Below, in pieces: positions 1 through 47,232 of a DNA stretch of 47,232 nucleotides. Each line of letters begins with the position of its first letter. Position 1 is the stretch's first letter. The notes below the pieces were generated by a model. The model did no database searches, was not told the origin of the DNA, and saw only the letters and a list, made by a program, of their open reading frames with translations. Origin of the DNA: Alphaproteobacteria bacterium (GTDB lineage Bacteria > Pseudomonadota > Alphaproteobacteria > CACIAM-22H2); assembly GCA_016793165.1 (NCBI GenBank), contig JAEULA010000003.1, forward strand, positions 1 to 47,232, read 5' to 3'. A program made the position numbers and the translations under genes.

Positions 1-1695
1 CCTGGGGCCTTCTGGCGGGACCTGGTCGCCTTCACCTGGAATTTGCGGACCTTCGAGGGGCGCGACGCAATCGCTTCGATGCTGGGCGCGACGCTCGGCG
101 CAATCCGCCCAAGCGCGTTCCTGCTCGGCGGGCCGGTGGTCTCCGCTGACGGCGTCGATGAGGCGCGGATCACCTTCGAGACGGCGGTCGGACGCGGCGA
201 GGGCTACGTGCGCTTGCGCGACGGTCGCGCCTGGACGCTGCTCACTCGGCTGACCGAGCTGAAGGGCCACGAGGAGAAGCGGGGCCCCAGGCGCGAACTG
301 GGCGTCGAGCACGGCGTGCACCGGAATCGGCGCACGTGGCTCGAGGCGCGCGAGGCCGAGGCGGCCGAGCTCGGCGTGGTCCGCCAGCCCTATTGCCTGA
401 TCATCGGCGGCGGTCAGGGCGGGCTCTCGCTCGGCGCGCGACTCCGGCGGCTCGACGTCCCGACGATCATCCTCGAGAGCAACGCGCGCCCGGGCGACGG
501 CTGGCGCCGGCGCTACAAGTCGCTCTGCCTGCATGACCCCGTCTGGTACGACCATCTGCCGTACCTGCCGTTTCCCGACCACTGGCCGGTCTTCACGCCC
601 AAGGATCGTCTCGCGGAGTGGCTCGAGTTCTACGCCCGGGTGATGGAGCTCGACGTCTGGACGTCGTCCACCTGTCGTCGGGCGCGCTTCGACGCGGCGC
701 GCGGCGAGTGGGAGGTCGTCGTCGACCGCGCCGGCATCGAGACGACGTTGCGGCCCAAGCAGCTCGTGCTCGCCACCGGCATGGCCGGCGTTCCCGACGT
801 GCCGAGCTTTCCCGGCATGGAGACTTTCCGGGGGCAGCAGCATCATTCGAGCCGACATCCCTCGGGCGAGGCTTATGCCGGCAAGCGCTGCGTGATCATC
901 GGGGCCAACAACTCGGCGCACGATATCGCGGCCGATCTCTGGGAGCACGGCGCCGACGTCACGATGGTGCAGCGCTCGCCGACGACGGTCGTGCGCTCCG
1001 AGTCGATGATGGAGTTCGCCTGGAAGCACCTGTACTCCGAGCAGGCGCTGGCCCGCGGCGTCGGCACCGACCTGGCCGATCTTCTCAACGCCTCGGTCCC
1101 GCATCGCCTTGTGCCCGAGCGGCAGAAACCGATCTACGACGCCATCCGCGCCCATGACCACGACCACTACGCGCGGCTCGAGAAGGCCGGCTTCATGCTC
1201 GATTTCGGCGAGGACGACTCCGGGCTCGCGGTGAAATACGCGCGGCGAGGCTCGGGGTACTACATCGACGTCGGCGCCTCGGCGCTGGTCGCCGACGGCC
1301 AGATCAAGCTGCGCAGCCGGGTCGAGGTCGCCCGCATCGGCGAGCGCGGCGTCGTGCTGTCGGACGGCAGCGAATTGCCGGCGGACCTGATCGTCTATGC
1401 GACGGGCTTCGGCTCGATGAACGGCTGGGCGGCGCAGCTGATCAGCCAGGAGGTCGCCGACAAGGTCGGCAAGTGCTGGGGCCTCGGCTCCGGCACCGCG
1501 AAGGACCCCGGCCCGTGGGAGGGCGAGCTGCGCAACATGTGGAAGCCGACGCAGCAGGAAGGACTGTGGTTCATGGGCGGCAATCTCGCGCAGGCGCGGT
1601 TCTTCTCGCTGACCCTGGCGCTGCAGCTGAAGGCGCGCCAGCTCGGCATGCCCACGCCGGTCCACGCGCTGCAGCCCGTCCACCACCGGGCCTGA
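1..1695 (+). CDS. Flavin-containing monooxygenase (5' end outside window)
   Basis: NAD(P)H- and FAD-dependent monooxygenase of the FMO/Baeyer-Villiger type; substrate unknown. The reading frame is open to base 1, and the first codons read like the NTF2/SnoaL-like N-terminal extension seen in many bacterial FMOs, so the true start lies upstream; a TTG at 43 is probably internal. The FAD-binding GGGQGG loop is at 406-423, followed by a typical beta-strand 2 acid (LES). The FMO fingerprint (F-x-G-x-x-x-H-S) is near 826-858. The NADP-binding loop (GANNSAHD) starts at 901. A late ATGFGS segment near 1399 matches the second Rossmann motif. The visible part is 564 codons. The next gene starts 13 bases after the stop. 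The family is clear; the substrate cannot be read from sequence. Confidence 0.88.
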   Translation, partial: PGAFWRDLVAFTWNLRTFEGRDAIASMLGATLGAIRPSAFLLGGPVVSADGVDEARITFETAVGRGEGYVRLRDGRAWTLLTRLTELKGHEEKRGPRRELGVEHGVHRNRRTWLEAREAEAAELGVVRQPYCLIIGGGQGGLSLGARLRRLDVPTIILESNARPGDGWRRRYKSLCLHDPVWYDHLPYLPFPDHWPVFTPKDRLAEWLEFYARVMELDVWTSSTCRRARFDAARGEWEVVVDRAGIETTLRPKQLVLATGMAGVPDVPSFPGMETFRGQQHHSSRHPSGEAYAGKRCVIIGANNSAHDIAADLWEHGADVTMVQRSPTTVVRSESMMEFAWKHLYSEQALARGVGTDLADLLNASVPHRLVPERQKPIYDAIRAHDHDHYARLEKAGFMLDFGEDDSGLAVKYARRGSGYYIDVGASALVADGQIKLRSRVEVARIGERGVVLSDGSELPADLIVYATGFGSMNGWAAQLISQEVADKVGKCWGLGSGTAKDPGPWEGELRNMWKPTQQEGLWFMGGNLAQARFFSLTLALQLKARQLGMPTPVHALQPVHHRA

Positions 1696-1708
1696 GCGGC
1701 GGTCGTCG

Positions 1709-2467
1709 ATGGAGCGGCGACGGATTGCCGGGCTCGACGTCCGGCGCTTCCCCGACCGCCCGGCCCTCGGGGCCGCGGCGGCGGCCGATATCGCGGCGTT
1801 CATGCGCGCGCGCCTCGCGCGCCAGCCGAGGCTGCGGATGATCTTCGCCGCCGCGCCGAGCCAGGGCGAGATGCTCGCGGCGCTGATCGCCGAGCCCGGC
1901 ATCGATTGGCCGCGCGTCGTCGCCTTCCACATGGACGAGTACCACACGCTGCCCGCGGGCGCGCCGCAGCGCTTCGGCAACTGGCTGCGCCGGGCGCTGT
2001 TCGCGCACGTGTCGATCGGCGAGATCCGCCTGATCGAGGCCGAGGCCGACCCAAGCGCGGCGATGGCCGACTACGCGCGCCATCTCGCGATGGCGCCGAT
2101 CGATGCCGTGTGCCTGGGCATCGGGGTCAACGGCCATCTCGCCTTCAACGACCCGCCGGTCGCCGACCTCGCCGATCCGCTCGACGTGAAGCTCGTCGAG
2201 CTCGACGAGACCTGCCGCCGGCAGCAGGTCGACGACGGCGCGTTCACGCGGCTCGACGACGTGCCGCGGGTCGCCGTCACCCTGACGGTGCCGCGGCTGT
2301 TGCGCGCGGACCGGCTGTTCTGCGTCGTGCCCGGTCCCGCCAAGCGCGAGGCCGTGCGGCGGAGCCTCCACGACCCGATCGGCGCGGCCTGCCCCGGCAC
2401 GGCCCTGCGCCTGCACGGGGACTGCACGCTCTACGTGGATCGCGACTCGCATCCGGAGCCGCTCTGA
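1709..2467 (+). CDS. NagB-like glucosamine-6-phosphate deaminase family protein
   Basis: 252 residues, close to the 266 of E. coli NagB, which isomerises and deaminates glucosamine-6-phosphate to fructose-6-phosphate. Visible motifs are FHMDEY (73-78), GVNGHLAFND (139-148) and CRRQQVDDGAF. The usual phosphate-loop glycine pair is replaced by AAAPSQ (47-52), and the catalytic Asp141 of E. coli NagB is Asn141 here, while His143 is kept and Glu148 is Asp. These features match a known divergent NagB-like branch, so the true substrate may be another amino-sugar phosphate. It lies between the monooxygenase and an amino-acid importer, with short gaps, possibly in one transcript. No nagA or sugar permease is next to it. 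Confidence 0.8.
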   Translation: MERRRIAGLDVRRFPDRPALGAAAAADIAAFMRARLARQPRLRMIFAAAPSQGEMLAALIAEPGIDWPRVVAFHMDEYHTLPAGAPQRFGNWLRRALFAHVSIGEIRLIEAEADPSAAMADYARHLAMAPIDAVCLGIGVNGHLAFNDPPVADLADPLDVKLVELDETCRRQQVDDGAFTRLDDVPRVAVTLTVPRLLRADRLFCVVPGPAKREAVRRSLHDPIGAACPGTALRLHGDCTLYVDRDSHPEPL

Positions 2468-2594
2468 GCCCGGTTCGACGCGCCCCGGGGCTGACGAGCC
2501 GCGCCGATGTGGTAGCGTGACCGCATCGGATCCGGCGCGATGCGGCTGCACGGGCAGCGGTCGTCGGCGGTCACCGGCCACTCGGGAGGATTCC

Positions 2595-3428
2595 ATGCTC
2601 ATTCGTCACGCGCGCCGCGGCGCGCTCGCGCTCGCAGCCGTCATCACCGTCGCGCTCGTCCAGGGCGCCGTCGCCCAGACGCCGCCGCCGTCGACGCCGC
2701 GCGTCGACGCGATCAAGAAGGCCGGCGCGCTGCGCGTCGGCGTGCTCGCCAATCCGCCCTGGCTGACCGAGAACACCAAGAACCCGCAGCAGCCCTGGGG
2801 CGGCCCGGCCTGGACGCTCGCCGTCGAGGCCGCGAACCGGATGGGCGTGAAGGTGCAGCCGATCGCGGTTTCGCACGAGACCAAGGTGCCGGTGCTCGCG
2901 ACCAACCAGGTCGACATCTCGATCACCGCGCTGGCGGAGACGCCGGAGCGCCTGAAGGTCGTCGACTTCATCAGCTACTCGAACACCAGCGTGTGCATGT
3001 TCGGGCGCGCGAACAACGCGAAGTTCATGGCGGCGAAGACGGTCGACGATCTCAACAAGCCCGAGATCACGATCGCCTACATCACCGGCGGCGCCGAGGA
3101 GACCTGGGTGCCGCAGCGCTTCCCGGCGGCGAAGGGCCGCGGGGCGGTGAACACGGGCTCGCCGGCGCCGATCGAGGAGATCATGGCCGGCCGCGCGGAC
3201 GCGGCCCCCATCAACCGCATCCAGTGGCTGTCGGTCTCGAAGAAGATCAAGGGCCTCGCCGTGCTGCCGAGCGAGAAGGATTGCCAGGGCTCGCAGGAGA
3301 AGGCGCAGCCCGTCGGCGTCGCCATCGACAAGGGCCAGGATGCCTGGCTCGCATGGCTGCGCGGCGTCGCCAAGGAGATCCAGGACAAGCTGACGGCGGA
3401 AGAGCTGTCGATCGCCAACGCCGATTGA
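2595..3428 (+). CDS. Amino-acid ABC transporter substrate-binding protein (family 3)
   Basis: Periplasmic binding protein of 277 residues for a polar amino-acid importer. I chose the ATG at 2595 because GGAGGA lies just upstream (2585-2590) and it gives a good Sec signal peptide: two early Arg, a hydrophobic stretch about residues 10-25, and AVA before Gln at about 28. The mature start (VDAIKKAGALRVGV) and the later DISITALAETPERLKVVDFI stretch are classic SBP_bac_3 features. It is followed by a 171-base gap with strong hairpins and then two permeases and an ATPase, so it is the binding component of that system. Ligand cannot be told; the gene is in the right place to be expressed above the membrane components. 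Confidence 0.9.
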   Translation: MLIRHARRGALALAAVITVALVQGAVAQTPPPSTPRVDAIKKAGALRVGVLANPPWLTENTKNPQQPWGGPAWTLAVEAANRMGVKVQPIAVSHETKVPVLATNQVDISITALAETPERLKVVDFISYSNTSVCMFGRANNAKFMAAKTVDDLNKPEITIAYITGGAEETWVPQRFPAAKGRGAVNTGSPAPIEEIMAGRADAAPINRIQWLSVSKKIKGLAVLPSEKDCQGSQEKAQPVGVAIDKGQDAWLAWLRGVAKEIQDKLTAEELSIANAD

Positions 3429-3439
3429 GTTCGGCGCAT

Positions 3440-3530
3440 CCCCTCCCGTCGCGCGACAGAGCGACGGGAGGGGTGGCCGCGTCGCGGCCAGGAAGCGCGG
3501 GCGCCGCTCCGGAGCCGCGCCCGCGCTTCC
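3440..3530 (+). repeat. Tandem strong stem-loops between binding-protein and permease genes
   Basis: Two perfect 13-bp stems stand in tandem. The first pairs 3440-3452 with 3461-3473 around an 8-base loop. The second pairs 3491-3503 with 3518-3530, and its loop holds a further 5-bp palindrome (3506-3515). Between them, GGCCGCG/CGCGGCC forms a small hairpin. There is no T-run, so a simple intrinsic terminator is unlikely. Placement just after a binding-protein gene inside an operon fits an RNA-stabilising or attenuating role, as known for malE-malF. The core GGAGGGGTGGCCGCG recurs at 9918-9932. Confidence 0.75.
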
Positions 3531-3599
3531 GGCCCTCGCTTCGCCCGGGCACGCCGCCTGTTCGGCGTCGCCGGACAGGACGGGACGCCATCCGCCTTC

Positions 3600-4265
3600 A
3601 TGCTCGACCTCCTCGAACCCATCACCGACAACTTCGCCTTCCTTTGGGCAGGCATCGAGACGACGCTGCTCGTCTCGGCGCTTTCGGTGCTGTTCAGCCT
3701 GCTGCTCGGCTTCGCGGTGGGCCTGGGGCGGATCTACGGGCCCGGCTGGCTCAAGCCCGTCCTGGTCTTCTACATCGACTCCATGCGCGCGATCCCGGTC
3801 CTGGTCGTCATCGTCTGGACCTTCTTCGCGCTCCCGATCCTGTTCGGCCTGACCATGAAGCCGATCGTGGCGGCGGTCGGCGCGATCTCCGTGCACGTCG
3901 CGGCCTCGGTCGCCGAGATCGTGCGCGCGGGCATCGAGTCGATCCGCCAGGGCCAGAGCTGGGCGGGGCTCGCGCTGGGGATGAGCCGCTGGCAGCTGCT
4001 GCGCAAGATCATCCTGCCGCAGGCGGTCGTGCGCATGCTGCCGTCCTTCGGGTCGGTCGTGATCATCTCGATCAAGGACTCGGCGATCGCCTCGGTGATC
4101 GCGGTCCCCGACATCATCCGCCATGCGGAGACCGTCGTCGCGCAGACCTACCGGCCGTTCGAGACCTACACCTTCGCGATGGTCGTGTTCTTCGTGATCC
4201 TGTTCCCGATCGCGAGGGCGGTCGATCACCTCTACGGCCGCATCGGCCACCGGGGTCGCTCTTGA
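3600..4265 (+). CDS. Amino-acid ABC transporter permease (HisM/GlnP family)
   Basis: Inner-membrane permease of 221 residues with about five hydrophobic segments. The ATP-binding-protein contact loop (EAA motif) is visible as [23 protein letters not shown] followed by [11 protein letters not shown], about residues 100-145. The ATG at 3600 starts directly with a hydrophobic N-terminus typical of the family (His/Glu/Gln/Arg/opine subfamily). Its stop overlaps the TTG start of the second permease, so the two are translationally coupled and should form a heterodimer. It lies downstream of the binding-protein gene and its hairpins. Confidence 0.9.
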
Positions 4266-4921
4266 CCCTCGACTGGTCGGTGGTGTGGACGCATCGCTGG
4301 GCGCTGCTCGAGGGCGCCGGCATGACGATCGTGCTTACGGTGCTGACGATGGCGATCGCGGTGCCGGGCGGCATCCTGCTCGCCGCGATGCGCCTCGCGC
4401 CCACCCGCCTGCTGCGCTGGCCGGCCGCCGCCTTCGTCGAGTTCTTCCGCTGCACGCCGCTGGTGATCCAGGTCTACTGGGCCTTCTACGTGCTCCCCGC
4501 CGAGTTCGGCATGCAGCTCTCGGGCTTCGCCACCGGCCTGCTCGCGCTCTCGCTCAACGTCTCGGCCTTCAATTCCGAGACCTTCCGCGCCGGCATCGCC
4601 TCGATCCGCCGCGGCCAGGGCGATGCCGGCCTGGCGATGGGCATGTCGAAGCTCCAGGTCTTCCGCATCGTCATCCTGCCGCAGGCGGTCAAGCGCGTGC
4701 TGCCGGTGCTGGCCACGACCTGGGTGGCGCTGTTCAAGGACACCTCCCTGGTCTCGGTGATCGCGGTCTCCGACCTCGCCTACACCGCGATGCAGCTGCG
4801 CTCGAAGACGTTCCGCATCCTCGAGTTCCTCACCGCGATGGCGCTGCTCTACTGGGCGATGGGCTATCCGCAGGCGAAGCTGACCGACTGGATCCACCGG
4901 CGCATGGCAGGCAAGGAATGA
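4262..4921 (+). CDS. Amino-acid ABC transporter permease, second subunit
   Basis: Inner-membrane permease of 219 residues. No ATG or GTG is suitably placed; a TTG at 4262 overlaps the TGA of the preceding permease (4263-4265) and gives the expected N-terminus, [16 protein letters not shown], followed by the first membrane helix. The EAA loop is [20 protein letters not shown] then [12 protein letters not shown]. The stop (4919-4921) overlaps the ATG of the ATPase gene (4918) in an ATGA. It pairs with the upstream permease; the family and role are clear, the start slightly less so. Confidence 0.88.
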
Positions 4922-5700
4922 CGGCGTCCCCCGACACTTCGACGCGGCGCAAGGCGAAGCCGGTGCCGCGCCTCGCCTTCGAGGGCGTGCGCAAGAGCTT
5001 CGGCGCGTTGACGGTCCTCGACGGCGTGTCGATGCACGTCCATCCTGGCGAGGTCGTCTGCGTGATCGGACCTTCCGGCTCGGGCAAGTCGACGCTGCTC
5101 AAATGCGCCAACGCCCTCGAGCCGATCCAGGGCGGGCGCATCGTCTTCGACGGCGAGCCGCTGCCGAGCTCGTCCGACGGGATCCGCAAGGTGCGCCAGC
5201 GCATGGGCATGGTGTTCCAGAGCTTCGAGCTGTTCCCGCACATGACGGCGCTGCAGAACGTGGTCGTGGGGCCCGCGACGGTTCTCGGCATCGATGCCGC
5301 GCGCGCGCGCGAACGCGCGGTCGCGCTGCTCGACAAGGTCGGCCTCGCGGACAAGCACGCCCAGTACCCCAGCGCGCTCTCGGGCGGCCAGCAGCAGCGC
5401 GTGGCGATCGCCCGTGCGCTGGCGATGGAGCCGGAGGTGATGCTGTTCGACGAGCCGACTTCGGCCCTCGACCCGGAGACCATCGGCGAGGTGCTCTCGG
5501 TGATGAAGCGGCTCGCCGACGAGGGCATGACGATGATGGTCGTCACCCACGAGATGACCTTCGCGCGCCGCGTCGCGGACTGGGTCGTCGTCATCGACCG
5601 CGGTCAGATCGTGGAAGAGGGCGTGCCGGCGCGGATCTTCGAATCGCCGCGCGAGCCGCGCACGCGCGAGTTCCTGAGCCACCTGGAGTGGCACGGCTGA
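4918..5700 (+). CDS. Amino-acid ABC transporter ATPase (GlnQ/HisP family)
   Basis: Cytoplasmic ATPase of 260 residues that powers the importer encoded just upstream. Walker A is GPSGSGKST (51-59), the Q-loop region reads [10 protein letters not shown], the ABC signature is LSGGQQQR, Walker B is [12 protein letters not shown], and the switch His is in VVTHEM. The first 18 residues are a basic extension before the normal fold. It overlaps the second permease by four bases and completes a four-gene importer (2595-5700). It ends 17 bases from the convergent end of the minus-strand Dpp operon, with no convincing terminator in the gap. Confidence 0.93.
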
Positions 5701-5717
5701 ACGCGGCCGCGCCGGCG

Positions 5718-6712
5718 TCACGCGATCGCGGCGGCCGTCTTGTGGCAGGCGGTGACGTGGTCGGCGCCAATCGCGAGCAGGCCCGGCTCCCGCGTGCGGC
5801 AGGCCTCGCCGACCTCCTGGGCGTAGCGGCAGCGCGTGTGGAATCGGCAACCCGGCGGCGGCGCGGCGGGCGAGGGCACGTCGCCTTCGAGCACGATGCG
5901 CTCGCGGCGCAGGCGCGGATCGGGCACCGGGATCGCCGACATCAGCGCCTGGGTATAGGGATGGCGCGGCGCCGCGAAGAGCTCGTCGACCGGCGCCACC
6001 TCGACCAGCTTGCCGAGATACATGACGCCGATGCGGTCCGAAACCTGGCGCACCGCGGCGAGGCCGTGGGCGATGAACAGGTAGGAGAGGCCGAAGGCGC
6101 GCTGCAGATCCGCGAGCAGGTTGAGCACCTGCGCCTGGATCGAGACGTCGAGGGCCGAGACCGGTTCGTCGCAGACGATCAGCTTGGGCTTGAGCGCGAG
6201 CGCCCGTGCGATGCCGACACGCTGGCGCTGGCCGCCCGAGAGCTCGTGGGGCCAGCGCGTCGCGAAGGCGGCGGACAGGCCGACCGCGTCGAGGAGCGTA
6301 CGCACCTCGCGCCGCTTGTCCTCGCCGCGCGCGAGGCCGTGGATGTCGAAGGCCTCGCCGACGATCGCCTCCACGGTCATGCGCGGGTTGAGCGAGGCGT
6401 AGGGATCCTGGAAGACGATCTGGATCTCGCGGCGCAGGGCGCGGCGCTCGGATGCGCCGAGGCGCGCCATGTCGCGACCCTCGAAGAGCACTTGGCCGGC
6501 GGTCGCCGGCTGCAACCCGACGATGACCTTGCCCAGCGTGCTCTTGCCGCACCCGGACTCGCCGACGAGGCCGAAGGTCTCGCCGCGGCGGATCGTGAAG
6601 GAGACCCCGTCGACGGCCTTCACGGCGCCCGGCGCATGGCTGAACAAGCCGCGCCCGCCGAGCGGGAAATGGCGCTTGAGGTCGCGCACCTCGAGCAGGA
6701 TCGCTTCGTCGC

Positions 6713-6716
<4 letters not shown>
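5718..6716 (-). CDS. Dipeptide/oligopeptide ABC transporter ATPase (DppF/OppF type)
   Basis: ATPase of 332 residues, last gene of the ten-gene minus-strand operon. Walker A is GESGCGKST (52-60), signature LSGGQRQR, Walker [13 protein letters not shown]. The C-terminal tail carries the Cys pattern typical of Opp/Dpp ATPases (CRFHTRC, then C in GEACRT and TACHK), which in this family can bind an iron-sulfur cluster. Its ATG (6714-6716) overlaps the stop of the partner ATPase (ATGA), so the two are made together. It likely forms the heterodimeric motor of the importer at 9034-12519. Confidence 0.93.
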
Positions 6717-7699
<983 letters not shown>

Positions 7700-7713
7700 G
7701 GCGGTGCCGCCGG

Positions 7714-9030
7714 TCAGATGAGCACGCCTTTCTGCAGGAGGCTGCCGCGCAGCAGTGACGGATCGAGATCGCGTGGGCGCACGCGCCGCTCCAGGCTCAT
7801 GATCGCCGCCGTGCCCGCGGCCTGGCCCATCGCCATGCCCGGGCCCATGACGCGCACCGAGGCCTGGCCGTCATGCGTCGCCGAGACGCAGCGCCCCGAG
7901 AGCAGCAGGTTGTCGATTTCCAGCGGCACCAGGCAGCGATAGGGCACCTGGTAGAACTCGTCGCCCGGCAGGTGCAGCCGCACCGTGCCCTGGCCGACAT
8001 GGTCCTCGATCGGCCAGGAGCTGCGGCAGATCGCGTCGTCGAACTTGTGCGCGCCGAGCACGTCCTCGCGCGTGAGCACGTACTCGCCCATGATCCGCCG
8101 CGTCTCGCGGATGCCGAGCTGCGGCGCGATCGCGTCGATGCGCGACTTCTCGAAGCCCGGGATGTACTTCACCAGGAAGCGCGCGAAGTCGTCGACCTGG
8201 CGGCGGCCCTCGAGATGGCCGCGCGTCAGGCTCCACGGGTCGGTGCCGTCGATGCCGTGCACGCGGCTCATGTTGACATGCACCTTGCCGGGCTGCGGCG
8301 AGGGCGAGAACGAGCCGCTGTTGCGCGGGAAGTCGAACTCGCCGCTCGCCGTCTTCTCCGTCAGGAGCCGTTTGATTTCCGCCTCCGGGAAGGCCATGGC
8401 GCGCTCGACGTCGACGTCGCCCATGTAGAAGACCATCGTCGGCGCCTGCAGCGTGCCGTCGGCGGCGCCCTTCTCGAACGGCGCCCCGGCAAAGGCCGCG
8501 ACGTCGCCGTCGCCCGAGGCGTCGATGATGCGCGATGCCAGCACCGCCTCGCGCCCGCCCTTGTGCTCGACGACGACGCCGCGGATCTCGCCGTCGCGGA
8601 TCAACGCCTCGACGACCACGGCCTGGAACAGGATCTCGACGCCGCACTCGACCAGCCACCGGTCGAGAACGACCTTGAACATCTCGTGGTCGATCTGAAA
8701 GCGGTGGCGGTACTTGTGGCCCGCGTTGATCGCCGCGAGCCGGTCCATCGCCTCCTTGGGGATCGAGCCGACGAGCAGCTGGTGCGTCGATTGCGGCCCG
8801 CAGGTGTAGACGCCGCAGAACACGCCGACCATCGCCGCGGTCGCCGTTCCGCCGAGGAAGCCGTAGCGGTCGATCAGCATGACCTTGGCGCCCATGCGCG
8901 CGGCGGCGATCGCGGCACTGCAGCCCGAGGTGCCGCCGCCGATCACCAGGATGTCGACCTCGCGCGAGATCCGCGTGCGCCGCGGCGGCTCGCTGACCTC
9001 GCCGGTCTGGGGATTGAAGTCGATCGCCAT
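7714..9030 (-). CDS. FAD-dependent oxidoreductase (FAD_oxidored family)
   Basis: Flavoprotein of 438 residues. Near the N-terminus, [20 protein letters not shown] is the dinucleotide-binding loop, followed by the acidic strand end (LIDR) and [13 protein letters not shown], a segment typical of the PF12831 family. Near the middle, [18 protein letters not shown] is the second FAD contact, and near the end [14 protein letters not shown] followed by [17 protein letters not shown] is the family's C-terminal FAD motif. It sits inside the transporter operon (3 bases after DppC, 14 before DppD), so it probably oxidises or reduces the imported substrate or a product. I cannot name the reaction. Confidence 0.85.
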
Positions 9031-9033
9031 GGC

Positions 9034-9885
9034 TCACTTCTCCGCATGTCGAAGCTTGGGGTCGAGCAGGTCGCGCAGCCGGTCGCCGACGAGGTTGATC
9101 GCCACGACGGTGATGAAGATCGCGAGTCCGGGGATCGCCGCGACCCACCAGGCGGTGCCCATGTAGCTGCGGCCGTCGGCGATCATCGCACCCCAGGTCG
9201 GAATGCGCGCCGGCACGCCGAGGCCGAGGAAGCTCAGCGACGCCTCGTAGAGGATCATGCGCGCGACCATCAGGCTGCTGATGACGATGATCGACGAGGT
9301 GAGGTTCGGGAGCAGATGGCGCGCCAGGATGCGGACGGTGCGCGCGCCGAGCGCCTGCGCTGCCTGGATGAACTCCCGCTCGCGGAGAGCCAGGGTCTCC
9401 GCGCGAACGACGCGGGCGTACTGCACCCAGTGCGCCGCGCCGAGAACGAGGATGAGGTTGAACAGGCTGGGGCCGAGCACCGCGATCACCGCGAGGATCA
9501 GCACCAGGAACGGCACGGCGAGCTGGATGTCCGCGAGCCCCATCAGCCAGCGGCCGATGCGCGCGTCGTCGTAGCCGGCGACCAGCCCGATCGTCACACC
9601 GAGCAGCGCCGAGACCGCGACCGCCGCCACGCCGACCAGCAGCGAGACGCGGGCGCCCATGATCAGCCGGCTCAGCAGGTCGCGGCCCAGCGCGTCGGTG
9701 CCGAGCACGTGGAAGCCGACCTCCGAGCGCGCGAGCGGCGGCAACAGCCGGCTCAGCAGGTCCTGCGCCGCGGGATCGTGCGGCACGATGAACGGGGCGA
9801 GCAGCGCCAATGCCAGCACCACCGAGAGCACCACGACGCCGAAGGCCGCGAGCCGGCTCGCGAGAAGGCGGGCGAGAAGAGTCAT
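9034..9885 (-). CDS. Dipeptide ABC transporter permease (DppC type)
   Basis: Inner-membrane permease of 283 residues. The N-terminus has the DppC-type cytoplasmic lead-in and first helix, then LLSRLLPPLA and HVLGTDALGRDLLSRLIMGAR, the classic OppC_N/DppC segment. The EAA loop reads REREFIQAAQALGARTVRILARHLLPN. Three bases separate it from the oxidoreductase gene. The unusual point is upstream: a 176-base gap to DppB filled by nested palindromes, in an operon where other gaps are 3-24 bases or overlaps. Confidence 0.92.
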   Translation of the reverse strand: MTLLARLLASRLAAFGVVVLSVVLALALLAPFIVPHDPAAQDLLSRLLPPLARSEVGFHVLGTDALGRDLLSRLIMGARVSLLVGVAAVAVSALLGVTIGLVAGYDDARIGRWLMGLADIQLAVPFLVLILAVIAVLGPSLFNLILVLGAAHWVQYARVVRAETLALREREFIQAAQALGARTVRILARHLLPNLTSSIIVISSLMVARMILYEASLSFLGLGVPARIPTWGAMIADGRSYMGTAWWVAAIPGLAIFITVVAINLVGDRLRDLLDPKLRHAEK

Positions 9886-9890
9886 TCACT

Positions 9891-10038
9891 CCCCTCCTGT
9901 GCGGCGGAGCCGCATAGGAGGGGTGGCCGCGAAGCGGCCGGGGAGGACATGAGCGTCTCGTGCGAGACGCCATTGTCCTCCCCGCCCTCGCTGCGCTCGG
10001 CCACCCCTCCTGTTCGCGCTGCGCGCGAATAGGAGGGG
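9891..10038. repeat. Nested palindromic (REPIN-like) element between two permease genes
   Basis: About 148 bases fold into a compound inverted structure. Each end has its own hairpin: 9891-9905 pairs with 9909-9923 and 10004-10019 with 10023-10038, each interrupted only by one G-T wobble. The ends are also inverse to each other (AGGAGGGGTGGCC at 9916-9928 against GGCCACCCCTCCT near 9999-10011). Inside, GGGGAGGACA (9940-9949) pairs with TGTCCTCCCC (9974-9983) around an 8-bp stem. This two-inverted-units layout is that of a REP doublet. It interrupts the operon between DppB and DppC. Confidence 0.75.
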
Positions 10039-10061
10039 ATGGGGTGGACGAAGGGCACCCA

Positions 10062-10979
10062 TCACGACAGCCGGATCCGTGGGTCGAGGAGCGAATATGC
10101 GACGTCGACGCAGAGGTTGATCGTCACCACGATCAGCGCCATCAGCACGACGAAGGCCTGGACGACCGCGAAGTCGCGGTTGGAGATCGCCTGGATCGCG
10201 AGCCGCCCCATGCCGGGATAGGCGAAGATCTCCTCGGTGATGACGGCGCCGCCGAGCAGCGCGCCGACCTGCAGGCCGATCACCGTGATCGCCGGGATCG
10301 CGGCATTGCGCAGCGCGTGGCGCAGGACCACGACCTTCTCGCTCAGCCCCTTGCCGCGCGCGGTGCGCACGTAGTCGGCCTGCATCACTTCGAGCATGGA
10401 CGCGCGCAGCAACCGCGTGATCAGCGCGGTCGAGTAGGCGGCGAGCGCCGTCGCCGGCATCAGCAGGTGCCAGATCGTCCCGCGCCCCGAGGGCGGCAGC
10501 CAGCCGAGATGCTCGGAGAAGACGAGGATCAGCATGATGCCGAGCCAGAAGGTCGGGAAGCTCTGCGCGACGACGGTGACCAGAAGGCTCGCGCGGTCGA
10601 AGAGCGAGTCGCGCCGCGTCGCGGCGTAGATCGCCGTCGGCACGCCGAACAGCACGGCGAGCGCGAGCGCCACGCCCGCGAGCTGCGCGGTGGCGGGCAG
10701 GCGCTCGAGCACCAGCGGCAGGGCCGAGTCCTGGTGGCGCAGCGAGCGGCCGAAATCGCCCTGCAGGGCGCGCATCGCGAAATCGAGATACTGCTCCGCC
10801 AGCGGCCGATCGAAACCCATCTGCTTGCGGAACTTCGCGATCTCCTCGGCGCTCGATTCCGGCGGCAGGAACAGCGCCGTGGGGTCGCCGCCAAGCCGCA
10901 CGAGGAAGAACACGAGCACCGAGACGCCGACGATCACCGCAACGGCGTAGAGACATCGCGTCGTCAGGTAGCGCAGCAT
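10062..10979 (-). CDS. Dipeptide ABC transporter permease (DppB type)
   Basis: Inner-membrane permease of 305 residues. The N-terminus (MLRYLTTRCLYAVAVIVGVSVLVFFLVRLGGDP) followed by FRKQMGFDRPLAEQYLDF is the standard OppB/DppB lead. The EAA loop reads VMQADYVRTARGKGLSEK then LRNAAIPAITVIGL, and the C-terminus ends in VDVAYSLLDPRIRLS, typical of the family. It follows the binding-protein gene by 16 bases and precedes DppC across the palindromic element. It should form the heterodimeric channel with DppC. Confidence 0.93.
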   Translation of the reverse strand: MLRYLTTRCLYAVAVIVGVSVLVFFLVRLGGDPTALFLPPESSAEEIAKFRKQMGFDRPLAEQYLDFAMRALQGDFGRSLRHQDSALPLVLERLPATAQLAGVALALAVLFGVPTAIYAATRRDSLFDRASLLVTVVAQSFPTFWLGIMLILVFSEHLGWLPPSGRGTIWHLLMPATALAAYSTALITRLLRASMLEVMQADYVRTARGKGLSEKVVVLRHALRNAAIPAITVIGLQVGALLGGAVITEEIFAYPGMGRLAIQAISNRDFAVVQAFVVLMALIVVTINLCVDVAYSLLDPRIRLS

Positions 10980-10995
10980 CCCCGATCGTCTCGGG

Positions 10996-12519
10996 CTACC
11001 TGATCTCGGCCCGCCTCAGATCGATCATCGAGTCGGTGCGCGGCACCCAGGCCAGCCGCGTGCTGGTCGCGTAGATCAGCGGCGGCACGAAGAGCGGGAT
11101 ATGCGGCGCCTCCTCCTTGATGAGGCGCGCGGCAGCGGCATACGCGGCCTTGCGCTCGCCGTCGTCGAGGGTCGACCGGCCCTTGATCAGCAGCTCGTCG
11201 AGCTCCTTGTTCGAGTAGTAGCTCTGGTACTGGCCGGTGAAGAGCAGCGGGTACCAGACGAGGTCGGCGTCCATCCCGCTCCAGCCGCCGAAGCTCAGCC
11301 CGTCGCGGCCCTTGCGCTCCGAGATCTGCGCCCACACGCCGGGCTCGACGTATTTGAGCTCGACCTCGACGCCGACGCGCGCGAGATAGCCGGCGACCGC
11401 CTGCGTGACTTCCTTGTCCTTGAGATAGCGGCCTTGGCGGGTGATCAGCTGGATCTTGAAGCCGTTGGGATGGCCCGCCTCGGCGAGCAGCTGCTTCGCG
11501 CGCGCGGGATCGTAGGCGTAGGGCTGCACCGACTCGTCGTAGCCGAAGGCGTTGCGCGGCAGGGTCACCGCGATGCGCTGGCCGAGGCCGGCCAGCAGCG
11601 TGCGCTGCATCGCGTCGGCATCGACAGCGTGGTTGAGCGCCTGGCGTACGCGCTTGTCCTGCAGCGGGCCGGGCTTGAGGGTGTCGAGACCGACGAAGTA
11701 GAGCAGGTCGCTGTTGACGTTGATGACGCGCGTGCGGCCGCTGTTGAGGCCGGCGATCTCCTCGGGCGGGATGTCGCCGCCGAGATCGATGCCGCCGCTC
11801 TTGAGCTCGGCGATGCGCGTGCGCGCCTCGGGGATCGGACGCCAGACGATGCGGCGGATCTTCGGTGCGCCGCCCCAGTAGTCGGGGTTCGCCTCGATGA
11901 CCACGCGCTCGTCCTTCGCCCATTCGACGAAACGGTAGGGGCCGGTGCCGATGGCGCGACGCGCCAGCGCGTCCGGGCCGCCGGCCTTCACATGCGCGGG
12001 CGGCACGATCAGCGCGGGGAACGACGCCTCGTAAAGCGTCGAGAGCATCGTCGGATAGGGCTTCTCGGTCGCGAAGCGGACGGTGAGGGCGTCGACCACG
12101 GTCACGCTCTTGATCACGGCGATGCGCGAGCGGTAGGGCGACTTGAACTCCGGATCGAGGGCGCGGTCGAAGGAGAACTTGACCGCCGCGGCGTCGAACG
12201 CCTCGCCGTTGTGGAACTTCACCCCGGGCCGGAGCTTGAACTCCCACACCGTGGGCTCCGGGTTGCTCCAGGACAGCGCCAGCAGGGGCAGGAACTTGCC
12301 GGTCTCGTCCTGCGTGACCAGCGCTTCGTAGATGTGGAACAGGATGTTCGCGGTCGGGAACACGGAGTGCTTCGCCGGATCCATCGTGTAGGCGTCCGCG
12401 CCCTGGGCGACCACGATGGTGTCGCGCGACGGCGTCTGCGCGCGCAGCGTGCCGGGGGCCGCACCGGCGGCGGCGAGCGCAGTGCCCGCGAGCTTCAGGG
12501 TCGAGCGACGGTCGAGCAT
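10996..12519 (-). CDS. ABC transporter substrate-binding protein (family 5, DppA-like)
   Basis: Periplasmic binding protein of 507 residues. The start at 12519 has GGAGG ten bases upstream. The N-terminus DRRSTLKLAG followed by an Ala-rich helix and LRAQT is a twin-arginine (Tat)-type signal with cleavage near residue 27, so it may be exported folded. YTMDPAKHSVFPTANILFHIYEALV and LRPGVKFHNGEAFDAAAVKFSFDRA are hallmark SBP_bac_5 segments. It follows the glycosyl-hydrolase-like gene by 24 bases and leads DppB by 16. Family 5 proteins bind peptides, but also opines, glycosides and other ligands; the neighbours favour a purine-nucleoside-like or glycosylated ligand (inference). Confidence 0.92.
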   Translation of the reverse strand: MLDRRSTLKLAGTALAAAGAAPGTLRAQTPSRDTIVVAQGADAYTMDPAKHSVFPTANILFHIYEALVTQDETGKFLPLLALSWSNPEPTVWEFKLRPGVKFHNGEAFDAAAVKFSFDRALDPEFKSPYRSRIAVIKSVTVVDALTVRFATEKPYPTMLSTLYEASFPALIVPPAHVKAGGPDALARRAIGTGPYRFVEWAKDERVVIEANPDYWGGAPKIRRIVWRPIPEARTRIAELKSGGIDLGGDIPPEEIAGLNSGRTRVINVNSDLLYFVGLDTLKPGPLQDKRVRQALNHAVDADAMQRTLLAGLGQRIAVTLPRNAFGYDESVQPYAYDPARAKQLLAEAGHPNGFKIQLITRQGRYLKDKEVTQAVAGYLARVGVEVELKYVEPGVWAQISERKGRDGLSFGGWSGMDADLVWYPLLFTGQYQSYYSNKELDELLIKGRSTLDDGERKAAYAAAARLIKEEAPHIPLFVPPLIYATSTRLAWVPRTDSMIDLRRAEIR

Positions 12520-12543
12520 GGGAGACCTCCGATTCGTGCGGCG

Positions 12544-14592
12544 TCAGCGGGCGCGGGGCGAGGTAAGCGCAATGGCAAGGAAGCTGTCGAGTCGCTCGAT
12601 GGCGAAGCGGAGGGAATCGCCCTCGCGCGCGGCGGGCAGGGCCGCCCCGGTATCGAGCCGGATCGCGTTCGTCGCCGCCGTGGTCACGGCCACCTCGAAC
12701 CCGGCGAGCGGGACGGTGGCGATCATCGGCTTGGTCTGCGCGGCGGCCCCATTGACGAGGTGAAGCACCTCGCCTCTGGCGTGCCCGTAGAGGATGCACT
12801 CGACCGCGGCCGGCGCGTCGGTGCGGATCGGCGGCGCGCCGATCGCGGGCTCGAGCACGTGGCCGAGGATCGCGGCGTAATCGGCGATGGCGAAGGCGTG
12901 ATGCAGCGCGCCGATGCGCCAAGGCAACCAGATCGCCTCGCCCTTGCCATGCGCGCGGCGGAGCAGACCGGGCTCGGCGCCATCGCCCTCGACCAGGGTG
13001 AACTCGGGCGCGTTGTTGCGGAACGGTCCGATCAGCCGCAGATCCTGCCTGGCATCCGCCAGATGCGGCGTCCAGAACGCGCCGTCGGCGCCGACATGCG
13101 GGATGTCCTCGAGGCGCGTGCGCAGCGCTGCGTCGGCGAGCTTGAAATAGGCGCCGAAGATCGGGCGTCCCTCGCCCGGTAGAGCGGGCAGGCAGGCAAG
13201 CGCGGGCGCCGCGCGCCGGCCACCGTCTCCGTCGCAGGCGGCGAAGTCCGCGGTGGCGATCAGCGTGCCGCCCGCGGCGACATAGGCGTCGAGGGCGGCG
13301 GCATCTGCTGGGTTCAGGCACGACACGGCCGGCGCGATCACCGCCTGGTAGCGCATCAGCGCCTCGACGCTCAATCCGCCATCAGGCAGCACGTCGCACG
13401 GGTAGCGCAGCGCCGCGACCATCTCGTAGCTGCCGCGGAATTCCGCGACATGGCCGGGCACGAGTGGATCGCCGGCGGGCCTGCCGCGATCGGAGCCCCA
13501 GTCGATGCTGTCCTGCGAACGCAGGATGGCGATGCGCGCCAGTGAGCGCAGCCCGCGATACCAGTCCGCGTTGCGTGCATGCAGGCGCGAGAACTCGCGC
13601 AAGCGCGCGATGCTGCGCGGATCGTCCTGGGCCAGCCGGCCGTTGATCGCCGGCATCGGGCTGGCGCCATGCGCGGTCGCCTGCGCGAGGCTGCGGATCA
13701 TCCGACCCGCGGGGATCGCGGTCTGGCGGCTGGCGAAGAAAGCGGAGCCGGAATGCACGAGCATCGGGGCGGCGTCCGGCTTCACCGCGCGCGCGAGCAG
13801 CGCCTCCTCGGCCGCCCAATGCGTCCATTGCGGCTGCGGGTCGATCGGATTGACGACGACCGGGTTCGAGCACTGCGCGCTGACAATGTCGGTCTGCGCG
13901 GCCATCGCGCGATAGCTCCAGCCGTCGCGCACGTGGTGATAGGGGATCAGCGCCACATGCGGAGCACGGGCGTGGACGAAGTCGCGCACGCGGCGCAGAT
14001 AGTCGGCCAGAAAACGCTGACGCCAGCGCTCGTAGACCGGAGAGCGCGCGCCCGGCTTCGGCACGCCGGCGCCCGTCGCCGCGCGCACCGTCGTCTGGCA
14101 GCGCGGGCAGTGGCATTGCGCCACGTTGAAGTAGTTGAAGAAGAAGCCGTCGACGGGGTAGCGCGCGAGCATCTCCTCGAGCATCGCGAAGGCCTCGCGC
14201 TGCCAGAACGGCCCGGTCGCGCAGGTCTGCGGCATCTCCCAGATCAGCTTCGGCGCGCCGTCGGCCTGCTGGACGAACCAGTCCGGGTCGCGCGCCAGCC
14301 AGGCGGCGCGGCCCTTGCTGATGTCGACGCGCGCGATCGCCTTGATGCCGTGGCGGTGGGCCGCCGCCACCACGTCGCCGAGAAAATCGCCTTCGAGATG
14401 CGGATTGACCTGCTGGCTGCTCAACGCCGTCGGGTACCAGGCCGAGAAGCCCGCGCCCATCGACACATAGGCCTCGGCCTGCATCTCGCGCGCCTCGTCG
14501 ATCAACGCCGCAGGATCGAGTCCGATCGCGTCGCGCTCGCGCAGCAGGTGCTGGAACACGCGCACGGGCTGACGGAACCAGGTCGTGGTCAT
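12544..14592 (-). CDS. Hypothetical glycosyl-hydrolase-like protein (GHL6/trimerisation-domain type)
   Basis: 682 residues, no signal peptide. The first ~330 residues look like a TIM barrel of the hypothetical glycosyl hydrolase 6 group: AEAYVSMGAGFSAWYPT, HRHGIKAIARVDISKG, PVDGFFFNYFN and a CHCPRC knuckle. Residues after ~400 (YPCDVLPDGGLSVEALM, then AYVAAGGTLIATADF) resemble a beta-galactosidase trimerisation (class I amidotransferase-like) domain. This is recognition by pattern; the activity is unknown. The ATG (14590-14592) overlaps the stop of the upstream deaminase gene, so it is coupled to the deaminase and phosphorylase genes. It could act on a glycosylated or nucleoside-like substrate brought in by the importer. 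Confidence 0.7.
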   Translation of the reverse strand: MTTTWFRQPVRVFQHLLRERDAIGLDPAALIDEAREMQAEAYVSMGAGFSAWYPTALSSQQVNPHLEGDFLGDVVAAAHRHGIKAIARVDISKGRAAWLARDPDWFVQQADGAPKLIWEMPQTCATGPFWQREAFAMLEEMLARYPVDGFFFNYFNVAQCHCPRCQTTVRAATGAGVPKPGARSPVYERWRQRFLADYLRRVRDFVHARAPHVALIPYHHVRDGWSYRAMAAQTDIVSAQCSNPVVVNPIDPQPQWTHWAAEEALLARAVKPDAAPMLVHSGSAFFASRQTAIPAGRMIRSLAQATAHGASPMPAINGRLAQDDPRSIARLREFSRLHARNADWYRGLRSLARIAILRSQDSIDWGSDRGRPAGDPLVPGHVAEFRGSYEMVAALRYPCDVLPDGGLSVEALMRYQAVIAPAVSCLNPADAAALDAYVAAGGTLIATADFAACDGDGGRRAAPALACLPALPGEGRPIFGAYFKLADAALRTRLEDIPHVGADGAFWTPHLADARQDLRLIGPFRNNAPEFTLVEGDGAEPGLLRRAHGKGEAIWLPWRIGALHHAFAIADYAAILGHVLEPAIGAPPIRTDAPAAVECILYGHARGEVLHLVNGAAAQTKPMIATVPLAGFEVAVTTAATNAIRLDTGAALPAAREGDSLRFAIERLDSFLAIALTSPRAR

Positions 14593-16064
14593 GGCGTCGC
14601 CTCCGGGTCGAGCACGCCGATGCGGCGATACATGCGCCGGATCGGTTCGGCGAGCGCGGAGGCCGACTGGTAGATCCCGGCATTGGCGCGCAGCCTGCGC
14701 GCGGAGAGCTCGGCCGCCTCGTCCCAGATCGCCTCCTGGTCGAAGGCGGTGCAGCGCCCGTCGCGCGCGACGATGCGGCCCGCGACCATCGTCATCGCGA
14801 GCGCGCCGCCGTTCTCGCCCTCCACCAGCTGGCGCACCGCGTCGTTGAGCGGGACGAAGGCCGGCGCGCGCAGGCGGAAGAAGGCGAGGTCGGCCGCCTT
14901 GCCCGGCGCGATCGCGCCGATGCGATCGCCCAGGCCCAGGGCCTTCGCGCCGCCACGCGTCGCCATCGCCAGCGCGCGCTGCGGCCCGATCCAGCGCGCG
15001 GGATCGCGGACATGCAGCGAGTGCAGCAGCGCCGCCCATTTCGCCGTCTCGAGCAGGTTGTTGGAGTCGTTGCAGCAGGCGCTGTCGGTGCCCAGCCCGA
15101 TCGTCACGCCCCGATCGATGAGGTCGCTCACGCGGCACACGCCGCTGCCGAGCTTGGCGTTGGATACCGGATTGTGGACCACCGACGCGCCGGCGGCGGC
15201 GATCGCGTCGAGATCGGCATCGTCGGCCCAGATCACATGCGCGAGGCTCGCGCGCGCCGACAGCACGCCGAGCCGCTGGAGATGCGCGATCATGCTGCCG
15301 CCATAGAGCCGCAGCGCCATCGCGTGCTGGGCGCGCGACTCGAGCACATGGCTGTGGAAGGGTGCTGCATGGCGGCGGCTGAGATCGGCGGCGCGCAGCA
15401 GCAGATCGTCGCTGCAGCGCTGCGGTCCCGAAGGGCCGATGCCGATGTCCAGGCGGCCATCGCGGCCGCGCCACGCGCGCAGGAAGGCCTCGACATGGCC
15501 GACCTGTTCGGCGGCCGGCATCTGTGCCTTCCGGCCATAGCCGTCTGGCGGCAGATCGGCGGCGTCGAGCGGCAGCGTGTCGACGACCGCGCGGTCGGCG
15601 ACGACCGGGGCGATCACGGCGCGCATGCCCGAGTCGAGATAGGCCTGGGCCACGGCCTCGAGTCCCGCCGGATCGAGATCGGGCGAAAAGCGGATGTGGT
15701 CGAGCACCGTCGTCGTGCCGCCGCGCAGCATCTCGATGCAGCCCAGCAGCGTCGAGACGTAGACCTCGCGCGGGCCACGCCCCTCGCGGCCGACGGCGGA
15801 GGAGAGCGACCACAGCTCCAGCGGCAAGTTGGGCGCGGTGCCGCGCACGAGATTGTCGGGGGAGTGCGTGTGCGCGTTCACGAGGCCGGGCGTCACCAGC
15901 ATGTCGCGTGCATCGACGACCGTCGCGTCCGGCGGCACCGCCGTGTCGGCAGGATGAAGTGTCGCGATCGCGCCGTCGCGAATCTCGAGTTCGCGGCGCT
16001 CCGCGCGATGCCCCTCGGCGGCCGGCAGCAGGCAGAGCCCGCCGCGGATCCAGCTGCGCGTCAC
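14589..16064 (-). CDS. Amidohydrolase / purine-type deaminase (COG0402)
   Basis: Metal-dependent hydrolase of 491 residues. I use the GTG at 16064, which overlaps the stop of the phosphorylase gene (GTGA), giving MTRSWIRGG; longer starts would run into the phosphorylase. The metal HxH is H65-T-H67, a later HSHVLES supplies the third His, AHVIWADDADLD the fourth, and GLGTDSACC the catalytic/metal Asp. NPVSNAKLGSG and the C-terminal GDRIGAIAPGKAADL are typical of the cytosine/guanine/MTA deaminase branch. The substrate is likely an aminopurine, other heterocycle or nucleoside, judged from the adjacent phosphorylase and second deaminase; the exact base is not readable. Confidence 0.85.
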   Translation of the reverse strand: MTRSWIRGGLCLLPAAEGHRAERRELEIRDGAIATLHPADTAVPPDATVVDARDMLVTPGLVNAHTHSPDNLVRGTAPNLPLELWSLSSAVGREGRGPREVYVSTLLGCIEMLRGGTTTVLDHIRFSPDLDPAGLEAVAQAYLDSGMRAVIAPVVADRAVVDTLPLDAADLPPDGYGRKAQMPAAEQVGHVEAFLRAWRGRDGRLDIGIGPSGPQRCSDDLLLRAADLSRRHAAPFHSHVLESRAQHAMALRLYGGSMIAHLQRLGVLSARASLAHVIWADDADLDAIAAAGASVVHNPVSNAKLGSGVCRVSDLIDRGVTIGLGTDSACCNDSNNLLETAKWAALLHSLHVRDPARWIGPQRALAMATRGGAKALGLGDRIGAIAPGKAADLAFFRLRAPAFVPLNDAVRQLVEGENGGALAMTMVAGRIVARDGRCTAFDQEAIWDEAAELSARRLRANAGIYQSASALAEPIRRMYRRIGVLDPEATP

Positions 16065-16915
16065 GCGCCGCCGCCGGGCTTGCGGTCGAGGCTGCAGGCG
16101 GTGAGCCAGGCCGGCCGCTTGCCGTGGAAGCCGCCGCTCAGCGCCTGGCCACATTTGCAGGTGCGCTCCGCGGGCATCGCGGCGACCGCGTCGGCGATCG
16201 CCTTCTCGACGCGATCGTGCAGGCCGCCGGTGTAGTAGAACTCGGCCATGCTGCCGGCGCCGAAATGCGTCACCGCCGGCGCCATGCCGGCGCCGAAATT
16301 GATGACCGGCGCGATCGAGGCGAAGCAGAGCTCGGCCTCGCGCGCCAGCACGACCTCCGGCACCAGCGGCGTGCCGACGATGTCGCCGCCGTCGCGCTGC
16401 AGGGCGCGGATCTCGGCCGGCGTCTCGAAGCGCGGGCCTTCGGTGCAGGCGAAGACGCCGCGATCGATGACGCGCGGGCTGTGCTTCGCCGCGGCGGTGG
16501 CGAGCACGGGACGCATCTGCGGGCAGAAGGGCTCGGTCATGTCGACGCGCACCCAGCAGGCCTCGTCGTCGAACAGCGACAGCGGGCGCGTCTTGGTGCG
16601 GTCGAGGAAGTCGTCGGAGATCACGATGTCCCCCGGCCGGATCACCGGGTTCACCGAGCCGATCGCGTTCTGCGAGATCACGCGCGTGACGCCCAGCGAC
16701 TTCAGCGCCCAGATATTGGCGCGGAAGTTGATCTTGTGGCTGGGCAGCGTCATGTCGGCGCCGTAGCGCAGCACGATCGCGACGGCGCGACCGGCGATGC
16801 GGCCGGTGACGATATCGGCGCTGCCGAAAGGCGTGTCGACCTTGGTCATCGCGCGCCCTGCGACCAGCTGGTCGGAGGCGGCACTCGTGATCAGGCCGAT
16901 CGGCTCGCCGTTCAT
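16061..16915 (-). CDS. MTA/MTI (purine nucleoside) phosphorylase family
   Basis: 284 residues of the MTAP/PNP family, which splits a purine nucleoside with phosphate to free base and sugar-1-phosphate. Alignment by eye to human MTAP: PSHKINFRANIWAL matches the phosphate/ribose region, EGPRFETPAE and LVPEVVLAREAELCFASIA match the core. Differences: the R-H-G motif is R50-Y51-G52, and the purine-selecting Asp220 of MTAP is Asn206 here (VINFG). Asn at this site marks PNP enzymes that take 6-oxopurines, so methylthioinosine or inosine is more likely than methylthioadenosine (inference). A tail with CKCG follows. It is 20 bases from the MtaD-like gene upstream and overlaps the next deaminase gene by four bases. 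Confidence 0.85.
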   Translation of the reverse strand: MNGEPIGLITSAASDQLVAGRAMTKVDTPFGSADIVTGRIAGRAVAIVLRYGADMTLPSHKINFRANIWALKSLGVTRVISQNAIGSVNPVIRPGDIVISDDFLDRTKTRPLSLFDDEACWVRVDMTEPFCPQMRPVLATAAAKHSPRVIDRGVFACTEGPRFETPAEIRALQRDGGDIVGTPLVPEVVLAREAELCFASIAPVINFGAGMAPAVTHFGAGSMAEFYYTGGLHDRVEKAIADAVAAMPAERTCKCGQALSGGFHGKRPAWLTACSLDRKPGGGA

Positions 16916-16935
16916 GTCGTCATCCTCGACTGCGT

Positions 16936-18231
16936 TCAGGACCGGTAGTGGCGACGGATGCGCCCGAGAATTTCGCCCTCGTCGACGCGCGTGAAGCGCC
17001 CGTCGGCGAAGACCGTCTCGCCGGCGACCATGACATGCCGCACATGCTGCGGCCCGGCGGCGTAGACGAGGTCTGACATCACGCGCTCGGCGGTCAGGCC
17101 GAGCGGGTGATCGAGGTCCAGCACGATCAGGTCGGCGGCCTTGCCGGCTTCCAGGCTGCCGATCTCGTCGTCCCAGCCCATCGCCCGCGCACCCTCCAGT
17201 GTCGCCATCGCGAGCGCGTCGCGATTCTCGATCAGGCTGCCGTCGAGGCTGGATGCGCGCTGCATCAGGGCCGCGAACTTCATCTCCTGGAAGATGTTCA
17301 GCGAATTGTTCGACAGCGTGCTGTCGGTGCCGAGGCCGACCGGGATGCCGAGCCGGCGCATCGCCGGCACCGGGGCGATGCCGGCAGCCAGCTTCGCGTT
17401 GCTGATGGGATTGTGCGAGACGCCGGCGCCGCTGCGCGCGAGGCGCGCGAGATCGTCGTCGTCGAGCCAGACGCAATGTGCGAGCAGCGCCCTGGAGTCG
17501 AGCAGGCCGAGCCTGTCGAGATGCGCGATCGGCCGACAGCCATGGCGCTGCTGCACGATCTCGATCTCGGCGCGGTTCTCCGCGGCATGGATCACGACCG
17601 GCAGGCCGAGGTCGTCGGCGGCGCGCTTGATCTCGACCAGCAGCTCGGGCGTGCAGTTGTAGGGGGAATGTGCGCCGACATAGAAGCGGCAGAGCGGATC
17701 CGATCCGCGCCGCTCCAGGGCACGCTTCGTCTCCTCGAGGGCCAGCGGCCAGTTGGGACGGCCGGCGCTGCGCAAGTTCGGCGAGTTGGCCAGCGCGCCG
17801 CTGAGCGAGCGCATGCCGATGGTCCGCGCGACCTCCGAGAAGACGTCGGCGCCATAACGCGTGCAGTCGCAGGCGGTGGTGATGCCGTTGCGCAGCATCT
17901 CCAGCACGGCGAGCTCGCAGCCGTGGCGGTTGTCCTGGATCGTCAGTGTCGAAGTGTGCGGCGAGAGGACCTTGGCCCAGGCCTGGAAGTCGCCGACGTC
18001 GCACACGCCGCGATGCAGGCCGAGCCCGCCATGCGTATGCGTGTTGACTAGGCCGGGCATCACGACACGTCCTTGGCAATCCATCGCCTCGTCGTCGACG
18101 CCGGTCGGAAGCGCGCCGCGGGGTCCGATCCAGCGGATGTGGCCGCCGTCGATCCGGATCGCCGCATCTGGAATGCAGCGATGCGTGGCGTCACCTGTGT
18201 AGACGAAGCAGTTCGTGAGGACACGAGTCAT
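16936..18231 (-). CDS. MtaD-like amidohydrolase (MTA/SAH or related deaminase)
   Basis: Metal-dependent deaminase of 431 residues, first gene of the ten-gene operon. Metal HxH is H65-T-H67; HSPYNCTPELL, VVIHAAEN, AHCVWLDDDD, SHNPISNAKLAAGIAPV and GLGTDSTLSNNSLNIFQEMK follow in the order seen in MTA/S-adenosylhomocysteine deaminases and atrazine chlorohydrolase relatives. EIGSLEAGKAADLIVLD closes the composite beta-sandwich. MTA deaminase followed by methylthioinosine phosphorylase is a known two-step route in Pseudomonas aeruginosa, and the phosphorylase gene is 20 bases downstream. An atrazine-type or other aminopurine hydrolase cannot be excluded. A good -10 box lies unusually close to the ATG. 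Confidence 0.85.
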   Translation of the reverse strand: MTRVLTNCFVYTGDATHRCIPDAAIRIDGGHIRWIGPRGALPTGVDDEAMDCQGRVVMPGLVNTHTHGGLGLHRGVCDVGDFQAWAKVLSPHTSTLTIQDNRHGCELAVLEMLRNGITTACDCTRYGADVFSEVARTIGMRSLSGALANSPNLRSAGRPNWPLALEETKRALERRGSDPLCRFYVGAHSPYNCTPELLVEIKRAADDLGLPVVIHAAENRAEIEIVQQRHGCRPIAHLDRLGLLDSRALLAHCVWLDDDDLARLARSGAGVSHNPISNAKLAAGIAPVPAMRRLGIPVGLGTDSTLSNNSLNIFQEMKFAALMQRASSLDGSLIENRDALAMATLEGARAMGWDDEIGSLEAGKAADLIVLDLDHPLGLTAERVMSDLVYAAGPQHVRHVMVAGETVFADGRFTRVDEGEILGRIRRHYRS

Positions 18232-18238
18232 CGCCCGG

Positions 18239-18265
18239 ATTCTAGCGGCGATTCGCCGACGGCAA
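18239..18265 (-). promoter_or_regulatory. Candidate promoter of the ten-gene minus operon
   Basis: On the minus strand, TTGCCG (18260-18265) and TAGAAT (18239-18244) resemble a sigma-70 -35 and -10, with a short 15-base spacer that contains the inverted repeat GGCGAATCGCC. The -10 ends seven bases before the ATG at 18231, so a transcript from here would be leaderless or nearly so. No Shine-Dalgarno is seen before that ATG. Confidence 0.45.
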
Positions 18266-18287
18266 AGCTCGATCCCGGAATACCGGC

Positions 18288-18315
18288 TTGTCGACCCGTT
18301 TGGACGGGTGATACC
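18288..18315 (+). promoter_or_regulatory. Candidate promoter with palindromic operator in the spacer
   Basis: TTGTCG (18288-18293) and GATACC (18310-18315) could be a -35 and weak -10 for the MlrC-like gene. The 16-base spacer is exactly the palindrome ACCCG-N6-CGGGT (18294-18309). The same ACCCG-N6-CGGGT pattern occurs at 23527-23542 before the second peptide-binding-protein gene. This placement suits a repressor or MerR-like site; promoter strength is uncertain. Confidence 0.45.
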
Positions 18316-18399
18316 GAGTCGACCGGAGGTGCTCGCATGAACCCGACGGTCCCGCGGGCTCGCGGTCGGGGTGTGGTGCGACGCGACGAGAGGAGATCC

Positions 18400-19881
18400 A
18401 TGCGGCTTGCCTTGATCCATGTCGGCCAGGAGACCAACGACTTCAATCCGGTGCCGACGACGATGCGCGACTACGAGTCGTTCGGCGTCTACGAGGGCGC
18501 GCGCATCCTCGAGAAGCTCGGCGCGCTCGGCCAGGTCGGCGGCTACTGCGCGGCGGTGAAGGCCTCCGGCCGCCACGTCGAGACGATCCCGATCGTCCGC
18601 GGCTGGGCAACCGCCGGCGGCCGCATCACCGGCGATTGCCACCGCTTCTTCGCCGACCGCATGGTCGCGGGCCTGCGCGCCGCCGGCCGCATCGACGGGC
18701 TGGCGCTGCAGCTGCACGGGGCCTGCGCCGCCGAGGGCCTCGACGATGTCGAAGGCGAGCAGATCGCACTGTGCCGCGCCGTGCTCGGGCCCGACGTGCC
18801 GATCGTCGTGTCGCTCGACCATCACGCCAACATCACGCAGCGGATGGTCGACCAGAGCACCGCGATCGTCGGCCATCGCACGCAACCGCACGACCCGTTC
18901 GACACCGGCCGCATCGGCGCCGAGCTGCTGCTGCGCATCGTCGCGGGCGAGGTCCGGCCGACGACGGCCTGGCGCAAGCTGCGCATGATCACGCACCAGG
19001 AGCAGTTCCTGACCTCGCGCCACCCGATGAAGACGTGGTTCGACCGCGCGCGCGCGATGGAGGCTGCCGACCGGCGCGTGCTGCAGGCGTCGAACTACCC
19101 GATGCAGCCCTGGCTCGACGTCGCCGAGGGCGGCTGGGCCACGATCGTCGTGACCGACGACGACCAGGCGCTGGCCGAGCGCCTCGCCGACGAGCTCGCC
19201 GATCTCGCCTGGTCGATGCGCGACGAGTTCCAGCGACGCGAGGCCGTGGCGATCGACGAGGCGGTGCGCCGCGCCGACAAGGCGCCGCGCGGCATCGTGG
19301 TGCTCAGCGACACCGGCGACACGGTGTTCGGCGGCTCCGCCGGCGACAGCAACCTGATCCTGGAGTCGATCCTGCGGCTCGGCATCGCGAGCCGGGCGAT
19401 CATCCCGCTGATCGAGCCGCCGACGGTGGCGCGCCTGGTCGCGGCGGGCGAGGGCGCGCGCGTGACGCTGCCCGTCGGCGGCCACCTCGCCACGAAGTTC
19501 TTCAGGCCGCTCGAGGTCACCGGCACGGTGCGCCGGATCGGCGGCGGCCTGGTGCAGGTCGGCGAGCACCACCAGAGCGAGATCGACATGGGCCGCGTCG
19601 TCGTGTTCGACGTCGGCCCGGTGACGATGCTCATCAGCGAGCTGCGCGGTGTCGCCGGCAACGTGCCCGACGCCTACCGCGCCTTCGGCGTCGAGCCGCG
19701 CGACTACAAGATGGCCGTGCTGAAGACGGCCTCGAACTTCCAGTACTTCGCGCCGATCTCCTCGGAGGTGATCCGCGTCGACACGATCGGCCCCGGCCAG
19801 TCGCAGGTGGAGACCCTGCCGTGGTGCCGCGTGCCGCGACCGATCTTCCCGCTCGATCCGATCGGGCATTGGCGGGGATAG
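18400..19881 (+). CDS. M81 family metallopeptidase (MlrC-like)
   Basis: 493 residues, the usual length for MlrC, named from microcystin breakdown, where it cleaves the linear peptide products. The start at 18400 is preceded by GAGAGGAG. Family landmarks are HVGQETNDFNPV near the N-terminus, LDHHANITQRMVD and GHRTQPHDPFDTGR (probable zinc ligands), and the C-terminal-domain motif LSDTGDTVFGGSAGDSNLIL. No signal peptide, so cytoplasmic. It leads a two-gene unit with a hydroxyacid dehydrogenase 34 bases downstream and is divergent from the deaminase/importer operon. Most MlrC homologues occur outside microcystin degraders and probably act on other small amides or peptides; the real substrate is unknown. 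Confidence 0.88.
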   Translation: MRLALIHVGQETNDFNPVPTTMRDYESFGVYEGARILEKLGALGQVGGYCAAVKASGRHVETIPIVRGWATAGGRITGDCHRFFADRMVAGLRAAGRIDGLALQLHGACAAEGLDDVEGEQIALCRAVLGPDVPIVVSLDHHANITQRMVDQSTAIVGHRTQPHDPFDTGRIGAELLLRIVAGEVRPTTAWRKLRMITHQEQFLTSRHPMKTWFDRARAMEAADRRVLQASNYPMQPWLDVAEGGWATIVVTDDDQALAERLADELADLAWSMRDEFQRREAVAIDEAVRRADKAPRGIVVLSDTGDTVFGGSAGDSNLILESILRLGIASRAIIPLIEPPTVARLVAAGEGARVTLPVGGHLATKFFRPLEVTGTVRRIGGGLVQVGEHHQSEIDMGRVVVFDVGPVTMLISELRGVAGNVPDAYRAFGVEPRDYKMAVLKTASNFQYFAPISSEVIRVDTIGPGQSQVETLPWCRVPRPIFPLDPIGHWRG

Positions 19882-19915
19882 TGCGCGAATGCCCGATCGA
19901 GGGAGGAAACCCAAG

Positions 19916-20899
19916 ATGCCCAAGCCTGCCACCCGCCCGCTGGTCTATGTCGCCGACGAGCCCGCCCCCGCCGACGCGCATGCGATCTCGCCGGCGCGCA
20001 TCCGGCAGGCTGCGCGCCGCCATCCCGGCGTCTTCTCCCGCGTGCGGATCGTGCACGGGCCCGACCCGAAGGCGCTGGCCGAGGCGGAGATCGTGCTCGG
20101 CGTGAGCTTCAACGCCGCGACGCTGCGGCAGGACGCGCCGAAGCTGCGCTGGATCCAGTCGCTCAACGCCGGCGTCGAGAAGCTCGCGCCCAAGCTCGAC
20201 CGCAGCTTCAAGCTGACCAACGCCTCCGGCCTGCACGGGCCGAAGGGCGGCGAGTACGGGCTCGCCGCGATGCTGCTGCTCAACCACGCGGTCCAGCGCT
20301 TCGTCGGCAGCCAGCGCCGCCGCGCCTGGGAGCCGGTGTTCACCACTCCGATCGAGGGCAAGACCGTGGTGATCGCGGGTGCGGGCGCGCTCGGCCAGGC
20401 GGTGGCGCTGCAGGCGAAGCGCCACCGGATGACGACGATCGGCATCAATACGAGCGGGCGCAAGGCGCCCGGATTCGACCGCGTGGTCAAGGCGCGGGAC
20501 ATGGCCAAGGTGCTGCCCAAGGCCGACTTCCTGGTCGTCACGCTGCCGATCACGCCCGGCACCGAGAACCTGATCGACCGCAAGGCGATCGGGCTGCTGC
20601 CGGACCACTGCGGCATCGTCAATCTCGGCCGCGCCAAGGTCATGGACTACGACGCGATGGTCGAGCGCCTTCGCGCCGGCACGCTCGCGGGCGCGCTGCT
20701 CGACGTTTTCAGCCCCGAGCCGCTGCCGGCGGACTCCCCGCTCTGGGACGTGCCGAACCTGATCGTCAGCCCGCATGCCGGCGTCGACGACGGCAGCGTC
20801 TATGTCGAGCGCGGGCTGGACATCTTCGCCGCCAACCTGAAGCGCTATCTCGCCGGCCGGAAGCTCGACAATCTCGTCGATCTGGACAAGGGGTACTGA
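19916..20899 (+). CDS. D-2-hydroxyacid dehydrogenase (NAD-binding)
   Basis: 327 residues. I chose ATG 19916 because GGGAGG lies eight to ten bases upstream; an ATG at 19889 is possible but lacks a ribosome site. The NAD loop is GAGALGQAV, followed by a strand ending in NTSGR, which lacks an acidic residue and so may favour NADP. The usual catalytic region includes VNLGRAKVMDYDAM and the acid-base His in SPHAGVDD, with PLPADSPLWDVPN before it. LRWIQSLNAGVEK matches the substrate domain. It likely reduces a 2-oxoacid or oxidises a D-hydroxyacid; substrate unknown. It forms a probable operon with the MlrC-like gene. Confidence 0.87.
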   Translation: MPKPATRPLVYVADEPAPADAHAISPARIRQAARRHPGVFSRVRIVHGPDPKALAEAEIVLGVSFNAATLRQDAPKLRWIQSLNAGVEKLAPKLDRSFKLTNASGLHGPKGGEYGLAAMLLLNHAVQRFVGSQRRRAWEPVFTTPIEGKTVVIAGAGALGQAVALQAKRHRMTTIGINTSGRKAPGFDRVVKARDMAKVLPKADFLVVTLPITPGTENLIDRKAIGLLPDHCGIVNLGRAKVMDYDAMVERLRAGTLAGALLDVFSPEPLPADSPLWDVPNLIVSPHAGVDDGSVYVERGLDIFAANLKRYLAGRKLDNLVDLDKGY

Positions 20900-21441
20900 C
20901 CGGGGCCGGGCGCCCGCGGGCCGGGAGCGGTCGCCCCGACGAAGCGGAATCGCGGCGGCCGATCGAACCGAATGCTCCGTCCCCCGTTGCTGGGGCGGAG
21001 CGCCGCGCCCGCGGTGCGGCCGGCCCGACCACCGATTCCGGAGAGTGCCGCGATCGGCTTTCGCGAAATGGCTGCCGCCTGGACGGTGGCGGCTGTCCTG
21101 TTCGCCGCGACGACGTTGTTCGCGAACGGTGACGACGTGCGCGGTGCGGGGCGCCGGAGATCACCGTCGACCGGCCGCGGGCGACCGTCCTGACGGCCCC
21201 GGTGGCCTGCAATGTTCCGCTCGGCTACGACCACACGCGCGAGGCGGGGCCGAGAACCGACCTCCGGGCAATCGACCGCCACGCCCGGTCGTGGGCGCCG
21301 GGCCGCGGCCATGCCGCGGATTTCGATTGGGTCGAACCCGCTGTCCTGAGTCATGCTGCTGTTCCGGGCCTCTCGACCGGCGGGTGATCGCTCGCGGGCG
21401 ACGCCCGATCGCGGCGGCATGAGGCGGTGGCGCAGGAGTCC
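20900..21441. other. 542-base intergenic stretch with one hairpin, no supported gene
   Basis: No reading frame here has family features. A 73-codon plus-strand frame (20972-21193) lacks a ribosome site and has random-looking composition. The only structure seen is a hairpin at 20974-21001. No repeat shared with the rest of the window was found. It could hold the promoter of the membrane-protein gene at 21442 or a decayed gene. Confidence 0.5.
20974..21001 (+). terminator. Hairpin downstream of the MlrC/dehydrogenase pair
   Basis: A 10-bp stem (20974-20983 with 20992-21001, one G-T pair) with an 8-base loop lies 75 bases after the dehydrogenase stop. There is no T-tract, so it may be a weak or factor-assisted terminator, or a 3' RNA-end stabiliser. 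Confidence 0.35.
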
Positions 21442-22629
21442 ATGAGCGGAGCGACCAAGGTCAGGCTGCTGGCGTGGCTGCATCTCCTGCTCGGCGGCGC
21501 CGGGCTCGGGTTCGGCATCATTCTCCTGTTCGCCGTCGCGACCTCGACGGACAAGGGAAGCCGCGCCGGCGAGACCGTGGTGCCGATCGTGCTGATGCTC
21601 TCCGCGACGCTGTTCCTCCCGGCGGTGGTCGGCGGCTGGGGATTGCTGCGGCGGCGGCCCTGGGCCCGCCCCGCGATGATCGTCTTCTCGCTGCTCGAAA
21701 TGCTCGCGATTCCCGTAGGCACGGTGATCGGCCTGCTCGGCCTGTGGATCCTTCTCGGCCGCGACGCGGCGGCGGCGTTTGCGGCGGCGAACGCAACGCT
21801 CGACCGCGAGGCCAAGCCGCCTCCGACTTCGCATGCGAGCGCCGCGGCGTCGGCATCGTCGGCGCGCGCCGAGACGCCCGGGTCGACCGGCGCGGTCCGC
21901 GCACCGATCGCCGCGCCGGCCGCCGCGCCCGATGCGGCGGCGTCGGGGCGCGGCGGAGTCCTGCTCGCGATGGCCGGCGTGGCGGCCGGCTTCGTCGTCG
22001 CGATCGACGGCGGCTTCATGATCACCGGCGCGCCCGCGCCCGTGGAGATCGCGGGCCTGTTCTATCCGGCACTCGCCGTGCTTGTGGTCGCGCTCGCGTT
22101 CGGCGTGCGGGCGCTGGCGGCAATGTGGCGAGCGCCGCGCGCGGCGCCGGTCGGCCGGGCCTGGTCGCACGCCGGAAGGGCCGACTTGCTCCGCTCGCGC
22201 CAGGCGGGCGAGGCGGAGCGCCGCGCCCGGCTGGCGCAGCTCGCCGCGGATCCAACTCGCCGCCGCTACGTCGCGTTGATCGAGCGCGGCGAGAGCTGGT
22301 CGGATGCGCAGATCGCCTACGACCTCGACGCCGCGACGACGGCCACGTGCGCGCATCTGCAGCCGGTCGAGCGCGCCATCCGCGCGGCCGGAATCAAGGT
22401 GCGGCGCTGGGCCGGCCCCGATGTCGGGGCGGATTGCATGATCGACACGGCCGCGTTGGCGCGCCGCTTCGTGTTGCCGGCCTCGGTGCGCTACGAGGAG
22501 CCGGCGCCCTACGATCGCGCGACCGAGGACTCGCCGGTGGCGTTGCTGCGTTGCGCGGCCTGCCGATCGTCGATCATCGCGTGGCATCCGTCGGTCGCTG
22601 CGGGCGGGCCGGTGTTTCCCGCTCGATGA
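21442..22629 (+). CDS. Unrecognised multi-pass membrane protein with CxxC C-terminus
   Basis: 395 residues, family not recognised. Start ATG 21442 has AGGAG six bases upstream; a GTG at 21427 is less likely. Predicted membrane segments are about 8-34, 46-69, 77-106, 171-196 and 202-228, with an Ala/Pro/Ser-rich linker at 120-168. The soluble C-terminal part (about 240-395) has RRRYVALIERGESWSDAQIA, which looks helical, and a CAAC pair (C371, C374) near the end that could bind metal or form a disulfide. Codon use matches the neighbours. It stands alone: 116 bases to the racemase-like gene. Function cannot be guessed. Confidence 0.7.
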   Translation: MSGATKVRLLAWLHLLLGGAGLGFGIILLFAVATSTDKGSRAGETVVPIVLMLSATLFLPAVVGGWGLLRRRPWARPAMIVFSLLEMLAIPVGTVIGLLGLWILLGRDAAAAFAAANATLDREAKPPPTSHASAAASASSARAETPGSTGAVRAPIAAPAAAPDAAASGRGGVLLAMAGVAAGFVVAIDGGFMITGAPAPVEIAGLFYPALAVLVVALAFGVRALAAMWRAPRAAPVGRAWSHAGRADLLRSRQAGEAERRARLAQLAADPTRRRYVALIERGESWSDAQIAYDLDAATTATCAHLQPVERAIRAAGIKVRRWAGPDVGADCMIDTAALARRFVLPASVRYEEPAPYDRATEDSPVALLRCAACRSSIIAWHPSVAAGGPVFPAR

Positions 22630-22745
22630 GGCGCGAGCGGTCGCCGCGCGGTTCCGCATCGCGAAAGCCGGTGCGGCGCCGGGACCGGCGCGGACGTCGC
22701 TGACTTGCGCGAGGACGCGGGTCGCGTGCGAGGAAGGAGCGGAAC

Positions 22746-23432
22746 ATGACGACGGTCGGCATCGTCGGCGGCCTCGGCCCCGAGGCCACGATCGACTATT
22801 ACCAGCGGATCCTGAAGGCCTGGGAGCAGGTGGAGCCGCGCTCCGCGCCCTCCATGGTGATCGACAGCCTCGACGTGTGGCGGGGCCTGCGCCTCGTCGC
22901 CTCGGACCGGCCCGGCCTCGTCGACTACCTGCTCGGATCGCTGCGGCGCCTCGCGGGCGCCGGCGTCGATTTCGCCGTCATGACCGCGAACACGCCGCAT
23001 ATCGTCTTCGACGAGCTGGCGGCCCGGTCGCCGGTACCGCTGCTGAGCATCGTCGAGACCTGCGCCGAGGAGGCGAAACGGCGCGGGCTGCGCCGGCTCC
23101 TGCTGCTGGGCACGCGCTTCACGATGGAGGCGAGCTTCTTTCCGGACGTGTTCGCGCGGCACGGGATGCAGGTCGTGGTTCCCGCCGAAGCGGATCGGGC
23201 GTGGCTCCACGCCCGCTATGTCGAGCAGCTGCTGCCGGGCGACTTCCGCGACGAGACGCGGGCCGAGGTGGTCGCCCTCGCCGAGCGGTTGCGCGAGGCG
23301 GAGCGCTTGGACGCCGTCGTGCTGGGCGGCACCGAGCTGCCGCTGCTGATCCCCGGCACGACGATCGCCGGGATGCCGGCGCTCGACACGACGGCGCTCC
23401 ATGTCGCGGCGATCGTCGCGCGGTTGCGCTAG
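22746..23432 (+). CDS. Aspartate/glutamate racemase family protein lacking catalytic Cys
   Basis: 228 residues, the normal length. MTTVGIVGGLGPEATIDYY is the family N-terminus and ALLGT-like LLLGTRFTMEASFF the mid motif. True Asp/Glu racemases use two cysteines, or Thr and Cys as in E. coli YgeA (Thr83/Cys197). Here the first site reads TANTPH (Ala81 at the acid/base position) and the second LGGTELP (Gly195 for Cys). So it should not racemise by the two-base mechanism and may do other chemistry (decarboxylase, isomerase or hydantoinase-like) or bind ligand only. GGAAGGAGC precedes the ATG. It lies just before a peptide-type importer and may act on its cargo. Confidence 0.82.
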   Translation: MTTVGIVGGLGPEATIDYYQRILKAWEQVEPRSAPSMVIDSLDVWRGLRLVASDRPGLVDYLLGSLRRLAGAGVDFAVMTANTPHIVFDELAARSPVPLLSIVETCAEEAKRRGLRRLLLLGTRFTMEASFFPDVFARHGMQVVVPAEADRAWLHARYVEQLLPGDFRDETRAEVVALAERLREAERLDAVVLGGTELPLLIPGTTIAGMPALDTTALHVAAIVARLR

Positions 23433-23526
23433 CCGCGCCGCCCGGCGCCGCGCGCGCGAATCGGTGCCGCGCCGGCGCGGGCTCGGGCGGCGGAGCGGCG
23501 CCGCCACGGCGGTTTCACGTCCCGAA

Positions 23527-23542
23527 ACCCGGTTTGACGGGT
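23527..23542. promoter_or_regulatory. ACCCG-N6-CGGGT palindrome before second importer
   Basis: ACCCG (23527-23531) and CGGGT (23538-23542) flank GTTTGA; TTGACG (23534-23539) inside could be a -35. It matches the palindrome at 18294-18309 in arm sequence and spacing. It lies 106 bases before the binding-protein start. A CTGTC-GT-GACAG repeat follows at about 23560-23571. Candidate operator for a shared regulator. Confidence 0.4.
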
Positions 23543-23647
23543 CTCGAGCGGCGCGGGCACTGTCGTGACAGGTCCGGGGGACGATGCGCCCGCTTCCCGT
23601 CGCGGGGGCGGCCTGCCACGGCACAACCAGCAGCGGAGGGATGGGTC

Positions 23648-25189
23648 ATGACGATGGGCTTCACACGTCGAGCCGGATTGACGGGATCGCTGGCTCTGGC
23701 GACCACGGCGCTGTTCGTGCCGACCGACGTCGAGGCGCAGGCGCTGAAGGGCGGACGGCTTCGCGTGGCGCTGCTCGCGGACATCGCGAATTTCGACCCG
23801 CACCAGTTTTCGTCGGTGAACTTCCCGATCATCAAGAACGTCTACGACAGCCTCATCGAGTACACGCCCGACGGCAAGGCGATCCCGAGCCTCGCCTCGG
23901 CCTGGACGATCGCGCCCGACGCGAAGTCGGTGACGCTGACGCTGCGCGGCGACGTGAAGTTCCATGGCGGCGCCGCGCTCGACGCCGAGGCCGTCTCGGT
24001 CAACCTGAAGAAATGCGCCGACCCGGCCAAGGGCAAGAACGTCTACGCCACGATGGGAATCGTGCAGGACTGGACGGTCGTCGATCCGCGCACCATCCGG
24101 CTGAACTTCAAGGCGCCGGTGCCGGAGAAGCAGATCACCGACCTGCTGCAGTTCATCTCGATCATCGATCCGAGCGTGATCGACACGGTCGAGACCAAGG
24201 CGGGCGGCTCGGGCGCGTTCACGGTCGCCGAGCGCGTGCTGGGGCAGCGCATCCGCCTGGTCGCCAACCCCGCCTATTGGCGCGAGAAGGAGCCGCTGGT
24301 CAGCGAGGTCGTGCTCACGATATTCAGCGACAACGACGCCGCCAGCGCGGCGCTGGAATCCGGGTCGGTCGACATCGTCTACGGCGGCGGCGGGCGCGCC
24401 GCGGTACGCCTGCGCAACGCGGGGCACCAGCTGTTCCAGGGGCCGGGGCCGCTCATCCAGGTCTTCCGCATCAACTCGACGCGCGGGCCGTTCCGGAATC
24501 AGAAGTTCCGCCAGGCGTTCAATCATCTCATGGACCGCGCCGCGATCCTGCGCGTCGGCTATGCCGGCCTCGGCCAGGTGACCGCGCTGCCCTGGGCGCC
24601 GGCCAACCCGGCCTTCGACGCGTCCTACAACACCAGATACGCGTTCGATCTCGACAAGGCGCGGGCCCTGCTCAAGGAGTCCGGCCTGTCCGACGCGGAA
24701 ATGAAGGACTGGAAGATGCTGGTCAACGGCGGCGACCAGGACTCCGTCGCGATCAGCCAGATCGTCCAGCAGACGCTGGCGCGCGTCGGCATCGCGATCG
24801 AGCTCGATCTGAAGCAGGGCGCCGAGTACGTCGACGCGCTGCTCACGGGCAAGTTCGCGGCGACCTTCGGCGGCGTCGGCAACATCCAGAAGTTCCCGAC
24901 GCGGCTCACCACCAACAGCATCTACCGCACGGCGAACAACCCGATCCTCGGGGAGCCGAACCCGCACACGGCCTATGTCGCGGCGATCGATCGCGTCAAC
25001 AAGACCTTCGGTCCCGGCGCCGACACCAAGGCGGCCTACGACAACCTCAACAAGGTGCTGGTCGAGGAGGCGTTCGGCGTCGCGACGAACTCCTACGACA
25101 TCGGCCTGATCGTGGCCGCGAAGAATGTCGGCGGCATCACGCTCGACATCGACAACATGCTGGTCGCGCGCACGATCGGTTTCCGTTGA
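23648..25189 (+). CDS. ABC transporter substrate-binding protein (family 5), second system
   Basis: Periplasmic binding protein of 513 residues. ATG 23648 gives MTMGFTRRAGLTGSLALATTALFV, a twin-arginine-like signal (RRAGL) with cleavage near EAQA at about residue 31; GGAGGG lies just upstream. Body motifs are ANFDPHQFSSVNFPIIKNVYDSLIEY, LRGDVKFHGGAALDAEAV and FRQAFNHLMDRAAIL, diagnostic of SBP_bac_5. It is followed by a 220-base gap with a strong hairpin, then a fused ATPase and two permeases. It shares little close sequence with the binding protein at 10996, so the two importers probably take different ligands. Confidence 0.92.
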   Translation: MTMGFTRRAGLTGSLALATTALFVPTDVEAQALKGGRLRVALLADIANFDPHQFSSVNFPIIKNVYDSLIEYTPDGKAIPSLASAWTIAPDAKSVTLTLRGDVKFHGGAALDAEAVSVNLKKCADPAKGKNVYATMGIVQDWTVVDPRTIRLNFKAPVPEKQITDLLQFISIIDPSVIDTVETKAGGSGAFTVAERVLGQRIRLVANPAYWREKEPLVSEVVLTIFSDNDAASAALESGSVDIVYGGGGRAAVRLRNAGHQLFQGPGPLIQVFRINSTRGPFRNQKFRQAFNHLMDRAAILRVGYAGLGQVTALPWAPANPAFDASYNTRYAFDLDKARALLKESGLSDAEMKDWKMLVNGGDQDSVAISQIVQQTLARVGIAIELDLKQGAEYVDALLTGKFAATFGGVGNIQKFPTRLTTNSIYRTANNPILGEPNPHTAYVAAIDRVNKTFGPGADTKAAYDNLNKVLVEEAFGVATNSYDIGLIVAAKNVGGITLDIDNMLVARTIGFR

Positions 25190-25335
25190 GCCGTCGAGCG
25201 ACGCCGCTGGGCCGGCCCCGACCCTCCCTCCGCTTCGCTGCGGGGGCGGGAGCGGGCTGCGCCGAGGCCGGTCGTCGCGCGCGGCGTGCCCGGCCCGGCC
25301 CGGTCGCAGCGCGGGAGCGGGGCCGCGGGCCGGTC

Positions 25336-25366
25336 CGATCGCGTCCCGTGACTCCGGACGCGATCG
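25336..25366 (+). repeat. Stem-loop between binding-protein and ATPase genes
   Basis: A perfect 11-bp stem pairs 25336-25346 with 25356-25366 around a 9-base loop. The flanks lack a T-run, and the rest of the 220-base gap is very GC-rich with no supported gene. Like the hairpins at 3440-3530, it follows a binding-protein gene within a transporter operon, which suggests an RNA-stability or attenuation role. Confidence 0.6.
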
Positions 25367-25409
25367 TCCGGCGCGGGCGAGAGGCCGGTCGGAGCGCAGC
25401 GCGCTCTCC

Positions 25410-27481
<2,072 letters not shown>

Positions 27482-27485
<4 letters not shown>

Positions 27486-28369
27486 GCGGCGGCCTGCAGC
27501 GCAAGCTCGACATCGCGCGACGCGTGTTCGCGCGCAAGGGCGCGCTGCTCAGCGCGCTGTTCCTCGTCGCGACGATGCTGGTCGCCTTCCTCGCGCCGTG
27601 GCTGCTGCCGATCGATCCGCTGGCGCAGGACCTCGCCGCGACGCTCGAGCCGCCCTCGGCGACCTACTGGTTCGGCGCCGACGAGCTCGGCCGCGACATC
27701 CTCGCCCGCGTCATCTACGGCGCGCGCACCTCCCTGCTGACCGCAGCCGGGGCGGTGAGCATCGCGGCGGCGATCGGCATTCCCATCGGGCTGGTCGGCG
27801 GCTTCTTCGGCGGCTGGCGCGACGCGGTGCTGATGCGGGTCGTCGACGTCCTGCTGGCGCTGCCGGGCATCCTCTTCGCGATGGCGCTGATCGCGGTCCT
27901 CGGGCGGAGCCAGACAGCGGCGCTGGTCGCCGTGGGCATCACCGGCGTGCCGAGCTTCGCGCGCATCACCCGCGCCCAGGTGCTGAGCCTGCGCAAGCGC
28001 GACTTCGTCACCGCGGTCGAGGCGCTCGGCGGCTCGGCCACCTACAGCATGTTCCGAACGGTGCTGCCGAACTCCTGGAGCCCGATCCTGGTGCAGGTCG
28101 TCGTGCTGTCCTCGGTCGCGATCCTGCTCGAGGCGGCGCTCGCGTTCCTCGGCGTCGGCATCCCGCCGCCGACGCCGAGCTGGGGCGAGATGCTGCGCAC
28201 GGGCAAGTCGTTCCTTCACGAGGCGCCGACCTACGCCGTGCTGCCGGGGCTCGCGCTGACGCTCACCATCCTGTCGCTCGACACGCTGGGCCGCACGCTC
28301 GCGAGCGTGCTCGAGGATCGCCGGGAGATCGGCGCGGACATCGCGCCCGCCGATCGGAGCGGCCCATGA
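27482..28369 (+). CDS. Dipeptide ABC transporter permease (DppC type), second system
   Basis: Inner-membrane permease of 295 residues. GTG 27482 overlaps the stop of the fused ATPase (GTGA). The segment YWFGADELGRDILARVIYGAR is the DppC-family N-terminal hallmark and the EAA loop reads RKRDFVTAVEALGGS then RTVLPNSWSPILV. The stop overlaps the ATG of the DppB gene (ATGA). The order ATPase-DppC-DppB is the reverse of the usual DppB-DppC, but each pair is tightly coupled. Confidence 0.92.
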
Positions 28370-29313
28370 TCGGCTACATCGTCCGCCGTCTGGTCCAGCT
28401 GCTGCCGGTCCTGCTCGTCGCCTCGATCGGGATCTGGGGCATGATCTACGCCGTGCCCGGCGGTCCGGTCGGCAGCCTCGTCGGCGAGAACGCGACCGCC
28501 GAGCAGATTCGCGAGGTGACGCAGCGTCTCGGGCTCGACCGGCCGGTGCTGGCGCAATACTGGTCGTGGCTCACCCGCGCCGTCGCCGGCGATCTCGGCG
28601 AGTCGCTGCAATCGCGCGATCCCGTGCTGCAGCTGATCCTCCATCGCGTGCCGGCGACGCTGCAGCTGGGCCTCGCCGCGACGATCGTCGGGCTCCTGCT
28701 CGGCGTTCCCGTCGCCATCGCCAGCGCGCTTGCGCCCAATTCCTGGCTCGACCGCGCCCTCAGCGGCTGGAGCGCGCTGGCGCTCGGCGTGCCGACCTTC
28801 TGGCTCGGGATCCTGCTGATCCTGCTGTTCGCGGTGGAGCTGCGCTGGCTGCCGTCGGCCTCGGCCTATGTCTCGATCTTCGATTCGCCCTGGGACGCGC
28901 TCAAGAACATCGTCATGCCGGCGCTGACGCTGGGCGTGTACGTCTCGGGCATCTTCGCCCGCTTCCTGCGGGCCTCGCTTCTCAGCGAGCTGAGGGCCGA
29001 CTACGTGCGCACGGCGCGCTCGAAGGGCCTGCCCGAGCGCGACGTGATCGGACGCCACGTTCTGCGCAACGCGCTGCTGCCCTTCGTCACCATCGTCGGC
29101 CTGATGATGGCGAACTTCATCGGCGGCACCGTGATCACCGAGGCGGTATTCACCTATCCGGGGCTCGGCCGCCTGCTGATCCAGGCGATCGGCACGCGCG
29201 ACTATCCGCTGATCCAGGGGTGCATCCTGTTCATCCTCGTCATCTACGTGCTGATGAACGTCCTGGTCGACGTGCTCTACGCCTATATCGACCCGCGCAT
29301 CGACTACGCCTGA
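28366..29313 (+). CDS. Dipeptide ABC transporter permease (DppB type), second system
   Basis: Inner-membrane permease of 315 residues, last gene of the second importer. MIGYIVRRLVQLLPVLLVASIGIW with YAVPGGPVGSLVG and QRLGLDRPVLAQYWSWL is the DppB/OppB lead; the EAA loop is LRADYVRTARSKGLPE with LRNALLPFVTIVGL; the C-terminus VDVLYAYIDPRIDYA is typical. The ATG overlaps the DppC stop. With the genes at 23648-28369 it completes a peptide/opine-type importer. Confidence 0.93.
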   Translation: MIGYIVRRLVQLLPVLLVASIGIWGMIYAVPGGPVGSLVGENATAEQIREVTQRLGLDRPVLAQYWSWLTRAVAGDLGESLQSRDPVLQLILHRVPATLQLGLAATIVGLLLGVPVAIASALAPNSWLDRALSGWSALALGVPTFWLGILLILLFAVELRWLPSASAYVSIFDSPWDALKNIVMPALTLGVYVSGIFARFLRASLLSELRADYVRTARSKGLPERDVIGRHVLRNALLPFVTIVGLMMANFIGGTVITEAVFTYPGLGRLLIQAIGTRDYPLIQGCILFILVIYVLMNVLVDVLYAYIDPRIDYA

Positions 29314-29370
29314 GCGAGGTCATCGGGAAGACGCAGGCGGCCGCCGGCATTCCTGCGGCAGGATCGCGCA

Positions 29371-30246
29371 ATGCGCATCCCGCTCGTGCTTCTCGTCCTC
29401 CCGGCGCTTGCCTCCTGTGCGGCGAGTGTCGATCCCGGGCCTCTCGCCGGCGCCGACCCCGCCGCCGCGACGGTGCGCGCCCAGGAGCGCCAGCGCGCCG
29501 CGACCCTGTATCGCGACGGCCTGCGCCTCGCGCGCGGCGACGGTGTCGCCGCCGATCCGGAGCGCGGCGGCGACATGATCCGCCGGGCCGCCGAGCTCGG
29601 TCATGCCGAGGCGCAGGCCTTCGTCGGCACCAGTCATCTCGTCGGCACCGTCGACGCGTCGCGTGCGGAGGCGGCCGCCTACTGGCTCGAGCGCGCGGCG
29701 CTGCAAGGTCACGCCGGCGCCGCACGGCGGCTGGGACGGTTGCATGCGGACGGCGAGGGCGTGCCGCGCGACCGGGCCTGGTCGGTGGTGTGGCTCGCGC
29801 GCGCTGCGGAGCGCGGCGACGGCGAGGCTCAATTCGAGCTCGCGATGCTGCTGATCGCCGGCGAAAACACGCGACACGATATGGCCGAGGCCACCGCGTG
29901 GCTGACACGCGTCGCGGCGGCCGGCCATCCGGACGCCGCGCGCTATCGCGATGCGGCGGCCTCGAAGCTGTCGGACGGCGAGCGTGCCGACCTCGCACGC
30001 CATCTCGAGCGCCCGCTGCGACGGGGCGCGGTCGCCAATCCGGACCCGCCGCTCCTGCGTTTCGTCCAGCAAGCGTTGACCTCGCTCGGCCGCGATCCGG
30101 GCACCGTCGACGGGATCGACGGCCCCGCCACCCGCCGCGCGCTGGCGGCCTTTGCCCGGGACGAGAAGTTGCCGCGCGCAGAGGGCTACGTGCCTGCGGT
30201 GCTCGACCGCCTGCGGGTGCGTCGCCGGGAACTCGCGGGCGGATAG
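29371..30246 (+). CDS. Sel1-repeat lipoprotein with C-terminal peptidoglycan-binding-like domain
   Basis: 291 residues. A short signal with lipobox L13-A-S-C16 predicts a lipoprotein anchored at Cys16. Residues about 45-185 hold four Sel1-like (TPR-type) repeats of about 36 residues, each with the A-x-x-x-L-G/A-x-x-Y/W and Asp-Gly-Glu-Gly turn pattern (RGDGVAAD, ADGEGVPRD). Residues about 225-270 (RFVQQALTSLGRDPGTVDG, then ATRRALAAFARDEKLP) look like a peptidoglycan-binding type 1 fold. So a periplasmic scaffold at the cell wall is likely. It begins 57 bases after the importer operon and ends 28 bases from a convergent gene. Confidence 0.8.
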   Translation: MRIPLVLLVLPALASCAASVDPGPLAGADPAAATVRAQERQRAATLYRDGLRLARGDGVAADPERGGDMIRRAAELGHAEAQAFVGTSHLVGTVDASRAEAAAYWLERAALQGHAGAARRLGRLHADGEGVPRDRAWSVVWLARAAERGDGEAQFELAMLLIAGENTRHDMAEATAWLTRVAAAGHPDAARYRDAAASKLSDGERADLARHLERPLRRGAVANPDPPLLRFVQQALTSLGRDPGTVDGIDGPATRRALAAFARDEKLPRAEGYVPAVLDRLRVRRRELAGG

Positions 30247-30274
30247 CGCAGGACGACCGGTGGCGGGAGAGCGC

Positions 30275-31102
30275 TCAGGGCGGCGCGCCGAGGGTCGGAT
30301 CGGTCGGCGGCAATCCGAGGAGCGAGTCGACGCGGGCGACGACGGCCGGGCTGATCGGCTTGTTCGCGGCCGCCGCGAGTTCCTGCGCGCGCGCCGCGGC
30401 GATCGCGTCGGCCTTGGCGGCGCGCTGCGCCGGCGTCGCTTCGGGCATGGCGAGCGCCACGTGCATCGCGTCCTCGTAGGCGGCGATGCGGCCGACCCGC
30501 GAGTTCGGCGCCGCGTTGGCACGCGCGGTCGGCGAGGCGTGCGCGGCATTGAGGGCGCCGAGGGCCGCGGAGATCGAGCGGCGATCGAGCGCCTGTGCGG
30601 GCATCCGTTCGACGGTGTCGCGGTGGCGAGCCGCGATGGTCGCGTCGTCGCGCGTGCGCGACGCGGCGCCGCTATTGCGCGCATTCGCGCCGTGGGTCGA
30701 CGCCGCGGCGGTGCCGCTGCGATCGGACCGGGCGCCCGACTTGCCGTCGCGTTGCGAAGCCCGGGATGTGCCGTCATGGGCGGTCGCGCCGCCGCCATTG
30801 CGGCCTCCGCGCTCGCCGCCGCCGCGACCATCGCTTCGGCCGCCCGCATCCACGGCGCTGCCGCCGGATCCGCCGCGCCCATGGTCCGATCCGCCGGGCC
30901 CGCCGCCGCCGCCCCCCGGTCCGCCGCCACCGCCGCCGCCACCGCCACCGCCACCGCCACCCTTCGCGGCTGCGAGAAGCGGATCGAAACCGCGGCCGGC
31001 ATCGAAGGTGAACGGCATCGCGGCCAGCGCGATCGTCAGCAAGCCGGTCGCGAGGCGCGATCGGGTCGCCTTGGCAGTAACGGAGTAGGGCTTATCGATC
31101 AT
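30275..31102 (-). CDS. Exported glycine-rich protein of unknown function
   Basis: 275 residues. The start at 31102 has GAGGA nine bases upstream. A basic N-terminus and hydrophobic stretch (about 16-32) form a Sec signal, with cleavage probably near AMPF or LLAAA. Residues 48-75 contain a run of 14 Gly then Pro-Gly blocks; the middle (75-150) is Gly/Ser/Arg/Asp-rich and probably disordered. The C-terminal 110 residues are Ala-rich helices ending in SPAVVARVDSLLGLPPTDPTL. The DNA for the glycine run is an imperfect hexamer repeat. No family recognised. It is divergent from the CigR-like gene at 31310. Confidence 0.65.
   Translation of the reverse strand: MIDKPYSVTAKATRSRLATGLLTIALAAMPFTFDAGRGFDPLLAAAKGGGGGGGGGGGGGGPGGGGGGPGGSDHGRGGSGGSAVDAGGRSDGRGGGERGGRNGGGATAHDGTSRASQRDGKSGARSDRSGTAAASTHGANARNSGAASRTRDDATIAARHRDTVERMPAQALDRRSISAALGALNAAHASPTARANAAPNSRVGRIAAYEDAMHVALAMPEATPAQRAAKADAIAAARAQELAAAANKPISPAVVARVDSLLGLPPTDPTLGAPP
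30926..30961. repeat. Imperfect CCGCCA hexamer repeat encoding polyglycine
   Basis: A short in-frame tract of CCGCCA/CCGCCG units on the plus strand, read on the minus strand as glycine codons. Slippage would change glycine number in units of two without a frameshift. Confidence 0.6.
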
Positions 31103-31309
31103 GGGGATTCCTCGAAGGAGCCACGTGCCTGGATAACGCGCCGAACGCGAGGCGAATGCTGCGAAGTGCGGGACAAGTTCAGGATCGACGCGACAATGTC
31201 GTGGGCGTGCGTGGCTCGCGTCGCGGTGGCGTCGCATGCGCGGGATCAAGGCGCCGATGTCGCGCGTTCTGATTGCGACCCCGGCACCTCGGGACGGAGG
31301 AGATCGGTG

Positions 31310-31801
31310 ATGGCCATTCGCAGTCTGATCGCCGTTGTCGCGCTGTTCGTCGGAGTCGCCGACGCGGCGGCCGAGAGGCCGTCCTGGGCCGGGCAGGGGC
31401 AGGGCAAGGGCCACGGCAAGTCATGGGCTGCGCGCGACGGCGCGGCCGGCAAGGCCCGGCGCGAGCCCGCGCCTTCGGTCGCGGTCTCCGTCCATTTCGA
31501 GGACCGCGACCGTGCCTTGGTCCGCGACTACTACGCGGCGCTCGGCAGCGGCGGCCGTTGTCCGCCCGGGCTCGCCAAGAAGGGCAATGGTTGCCTGCCG
31601 CCGGGCCAGGCGAAGAAGTGGCGGCTCGGCCGTCCGCTGCCGCCGTCGCTCGTGTTCCACGCCGTGCCGCCTCAGCTCTTGGTCGAGCTGCGGCCATTGC
31701 CGGCCGGGCATCGCTATGTCCGGGTTGCCGGCGACATCCTGATGATCGCGATCGGCACGTCGATCGTCGTCGACGCGATCGCCGACCTCGGCGGCCTCTG
31801 A
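31310..31801 (+). CDS. CigR/RcnB-like exported protein
   Basis: 163 residues. ATG 31310 follows GGAGGAG by seven bases and opens a Sec signal (hydrophobic 5-19, cleavage near ADAAA). A basic Gly/Lys-rich region follows. The second half has RDYYAAL, CPPGLAKKGNGCLPPGQAKKW, GRPLPPSLVFHAVP, then a membrane-like or beta strand DILMIAIGTSIVVDAI. This order matches the CigR (Salmonella anti-virulence regulator) family and resembles RcnB. Function in non-pathogens is unknown; likely periplasmic or inner-membrane associated. It is divergent from the glycine-rich protein, with a 207-base shared upstream region. Confidence 0.7.
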   Translation: MAIRSLIAVVALFVGVADAAAERPSWAGQGQGKGHGKSWAARDGAAGKARREPAPSVAVSVHFEDRDRALVRDYYAALGSGGRCPPGLAKKGNGCLPPGQAKKWRLGRPLPPSLVFHAVPPQLLVELRPLPAGHRYVRVAGDILMIAIGTSIVVDAIADLGGL

Positions 31802-31920
31802 GGCCCGTTGTCGCGATGCGGCATCTGGTCCGCGCTGCACGCCTCGCCTAGTCTGCGCGCCGCGGCGCGGGGTCGCGCGGGCGGAAGCGCGGGCCGGGCC
31901 GCTGCGGAGGGGGACGAGTG

Positions 31921-32928
31921 ATGGCGGACTGGGGAGTGTCGGGGCGGGCAGCGGCGCTGCATCGCGACGCGATCGTGTGGGACAACACCTTCCCGTTCGG
32001 ACCGAGCTGCGGCGCCCATGTGGCCCATGTCGCCACGCTCGAGCGGATGCGTGCCGCCGGGTACACCTGCGTCAGCCTCACGACCGCCAGCGACAACGAG
32101 GACATGCCGCTGGCGATGAAGAAGCTGGCGCATGACAGCCGCTTCTTCCGCCGCTTCGCCGACCGCTTCGTGGCGGTCGAGCGCGCCGACGACGTCCTGC
32201 GGGCCAAGCGCGAGGGCAAGCTCGCGGTCGTCTTCACCTTCCAGGGCACGCTGCCCTTCGAGCGCGACGTCGGCTTCGTCGAGATGTACTGGCGCCTCGG
32301 CGTGCGCATGGCGCTGATGGCCTACAACCAGAAGAACAACGTCGGCGACGGCTGCCACGAGCGCACCGACGCCGGGCTCAGCCGCTTCGGCGTCGATGTC
32401 GTGCGCGAGATGAACCGCGTGGGCATGATCGTCGACTGCTCGCACACCGGCTACCGCACGAGCATGGACGTCTTCGAGGTCGCGACCGGGCCGGTCGTGT
32501 TCTCGCATTCCAACGTGCGCGCGCTCGTCGACCACGAGCGCAACATCCGCGACGACCAGGCGAAGGCCTGCGCGCGCACGGGCGGTGTGGTCGGCATCAA
32601 CGGCGTCGGGATCTTCCTCGGCGACAACGACTCGAGCGCCGAGGCCATGTTCCGCCACCTCGACTACTGGGTGACGTTGATCGGCCCCGACCACGTCGGC
32701 ATCGGCATGGACTGCGTCTCGGACAAGGCCGTGCTGATGAACCTCGTGCAGGCCAAGGCGGACAAGTACCCGAGCGGCCAGAGCTACGACAAGGACATCG
32801 CCTTCGGCCAGCCCGAGCAGGTGCCTCAGCTCACCGAGCTGATGCTGCGGCACGGCTATGCCGAGGCGCAGGTGCTCGGCATCCTCGGCGGCAACTGGCT
32901 GCGCGTCGCGCGCCAGGTTTGGCGATGA
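31921..32928 (+). CDS. M19-family (renal dipeptidase-like) protein with altered metal site
   Basis: 335 residues. The family core IVDCSHTGYRTSMDVFE, FSHSNVRALVDHERNIRDDQ and GPDHVGIGMD is clear; the two His of the metal site are kept. But the N-terminal HxD of M19 enzymes is W20-D21-N22, and the bridging Glu is Gln108 (FTFQGT). So the bimetal centre is changed; it may hold one metal or use a different mechanism, or belong to a divergent M19 branch. The ATG follows GAGGGGGACGAGTG. The P1 peptidase gene begins 11 bases after the stop, so they are co-transcribed. Cytoplasmic, no signal. Confidence 0.85.
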   Translation: MADWGVSGRAAALHRDAIVWDNTFPFGPSCGAHVAHVATLERMRAAGYTCVSLTTASDNEDMPLAMKKLAHDSRFFRRFADRFVAVERADDVLRAKREGKLAVVFTFQGTLPFERDVGFVEMYWRLGVRMALMAYNQKNNVGDGCHERTDAGLSRFGVDVVREMNRVGMIVDCSHTGYRTSMDVFEVATGPVVFSHSNVRALVDHERNIRDDQAKACARTGGVVGINGVGIFLGDNDSSAEAMFRHLDYWVTLIGPDHVGIGMDCVSDKAVLMNLVQAKADKYPSGQSYDKDIAFGQPEQVPQLTELMLRHGYAEAQVLGILGGNWLRVARQVWR

Positions 32929-32938
32929 GCCCGCCCGG

Positions 32939-33952
32939 ATGAGCCCCGCCGCCCGGCCTTCCGTCGGCGCGATGCCCGCCGGCGCGCGCAACGCGATCAC
33001 CGACGTGCCCGGCGTCACTGTCGGCCACGTCACGCTCGCCGACGGCCCGGTGCAGACCGGCGTCACGATGGTCCGGCCGCACGGCGGGGACATGTTCCGC
33101 GACAAGCTCCCGGCGGCGAGCGTCGTCCTCAACGGCTTCGGCAAGAGCATCGGTCTCGTGCAGGTCGACGAGCTGGGACAGCTCGAGACTCCGATCGGCC
33201 TCACCAACACGCTGAACGTCGGGACCGTGGGAACGGCGCTGATCCGGCGCGCCATCCGCGAGAATCCGGAGATCGGCCGGCGGACCTCGACGGTCAATCC
33301 CGTCGTGTTCGAGTGCAACGACGGTCATCTCAACGACATCCAGGGCCTGCACGTGACCGAGGGGCATGCGCTTGCGGCGCTCGACGCCTGCGCGGCGGAG
33401 TTCGCGCGCGGCGCGGTCGGCGCCGGCCGCGGCATGAGCTGCTATGGGCTGAAGGGCGGAATCGGCAGTGCGTCGCGGCGCATGACGCTCGATCGTCGGG
33501 AGTTCCATCTCGGCGCACTGGTGCTGGCCAATTTCGGGCGGCTTGCGGACCTGACCATCGCCGGCCGCCCGCTCGGCGCCGAGCTCGCCGGCGCCGAGGA
33601 CATGGCCGAGCGGGGATCGGTGATCGTCGTGCTGATCACGGATGTGCCGCTCGACCATCGCCAGCTGCGCCGCGTCGCGATGCGCGCGAGCGTCGGGCTC
33701 GTGCGCACCGGATCGCATCTCGGCCATGGCAGCGGCGACATCGCGCTCGCGGTATCGAATGCCGAGCCGATCCGCCACGCGGAGAAGTCGGATCTCGTGG
33801 CGCGCCGGGTCCTCAACGAGAACCGGATCGACGCCCTGTTCCGCGCCGCGGCCGAGGCGACCGAGGACGCCGTGCTCGACGCGCTCTACGCGGCGGAGAG
33901 CGTCACCGGCCGCGACGGGAACCGGCGCGTCGCGCTTCGCGACCGCATCTAG
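32939..33952 (+). CDS. P1-family aminopeptidase (DmpA-like)
   Basis: 337 residues, an autoproteolytic N-terminal-nucleophile hydrolase like DmpA (L-aminopeptidase/D-amidase/esterase). NAITDVPGVTVGHVT is the family N-terminus; GMSCYGLKGGIGSASR is the middle signature. ERGSVIVVLITDVPL holds the expected self-cleavage site between Gly226 and Ser227, the latter becoming the nucleophile. Length fits. It follows the M19-like gene by 10 bases, so both probably serve breakdown of peptides with unusual (beta or D) residues, in line with the peptide importers nearby. Confidence 0.88.
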   Translation: MSPAARPSVGAMPAGARNAITDVPGVTVGHVTLADGPVQTGVTMVRPHGGDMFRDKLPAASVVLNGFGKSIGLVQVDELGQLETPIGLTNTLNVGTVGTALIRRAIRENPEIGRRTSTVNPVVFECNDGHLNDIQGLHVTEGHALAALDACAAEFARGAVGAGRGMSCYGLKGGIGSASRRMTLDRREFHLGALVLANFGRLADLTIAGRPLGAELAGAEDMAERGSVIVVLITDVPLDHRQLRRVAMRASVGLVRTGSHLGHGSGDIALAVSNAEPIRHAEKSDLVARRVLNENRIDALFRAAAEATEDAVLDALYAAESVTGRDGNRRVALRDRI

Positions 33953-33976
33953 CGGCGGCCCGGACGCAACGCACCG

Positions 33977-33997
33977 CGGCGGACGCAGAGTCCGCCG
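33977..33997 (+). terminator. Hairpin after the peptidase pair
   Basis: A perfect 8-bp stem (33977-33984 with 33990-33997) with a 5-base loop lies 24 bases after the P1 peptidase stop and before the BLUF gene. It is followed by ATCGTTAACG rather than a T-run, so termination would be weak. Confidence 0.4.
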
Positions 33998-34099
33998 ATC
34001 GTTAACGAATCGCCGCTAGGCTTGCGGTTCCGGTCCGCCGTCGCGCGCGTCTTCCTGCGGTCGCGGACCCGGCGTTCGAGATCGAACCCCAGTCGACGG

Positions 34100-34522
34100 A
34101 TGCTCCTGCAACTCGTGTATCTCAGCACCGCCGCGCGTCTGATGAGCGACAGCGAGCTCGCCACCCTGCTCGACGTCTCACGCGAGCGCAATGCGGCCGC
34201 CGGCCTGACCGGCATGCTGCTCTATGCCGACGGCCAGTTCATGCAGGCGCTGGAAGGGCCGGCGGAGCCGCTGATCTCGACCTACGGGCGGATCCGTCGC
34301 GATCCGCGCCACCGGTCCCTGATCGAGATGCTGCGCCAGGGCGTCCCCGACCGGAGTTTCGCGGACTGGTCGATGGGCTTCCGGCGCGGCGCCCGGCGGG
34401 ATCTCGACGCCCTGCCCGGCTACTCGGACTTCCTCGACCGGCCCGATGGCTCGGCCGGCGCCGACGTCGCGCGCGCCTTCCTGCACTCCTTCAGGTCGAG
34501 CGCCCAGCGCTTCCGGGTCTGA
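34100..34522 (+). CDS. Single-domain BLUF blue-light photoreceptor
   Basis: 140 residues, almost entirely one BLUF domain binding FAD. The key residues fall at the same spacing as in AppA: Tyr7 (AppA 21), Asn31 (45), Gln49 (63), Trp90 (104) and Met92 (106). RERNAAAGLTGMLLYADGQF and FMQALEGP are family signatures, and RIRRDPRHRSL follows. Only about 40 residues lie beyond the domain, with no output domain, so it should signal by protein contact. No obvious partner (EAL, GGDEF or regulator) is next to it. The ATG at 34100 has a poor ribosome site, but upstream codons do not extend the fold. Confidence 0.92.
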   Translation: MLLQLVYLSTAARLMSDSELATLLDVSRERNAAAGLTGMLLYADGQFMQALEGPAEPLISTYGRIRRDPRHRSLIEMLRQGVPDRSFADWSMGFRRGARRDLDALPGYSDFLDRPDGSAGADVARAFLHSFRSSAQRFRV

Positions 34523-34547
34523 TCGGCGCGCGCCTGCGCGCCGCGGC

Positions 34548-35303
34548 TCAGGGCTGCAGGATCGCGTAGATCTTGCGAACGTAGCCGTCGGTGCGGAAGT
34601 CGGTGACCGCCCCGTGGGGAACGAAGAAGGAGTCGCCCGCCTTGAAGGTCTGCGTGCGCCCGCCCGGACCCGTGATCGAGACGCTGCCCTCGAGGAGGCA
34701 CATCAGCTCGTGCCGCGGGAACGGCACGGCCTTGCGATGGTAGGCGGTGGTGTCCCAGACGCCGACGGTGAAGTTGCCGTCGCGATTCTCGAACACCTCG
34801 TGGCCGCGCTGCACGGGGCTGCCGCTGTGGAGCATCTCGGGTTTCGGTCCCGGCGAAGGCGACAACGCGACCGCGGGATCGGGCTTGATCACGGCGAGGC
34901 CGGCCTGGTCGCGCGTCGCGGCGTCGTCGGGCGTCTCGAGAATGACGAAGATCTTCTTCACGTCGCCGGGCTGGCGCCATTGGCAGACCAGTCCCTTGGG
35001 CAGGATGAAGCTTTCGCCGGCGTCGATCCGCGTCACGCGGCCGTCGGGCGTCACGATCTCGATGCGCCCTTCGAGCACGAGCATGAACTCGTCGCAGTCG
35101 TGCGGGCGGAACTTCGTCGTCATCGCGCTGCAGGCCCAGATGCCGGCGGTGAGACCGCGCGCCTTGTCGTCGATGTAGAGACGACCGCGCTGCACGGGCG
35201 TGCCGCTGACGAGGCCGCTTGCCGGGATCTCCTCCCAGGTCTCGAGCGCCACGTTCGGGTCGAACCGGACCGCATCGCCCGGGATGATGTTGCCGCCGTC
35301 CAT
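34548..35303 (-). CDS. Bicupin protein
   Basis: 251 residues with two cupin barrels. The first (about 60-125) has RPHDCDEFMLVLEGRIEIVTP and DAGESFILPKG; the second (about 185-250) has FPRHELMCLLEGSVSITGP and KAGDSFFVPHG. Each keeps one His and the Glu of the cupin metal motif, but the second His of the first motif is Asp. It resembles the EutQ/DUF861-type cupins, which often sit in catabolic clusters. It is followed downstream-to-upstream by the OYE gene on the same strand, 47 bases apart, so probably one unit. Substrate unknown. Confidence 0.78.
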   Translation of the reverse strand: MDGGNIIPGDAVRFDPNVALETWEEIPASGLVSGTPVQRGRLYIDDKARGLTAGIWACSAMTTKFRPHDCDEFMLVLEGRIEIVTPDGRVTRIDAGESFILPKGLVCQWRQPGDVKKIFVILETPDDAATRDQAGLAVIKPDPAVALSPSPGPKPEMLHSGSPVQRGHEVFENRDGNFTVGVWDTTAYHRKAVPFPRHELMCLLEGSVSITGPGGRTQTFKAGDSFFVPHGAVTDFRTDGYVRKIYAILQP

Positions 35304-35350
35304 CGTCGTCTCCTTCGCAATCGCCGGTCCGGAACAGGAAGCCGTGCGCC

Positions 35351-36532
35351 TCAGCCTTCGTAGTCGATGCCGATCGTCTCGCGTTGGTTGAGCCACCAGC
35401 CGTAGCTCGGCGGCCAGCGCGACCACCCCGCGTCGGCGCCGAGCGCGCGCGCGGCGTGCAGGGCCCAATGCGGATCGTAGAGCGCCTCGCGCCCGATGGC
35501 GATCAGATCCGCGCGCCCGCCGGCGAGGATCGCCTCGGCCTGCGGCCCGTCGAGGATCACGCCGACGGCCATGGTCGGGATCCCGGTCGCCCGCCGCACC
35601 GCGTCGGCATAGGGAACCTGATGTCCGCGCTTCAGCTTCTGTCGCGTGCGGGCGAATTGCGTGATCGACGTCATGTCGCGGATGCCGCCCGACGAGCAGT
35701 CGATGACGTCGACGCCGCGCTCGTTGAGCGCCCGCGCCAGGGCGATCGTGTCCTCGATCTCCCAGCCGCCGGGCAGGCGGTCGACGCAGGACAGGCGGAA
35801 GAAGAGCGGCTTGTCCGCCGGCCAGTGGCGCCGCACCGATTCCGCGACCTCGAGAGCGAAGCGCGTGCGGCCGGCGAAGTCGCCGCCATAGGCGTCCTTG
35901 CGGTCGTTGTTGATCGGCGAAAGGAAGGAATGAATCAGGTAGCCGTGCGCGGCGTGGATATCGAGCACATCGAACCCGGCCTCGGCCGCGCGCCGGGCAC
36001 CCTGGCCATAGGCTTCGAGCAGCGTGCGGATCTCGGGGATCGTCATCGCCCGCGGCGCGCGCCAGCCCGTCGTCGTCGCGTGATCGGTCGAGCTCATCGC
36101 CTGCCAGGGCGGCTCGCCGCGCGCTGCGTCGGTCTCGTCCAGCGGATGGAAGCCGTCCCACGGCCGGCGGCGTCCCGACTTCGGCCCGCTGTGGTGCAGC
36201 TGAGCGGCGGCGAGCGAGCCCTGCGCATGCAGGAAGTCGACGATGCGGCGGAGGCCCGCGACATGGGCGTCCGACCAGATCCCGAGATCGCCGTAGGTGT
36301 TGCGACCGACGGGATCGACGAACATCGCCTCGGTCATCACCGTGCCCGCGCCGCCGATCGCGTATTTCGCGAGATGCTGGAAATGCCAGTCGGTCGCCAG
36401 CCCGTCGGGTTTGGCGACGTACATCTGCATCGGCGCGATGACGATGCGGTTCGGGAAGGTGACGCCGCGCAGCGTGAAGGGCGTGAACAGCAGCGGCGTG
36501 GCGTGCGCTGCGCCGGGAGCGGGCTCGGTCAT
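35351..36532 (-). CDS. Old yellow enzyme family NADH:flavin oxidoreductase
   Basis: 393 residues, FMN-dependent ene-reductase or related oxidase. LFTPFTLRGVTFPNRIVIAPM is the family start. The substrate His pair is in DIHAAHGYLIHSFLSP, followed by NDRKDAYGGDFAGRTRFALEV. The YqjM-type redox-tuning Cys is Gln here (PMQMYV), and QLHHSGPKSGRR replaces QLAHAGRKA. FMN phosphate contacts appear in AVGVILDGPQAEAIL and ADLIAIGREALYDPHW. The C-terminus WPPSYGWWLNQRE is common in this group. It is divergent from the SucA-like gene over a 122-base shared region and lies upstream of the bicupin. Confidence 0.9.
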   Translation of the reverse strand: MTEPAPGAAHATPLLFTPFTLRGVTFPNRIVIAPMQMYVAKPDGLATDWHFQHLAKYAIGGAGTVMTEAMFVDPVGRNTYGDLGIWSDAHVAGLRRIVDFLHAQGSLAAAQLHHSGPKSGRRRPWDGFHPLDETDAARGEPPWQAMSSTDHATTTGWRAPRAMTIPEIRTLLEAYGQGARRAAEAGFDVLDIHAAHGYLIHSFLSPINNDRKDAYGGDFAGRTRFALEVAESVRRHWPADKPLFFRLSCVDRLPGGWEIEDTIALARALNERGVDVIDCSSGGIRDMTSITQFARTRQKLKRGHQVPYADAVRRATGIPTMAVGVILDGPQAEAILAGGRADLIAIGREALYDPHWALHAARALGADAGWSRWPPSYGWWLNQRETIGIDYEG

Positions 36533-36654
36533 GGCGGAAGGCTCGTGATCGTGGCGTGAAGGACGGGTGCCGGTCCGGGCCGGATCGAAACCCGGACGCA
36601 CTTTCCCTCCCGGTGGGTATGGTTGCCACTTCGAATCTCATTCGGGCTCCACCG

Positions 36655-39318
36655 ATGTCCACCGCCCTCGCCGCCGACGGATCCTTCCTGCTCGACCTCT
36701 ACGCGCGTTTCCGGCGCGACCCGTTGTCCGTCCCGGCGGACTGGCGCGTCGAATTCGAGACCGGTGAGGCGGCGCCGGCATCCGCCGACCTGCTGTCGCG
36801 GCTGCGCGAGGCCTATCGGCTGCACGGCCACCGCGCCGCGGCGCTCGATCCGCTGGCCCTGGCGCCAAGGCAGGAGCCGCCGACGCTTGCGCGGTTGCGC
36901 GTGGCCGCGGCGGCGCAGCCGTCCCTTGCCGACGGCGCGGAGGCGCTGCAGCGCGCCTATGCCGGTACCGCGGCGATCGAGGCGATGCATCTCGCGGACG
37001 AGGCGCAGCGCGACTGGCTGCACGATGCCTGGGAGCGCGCCTTCGCCGCGGCGCCGGATCCCGCGCTGGCGGCGCGCGCGCTCGAGGCAGTCGCGCTTGC
37101 CGACGCCTTCGAATCATTCCTCGCGGTGAAGTTCCCGACCAAGAAGCGCTTCGGCATCGAGGGCGCGGAGTCGGCGATCGTGTTCCTGCGCGAGCTGCTG
37201 CGCGCGGCGTGCCTGGACGGCGTGGAGGAGACGGTGGTCGGCGGCATGCATCGCGGTCGGCTGTGCACGCTCGCGACCGTCTTCGGCAAGTCGCCGGGCG
37301 TGCTGCTCGCCGAGATCAAGGGCCGTGACCTCACGGCGGGCGGCCCGGACTACACGGGCGACGTGCCCTACCACCTCGGCCATGACGGCACGATCGAGCA
37401 CGGGGGGCGCACGATGCGGCTGCTGCTGTCGCCGCATCCCTCGCACCTGCTGACGGTGGCGCCGGTCGTGACCGGCCTCGCGCGCGCGCGTCGCGACGCC
37501 GGGATCGCGGCGATGGCGCTGCTGCTGCACACGGACGCCGCGTTCTCGGGGCAGGGCCTGACCGCCGAGCTGCTGCAGCTCGGAGGCCTCGACGGCTATC
37601 GCGTCGGGGGCACGGTCCACCTGGTCGTCAACAACCGGATCGGCTTCACGACGCTGGAGTCCGAGGGCCGCTCCGCCGTCCATTGCACCGACATCGGCAA
37701 GTCGGTCGGCGTGCCGATCCTGCACGTGAACGGCGACGACCCGGTCGCCGTCGCGCGCATCGCCCGGCTCGCCTTCGCGTGGCGGCAGGCGCATGGCCGC
37801 GACGTGATCGTCGACCTCGTCTGCTACCGCCGCAACGGCCACAACGAGCTGGACGAGCCCCGGTTCACGCAGCCGCGCGTCTGGGCCGCGGTCGATCGCC
37901 ATCCGTCGCTGCACGCGAGCTTCGGCTCGGTGATGGCGGCGGCCGATCCGGCGGCCTCGACCGCCGCGGGCGCCGCCGCCGCGACGTTCCGCGAGGCGCT
38001 GCAGCGCGGCTATGAAGGCATCGATTCGCTGCGGCCGAACACGGCGCCGATCCGTGCCCCGGGATGGGAGGCGATCGCGCGCGCCGATGCGGCCGCGGTG
38101 CTGGCGCCGGTCGAGACCGGCCTGCCCCTTGCGACGTTGCGCGAGATCGGACGACTCGGCGCGACGATTCCGCCGGGCGTGGCCTCGCATCCGAAGGTCG
38201 AGGCCTTCTATCGCGCGCGTCGCGAGACGATCGAGGCGGGCGAGGGGCTGAACTTCGCGACGGCCGAGGCGTTGGCCTTCGCCTCGCTGCTTGCCGCCGG
38301 CAACTCCGTCCGTCTCTCGGGGCAGGATTGCGTGCGCGGCACCTTCACCCAGCGCCATCTCGCGGTCCACGACATGGAGACCGGGGCGAGCGCACTGCCG
38401 CTCGCCGCGGTCGCGGCGTCGGGCGCGCGCTTCGAGCCGATCAACTCGCCGCTCGCCGAGTACGCGGTGCTCGGCTTCGAGTACGGGCACAGCCAGGGCG
38501 ATCCGCGCGCGCTGACGGTCTGGGAGGCGCAGTTCGGAGACTTCCTCAACGGCGCGCAGATCATGGTCGACCAGTTCATCGTCTCGGCCGAGGCGAAGTG
38601 GGAGACGCTCTCGGGGCTGGTCATGCTGCTGCCGCACGGCCTGGAAGGCCAGGGCCCGGACCATTCATCGGCGCGCATCGAGCGGCTGCTGCAGCTCTGC
38701 GCCGGCGGCAACATGATCGTCGCCAACCCTTCGACGCCGGCGAACCTCTTCCATCTGCTGCGACGGCAGGTCGTCGCGGCCTGGCGCAAGCCGCTCTTCG
38801 TGATCGCGCCGAAGTCGCTGCTTCGCCAGCGCGCCTGCGTGTCGTCGCTGGTCGAGTTCGGCCCCGGCACGGGATTCCGGGCGCTGATCGACGACGAGGA
38901 CGCACCGGAGTCGCCGCCGGCGGGTCGGTCGACTCGTGCCGCCGGAACGAAGCGGCGACGGCTGGTGATGTGCTCGGGCAAGATCGCCTACGAGCTGCTC
39001 CAGGCGCGCGCCGCGCGGCGCCGCGACCGCGATGTCGCGATCCTCCGCGTGGAGCAGCTCTACCCGCTGCCCATCGATGCCCTCGCTGCGGCGATCGCCG
39101 CGCGTCCGGATGCCGAATGCGTCTGGTGCCAGGAGGAGCCGGAGAACCAGGGAGCGGCCGCCTTCGTCCTGGAGGCGCTGCGCCGGCACCAGGCGACGCG
39201 CCTGCGCGCGATCGGCGTCGTGGCGCGGCCGCCTCTTCCCGTCGCCGCCGGCGGATCGATCGACCGCCACGAGCGCGAGCAGGCCGAGCTCGTCGCGCGC
39301 GCCTTGGGCGGCGGCTGA
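36655..39318 (+). CDS. 2-oxoglutarate dehydrogenase E1 homologue (orphan)
   Basis: 887 residues, slightly shorter than typical SucA (about 930-990). The N-terminal LLDLYARFRRDPLSVPADWRV matches the E2-docking helix. GGMHRGRLCTLATVFGKSPG and GDVPYHLGHDG are the SucA signature; AAFSGQGLTAELLQLGGLDG, VNNRIGFTTLE and NGDDPVAVARIARLAF form the ThDP/Mg site; FEYGHSQGDPRALTVWEAQFGDF, LPHGLEGQGPDHSSARIERLLQLC are also kept. Changes: HGD is HTD and the usual RGTFSHRH is RGTFTQRH. No sucB or lpd is nearby, so it may be a second E1 for another 2-oxoacid or use a distant E2. I use ATG 36655; an in-frame frame extends upstream. Confidence 0.87.
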   Translation: MSTALAADGSFLLDLYARFRRDPLSVPADWRVEFETGEAAPASADLLSRLREAYRLHGHRAAALDPLALAPRQEPPTLARLRVAAAAQPSLADGAEALQRAYAGTAAIEAMHLADEAQRDWLHDAWERAFAAAPDPALAARALEAVALADAFESFLAVKFPTKKRFGIEGAESAIVFLRELLRAACLDGVEETVVGGMHRGRLCTLATVFGKSPGVLLAEIKGRDLTAGGPDYTGDVPYHLGHDGTIEHGGRTMRLLLSPHPSHLLTVAPVVTGLARARRDAGIAAMALLLHTDAAFSGQGLTAELLQLGGLDGYRVGGTVHLVVNNRIGFTTLESEGRSAVHCTDIGKSVGVPILHVNGDDPVAVARIARLAFAWRQAHGRDVIVDLVCYRRNGHNELDEPRFTQPRVWAAVDRHPSLHASFGSVMAAADPAASTAAGAAAATFREALQRGYEGIDSLRPNTAPIRAPGWEAIARADAAAVLAPVETGLPLATLREIGRLGATIPPGVASHPKVEAFYRARRETIEAGEGLNFATAEALAFASLLAAGNSVRLSGQDCVRGTFTQRHLAVHDMETGASALPLAAVAASGARFEPINSPLAEYAVLGFEYGHSQGDPRALTVWEAQFGDFLNGAQIMVDQFIVSAEAKWETLSGLVMLLPHGLEGQGPDHSSARIERLLQLCAGGNMIVANPSTPANLFHLLRRQVVAAWRKPLFVIAPKSLLRQRACVSSLVEFGPGTGFRALIDDEDAPESPPAGRSTRAAGTKRRRLVMCSGKIAYELLQARAARRRDRDVAILRVEQLYPLPIDALAAAIAARPDAECVWCQEEPENQGAAAFVLEALRRHQATRLRAIGVVARPPLPVAAGGSIDRHEREQAELVARALGGG

Positions 39319-39334
39319 CGACCCCGCGCGGCGG

Positions 39335-39604
39335 TCAGGCCGGCGGCTTTGCGTCGCGCCAGCGCTTGTACATCCGCCGGGCGCCGCGCGCGCAGAGCAG
39401 ACCGACCACGAAGATCAGCACCGAAGGGATGCCGAAGGCCAGCCAGTCGCTCGTGTTCGTCGCGAAGTCGCTCGAGACGATGATGCAGCAGCCGCCGAAG
39501 ATCAGCAGCACGGCGCTGACGAGGCACAGGAGGACGAGCAGGCAACCGGACGGGCGCTGCTGCGGCGGCGGCTCGATCGCCGGTGTGGCAGGCGGCTCGT
39601 TCAT
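39335..39604 (-). CDS. Small two-helix membrane protein
   Basis: 89 residues, no family recognised. A Pro-rich N-terminal tail (1-20) precedes membrane helices at about 21-43 (with Cys21, Cys27, Cys39, Cys40) and 54-72, then a basic tail (RMYKRWRDAKPPA) expected in the cytoplasm. It begins 16 bases after the radical SAM gene, so is the third gene of that operon and may be a membrane partner of the pathway. It ends 16 bases from the convergent SucA-like gene. Confidence 0.65.
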   Translation of the reverse strand: MNEPPATPAIEPPPQQRPSGCLLVLLCLVSAVLLIFGGCCIIVSSDFATNTSDWLAFGIPSVLIFVVGLLCARGARRMYKRWRDAKPPA

Positions 39605-39620
39605 CCCTCGCGCTCCCGTG

Positions 39621-41027
39621 TCATCCGGCGGCGGGCGCCGGCGTCCGCAGTCTGCGATGCGTCCGCGTCCGGTAGAAGAGATTGTAGGTGTCGAACGGGA
39701 TGATTCCGCCGTCCGGCGTGACGAAGTGGATGCAGCTCCGCTTCACCTGGCCGAGGTCGAAGTTGTAGCGGTCGAGGAACTGGACGATCACGACTCGAAA
39801 GACGTTGTCGTAGCCCAGGCCGGCGGGCAGCTCGAAGCTGGGCAGGCAGCACAGCAGGTCGCCGAGGATCTTCGAGGTCGTCGTGCCGGTGGTGGACAGC
39901 GACAGCGCGTCGAAGACGCGCCGTTTCAGCTCCGGATACTTCTCGAAGGCGATCGCGTTTGGCGCCGCATCGACGAAGACCTCGCGCGGCAGCAGGCTGG
40001 TGAGCGGCACGAGGCGCTCGGCGCTGCGCAGCGCGTAGCCGATGGCGATGTTTTCCGGATTGCAGGGCAGCGGCACGATGTCTGTGTCGGCGAAGCCCGA
40101 GCCCTGGGCGACGAGGCCGCGGCGGATGTCGCTCAGCACGACCCGGTGGCGGTTCGGATCGAAGCCTTCGTTGCGGCCGGCGTCCTGGACGGGCTGGAAC
40201 GTGACTCCGCGCACGCACTTGTACGTCAGCGCGAAGCGCACGATCTCGCCGAGCTCCGCGTCGTTGACGCCCTTCTTGACGACGACGACCAGGGTGGTCG
40301 AGACGCCCGCGGCCTCGAGGTTCTCCAGCGCCTGCAGCCGGATGCGCGCGAGGTCGGCGCCGCGGATGTCGACGAGGGCCTCGCGACGCAGCGAGTCGAA
40401 CTGCAGATAGACCTCGAAGCCCGGCTTCAGCTCGGCGAGCCGCTTCACGAAGTCGGGCTCCCGCGCGATGCGGATGCCGTTGGTGTTGAGCATCACGTGG
40501 CGGATCGGCCGGCGCTTGGCGGCGTGCAGGATCTCGAGGATCTGCGGATGCAGCGTCGGCTCGCCGCCCGAGATCTGCACGAGGTCGGGCTCGCCCTCGG
40601 CCTCGACCAGCGCATCGAGCATGCGCTCGACCTCCGCCAGGGAGCGCGTGCCGGCATGGGCGGGGCTCGAGCCCGCGAAGCAGACCGGGCAGGTCAGGTT
40701 GCAGTGCTCGTTGATCTCGACCAGGCCGAGGCAGGTGTGCTGCTCGTGGTCGGGGCAGATGCCGCAATCCCACGGGCAGCCGTGCTCGGTGCGGCCGAAG
40801 AACCGCTTCGGCACGTCGCCGGGCTTCACCCATTCGCGGGTCCGCTGCCAATAGGCGCGGTCGGTCGACACCAGGGCCTTCTGCACGCCGTGCTCTGAGC
40901 AGCGCTTCTGGAAATAGACGTCGTCCCCTTCGGCGAGGATCTTCGCCGGCACCAGCTCCAGGCAGTGCTCGCACAGCGACGTCGTCTCGCCGAGGAAGAG
41001 GTAGGGCCTAGGCTTTCGCTGGTCCAT
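39621..41027 (-). CDS. Radical SAM protein of the tetraether-synthase (Tes/COG1964) type
   Basis: 468 residues. The radical SAM cluster motif is C109-x3-C113-x2-C116 (CNLTCPVC), with the SAM-binding GGEP at 154-157. In front lie C84-x3-C88-x2-C91-x7-C99 (an auxiliary iron-sulfur set) and C19-x2-C22 plus C43 (zinc- or rubredoxin-like). Further Cys occur in the C-terminal third (PCNPEN, LLCCLPS, RSCIHF). This layout, and CGICPDHEQHTCLGLVEIN, matches MJ0619/Tes, which joins lipid tails in archaea and uses three Fe4S4 clusters and one mononuclear Fe. The family is clear; a lipid substrate is inferred. Its ATG lies inside the end of the Lgt-like gene (20-base overlap). Confidence 0.83.
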   Translation of the reverse strand: MDQRKPRPYLFLGETTSLCEHCLELVPAKILAEGDDVYFQKRCSEHGVQKALVSTDRAYWQRTREWVKPGDVPKRFFGRTEHGCPWDCGICPDHEQHTCLGLVEINEHCNLTCPVCFAGSSPAHAGTRSLAEVERMLDALVEAEGEPDLVQISGGEPTLHPQILEILHAAKRRPIRHVMLNTNGIRIAREPDFVKRLAELKPGFEVYLQFDSLRREALVDIRGADLARIRLQALENLEAAGVSTTLVVVVKKGVNDAELGEIVRFALTYKCVRGVTFQPVQDAGRNEGFDPNRHRVVLSDIRRGLVAQGSGFADTDIVPLPCNPENIAIGYALRSAERLVPLTSLLPREVFVDAAPNAIAFEKYPELKRRVFDALSLSTTGTTTSKILGDLLCCLPSFELPAGLGYDNVFRVVIVQFLDRYNFDLGQVKRSCIHFVTPDGGIIPFDTYNLFYRTRTHRRLRTPAPAAG

Positions 41028-41706
41028 GCGCGACTCCCCGATACATGACGACGGCGTAGGCGAGCAGCAGCACGGCGCCGAGCTGGAAGATCGTCAGCGT
41101 GCCGGCGACCGTGCCGTAGGGCTTGAGGAACTCCAGCGCGAAGCGATCGAGCGCGTAGAACCCCGCGAAGACGTAGAATCCGCGCGCGGCGGCCGCGGCC
41201 GGATCGCGGCGCAGCCAGGCGGCGAACCAGCCGGCGAAGCCGAGCATCAGCGCGGTTTCGTAGAGCTGCACGGGATGGCGCGGAATGCCGTCGCCGAGAT
41301 CGACGGCCCAGGGCAGCGAGCTGGGCGTTCCGTGCGTGAAGTCCTCGAGCCCGGCCATGAAGCAGCCGATGCGACCCACGCCGATTCCGACCGCGAGCGG
41401 CACGACGAGCCGCGCCCCGGTCGACGCGCGCACGCCCTTCACCCGCTTCCACATCTCGATGGCGACGACGCCTCCGACCATCGCGCCGAAGACGCTGCGG
41501 CCGATCCCCGGCTGGCCCGAAAGGACGAGATTGACGGTGCCGAACCAGTAGGCGCCGAGCGCGGCGCCCGCCAGCAGCGTCGCCGTGTAGTCGAGGCCGC
41601 GGCCCCGGCCCGGGGGCGGCAGCCATGTGGCGACGAGCCGGCCGGCCAGCCATCCGGCGGCGACGGCCAGCAGGTCGAAGAGCGAATGGATGACCGCCCA
41701 ATGCAC
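41008..41706 (-). CDS. Lgt-like (prolipoprotein diacylglyceryl transferase family) membrane protein
   Basis: 232 residues with about six or seven membrane helices. The start is a GTG at 41706 with a perfect AAGGAGG nine bases before it. GRIGCFMAGLED (111-122) and RHPVQLYE (143-150) are the Lgt signature and C-terminal motif. However, the HGGLLG loop carrying E. coli His103 reads GRSVFGAMVGG (69-79) with no His, and the Asn146 position is Cys115. Both residues are important for lipoprotein acylation, so this is likely not the housekeeping Lgt. It heads an operon with the Tes-like radical SAM gene, suggesting a role in lipid or lipid-linked modification. Confidence 0.82.
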   Translation of the reverse strand: MHWAVIHSLFDLLAVAAGWLAGRLVATWLPPPGRGRGLDYTATLLAGAALGAYWFGTVNLVLSGQPGIGRSVFGAMVGGVVAIEMWKRVKGVRASTGARLVVPLAVGIGVGRIGCFMAGLEDFTHGTPSSLPWAVDLGDGIPRHPVQLYETALMLGFAGWFAAWLRRDPAAAAARGFYVFAGFYALDRFALEFLKPYGTVAGTLTIFQLGAVLLLAYAVVMYRGVAHGPAKA

Positions 41707-41715
41707 GCGGCGTCG

Positions 41716-41722
41716 CCTCCTT
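41716..41722 (-). promoter_or_regulatory. Strong Shine-Dalgarno that fixes the GTG start of the Lgt-like gene
   Basis: Minus-strand AAGGAGG lies nine bases before the GTG at 41706-41704. It is one of the strongest ribosome sites in the window and supports both the GTG start and real expression of this gene. Confidence 0.75.
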
Positions 41723-41930
41723 CAGCGCGATCCCTCGGCGCGGCTGCGACGCGCGGCCGGCCGCGTCGACGCGCGGCCCTCGGTCGAGGCCGCCATGCGG
41801 CGCAAGAGTTCGCCCGATCGATCCCGGGCGCCAGGATGGGACGCGGTCCGGGTGGCTGCAACAAGCCGATGTGAATCGTCCTCGACGGCGGCGCAGGCAG
41901 ACCGCATGGCCGCCGCGACCCGCTGCCGGC

Positions 41931-42995
41931 TCAATGCGGGAACGGCCAGAGGCGAAGCTTCTCCTTGCCGATCTGCCACAGGCGGGCGAGCCCGTGCGGC
42001 TCGGCGATCAGGAAGAAGACGATCAGCGCGCCGAAAATGATGAACTCGAGATGGCTGACGTCGGCGGTGGAGATCGGCAGGTTGAGCCAGTGCGGCATCT
42101 GGTTGAGCAGGATCGGCAGCAGCGTGATGAAGGCGGCGCCGAGGAAGGAGCCGAGGATCGATCCGAGCCCCCCGATGATCACCATGAACAGCAGGTTGAA
42201 GCTCCGATTGATGTCGAAGGCGAGCGGCTCCCAGGCGCCGAGATGGACGAATGCCCAGAGCGCGCCGGCGACGCCGGCGTAGAACGAGCTGACCGCGAAG
42301 GCCGAGAGCTTCGCCTCGAGCGGGCGGATGCCGATGATCTCGGCCGCGATGTCCATGTCGCGCGTCGCCATCCAGGCGCGCCCGATCCGGCCGCGAACGA
42401 TGTTCTTGGCGACCGCCGCCATCAGCACGACGATCGCGAGCACGAGCAGATAGCGCGCGGCGGGTGCGCGGAAATCGACGCCGAGGATGATCAGCGCCGG
42501 CGCCGAGACCGAGCCGGACGGCGTGTAGTTGGTGAACCACTGAACGCGGATGAAGAGCCAGTCGAGGAAGAACTGCGCGGCCAGCGTGGCGACGGCGAGA
42601 TAGAAGCCCTTGATGCGCAGGCTCGGCACGCCGAAGACGATGCCGACCAGCGCCGCGATCCCGCCGGACAGCGCGAAGACGACCAGCAGGTTGAGCTCGG
42701 GGATGCGGACCGCGAGGTTGTAGGCGGCGTAGGCCCCGACCGCCATGAAGCCGGCGGTGCCGAGCGACACCTGGCCGCAATAGCCGACCAGCAGGTTGAG
42801 GCCGAGCGCGGCGAGGCTGAGGACCAGGAACGGGATGAGGATCGCGCGCAGCAGGTATTCGCTCGCGACCATCGGCACGACGAGGAAGGCGACGGCGAGG
42901 ATGATCGCGATGGCGATGCGGTCCTGCGCGATCGGGAACACCGCCTGGTCGGCGGCGTAGCTGGTCTTGAACTGTCCGGCTTCGCGATAGAACAC
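41931..42995 (-). CDS. livM: Branched-chain amino-acid-type ABC permease (LivM family)
   Basis: 354 residues with about nine or ten membrane helices. GLNLLVGYCGQVSLGTAGFMAVGAY is the LivM signature and the cytoplasmic loop reads GRAWMATRDMDIAAEIIGI RPLEAKLSAFA. A GTG at 42995 is the start, four bases after the LivH stop. It is the last Liv gene here: no LivF ATPase or LivK binding protein follows; the 224 bases downstream to the Lgt-like gene hold no clear gene. It should pair with LivH and LivG. Liv-type systems next to an acyl-CoA ligase often carry aromatic or fatty acids rather than leucine. Confidence 0.92.
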   Translation of the reverse strand: MFYREAGQFKTSYAADQAVFPIAQDRIAIAIILAVAFLVVPMVASEYLLRAILIPFLVLSLAALGLNLLVGYCGQVSLGTAGFMAVGAYAAYNLAVRIPELNLLVVFALSGGIAALVGIVFGVPSLRIKGFYLAVATLAAQFFLDWLFIRVQWFTNYTPSGSVSAPALIILGVDFRAPAARYLLVLAIVVLMAAVAKNIVRGRIGRAWMATRDMDIAAEIIGIRPLEAKLSAFAVSSFYAGVAGALWAFVHLGAWEPLAFDINRSFNLLFMVIIGGLGSILGSFLGAAFITLLPILLNQMPHWLNLPISTADVSHLEFIIFGALIVFFLIAEPHGLARLWQIGKEKLRLWPFPH

Positions 42996-42999
42996 GGCG

Positions 43000-43899
43000 T
43001 CACACCCGCTCGATGATCCGCTCGCCGAACAGCCCCTGCGGACGGAAGAGCAGGAAGCCGAGGGCGAGCATGTAGGCGAACCAGTTCTCGATCCCGCCGC
43101 CCACGAGCGGACCGATGAACACCTCCGCGAGCTTCTCGCCCGCGCCGATGATCAGGCCGCCGACGATGGCCCCTGGCACCGAGGTGAAGCCGCCGAGGAT
43201 GAGCACGGGCAGCGCCTTGAGCGCGACCAGCTGCAGCGAGAACTGCACGCCGAGCTTGGCACCCCACATCATGCCGGCGACGAGGGCGACGATGCCCGAG
43301 ACGGCCCAGACGATGATCCAGATGCGGTTGAGCGGGATGCCGATCGACTGCGCCGCCTGGTGGTCGTCGGCGACGGCACGCAGCGCGCGGCCCGTCGGCG
43401 TCCGCTGGAAGAACAGCGCCAGCGCGACCACCAGCGCGCCGGCGACGACCGCCGCGACCACGTCGATCGGCGGCAGCAGCACCCCGCCCTCGAAGACCCC
43501 CTCGAGGATGAACCACGGGTCCTGCGGCAGGCCGAGATCGATCTTGTAGATGTCGGAGCCCCAGACGAGCTGGCCGAAGCCGTCCATGAAGAAGGTCACG
43601 CCGAGCGTGGCCATGAACAGAATGATGCCTTCCTGGTTCACCAGCGGGCGAAGCACCAGCCGCTCCACGGCGAAGGCGACCGCGACCATGATCGCGGCGG
43701 CGATGATGAAGGCGAGCCACAGCGGCATCACCTCGCCCATGCGCGCGAGGCCGAGGGCGGCGAAGAGCACGAAGGCGCCCTGCGCGAAGTTGAAGACGCC
43801 CGAGGCCTTGAAGATCAGGACGAAGCCGAGCGCGACGAGCGAGTAGAGGACGCCGGCGAGCAGCCCGCCGATGAGGACCTCGACGACCTGGGCGATCAT
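43000..43899 (-). CDS. livH: Branched-chain amino-acid-type ABC permease (LivH family)
   Basis: 299 residues with about eight membrane helices. VLYSLVALGFVLIFKASGVFNFAQGAFVLFAA is the classic LivH opening and GRALRAVADDHQAAQSIGIPLNRI the ATPase-contact loop. AGMMWGAKLGVQFSLQLVALKALPVLILGG continues the family pattern. It lies 76 bases after LivG and 4 before LivM, so is coupled to LivM. Confidence 0.93.
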   Translation of the reverse strand: MIAQVVEVLIGGLLAGVLYSLVALGFVLIFKASGVFNFAQGAFVLFAALGLARMGEVMPLWLAFIIAAAIMVAVAFAVERLVLRPLVNQEGIILFMATLGVTFFMDGFGQLVWGSDIYKIDLGLPQDPWFILEGVFEGGVLLPPIDVVAAVVAGALVVALALFFQRTPTGRALRAVADDHQAAQSIGIPLNRIWIIVWAVSGIVALVAGMMWGAKLGVQFSLQLVALKALPVLILGGFTSVPGAIVGGLIIGAGEKLAEVFIGPLVGGGIENWFAYMLALGFLLFRPQGLFGERIIERV

Positions 43900-43975
43900 G
43901 CGCTCCCCCTCCCGGTGTCGCGCCGGCTTGCTTCTCGCCCGATCGAACGTCCCGCGGCCCGCATCGCCTCCGCCC

Positions 43976-44773
43976 TCAATGCTGCACGCCGAGATAGGCG
44001 TCGATGACGCGCTGGTCGCTGCGTACCTCGTCGGGCGTCCCGTCCGCGATCTTGCGCCCGTATTCCAGCACCACGACGCGGTCCGAGATGTCCATCACCA
44101 CGCCCATGTCGTGCTCGATCAGCGCGATCGTCGTGCCGAACTCGTCGTTCACGTCGAGGATGAAGCGGCACATGTCCTCCTTCTCCTCGACGTTCATGCC
44201 GGCCATCGGCTCGTCGAGCAGCAGCAGCGTCGGCTCGGCGGCCAGCGCGCGGCCGAGCTCGACGCGCTTCTGCAGGCCGTAGGGCAGTCGGCCGACGGGC
44301 ACCTTCCGGATCGACTGGATCTCCAGGAAGTCGATGATCCGCTCGACGAACTCGCGGTGACGGATCTCCTCGTCGCGCGCCGGGCCGAGCCAGACGCATT
44401 GCGAGAGGAACCCCGCGCGCATCTTGAGCAGCCGCCCGGTCATGATGTTGTCGAGGGTCGACATGCCCTTGAACAGCGCGATGTTCTGGAACGTCCGCGC
44501 GATGCCCTGCTTGGCGGCCAGATGCGGGCGCATCTGATGGCGCTCGACGCCCTGGTAGGTGATGCGACCCTGTTGCGGATGATAGAAGCCGTTGATGCAG
44601 TTCAGCATCGACGACTTGCCCGCGCCGTTCGGGCCGATGATCGCGCGGATCTCGCCCTTGCGGATGTCGAAGGAGACGTCGGTCAGCGCCTTCACGCCGC
44701 CGAAGGCGAGCGAGATGTTCTCGACCTGCAGCAGCGCATCGCCGATGACGCGGGGCTTGGTCGCCGCGGTCAT
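43976..44773 (-). CDS. livG: Branched-chain amino-acid-type ABC ATPase (LivG family)
   Basis: 265 residues. Walker A GPNGAGKSS, Q-loop ARTFQNIALFKGMSTLDNIM, signature region LPYGLQKRVELGRAL, Walker B LLLLDEPMAGMNVEE, and EHDMGVVMDISDRVVVL are all LivG type. A C-terminal DEVRSDQRVIDAYLG is standard. It starts with ATG at 44773, overlapping the stop of the ligase gene (ATGA), so ligase and importer are translated together. Confidence 0.93.
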   Translation of the reverse strand: MTAATKPRVIGDALLQVENISLAFGGVKALTDVSFDIRKGEIRAIIGPNGAGKSSMLNCINGFYHPQQGRITYQGVERHQMRPHLAAKQGIARTFQNIALFKGMSTLDNIMTGRLLKMRAGFLSQCVWLGPARDEEIRHREFVERIIDFLEIQSIRKVPVGRLPYGLQKRVELGRALAAEPTLLLLDEPMAGMNVEEKEDMCRFILDVNDEFGTTIALIEHDMGVVMDISDRVVVLEYGRKIADGTPDEVRSDQRVIDAYLGVQH

Positions 44774-46743
44774 TCCGCGGCCTCGCGCTGCGGACGGGCG
44801 GCGGGCATGTCGCGGATCGCGAGGTCGGCCTCGAGCCGTCCCTTGCGGCCGTCCTCGAAGATCACGTCGGTGGCGATGTGCGCGCGCGGCGCGTCGCCGT
44901 ACAGGCCCTCGACCAGGGACTGGTAGCGCTCGGCGATGAAGCTGCGCCGGACCTTGCGCGTGCGCGTGAGCTCGCCGTCGTCGGCGTCGAGCTCCTTGTG
45001 CAGGATGAGGAAGCGGCGCACCTGCGAGCCGGCCAGCGCAGGGTCGGCGGCGAGATCGCGGTTCACCTGCGCGACGCAGTCGGCGACCAGATCGTAGACC
45101 TCCGGCTTCGCGGCGAGCTCCTGGTACGAGGCGTAGGCGATGCCGCGCTTCTCGGCCCAGTTGCCGGTGGCCTCGAGATCGATGTTGATGAAGGCGGTCG
45201 CCATGTCGCGCCCGGCGCCGAAGGCCACGGCCTCCTTGATGAAGGCGAAGAACTTCAGCTTGTTCTCGATGTATTTGGGCGCGAACAGCGTTCCGTCGCG
45301 CAGACGGCCGACGTCCTTGGCGCGGTCGATGATCTTGAGGTGGCCGTCGGCGTCGAAGACGCCGGCATCGCCGGTGCGCAGCCAGCCGTCGGAAGTCTTG
45401 GCCTCGGCCGTCGCGGCCTCGTTCTTGTAGTAGAGCTTGAACACGCCCGGGCTCTTCACCAGCACCTCGCCGTTGTCCGCGAGCCGGATCGCGACGTCGG
45501 GCGCGGCCGGACCGACCGTGTCGACCTTGATCTGCCCGTCGGGCTGCAGGCAGATGAACACGCTCGCCTCGGTCATGCCGTAGAGCTGCTTCAGGTTCAG
45601 GCCGAGCGAGCGGTAGAACGCGAACAGGTCGGGGCCGATCGCCTCGCCGGCGGTGTAGCCGACGCGCATGCGGCTGAGCCCGAGCACGTTCTTGAGCGGT
45701 CCGTAGACCAGCAGCTCTCCGAGGCGGTAGAGCAGCCGGTCCGCCGCGCCGACGGGTTTGCCGTCGAGGATGTCGATGCCGACGCGCCGCGCGTGGTCCA
45801 TGAAGTAGCGGAACATGCGGCGCTTGAGAGCGCCTGCGTCCTCCATCCGGATCGTCACCTGGGTGAGCAGGTTCTCGAAGATGCGCGGCGGCGCGAAGAA
45901 GAAGGTCGGGCCGATCTCGCGCAGGTCGGTCAGGACCGTCGCGCCCGATTCCGGACAGGCGACGCAGAAGCCGGCAACCAGGGCCTCGCCGTAGGAGAAG
46001 ATGTGGTCGCCGACCCAGGCCATCGGAAGATAAGCGAGGATCTCGTCCCGATCGGTGAGCCGGTCGAACGCCACGGCGTTTGCCGCGGTGACCATCACGT
46101 TGGCGTAGGTGAGCATGACGCCCTTGGGCTTGCCGGTCGTGCCCGAGGTGTAGAGCATCACGCCGATGTCGTCGGCCTTGCCCTTGGCGATCTCGCGCCG
46201 CACGCGCTCCGGGTCCTTCGCCAGCGCCTCGCGGCCCATGGCCATCAGGCTCTCGAGCGAGGTCAGGCGCGCGTGGTCGTAGTCGCGCAGGCCGCGCGGA
46301 TCGTCGTAGATGATTCGCCCGAGCCGCGCGGTGCGGGCGCCTGCGGCGAGCAGCTTGTCGACCTGCTCCTGGTCCTCGGCGAAGGCGATTCCCGCCTCGG
46401 CATGGTCGATGACGTACGCCATCTCCTCGGCGACGGCGTCCTGATAGAGCGGAACGGGGATGGCGCCGATGCATTGCGCGGCACACAGGGCGCCGTAGAG
46501 CAGCGGGCGATTGTCGCCGGTGACCGTGATCGTCGTGCCGCGCGCCGCCCCGAGCTCGAGCAGGCCCGCGGCGATCGCGTGCACGTCGTCGCGCCAGCGC
46601 CGCCAGGTCCAGGTCTGCCAGATGCCGAGATGTTTTTCGCGGAAGGCGGGCCGATCGCCGCGTTGCTTGATCGCGTGCTCGAGCAGCTTGGGAAACGTGT
46701 CGCGGTCGGCGGCGAAGCCGGGAGGATCCGCGCGCGCCGTCAT
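44770..46743 (-). CDS. Long-chain acyl-CoA synthetase/ligase (AMP-binding)
   Basis: 657 residues. It activates a carboxylic acid with ATP and CoA. YTSGTTGKPKGVMLTYANV is the AMP-binding P-loop, YGMTEAS the adenine motif, and GWLRTGDAGVFDADGHLKIIDRAKD the hinge. A 40-residue insertion after the hinge region and NWAEKRGIAYASYQELAAKPEV resemble the FadD15/long-chain ligase branch. It leads the Liv cluster and overlaps livG by four bases, which suggests the importer brings in an acid that this enzyme activates. The ATG 46743 has a weak ribosome site; a promoter lies about 110 bases upstream. Confidence 0.9.
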   Translation of the reverse strand: MTARADPPGFAADRDTFPKLLEHAIKQRGDRPAFREKHLGIWQTWTWRRWRDDVHAIAAGLLELGAARGTTITVTGDNRPLLYGALCAAQCIGAIPVPLYQDAVAEEMAYVIDHAEAGIAFAEDQEQVDKLLAAGARTARLGRIIYDDPRGLRDYDHARLTSLESLMAMGREALAKDPERVRREIAKGKADDIGVMLYTSGTTGKPKGVMLTYANVMVTAANAVAFDRLTDRDEILAYLPMAWVGDHIFSYGEALVAGFCVACPESGATVLTDLREIGPTFFFAPPRIFENLLTQVTIRMEDAGALKRRMFRYFMDHARRVGIDILDGKPVGAADRLLYRLGELLVYGPLKNVLGLSRMRVGYTAGEAIGPDLFAFYRSLGLNLKQLYGMTEASVFICLQPDGQIKVDTVGPAAPDVAIRLADNGEVLVKSPGVFKLYYKNEAATAEAKTSDGWLRTGDAGVFDADGHLKIIDRAKDVGRLRDGTLFAPKYIENKLKFFAFIKEAVAFGAGRDMATAFINIDLEATGNWAEKRGIAYASYQELAAKPEVYDLVADCVAQVNRDLAADPALAGSQVRRFLILHKELDADDGELTRTRKVRRSFIAERYQSLVEGLYGDAPRAHIATDVIFEDGRKGRLEADLAIRDMPAARPQREAAE

Positions 46744-46859
46744 CCGCGGCGCCGTCCGGCGGCGAGTTGAACGGTGACGATCACTCCCAGCCTCCCATGC
46801 CCTCGAGCCTTCAGTCCCTTTGCCGGCGGCTTGTTCTGTCGGGCGCGCTCGGCTCTCGC

Positions 46860-46889
46860 TAGCTACCCTTGCTTCCCGCGAAGGGTCAA
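46860..46889 (-). promoter_or_regulatory. Candidate promoter and operator of the ligase-Liv operon
   Basis: On the minus strand, TTGACC (46884-46889) and TAGCTA (46860-46865) with an 18-base spacer look like a good -35/-10. The inverted repeat ACCCTT-N10-AAGGGT (46865-46870 and 46881-46886) covers the -35 end and spacer, where a repressor would block polymerase. The probable TetR gene lies just upstream. Confidence 0.5.
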
Positions 46890-46922
46890 CCGGCGGCTGG
46901 CCCCCGGGCCTTGAAACGCGAA

Positions 46923-46950
46923 GCGCCGCGGATCGCAGGACCCGCGGCGC
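46923..46950 (-). terminator. Hairpin downstream of the probable TetR gene
   Basis: A perfect 9-bp stem pairs 46923-46931 with 46942-46950 around a 10-base loop, 25 bases past the stop at 46975. On the minus strand it is followed by a weak T-rich stretch (TTCGCGTTTC). It probably separates the regulator transcript from the ligase promoter. Confidence 0.45.
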
Positions 46951-46974
46951 CGATCGCTTGGCCGGGCCGGCCGA

Positions 46975-47232
46975 TCATCCGTGACCGGGCTTCGTGGGGG
47001 CCCGGGTGCCGTGGGCGCGACGCACCAGCGCGGTGTCGTCGGCTGCGGCAGCGGGCAGGGGCAGCGCGACGATCCGATCGGCGTCGACGCTCGGCACGCC
47101 GAGGAGCTTGAGAATGTATCGGGCGGTCGCGGCGCCATCGGTCGCGGCGCGGGCCGGGTCGCCGGCGGCGGCATGGATGGTCGCGATCACGAGGCCGAAG
47201 ATGGCGCGCAACGTGACGTCGCTCTCGGCGAT
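46975..47232 (-). CDS. C-terminal part of a probable TetR-family regulator (5' end outside window)
   Basis: The frame is open to the window edge; only about 85 C-terminal residues are seen. TLRAIFGLVIATIHAAAGDP followed by a helix and ARYILKLLGV resembles the end of a TetR ligand-binding domain, then an Ala/Pro-rich tail. No DNA-binding part is visible, so the call rests on weak resemblance and position upstream of an acyl-CoA ligase, a common TetR target. Confidence 0.45.
   Translation of the reverse strand: MAESDVTLRAIFGLVIATIHAAAGDPARAATDGAATARYILKLLGVPSVDADRIVALPLPAAAADDTALVRRAHGTRAPTKPGHG

Follow-up and report, generated by a model that had tools for sequence, protein, structure and literature searches.

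The archaeal tetraether synthase Tes (GDGT-MAS; MJ0619, 7tol/7tom) joins inert sp3 carbons, a chemistry that the accessible literature describes for free membrane lipids. Bacterial homologues of this enzyme, 456 of which were counted by Zeng et al. (PMC8941075), have been proposed by the same authors to make membrane-spanning lipids, and are stated by Lloyd et al. (PMC9433317) to occur in bacteria for which biphytanyl chain synthesis is not known. A further bacterial enzyme of Tes-like architecture, the membrane-spanning lipid synthase Mss, can be likened to the enzyme considered here by its published description only; as far as that account goes, it was studied together with Ger in bacteria that make iso-diabolic acid (PMC13274423), a setting unlike the present one. 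Here, a three-gene cassette is described in which relatives of Tes and of Lgt (5azb) are encoded alongside small membrane proteins, the latter being the likely target of an undescribed protein–lipid modification.

Organisation of the locus

The window, i.e. the whole stretch of DNA analysed, comprises 47,232 nt of contig JAEULA010000003.1 (assembly GCA_016793165.1) from an Alphaproteobacteria bacterium (CACIAM-22H2). On its minus strand, which carries all of the cassette features given below, three genes form one unit, encoding in order an Lgt-like seven-helix membrane protein (41008–41706; 232 aa, GTG start), a Tes-like radical SAM protein (39621–41027; 468 aa) and a small two-helix membrane protein that is the proposed substrate (39335–39604; 89 aa). 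The former two genes overlap by 20 bases (41008–41027), and a gap of 16 bases (39605–39620) separates the radical SAM gene from that of the small protein; the ORFs, coordinates, overlap and gap recorded in the first-pass annotation of this DNA are thus all borne out. The host genome contains a single copy of the radical SAM gene, with a second, weak match spanning residues 107–199 only, and also possesses an ordinary lgt, separate from the Lgt-like gene.

Neighbouring genes within the window were named by eye. Convergent with the trio, and ending 16 bases from its end, is a plus-strand gene for a 2-oxoglutarate dehydrogenase E1-like protein (36556–39318), and a likely BLUF blue-light sensor gene is located at 34022–34522. 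The region upstream of the trio (41931–46743) encodes Liv-type permeases of a branched-chain ABC transporter, together with an acyl-CoA ligase. Amongst the loci compared, a LivM relative at an E-value of 1e-20 is present only in L112 (10493–10978; 66 % identical), and a link between the trio and the Liv-type transporter and acyl-CoA ligase genes was therefore dropped.

Conservation of the gene pairing

A scan of a species-genome collection with the radical SAM protein returned at least 562 relatives, the best 80 loci of which were examined. Family-profile search identifies a same-strand Lgt-like gene in 79 of these best 80 of at least 562; the exception (L063) lies on a contig with the radical SAM gene at its very start. 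Spacing of the two genes amongst the same 80 ranges from overlap to somewhat more than 0.5 kb, and the order is reversed, with the Lgt-like gene downstream, in three loci (labelled Planctomycetota, Planctomycetaceae or Kuenenia). A further nine loci with the radical SAM gene derive from genomes of the host phylum (8 of 298) and from relatives (1 of 40), with the host excluded from both sets, and all nine have an Lgt-like gene within 0.8 kb. The adjacency of Lgt-like and Tes-like genes noticed in the first-pass annotation is thus conserved across genomes, occurring in 88 of 89 other loci (the best 80 of at least 562 plus the nine further).

The two enzymes also occur together. Across 299 phylum genomes, strong matches to an Lgt-like profile (E ≤ 1e-34) are confined to exactly the nine radical SAM carriers, host included. 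The same search gave four weak matches (E 1e-15 to 1e-18), three of which were examined: two were read throughout and proved to be ordinary lgt genes next to thyA, bearing SFHGG and GRIGNFING motifs, and the N-terminus encoded by the third is that of an ordinary Lgt. Each enzyme is single-copy in the carrier genomes searched, and pairwise identities of the radical SAM and Lgt-like proteins are correlated (r 0.83; 595 pairs, 35 loci). The spread of the cassette is patchy, with the radical SAM gene present in none of three same-genus and none of 19 same-family genomes; its branch does occur in genera with cultured members, e.g. Bradyrhizobium and Caulobacter. The cassette lies amid differing neighbours from locus to locus. 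The Bradyrhizobium group excepted, no third ordinary gene is common to more than seven loci, as judged by a neighbour clustering whose codon-position gene picker missed or misplaced some genes.

An Lgt-like gene (E 4.7e-42) also adjoins a radical SAM gene of 49.6 % identity carried on a plasmid of Persicobacter (Bacteroidota). A Mycolicibacterium relative, at 39 % identity, has a methyltransferase neighbour, and no Lgt-like gene was found within its 9.4-kb stretch, which suggests that it marks the edge of the cassette family. A chance neighbourhood is rejected given the adjacency in 88 of 89 loci, the matching occurrence in 299 genomes and the outcome of the small-protein motif scan against its controls (see below). 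A mobile or phage origin was likewise set aside, as phage records gave no match at E 1e-30 and plasmid records only two at E 1e-60. The trio is a real, widespread and conserved cassette, kept together in distantly related bacteria.

Some individual loci show features of their own. A sub-group of six (L022, L047, L063, L064, L077 and L081) has genes for TerC-like membrane proteins, so named by eye, in the vicinity of the cassette, and in one contig the radical SAM frame is broken into two ORFs (L030, 1033–2496). The gene set is a different one on a Mycolicibacterium vanbaalenii plasmid (L116, 2309–6339), where a more distant radical SAM relative is accompanied by a methyltransferase gene, and genes for CcdA and a disulfide oxidoreductase run divergently from it.

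The radical SAM protein

The radical SAM protein scores over the cut-offs of PF04055 (89.3 bits) and of PF23545, an N-terminal zinc ribbon (64 bits). Its best full-length NCBIfam match is to the TrsS (seleno)protein model NF045646 (residues 14–451), yet the 308.6 bits obtained fall below the cut-off of 490; the Tes model NF045702 is similarly matched at 278.9 bits versus a cut-off of 450. On score, the protein therefore qualifies for neither named family.

Three motif sets are apparent, in keeping with the first-pass description of a CX3CX2C motif plus two further cysteine sets. The rubredoxin/zinc-ribbon set C19-X2-C22-X20-C43-X2-H46 (40890–40973) has the spacing of Tes C9X2C12X20C33X2H36, and the N-terminal auxiliary cluster set C84-X3-C88-X2-C91, accompanied by H94/H97/C99 (40731–40778), has that of Tes C73, C77 and C80. 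The radical SAM motif itself, C109-X3-C113-X2-C116 (40680–40703), is present in 90 of 90 sequences, these being the window locus, the best 80 of at least 562 and the nine further loci. Equally invariant (90/90 each) are Cys322 (40062–40064), the Cys393-Cys394 pair (39846–39851) and Cys432 (39732–39734). The last of these aligns with Tes Cys456, whilst Tes has no cysteine at the places aligned with Cys393 and Cys394; the invariance of Cys322, Cys393 and Cys394 in the cassette sets its enzyme apart from Tes, as does its partnership with Lgt-like and small membrane proteins.

Further differences from Tes are found towards the C-terminus. The place of Tes Met439 is V415 in the window protein (V 68, S 17, M 2, L 2 and I 1 over the 90 loci), and that of Tyr459 is F435, with Phe in all 90; Tes Cys455 and Cys470 are replaced, in every locus, by Ser and by Asp or Glu, respectively. 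Of note for the former pair, the M439A and Y459F variants of Tes are reported to be active (PMC9433317). Structure comparison matches the overall fold to that of Tes, using a model that is weak at the pocket region (pLDDT <50 in residues 68–76, 78–96, 111–123, 353–368, 375–386 and 394–405). The protein has the Tes fold but, as judged by the alignment, an altered C-terminal cluster site. The Tes-like layout put forward in the first-pass annotation therefore stands as regards the fold and the spacing of the three motif sets, but fails at the Met439, Tyr459, Cys455 and Cys470 places.

The Lgt-like protein

Assignment of the partner to the Lgt family agrees with its PF01790 score (68.7 bits, cut-off 24.9). 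The match begins only at profile position 83, so that the N-terminal part is unlike Lgt, and scores against the NCBIfam Lgt equivalogs lie under their cut-offs (45.1 bits for a cut-off of 334, and 25.3 bits for one of 118.9). A search of the PDB with the single Lgt-like sequence yielded chance matches only; structure comparison does match its fold to Lgt. With the folds of both proteins matching lipid enzymes, and their pairing conserved, the initial view that two lipid-enzyme families are genuinely paired here is upheld.

The donor-pocket residues of Lgt, Arg143, Tyr235, Arg239 and Glu243, are kept as R112, Y184, R188 and E192. Column counts over 89 loci (drawn from the best 80 of at least 562, the nine further and the window) give R112 in 88 with one gap, Y184 and R188 in all 89, and E192 in 88 with one Asp; in a separate set of 13 Lgt-like proteins, two (P0130 and P0132) have Phe at position 184. 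The place of His103, which lies in the HGGL motif of Lgt and is essential there (PMC4728403), is F73 in the window protein, and no His occurs at it in any of the 89 loci (E 39, V 23, A 17, L 6, I 2, F 1, gap 1). Likewise absent is the Lgt signature GR-x-G-N-F-x-N-G-E, the Lgt-like protein having GRIGCFMAGLED. Within its R112-I-G-C115 stretch (41362–41373), Arg143 of Lgt is kept and Asn146 becomes a cysteine, C115, which is found in 88 of 89 sequences (a gap in the remaining one) and in 13 of 13 of the separate set. The place of the essential Arg246 is K195, a Lys in all 89 loci. As such, His103, Asn146 and Arg246 of Lgt are all replaced. By alignment, the protein retains the donor-lipid residues of Lgt but is without its essential His103, and an invariant cysteine stands in for Asn146.

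The small membrane proteins

None of the 90 loci lacks a small membrane protein gene, as recognised by script in 86 and by eye in four. A strict scan for ORFs of 45–150 aa in which G-x-C closes a hydrophobic 18-mer, applied to the stretch downstream of the radical SAM gene, is positive at 76 of 90 loci. Five controls of the same length (the antisense of that stretch, two downstream, one upstream and the antisense upstream) returned 0/77, 0/71, 0/68, 0/71 and 0/71. A relaxed scan recovers 131 genes in 86 loci, of which 48 have one copy, 33 two, three have three and two have four; in 61 of these 86, a 4-base start/stop overlap (ATGA) joins the first small gene to the radical SAM gene. As a cysteine forms part of both scans, a cysteine-free test was made with the 72 loci in which an ORF of 40–200 aa begins with an overlap of 4 bases or 1 base. 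G-x-C is present in 66 of these 72 ORFs, versus 17.9 expected after residue shuffling; hydrophobicity is seen in 70, and in 68 a cysteine closes a hydrophobic 17-mer.

Position relative to the enzymes varies. Of the four loci resolved by eye, one has three divergent small-protein genes upstream (L072), another has its gene directly upstream of the Lgt-like gene (L092; wider view L112), and in a third the gene is cut by a contig end (L031). In the fourth, L005, the frame continues without a stop into an ORF named by eye as rhomboid-like, representing either a fusion or a sequencing artefact. Downstream of the radical SAM gene in L007, the first small-protein-like copy has Arg at the place of the motif cysteine, and an intact copy then follows.

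Purifying selection acts on the small genes, with a median dN/dS of 0.297 over 213 pairs from 22 loci in Bradyrhizobium and its near relatives. A profile built from 17 members was searched in 20 whole genomes, ten carriers and ten non-carriers, and at E ≤ 1e-5 its matches were confined to the radical SAM loci in seven carriers, three of which had contributed rows to it; three carriers (G103, G010 and G170) were missed at this threshold. Marginal matches elsewhere number one each in carrier G170 and non-carrier G004 (0.003 and 0.004), with none in the other nine non-carriers. In a protein database, G-x-C is present in all 120 small-protein relatives amongst the matches listed, out of a total of 130 relatives. 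Fourteen relatives (P0241–P0254) are of approximately 160 residues, and the nine inspected consist of two fused copies, with G-x-C in both halves of eight and AVGC in one half of the ninth. No Pfam or NCBIfam model matches the window protein over its cut-off. Holin-like Pfam matches, seen in 4 of 17 members (best E 5.3e-5; under cut-off for the window protein), look like generic helix similarity and were discarded.

Conservation in these proteins is largely confined to the motif. Over 15 loci, the radical SAM protein averages 62.6 % identity and the Lgt-like protein 46.6 %, compared with 21.5 % for the small-protein core. Even so, 125 of 131 small proteins have Gly at −2 of the cysteine, and in 108 the motif conforms to [LIVFM]-[PSACTGF]-G-x-C. 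The window example is G38-C39-C40, at the end of transmembrane helix 1 (39485–39493); in the family alignment, C40 is the family cysteine and G38 the near-invariant glycine, with Cys39 also fitting the motif as G37-G38-C39. The lipobox of bacterial lipoproteins is [LVI][ASTGVI][GAS]C, which the motif resembles with one inserted residue; only 1 of 131 small proteins fits it strictly, and 37 fit a looser, PROSITE-like pattern. Most of the proteins have two predicted membrane helices, and some (L022, L062 and L084) about four. Mean charges of +1.4 before helix 1, −1.2 in the loop and +2.2 at the C-terminus predict an N-in/C-in topology, which would place the cysteine at the periplasmic end of helix 1. 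Lgt acts at the periplasmic side.

The first-pass annotation cast the small protein as a membrane anchor. Being often multi-copy and fast-evolving, with mainly the G-x-C cysteine kept, these proteins fit a substrate better, and this is the more likely of the two roles.

Proposed pathway and alternative explanations

The cassette, its gene content and its conserved residues are observed; from them we infer that the cysteine is lipidated, that the Lgt-like protein is the enzyme responsible, and that the lipid tails are what the Tes-like enzyme works on. That the cassette is a dedicated protein-lipidation pathway, with the small proteins as substrate and a glycerolipid placed on the G-x-C cysteine, is the explanation we favour over its rivals, at about even odds. 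The small protein would insert N-in/C-in, presenting its cysteine where Lgt enzymes act. The Lgt-like protein would bind a phospholipid via the kept Arg/Tyr/Arg/Glu pocket, and transfer the glyceryl-lipid to this cysteine using an acceptor site different from that of Lgt. Before or after transfer, the Tes-like enzyme may work on the tails by radical chemistry, its product probably being a bond other than, or added to, the tail-to-tail weld made by Tes. A difficulty is that the radical SAM enzyme and the cysteine are predicted to lie on opposite sides of the membrane, which lipid processing prior to transfer would solve. More tentative, and on balance doubtful, is the specific outcome in which the Lgt paralogue attaches, and the Tes-type enzyme rebuilds, a lipid on the transmembrane-end cysteine, giving a macrocyclic or membrane-spanning lipid anchor; inert tail carbons would here be rebuilt by a tail–tail weld or by a carbon–sulfur bond to the cysteine.

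The view underlying the first-pass annotation, that the two enzymes modify a free glycerolipid with the small proteins as anchoring or regulatory subunits, draws on the lipid-enzyme folds of both, on the proposal of membrane-spanning lipid synthesis by bacterial Tes homologues (Zeng et al., PMC8941075), and on the 4-base overlap of small gene and radical SAM stop in 61 of 86 loci, which suits a subunit. One to four copies of low identity, conserved at a single cysteine motif, would however be unusual for a structural subunit, and Tes Met439, Tyr459, Cys455 and Cys470 are not kept, such that this explanation is possible yet rather unlikely. It is improbable, in turn, that the small protein is itself what the radical SAM enzyme alters, at or near the cysteine and in the manner of a RiPP maturase, with the Lgt-like protein binding the helix or exporting the product. 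Small variable ORFs beside a radical SAM gene, here in one to four copies, are a trait shared with RiPP precursors; no leader/core layout was seen in the small proteins by eye. The invariant cysteine of the Lgt-like partner (Cys115) and the conserved one of the small proteins could also constitute a disulfide or metal relay, i.e. a redox or metal system with no lipid transfer, but as this leaves the kept Lgt phospholipid pocket and the Tes fold unexplained, we regard it as very improbable.

A literature search, with most subscription journals outside its range, found no description of the trio, in accord with the first-pass statement that no bacterial pathway with this exact trio is known. The role of bacterial Tes homologues is an acknowledged open question (PMC9433317, PMC8941075). 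For one large branch of these homologues, the cassette supplies a partner enzyme and a candidate substrate, and as genera with cultured members carry it, the question becomes directly testable.
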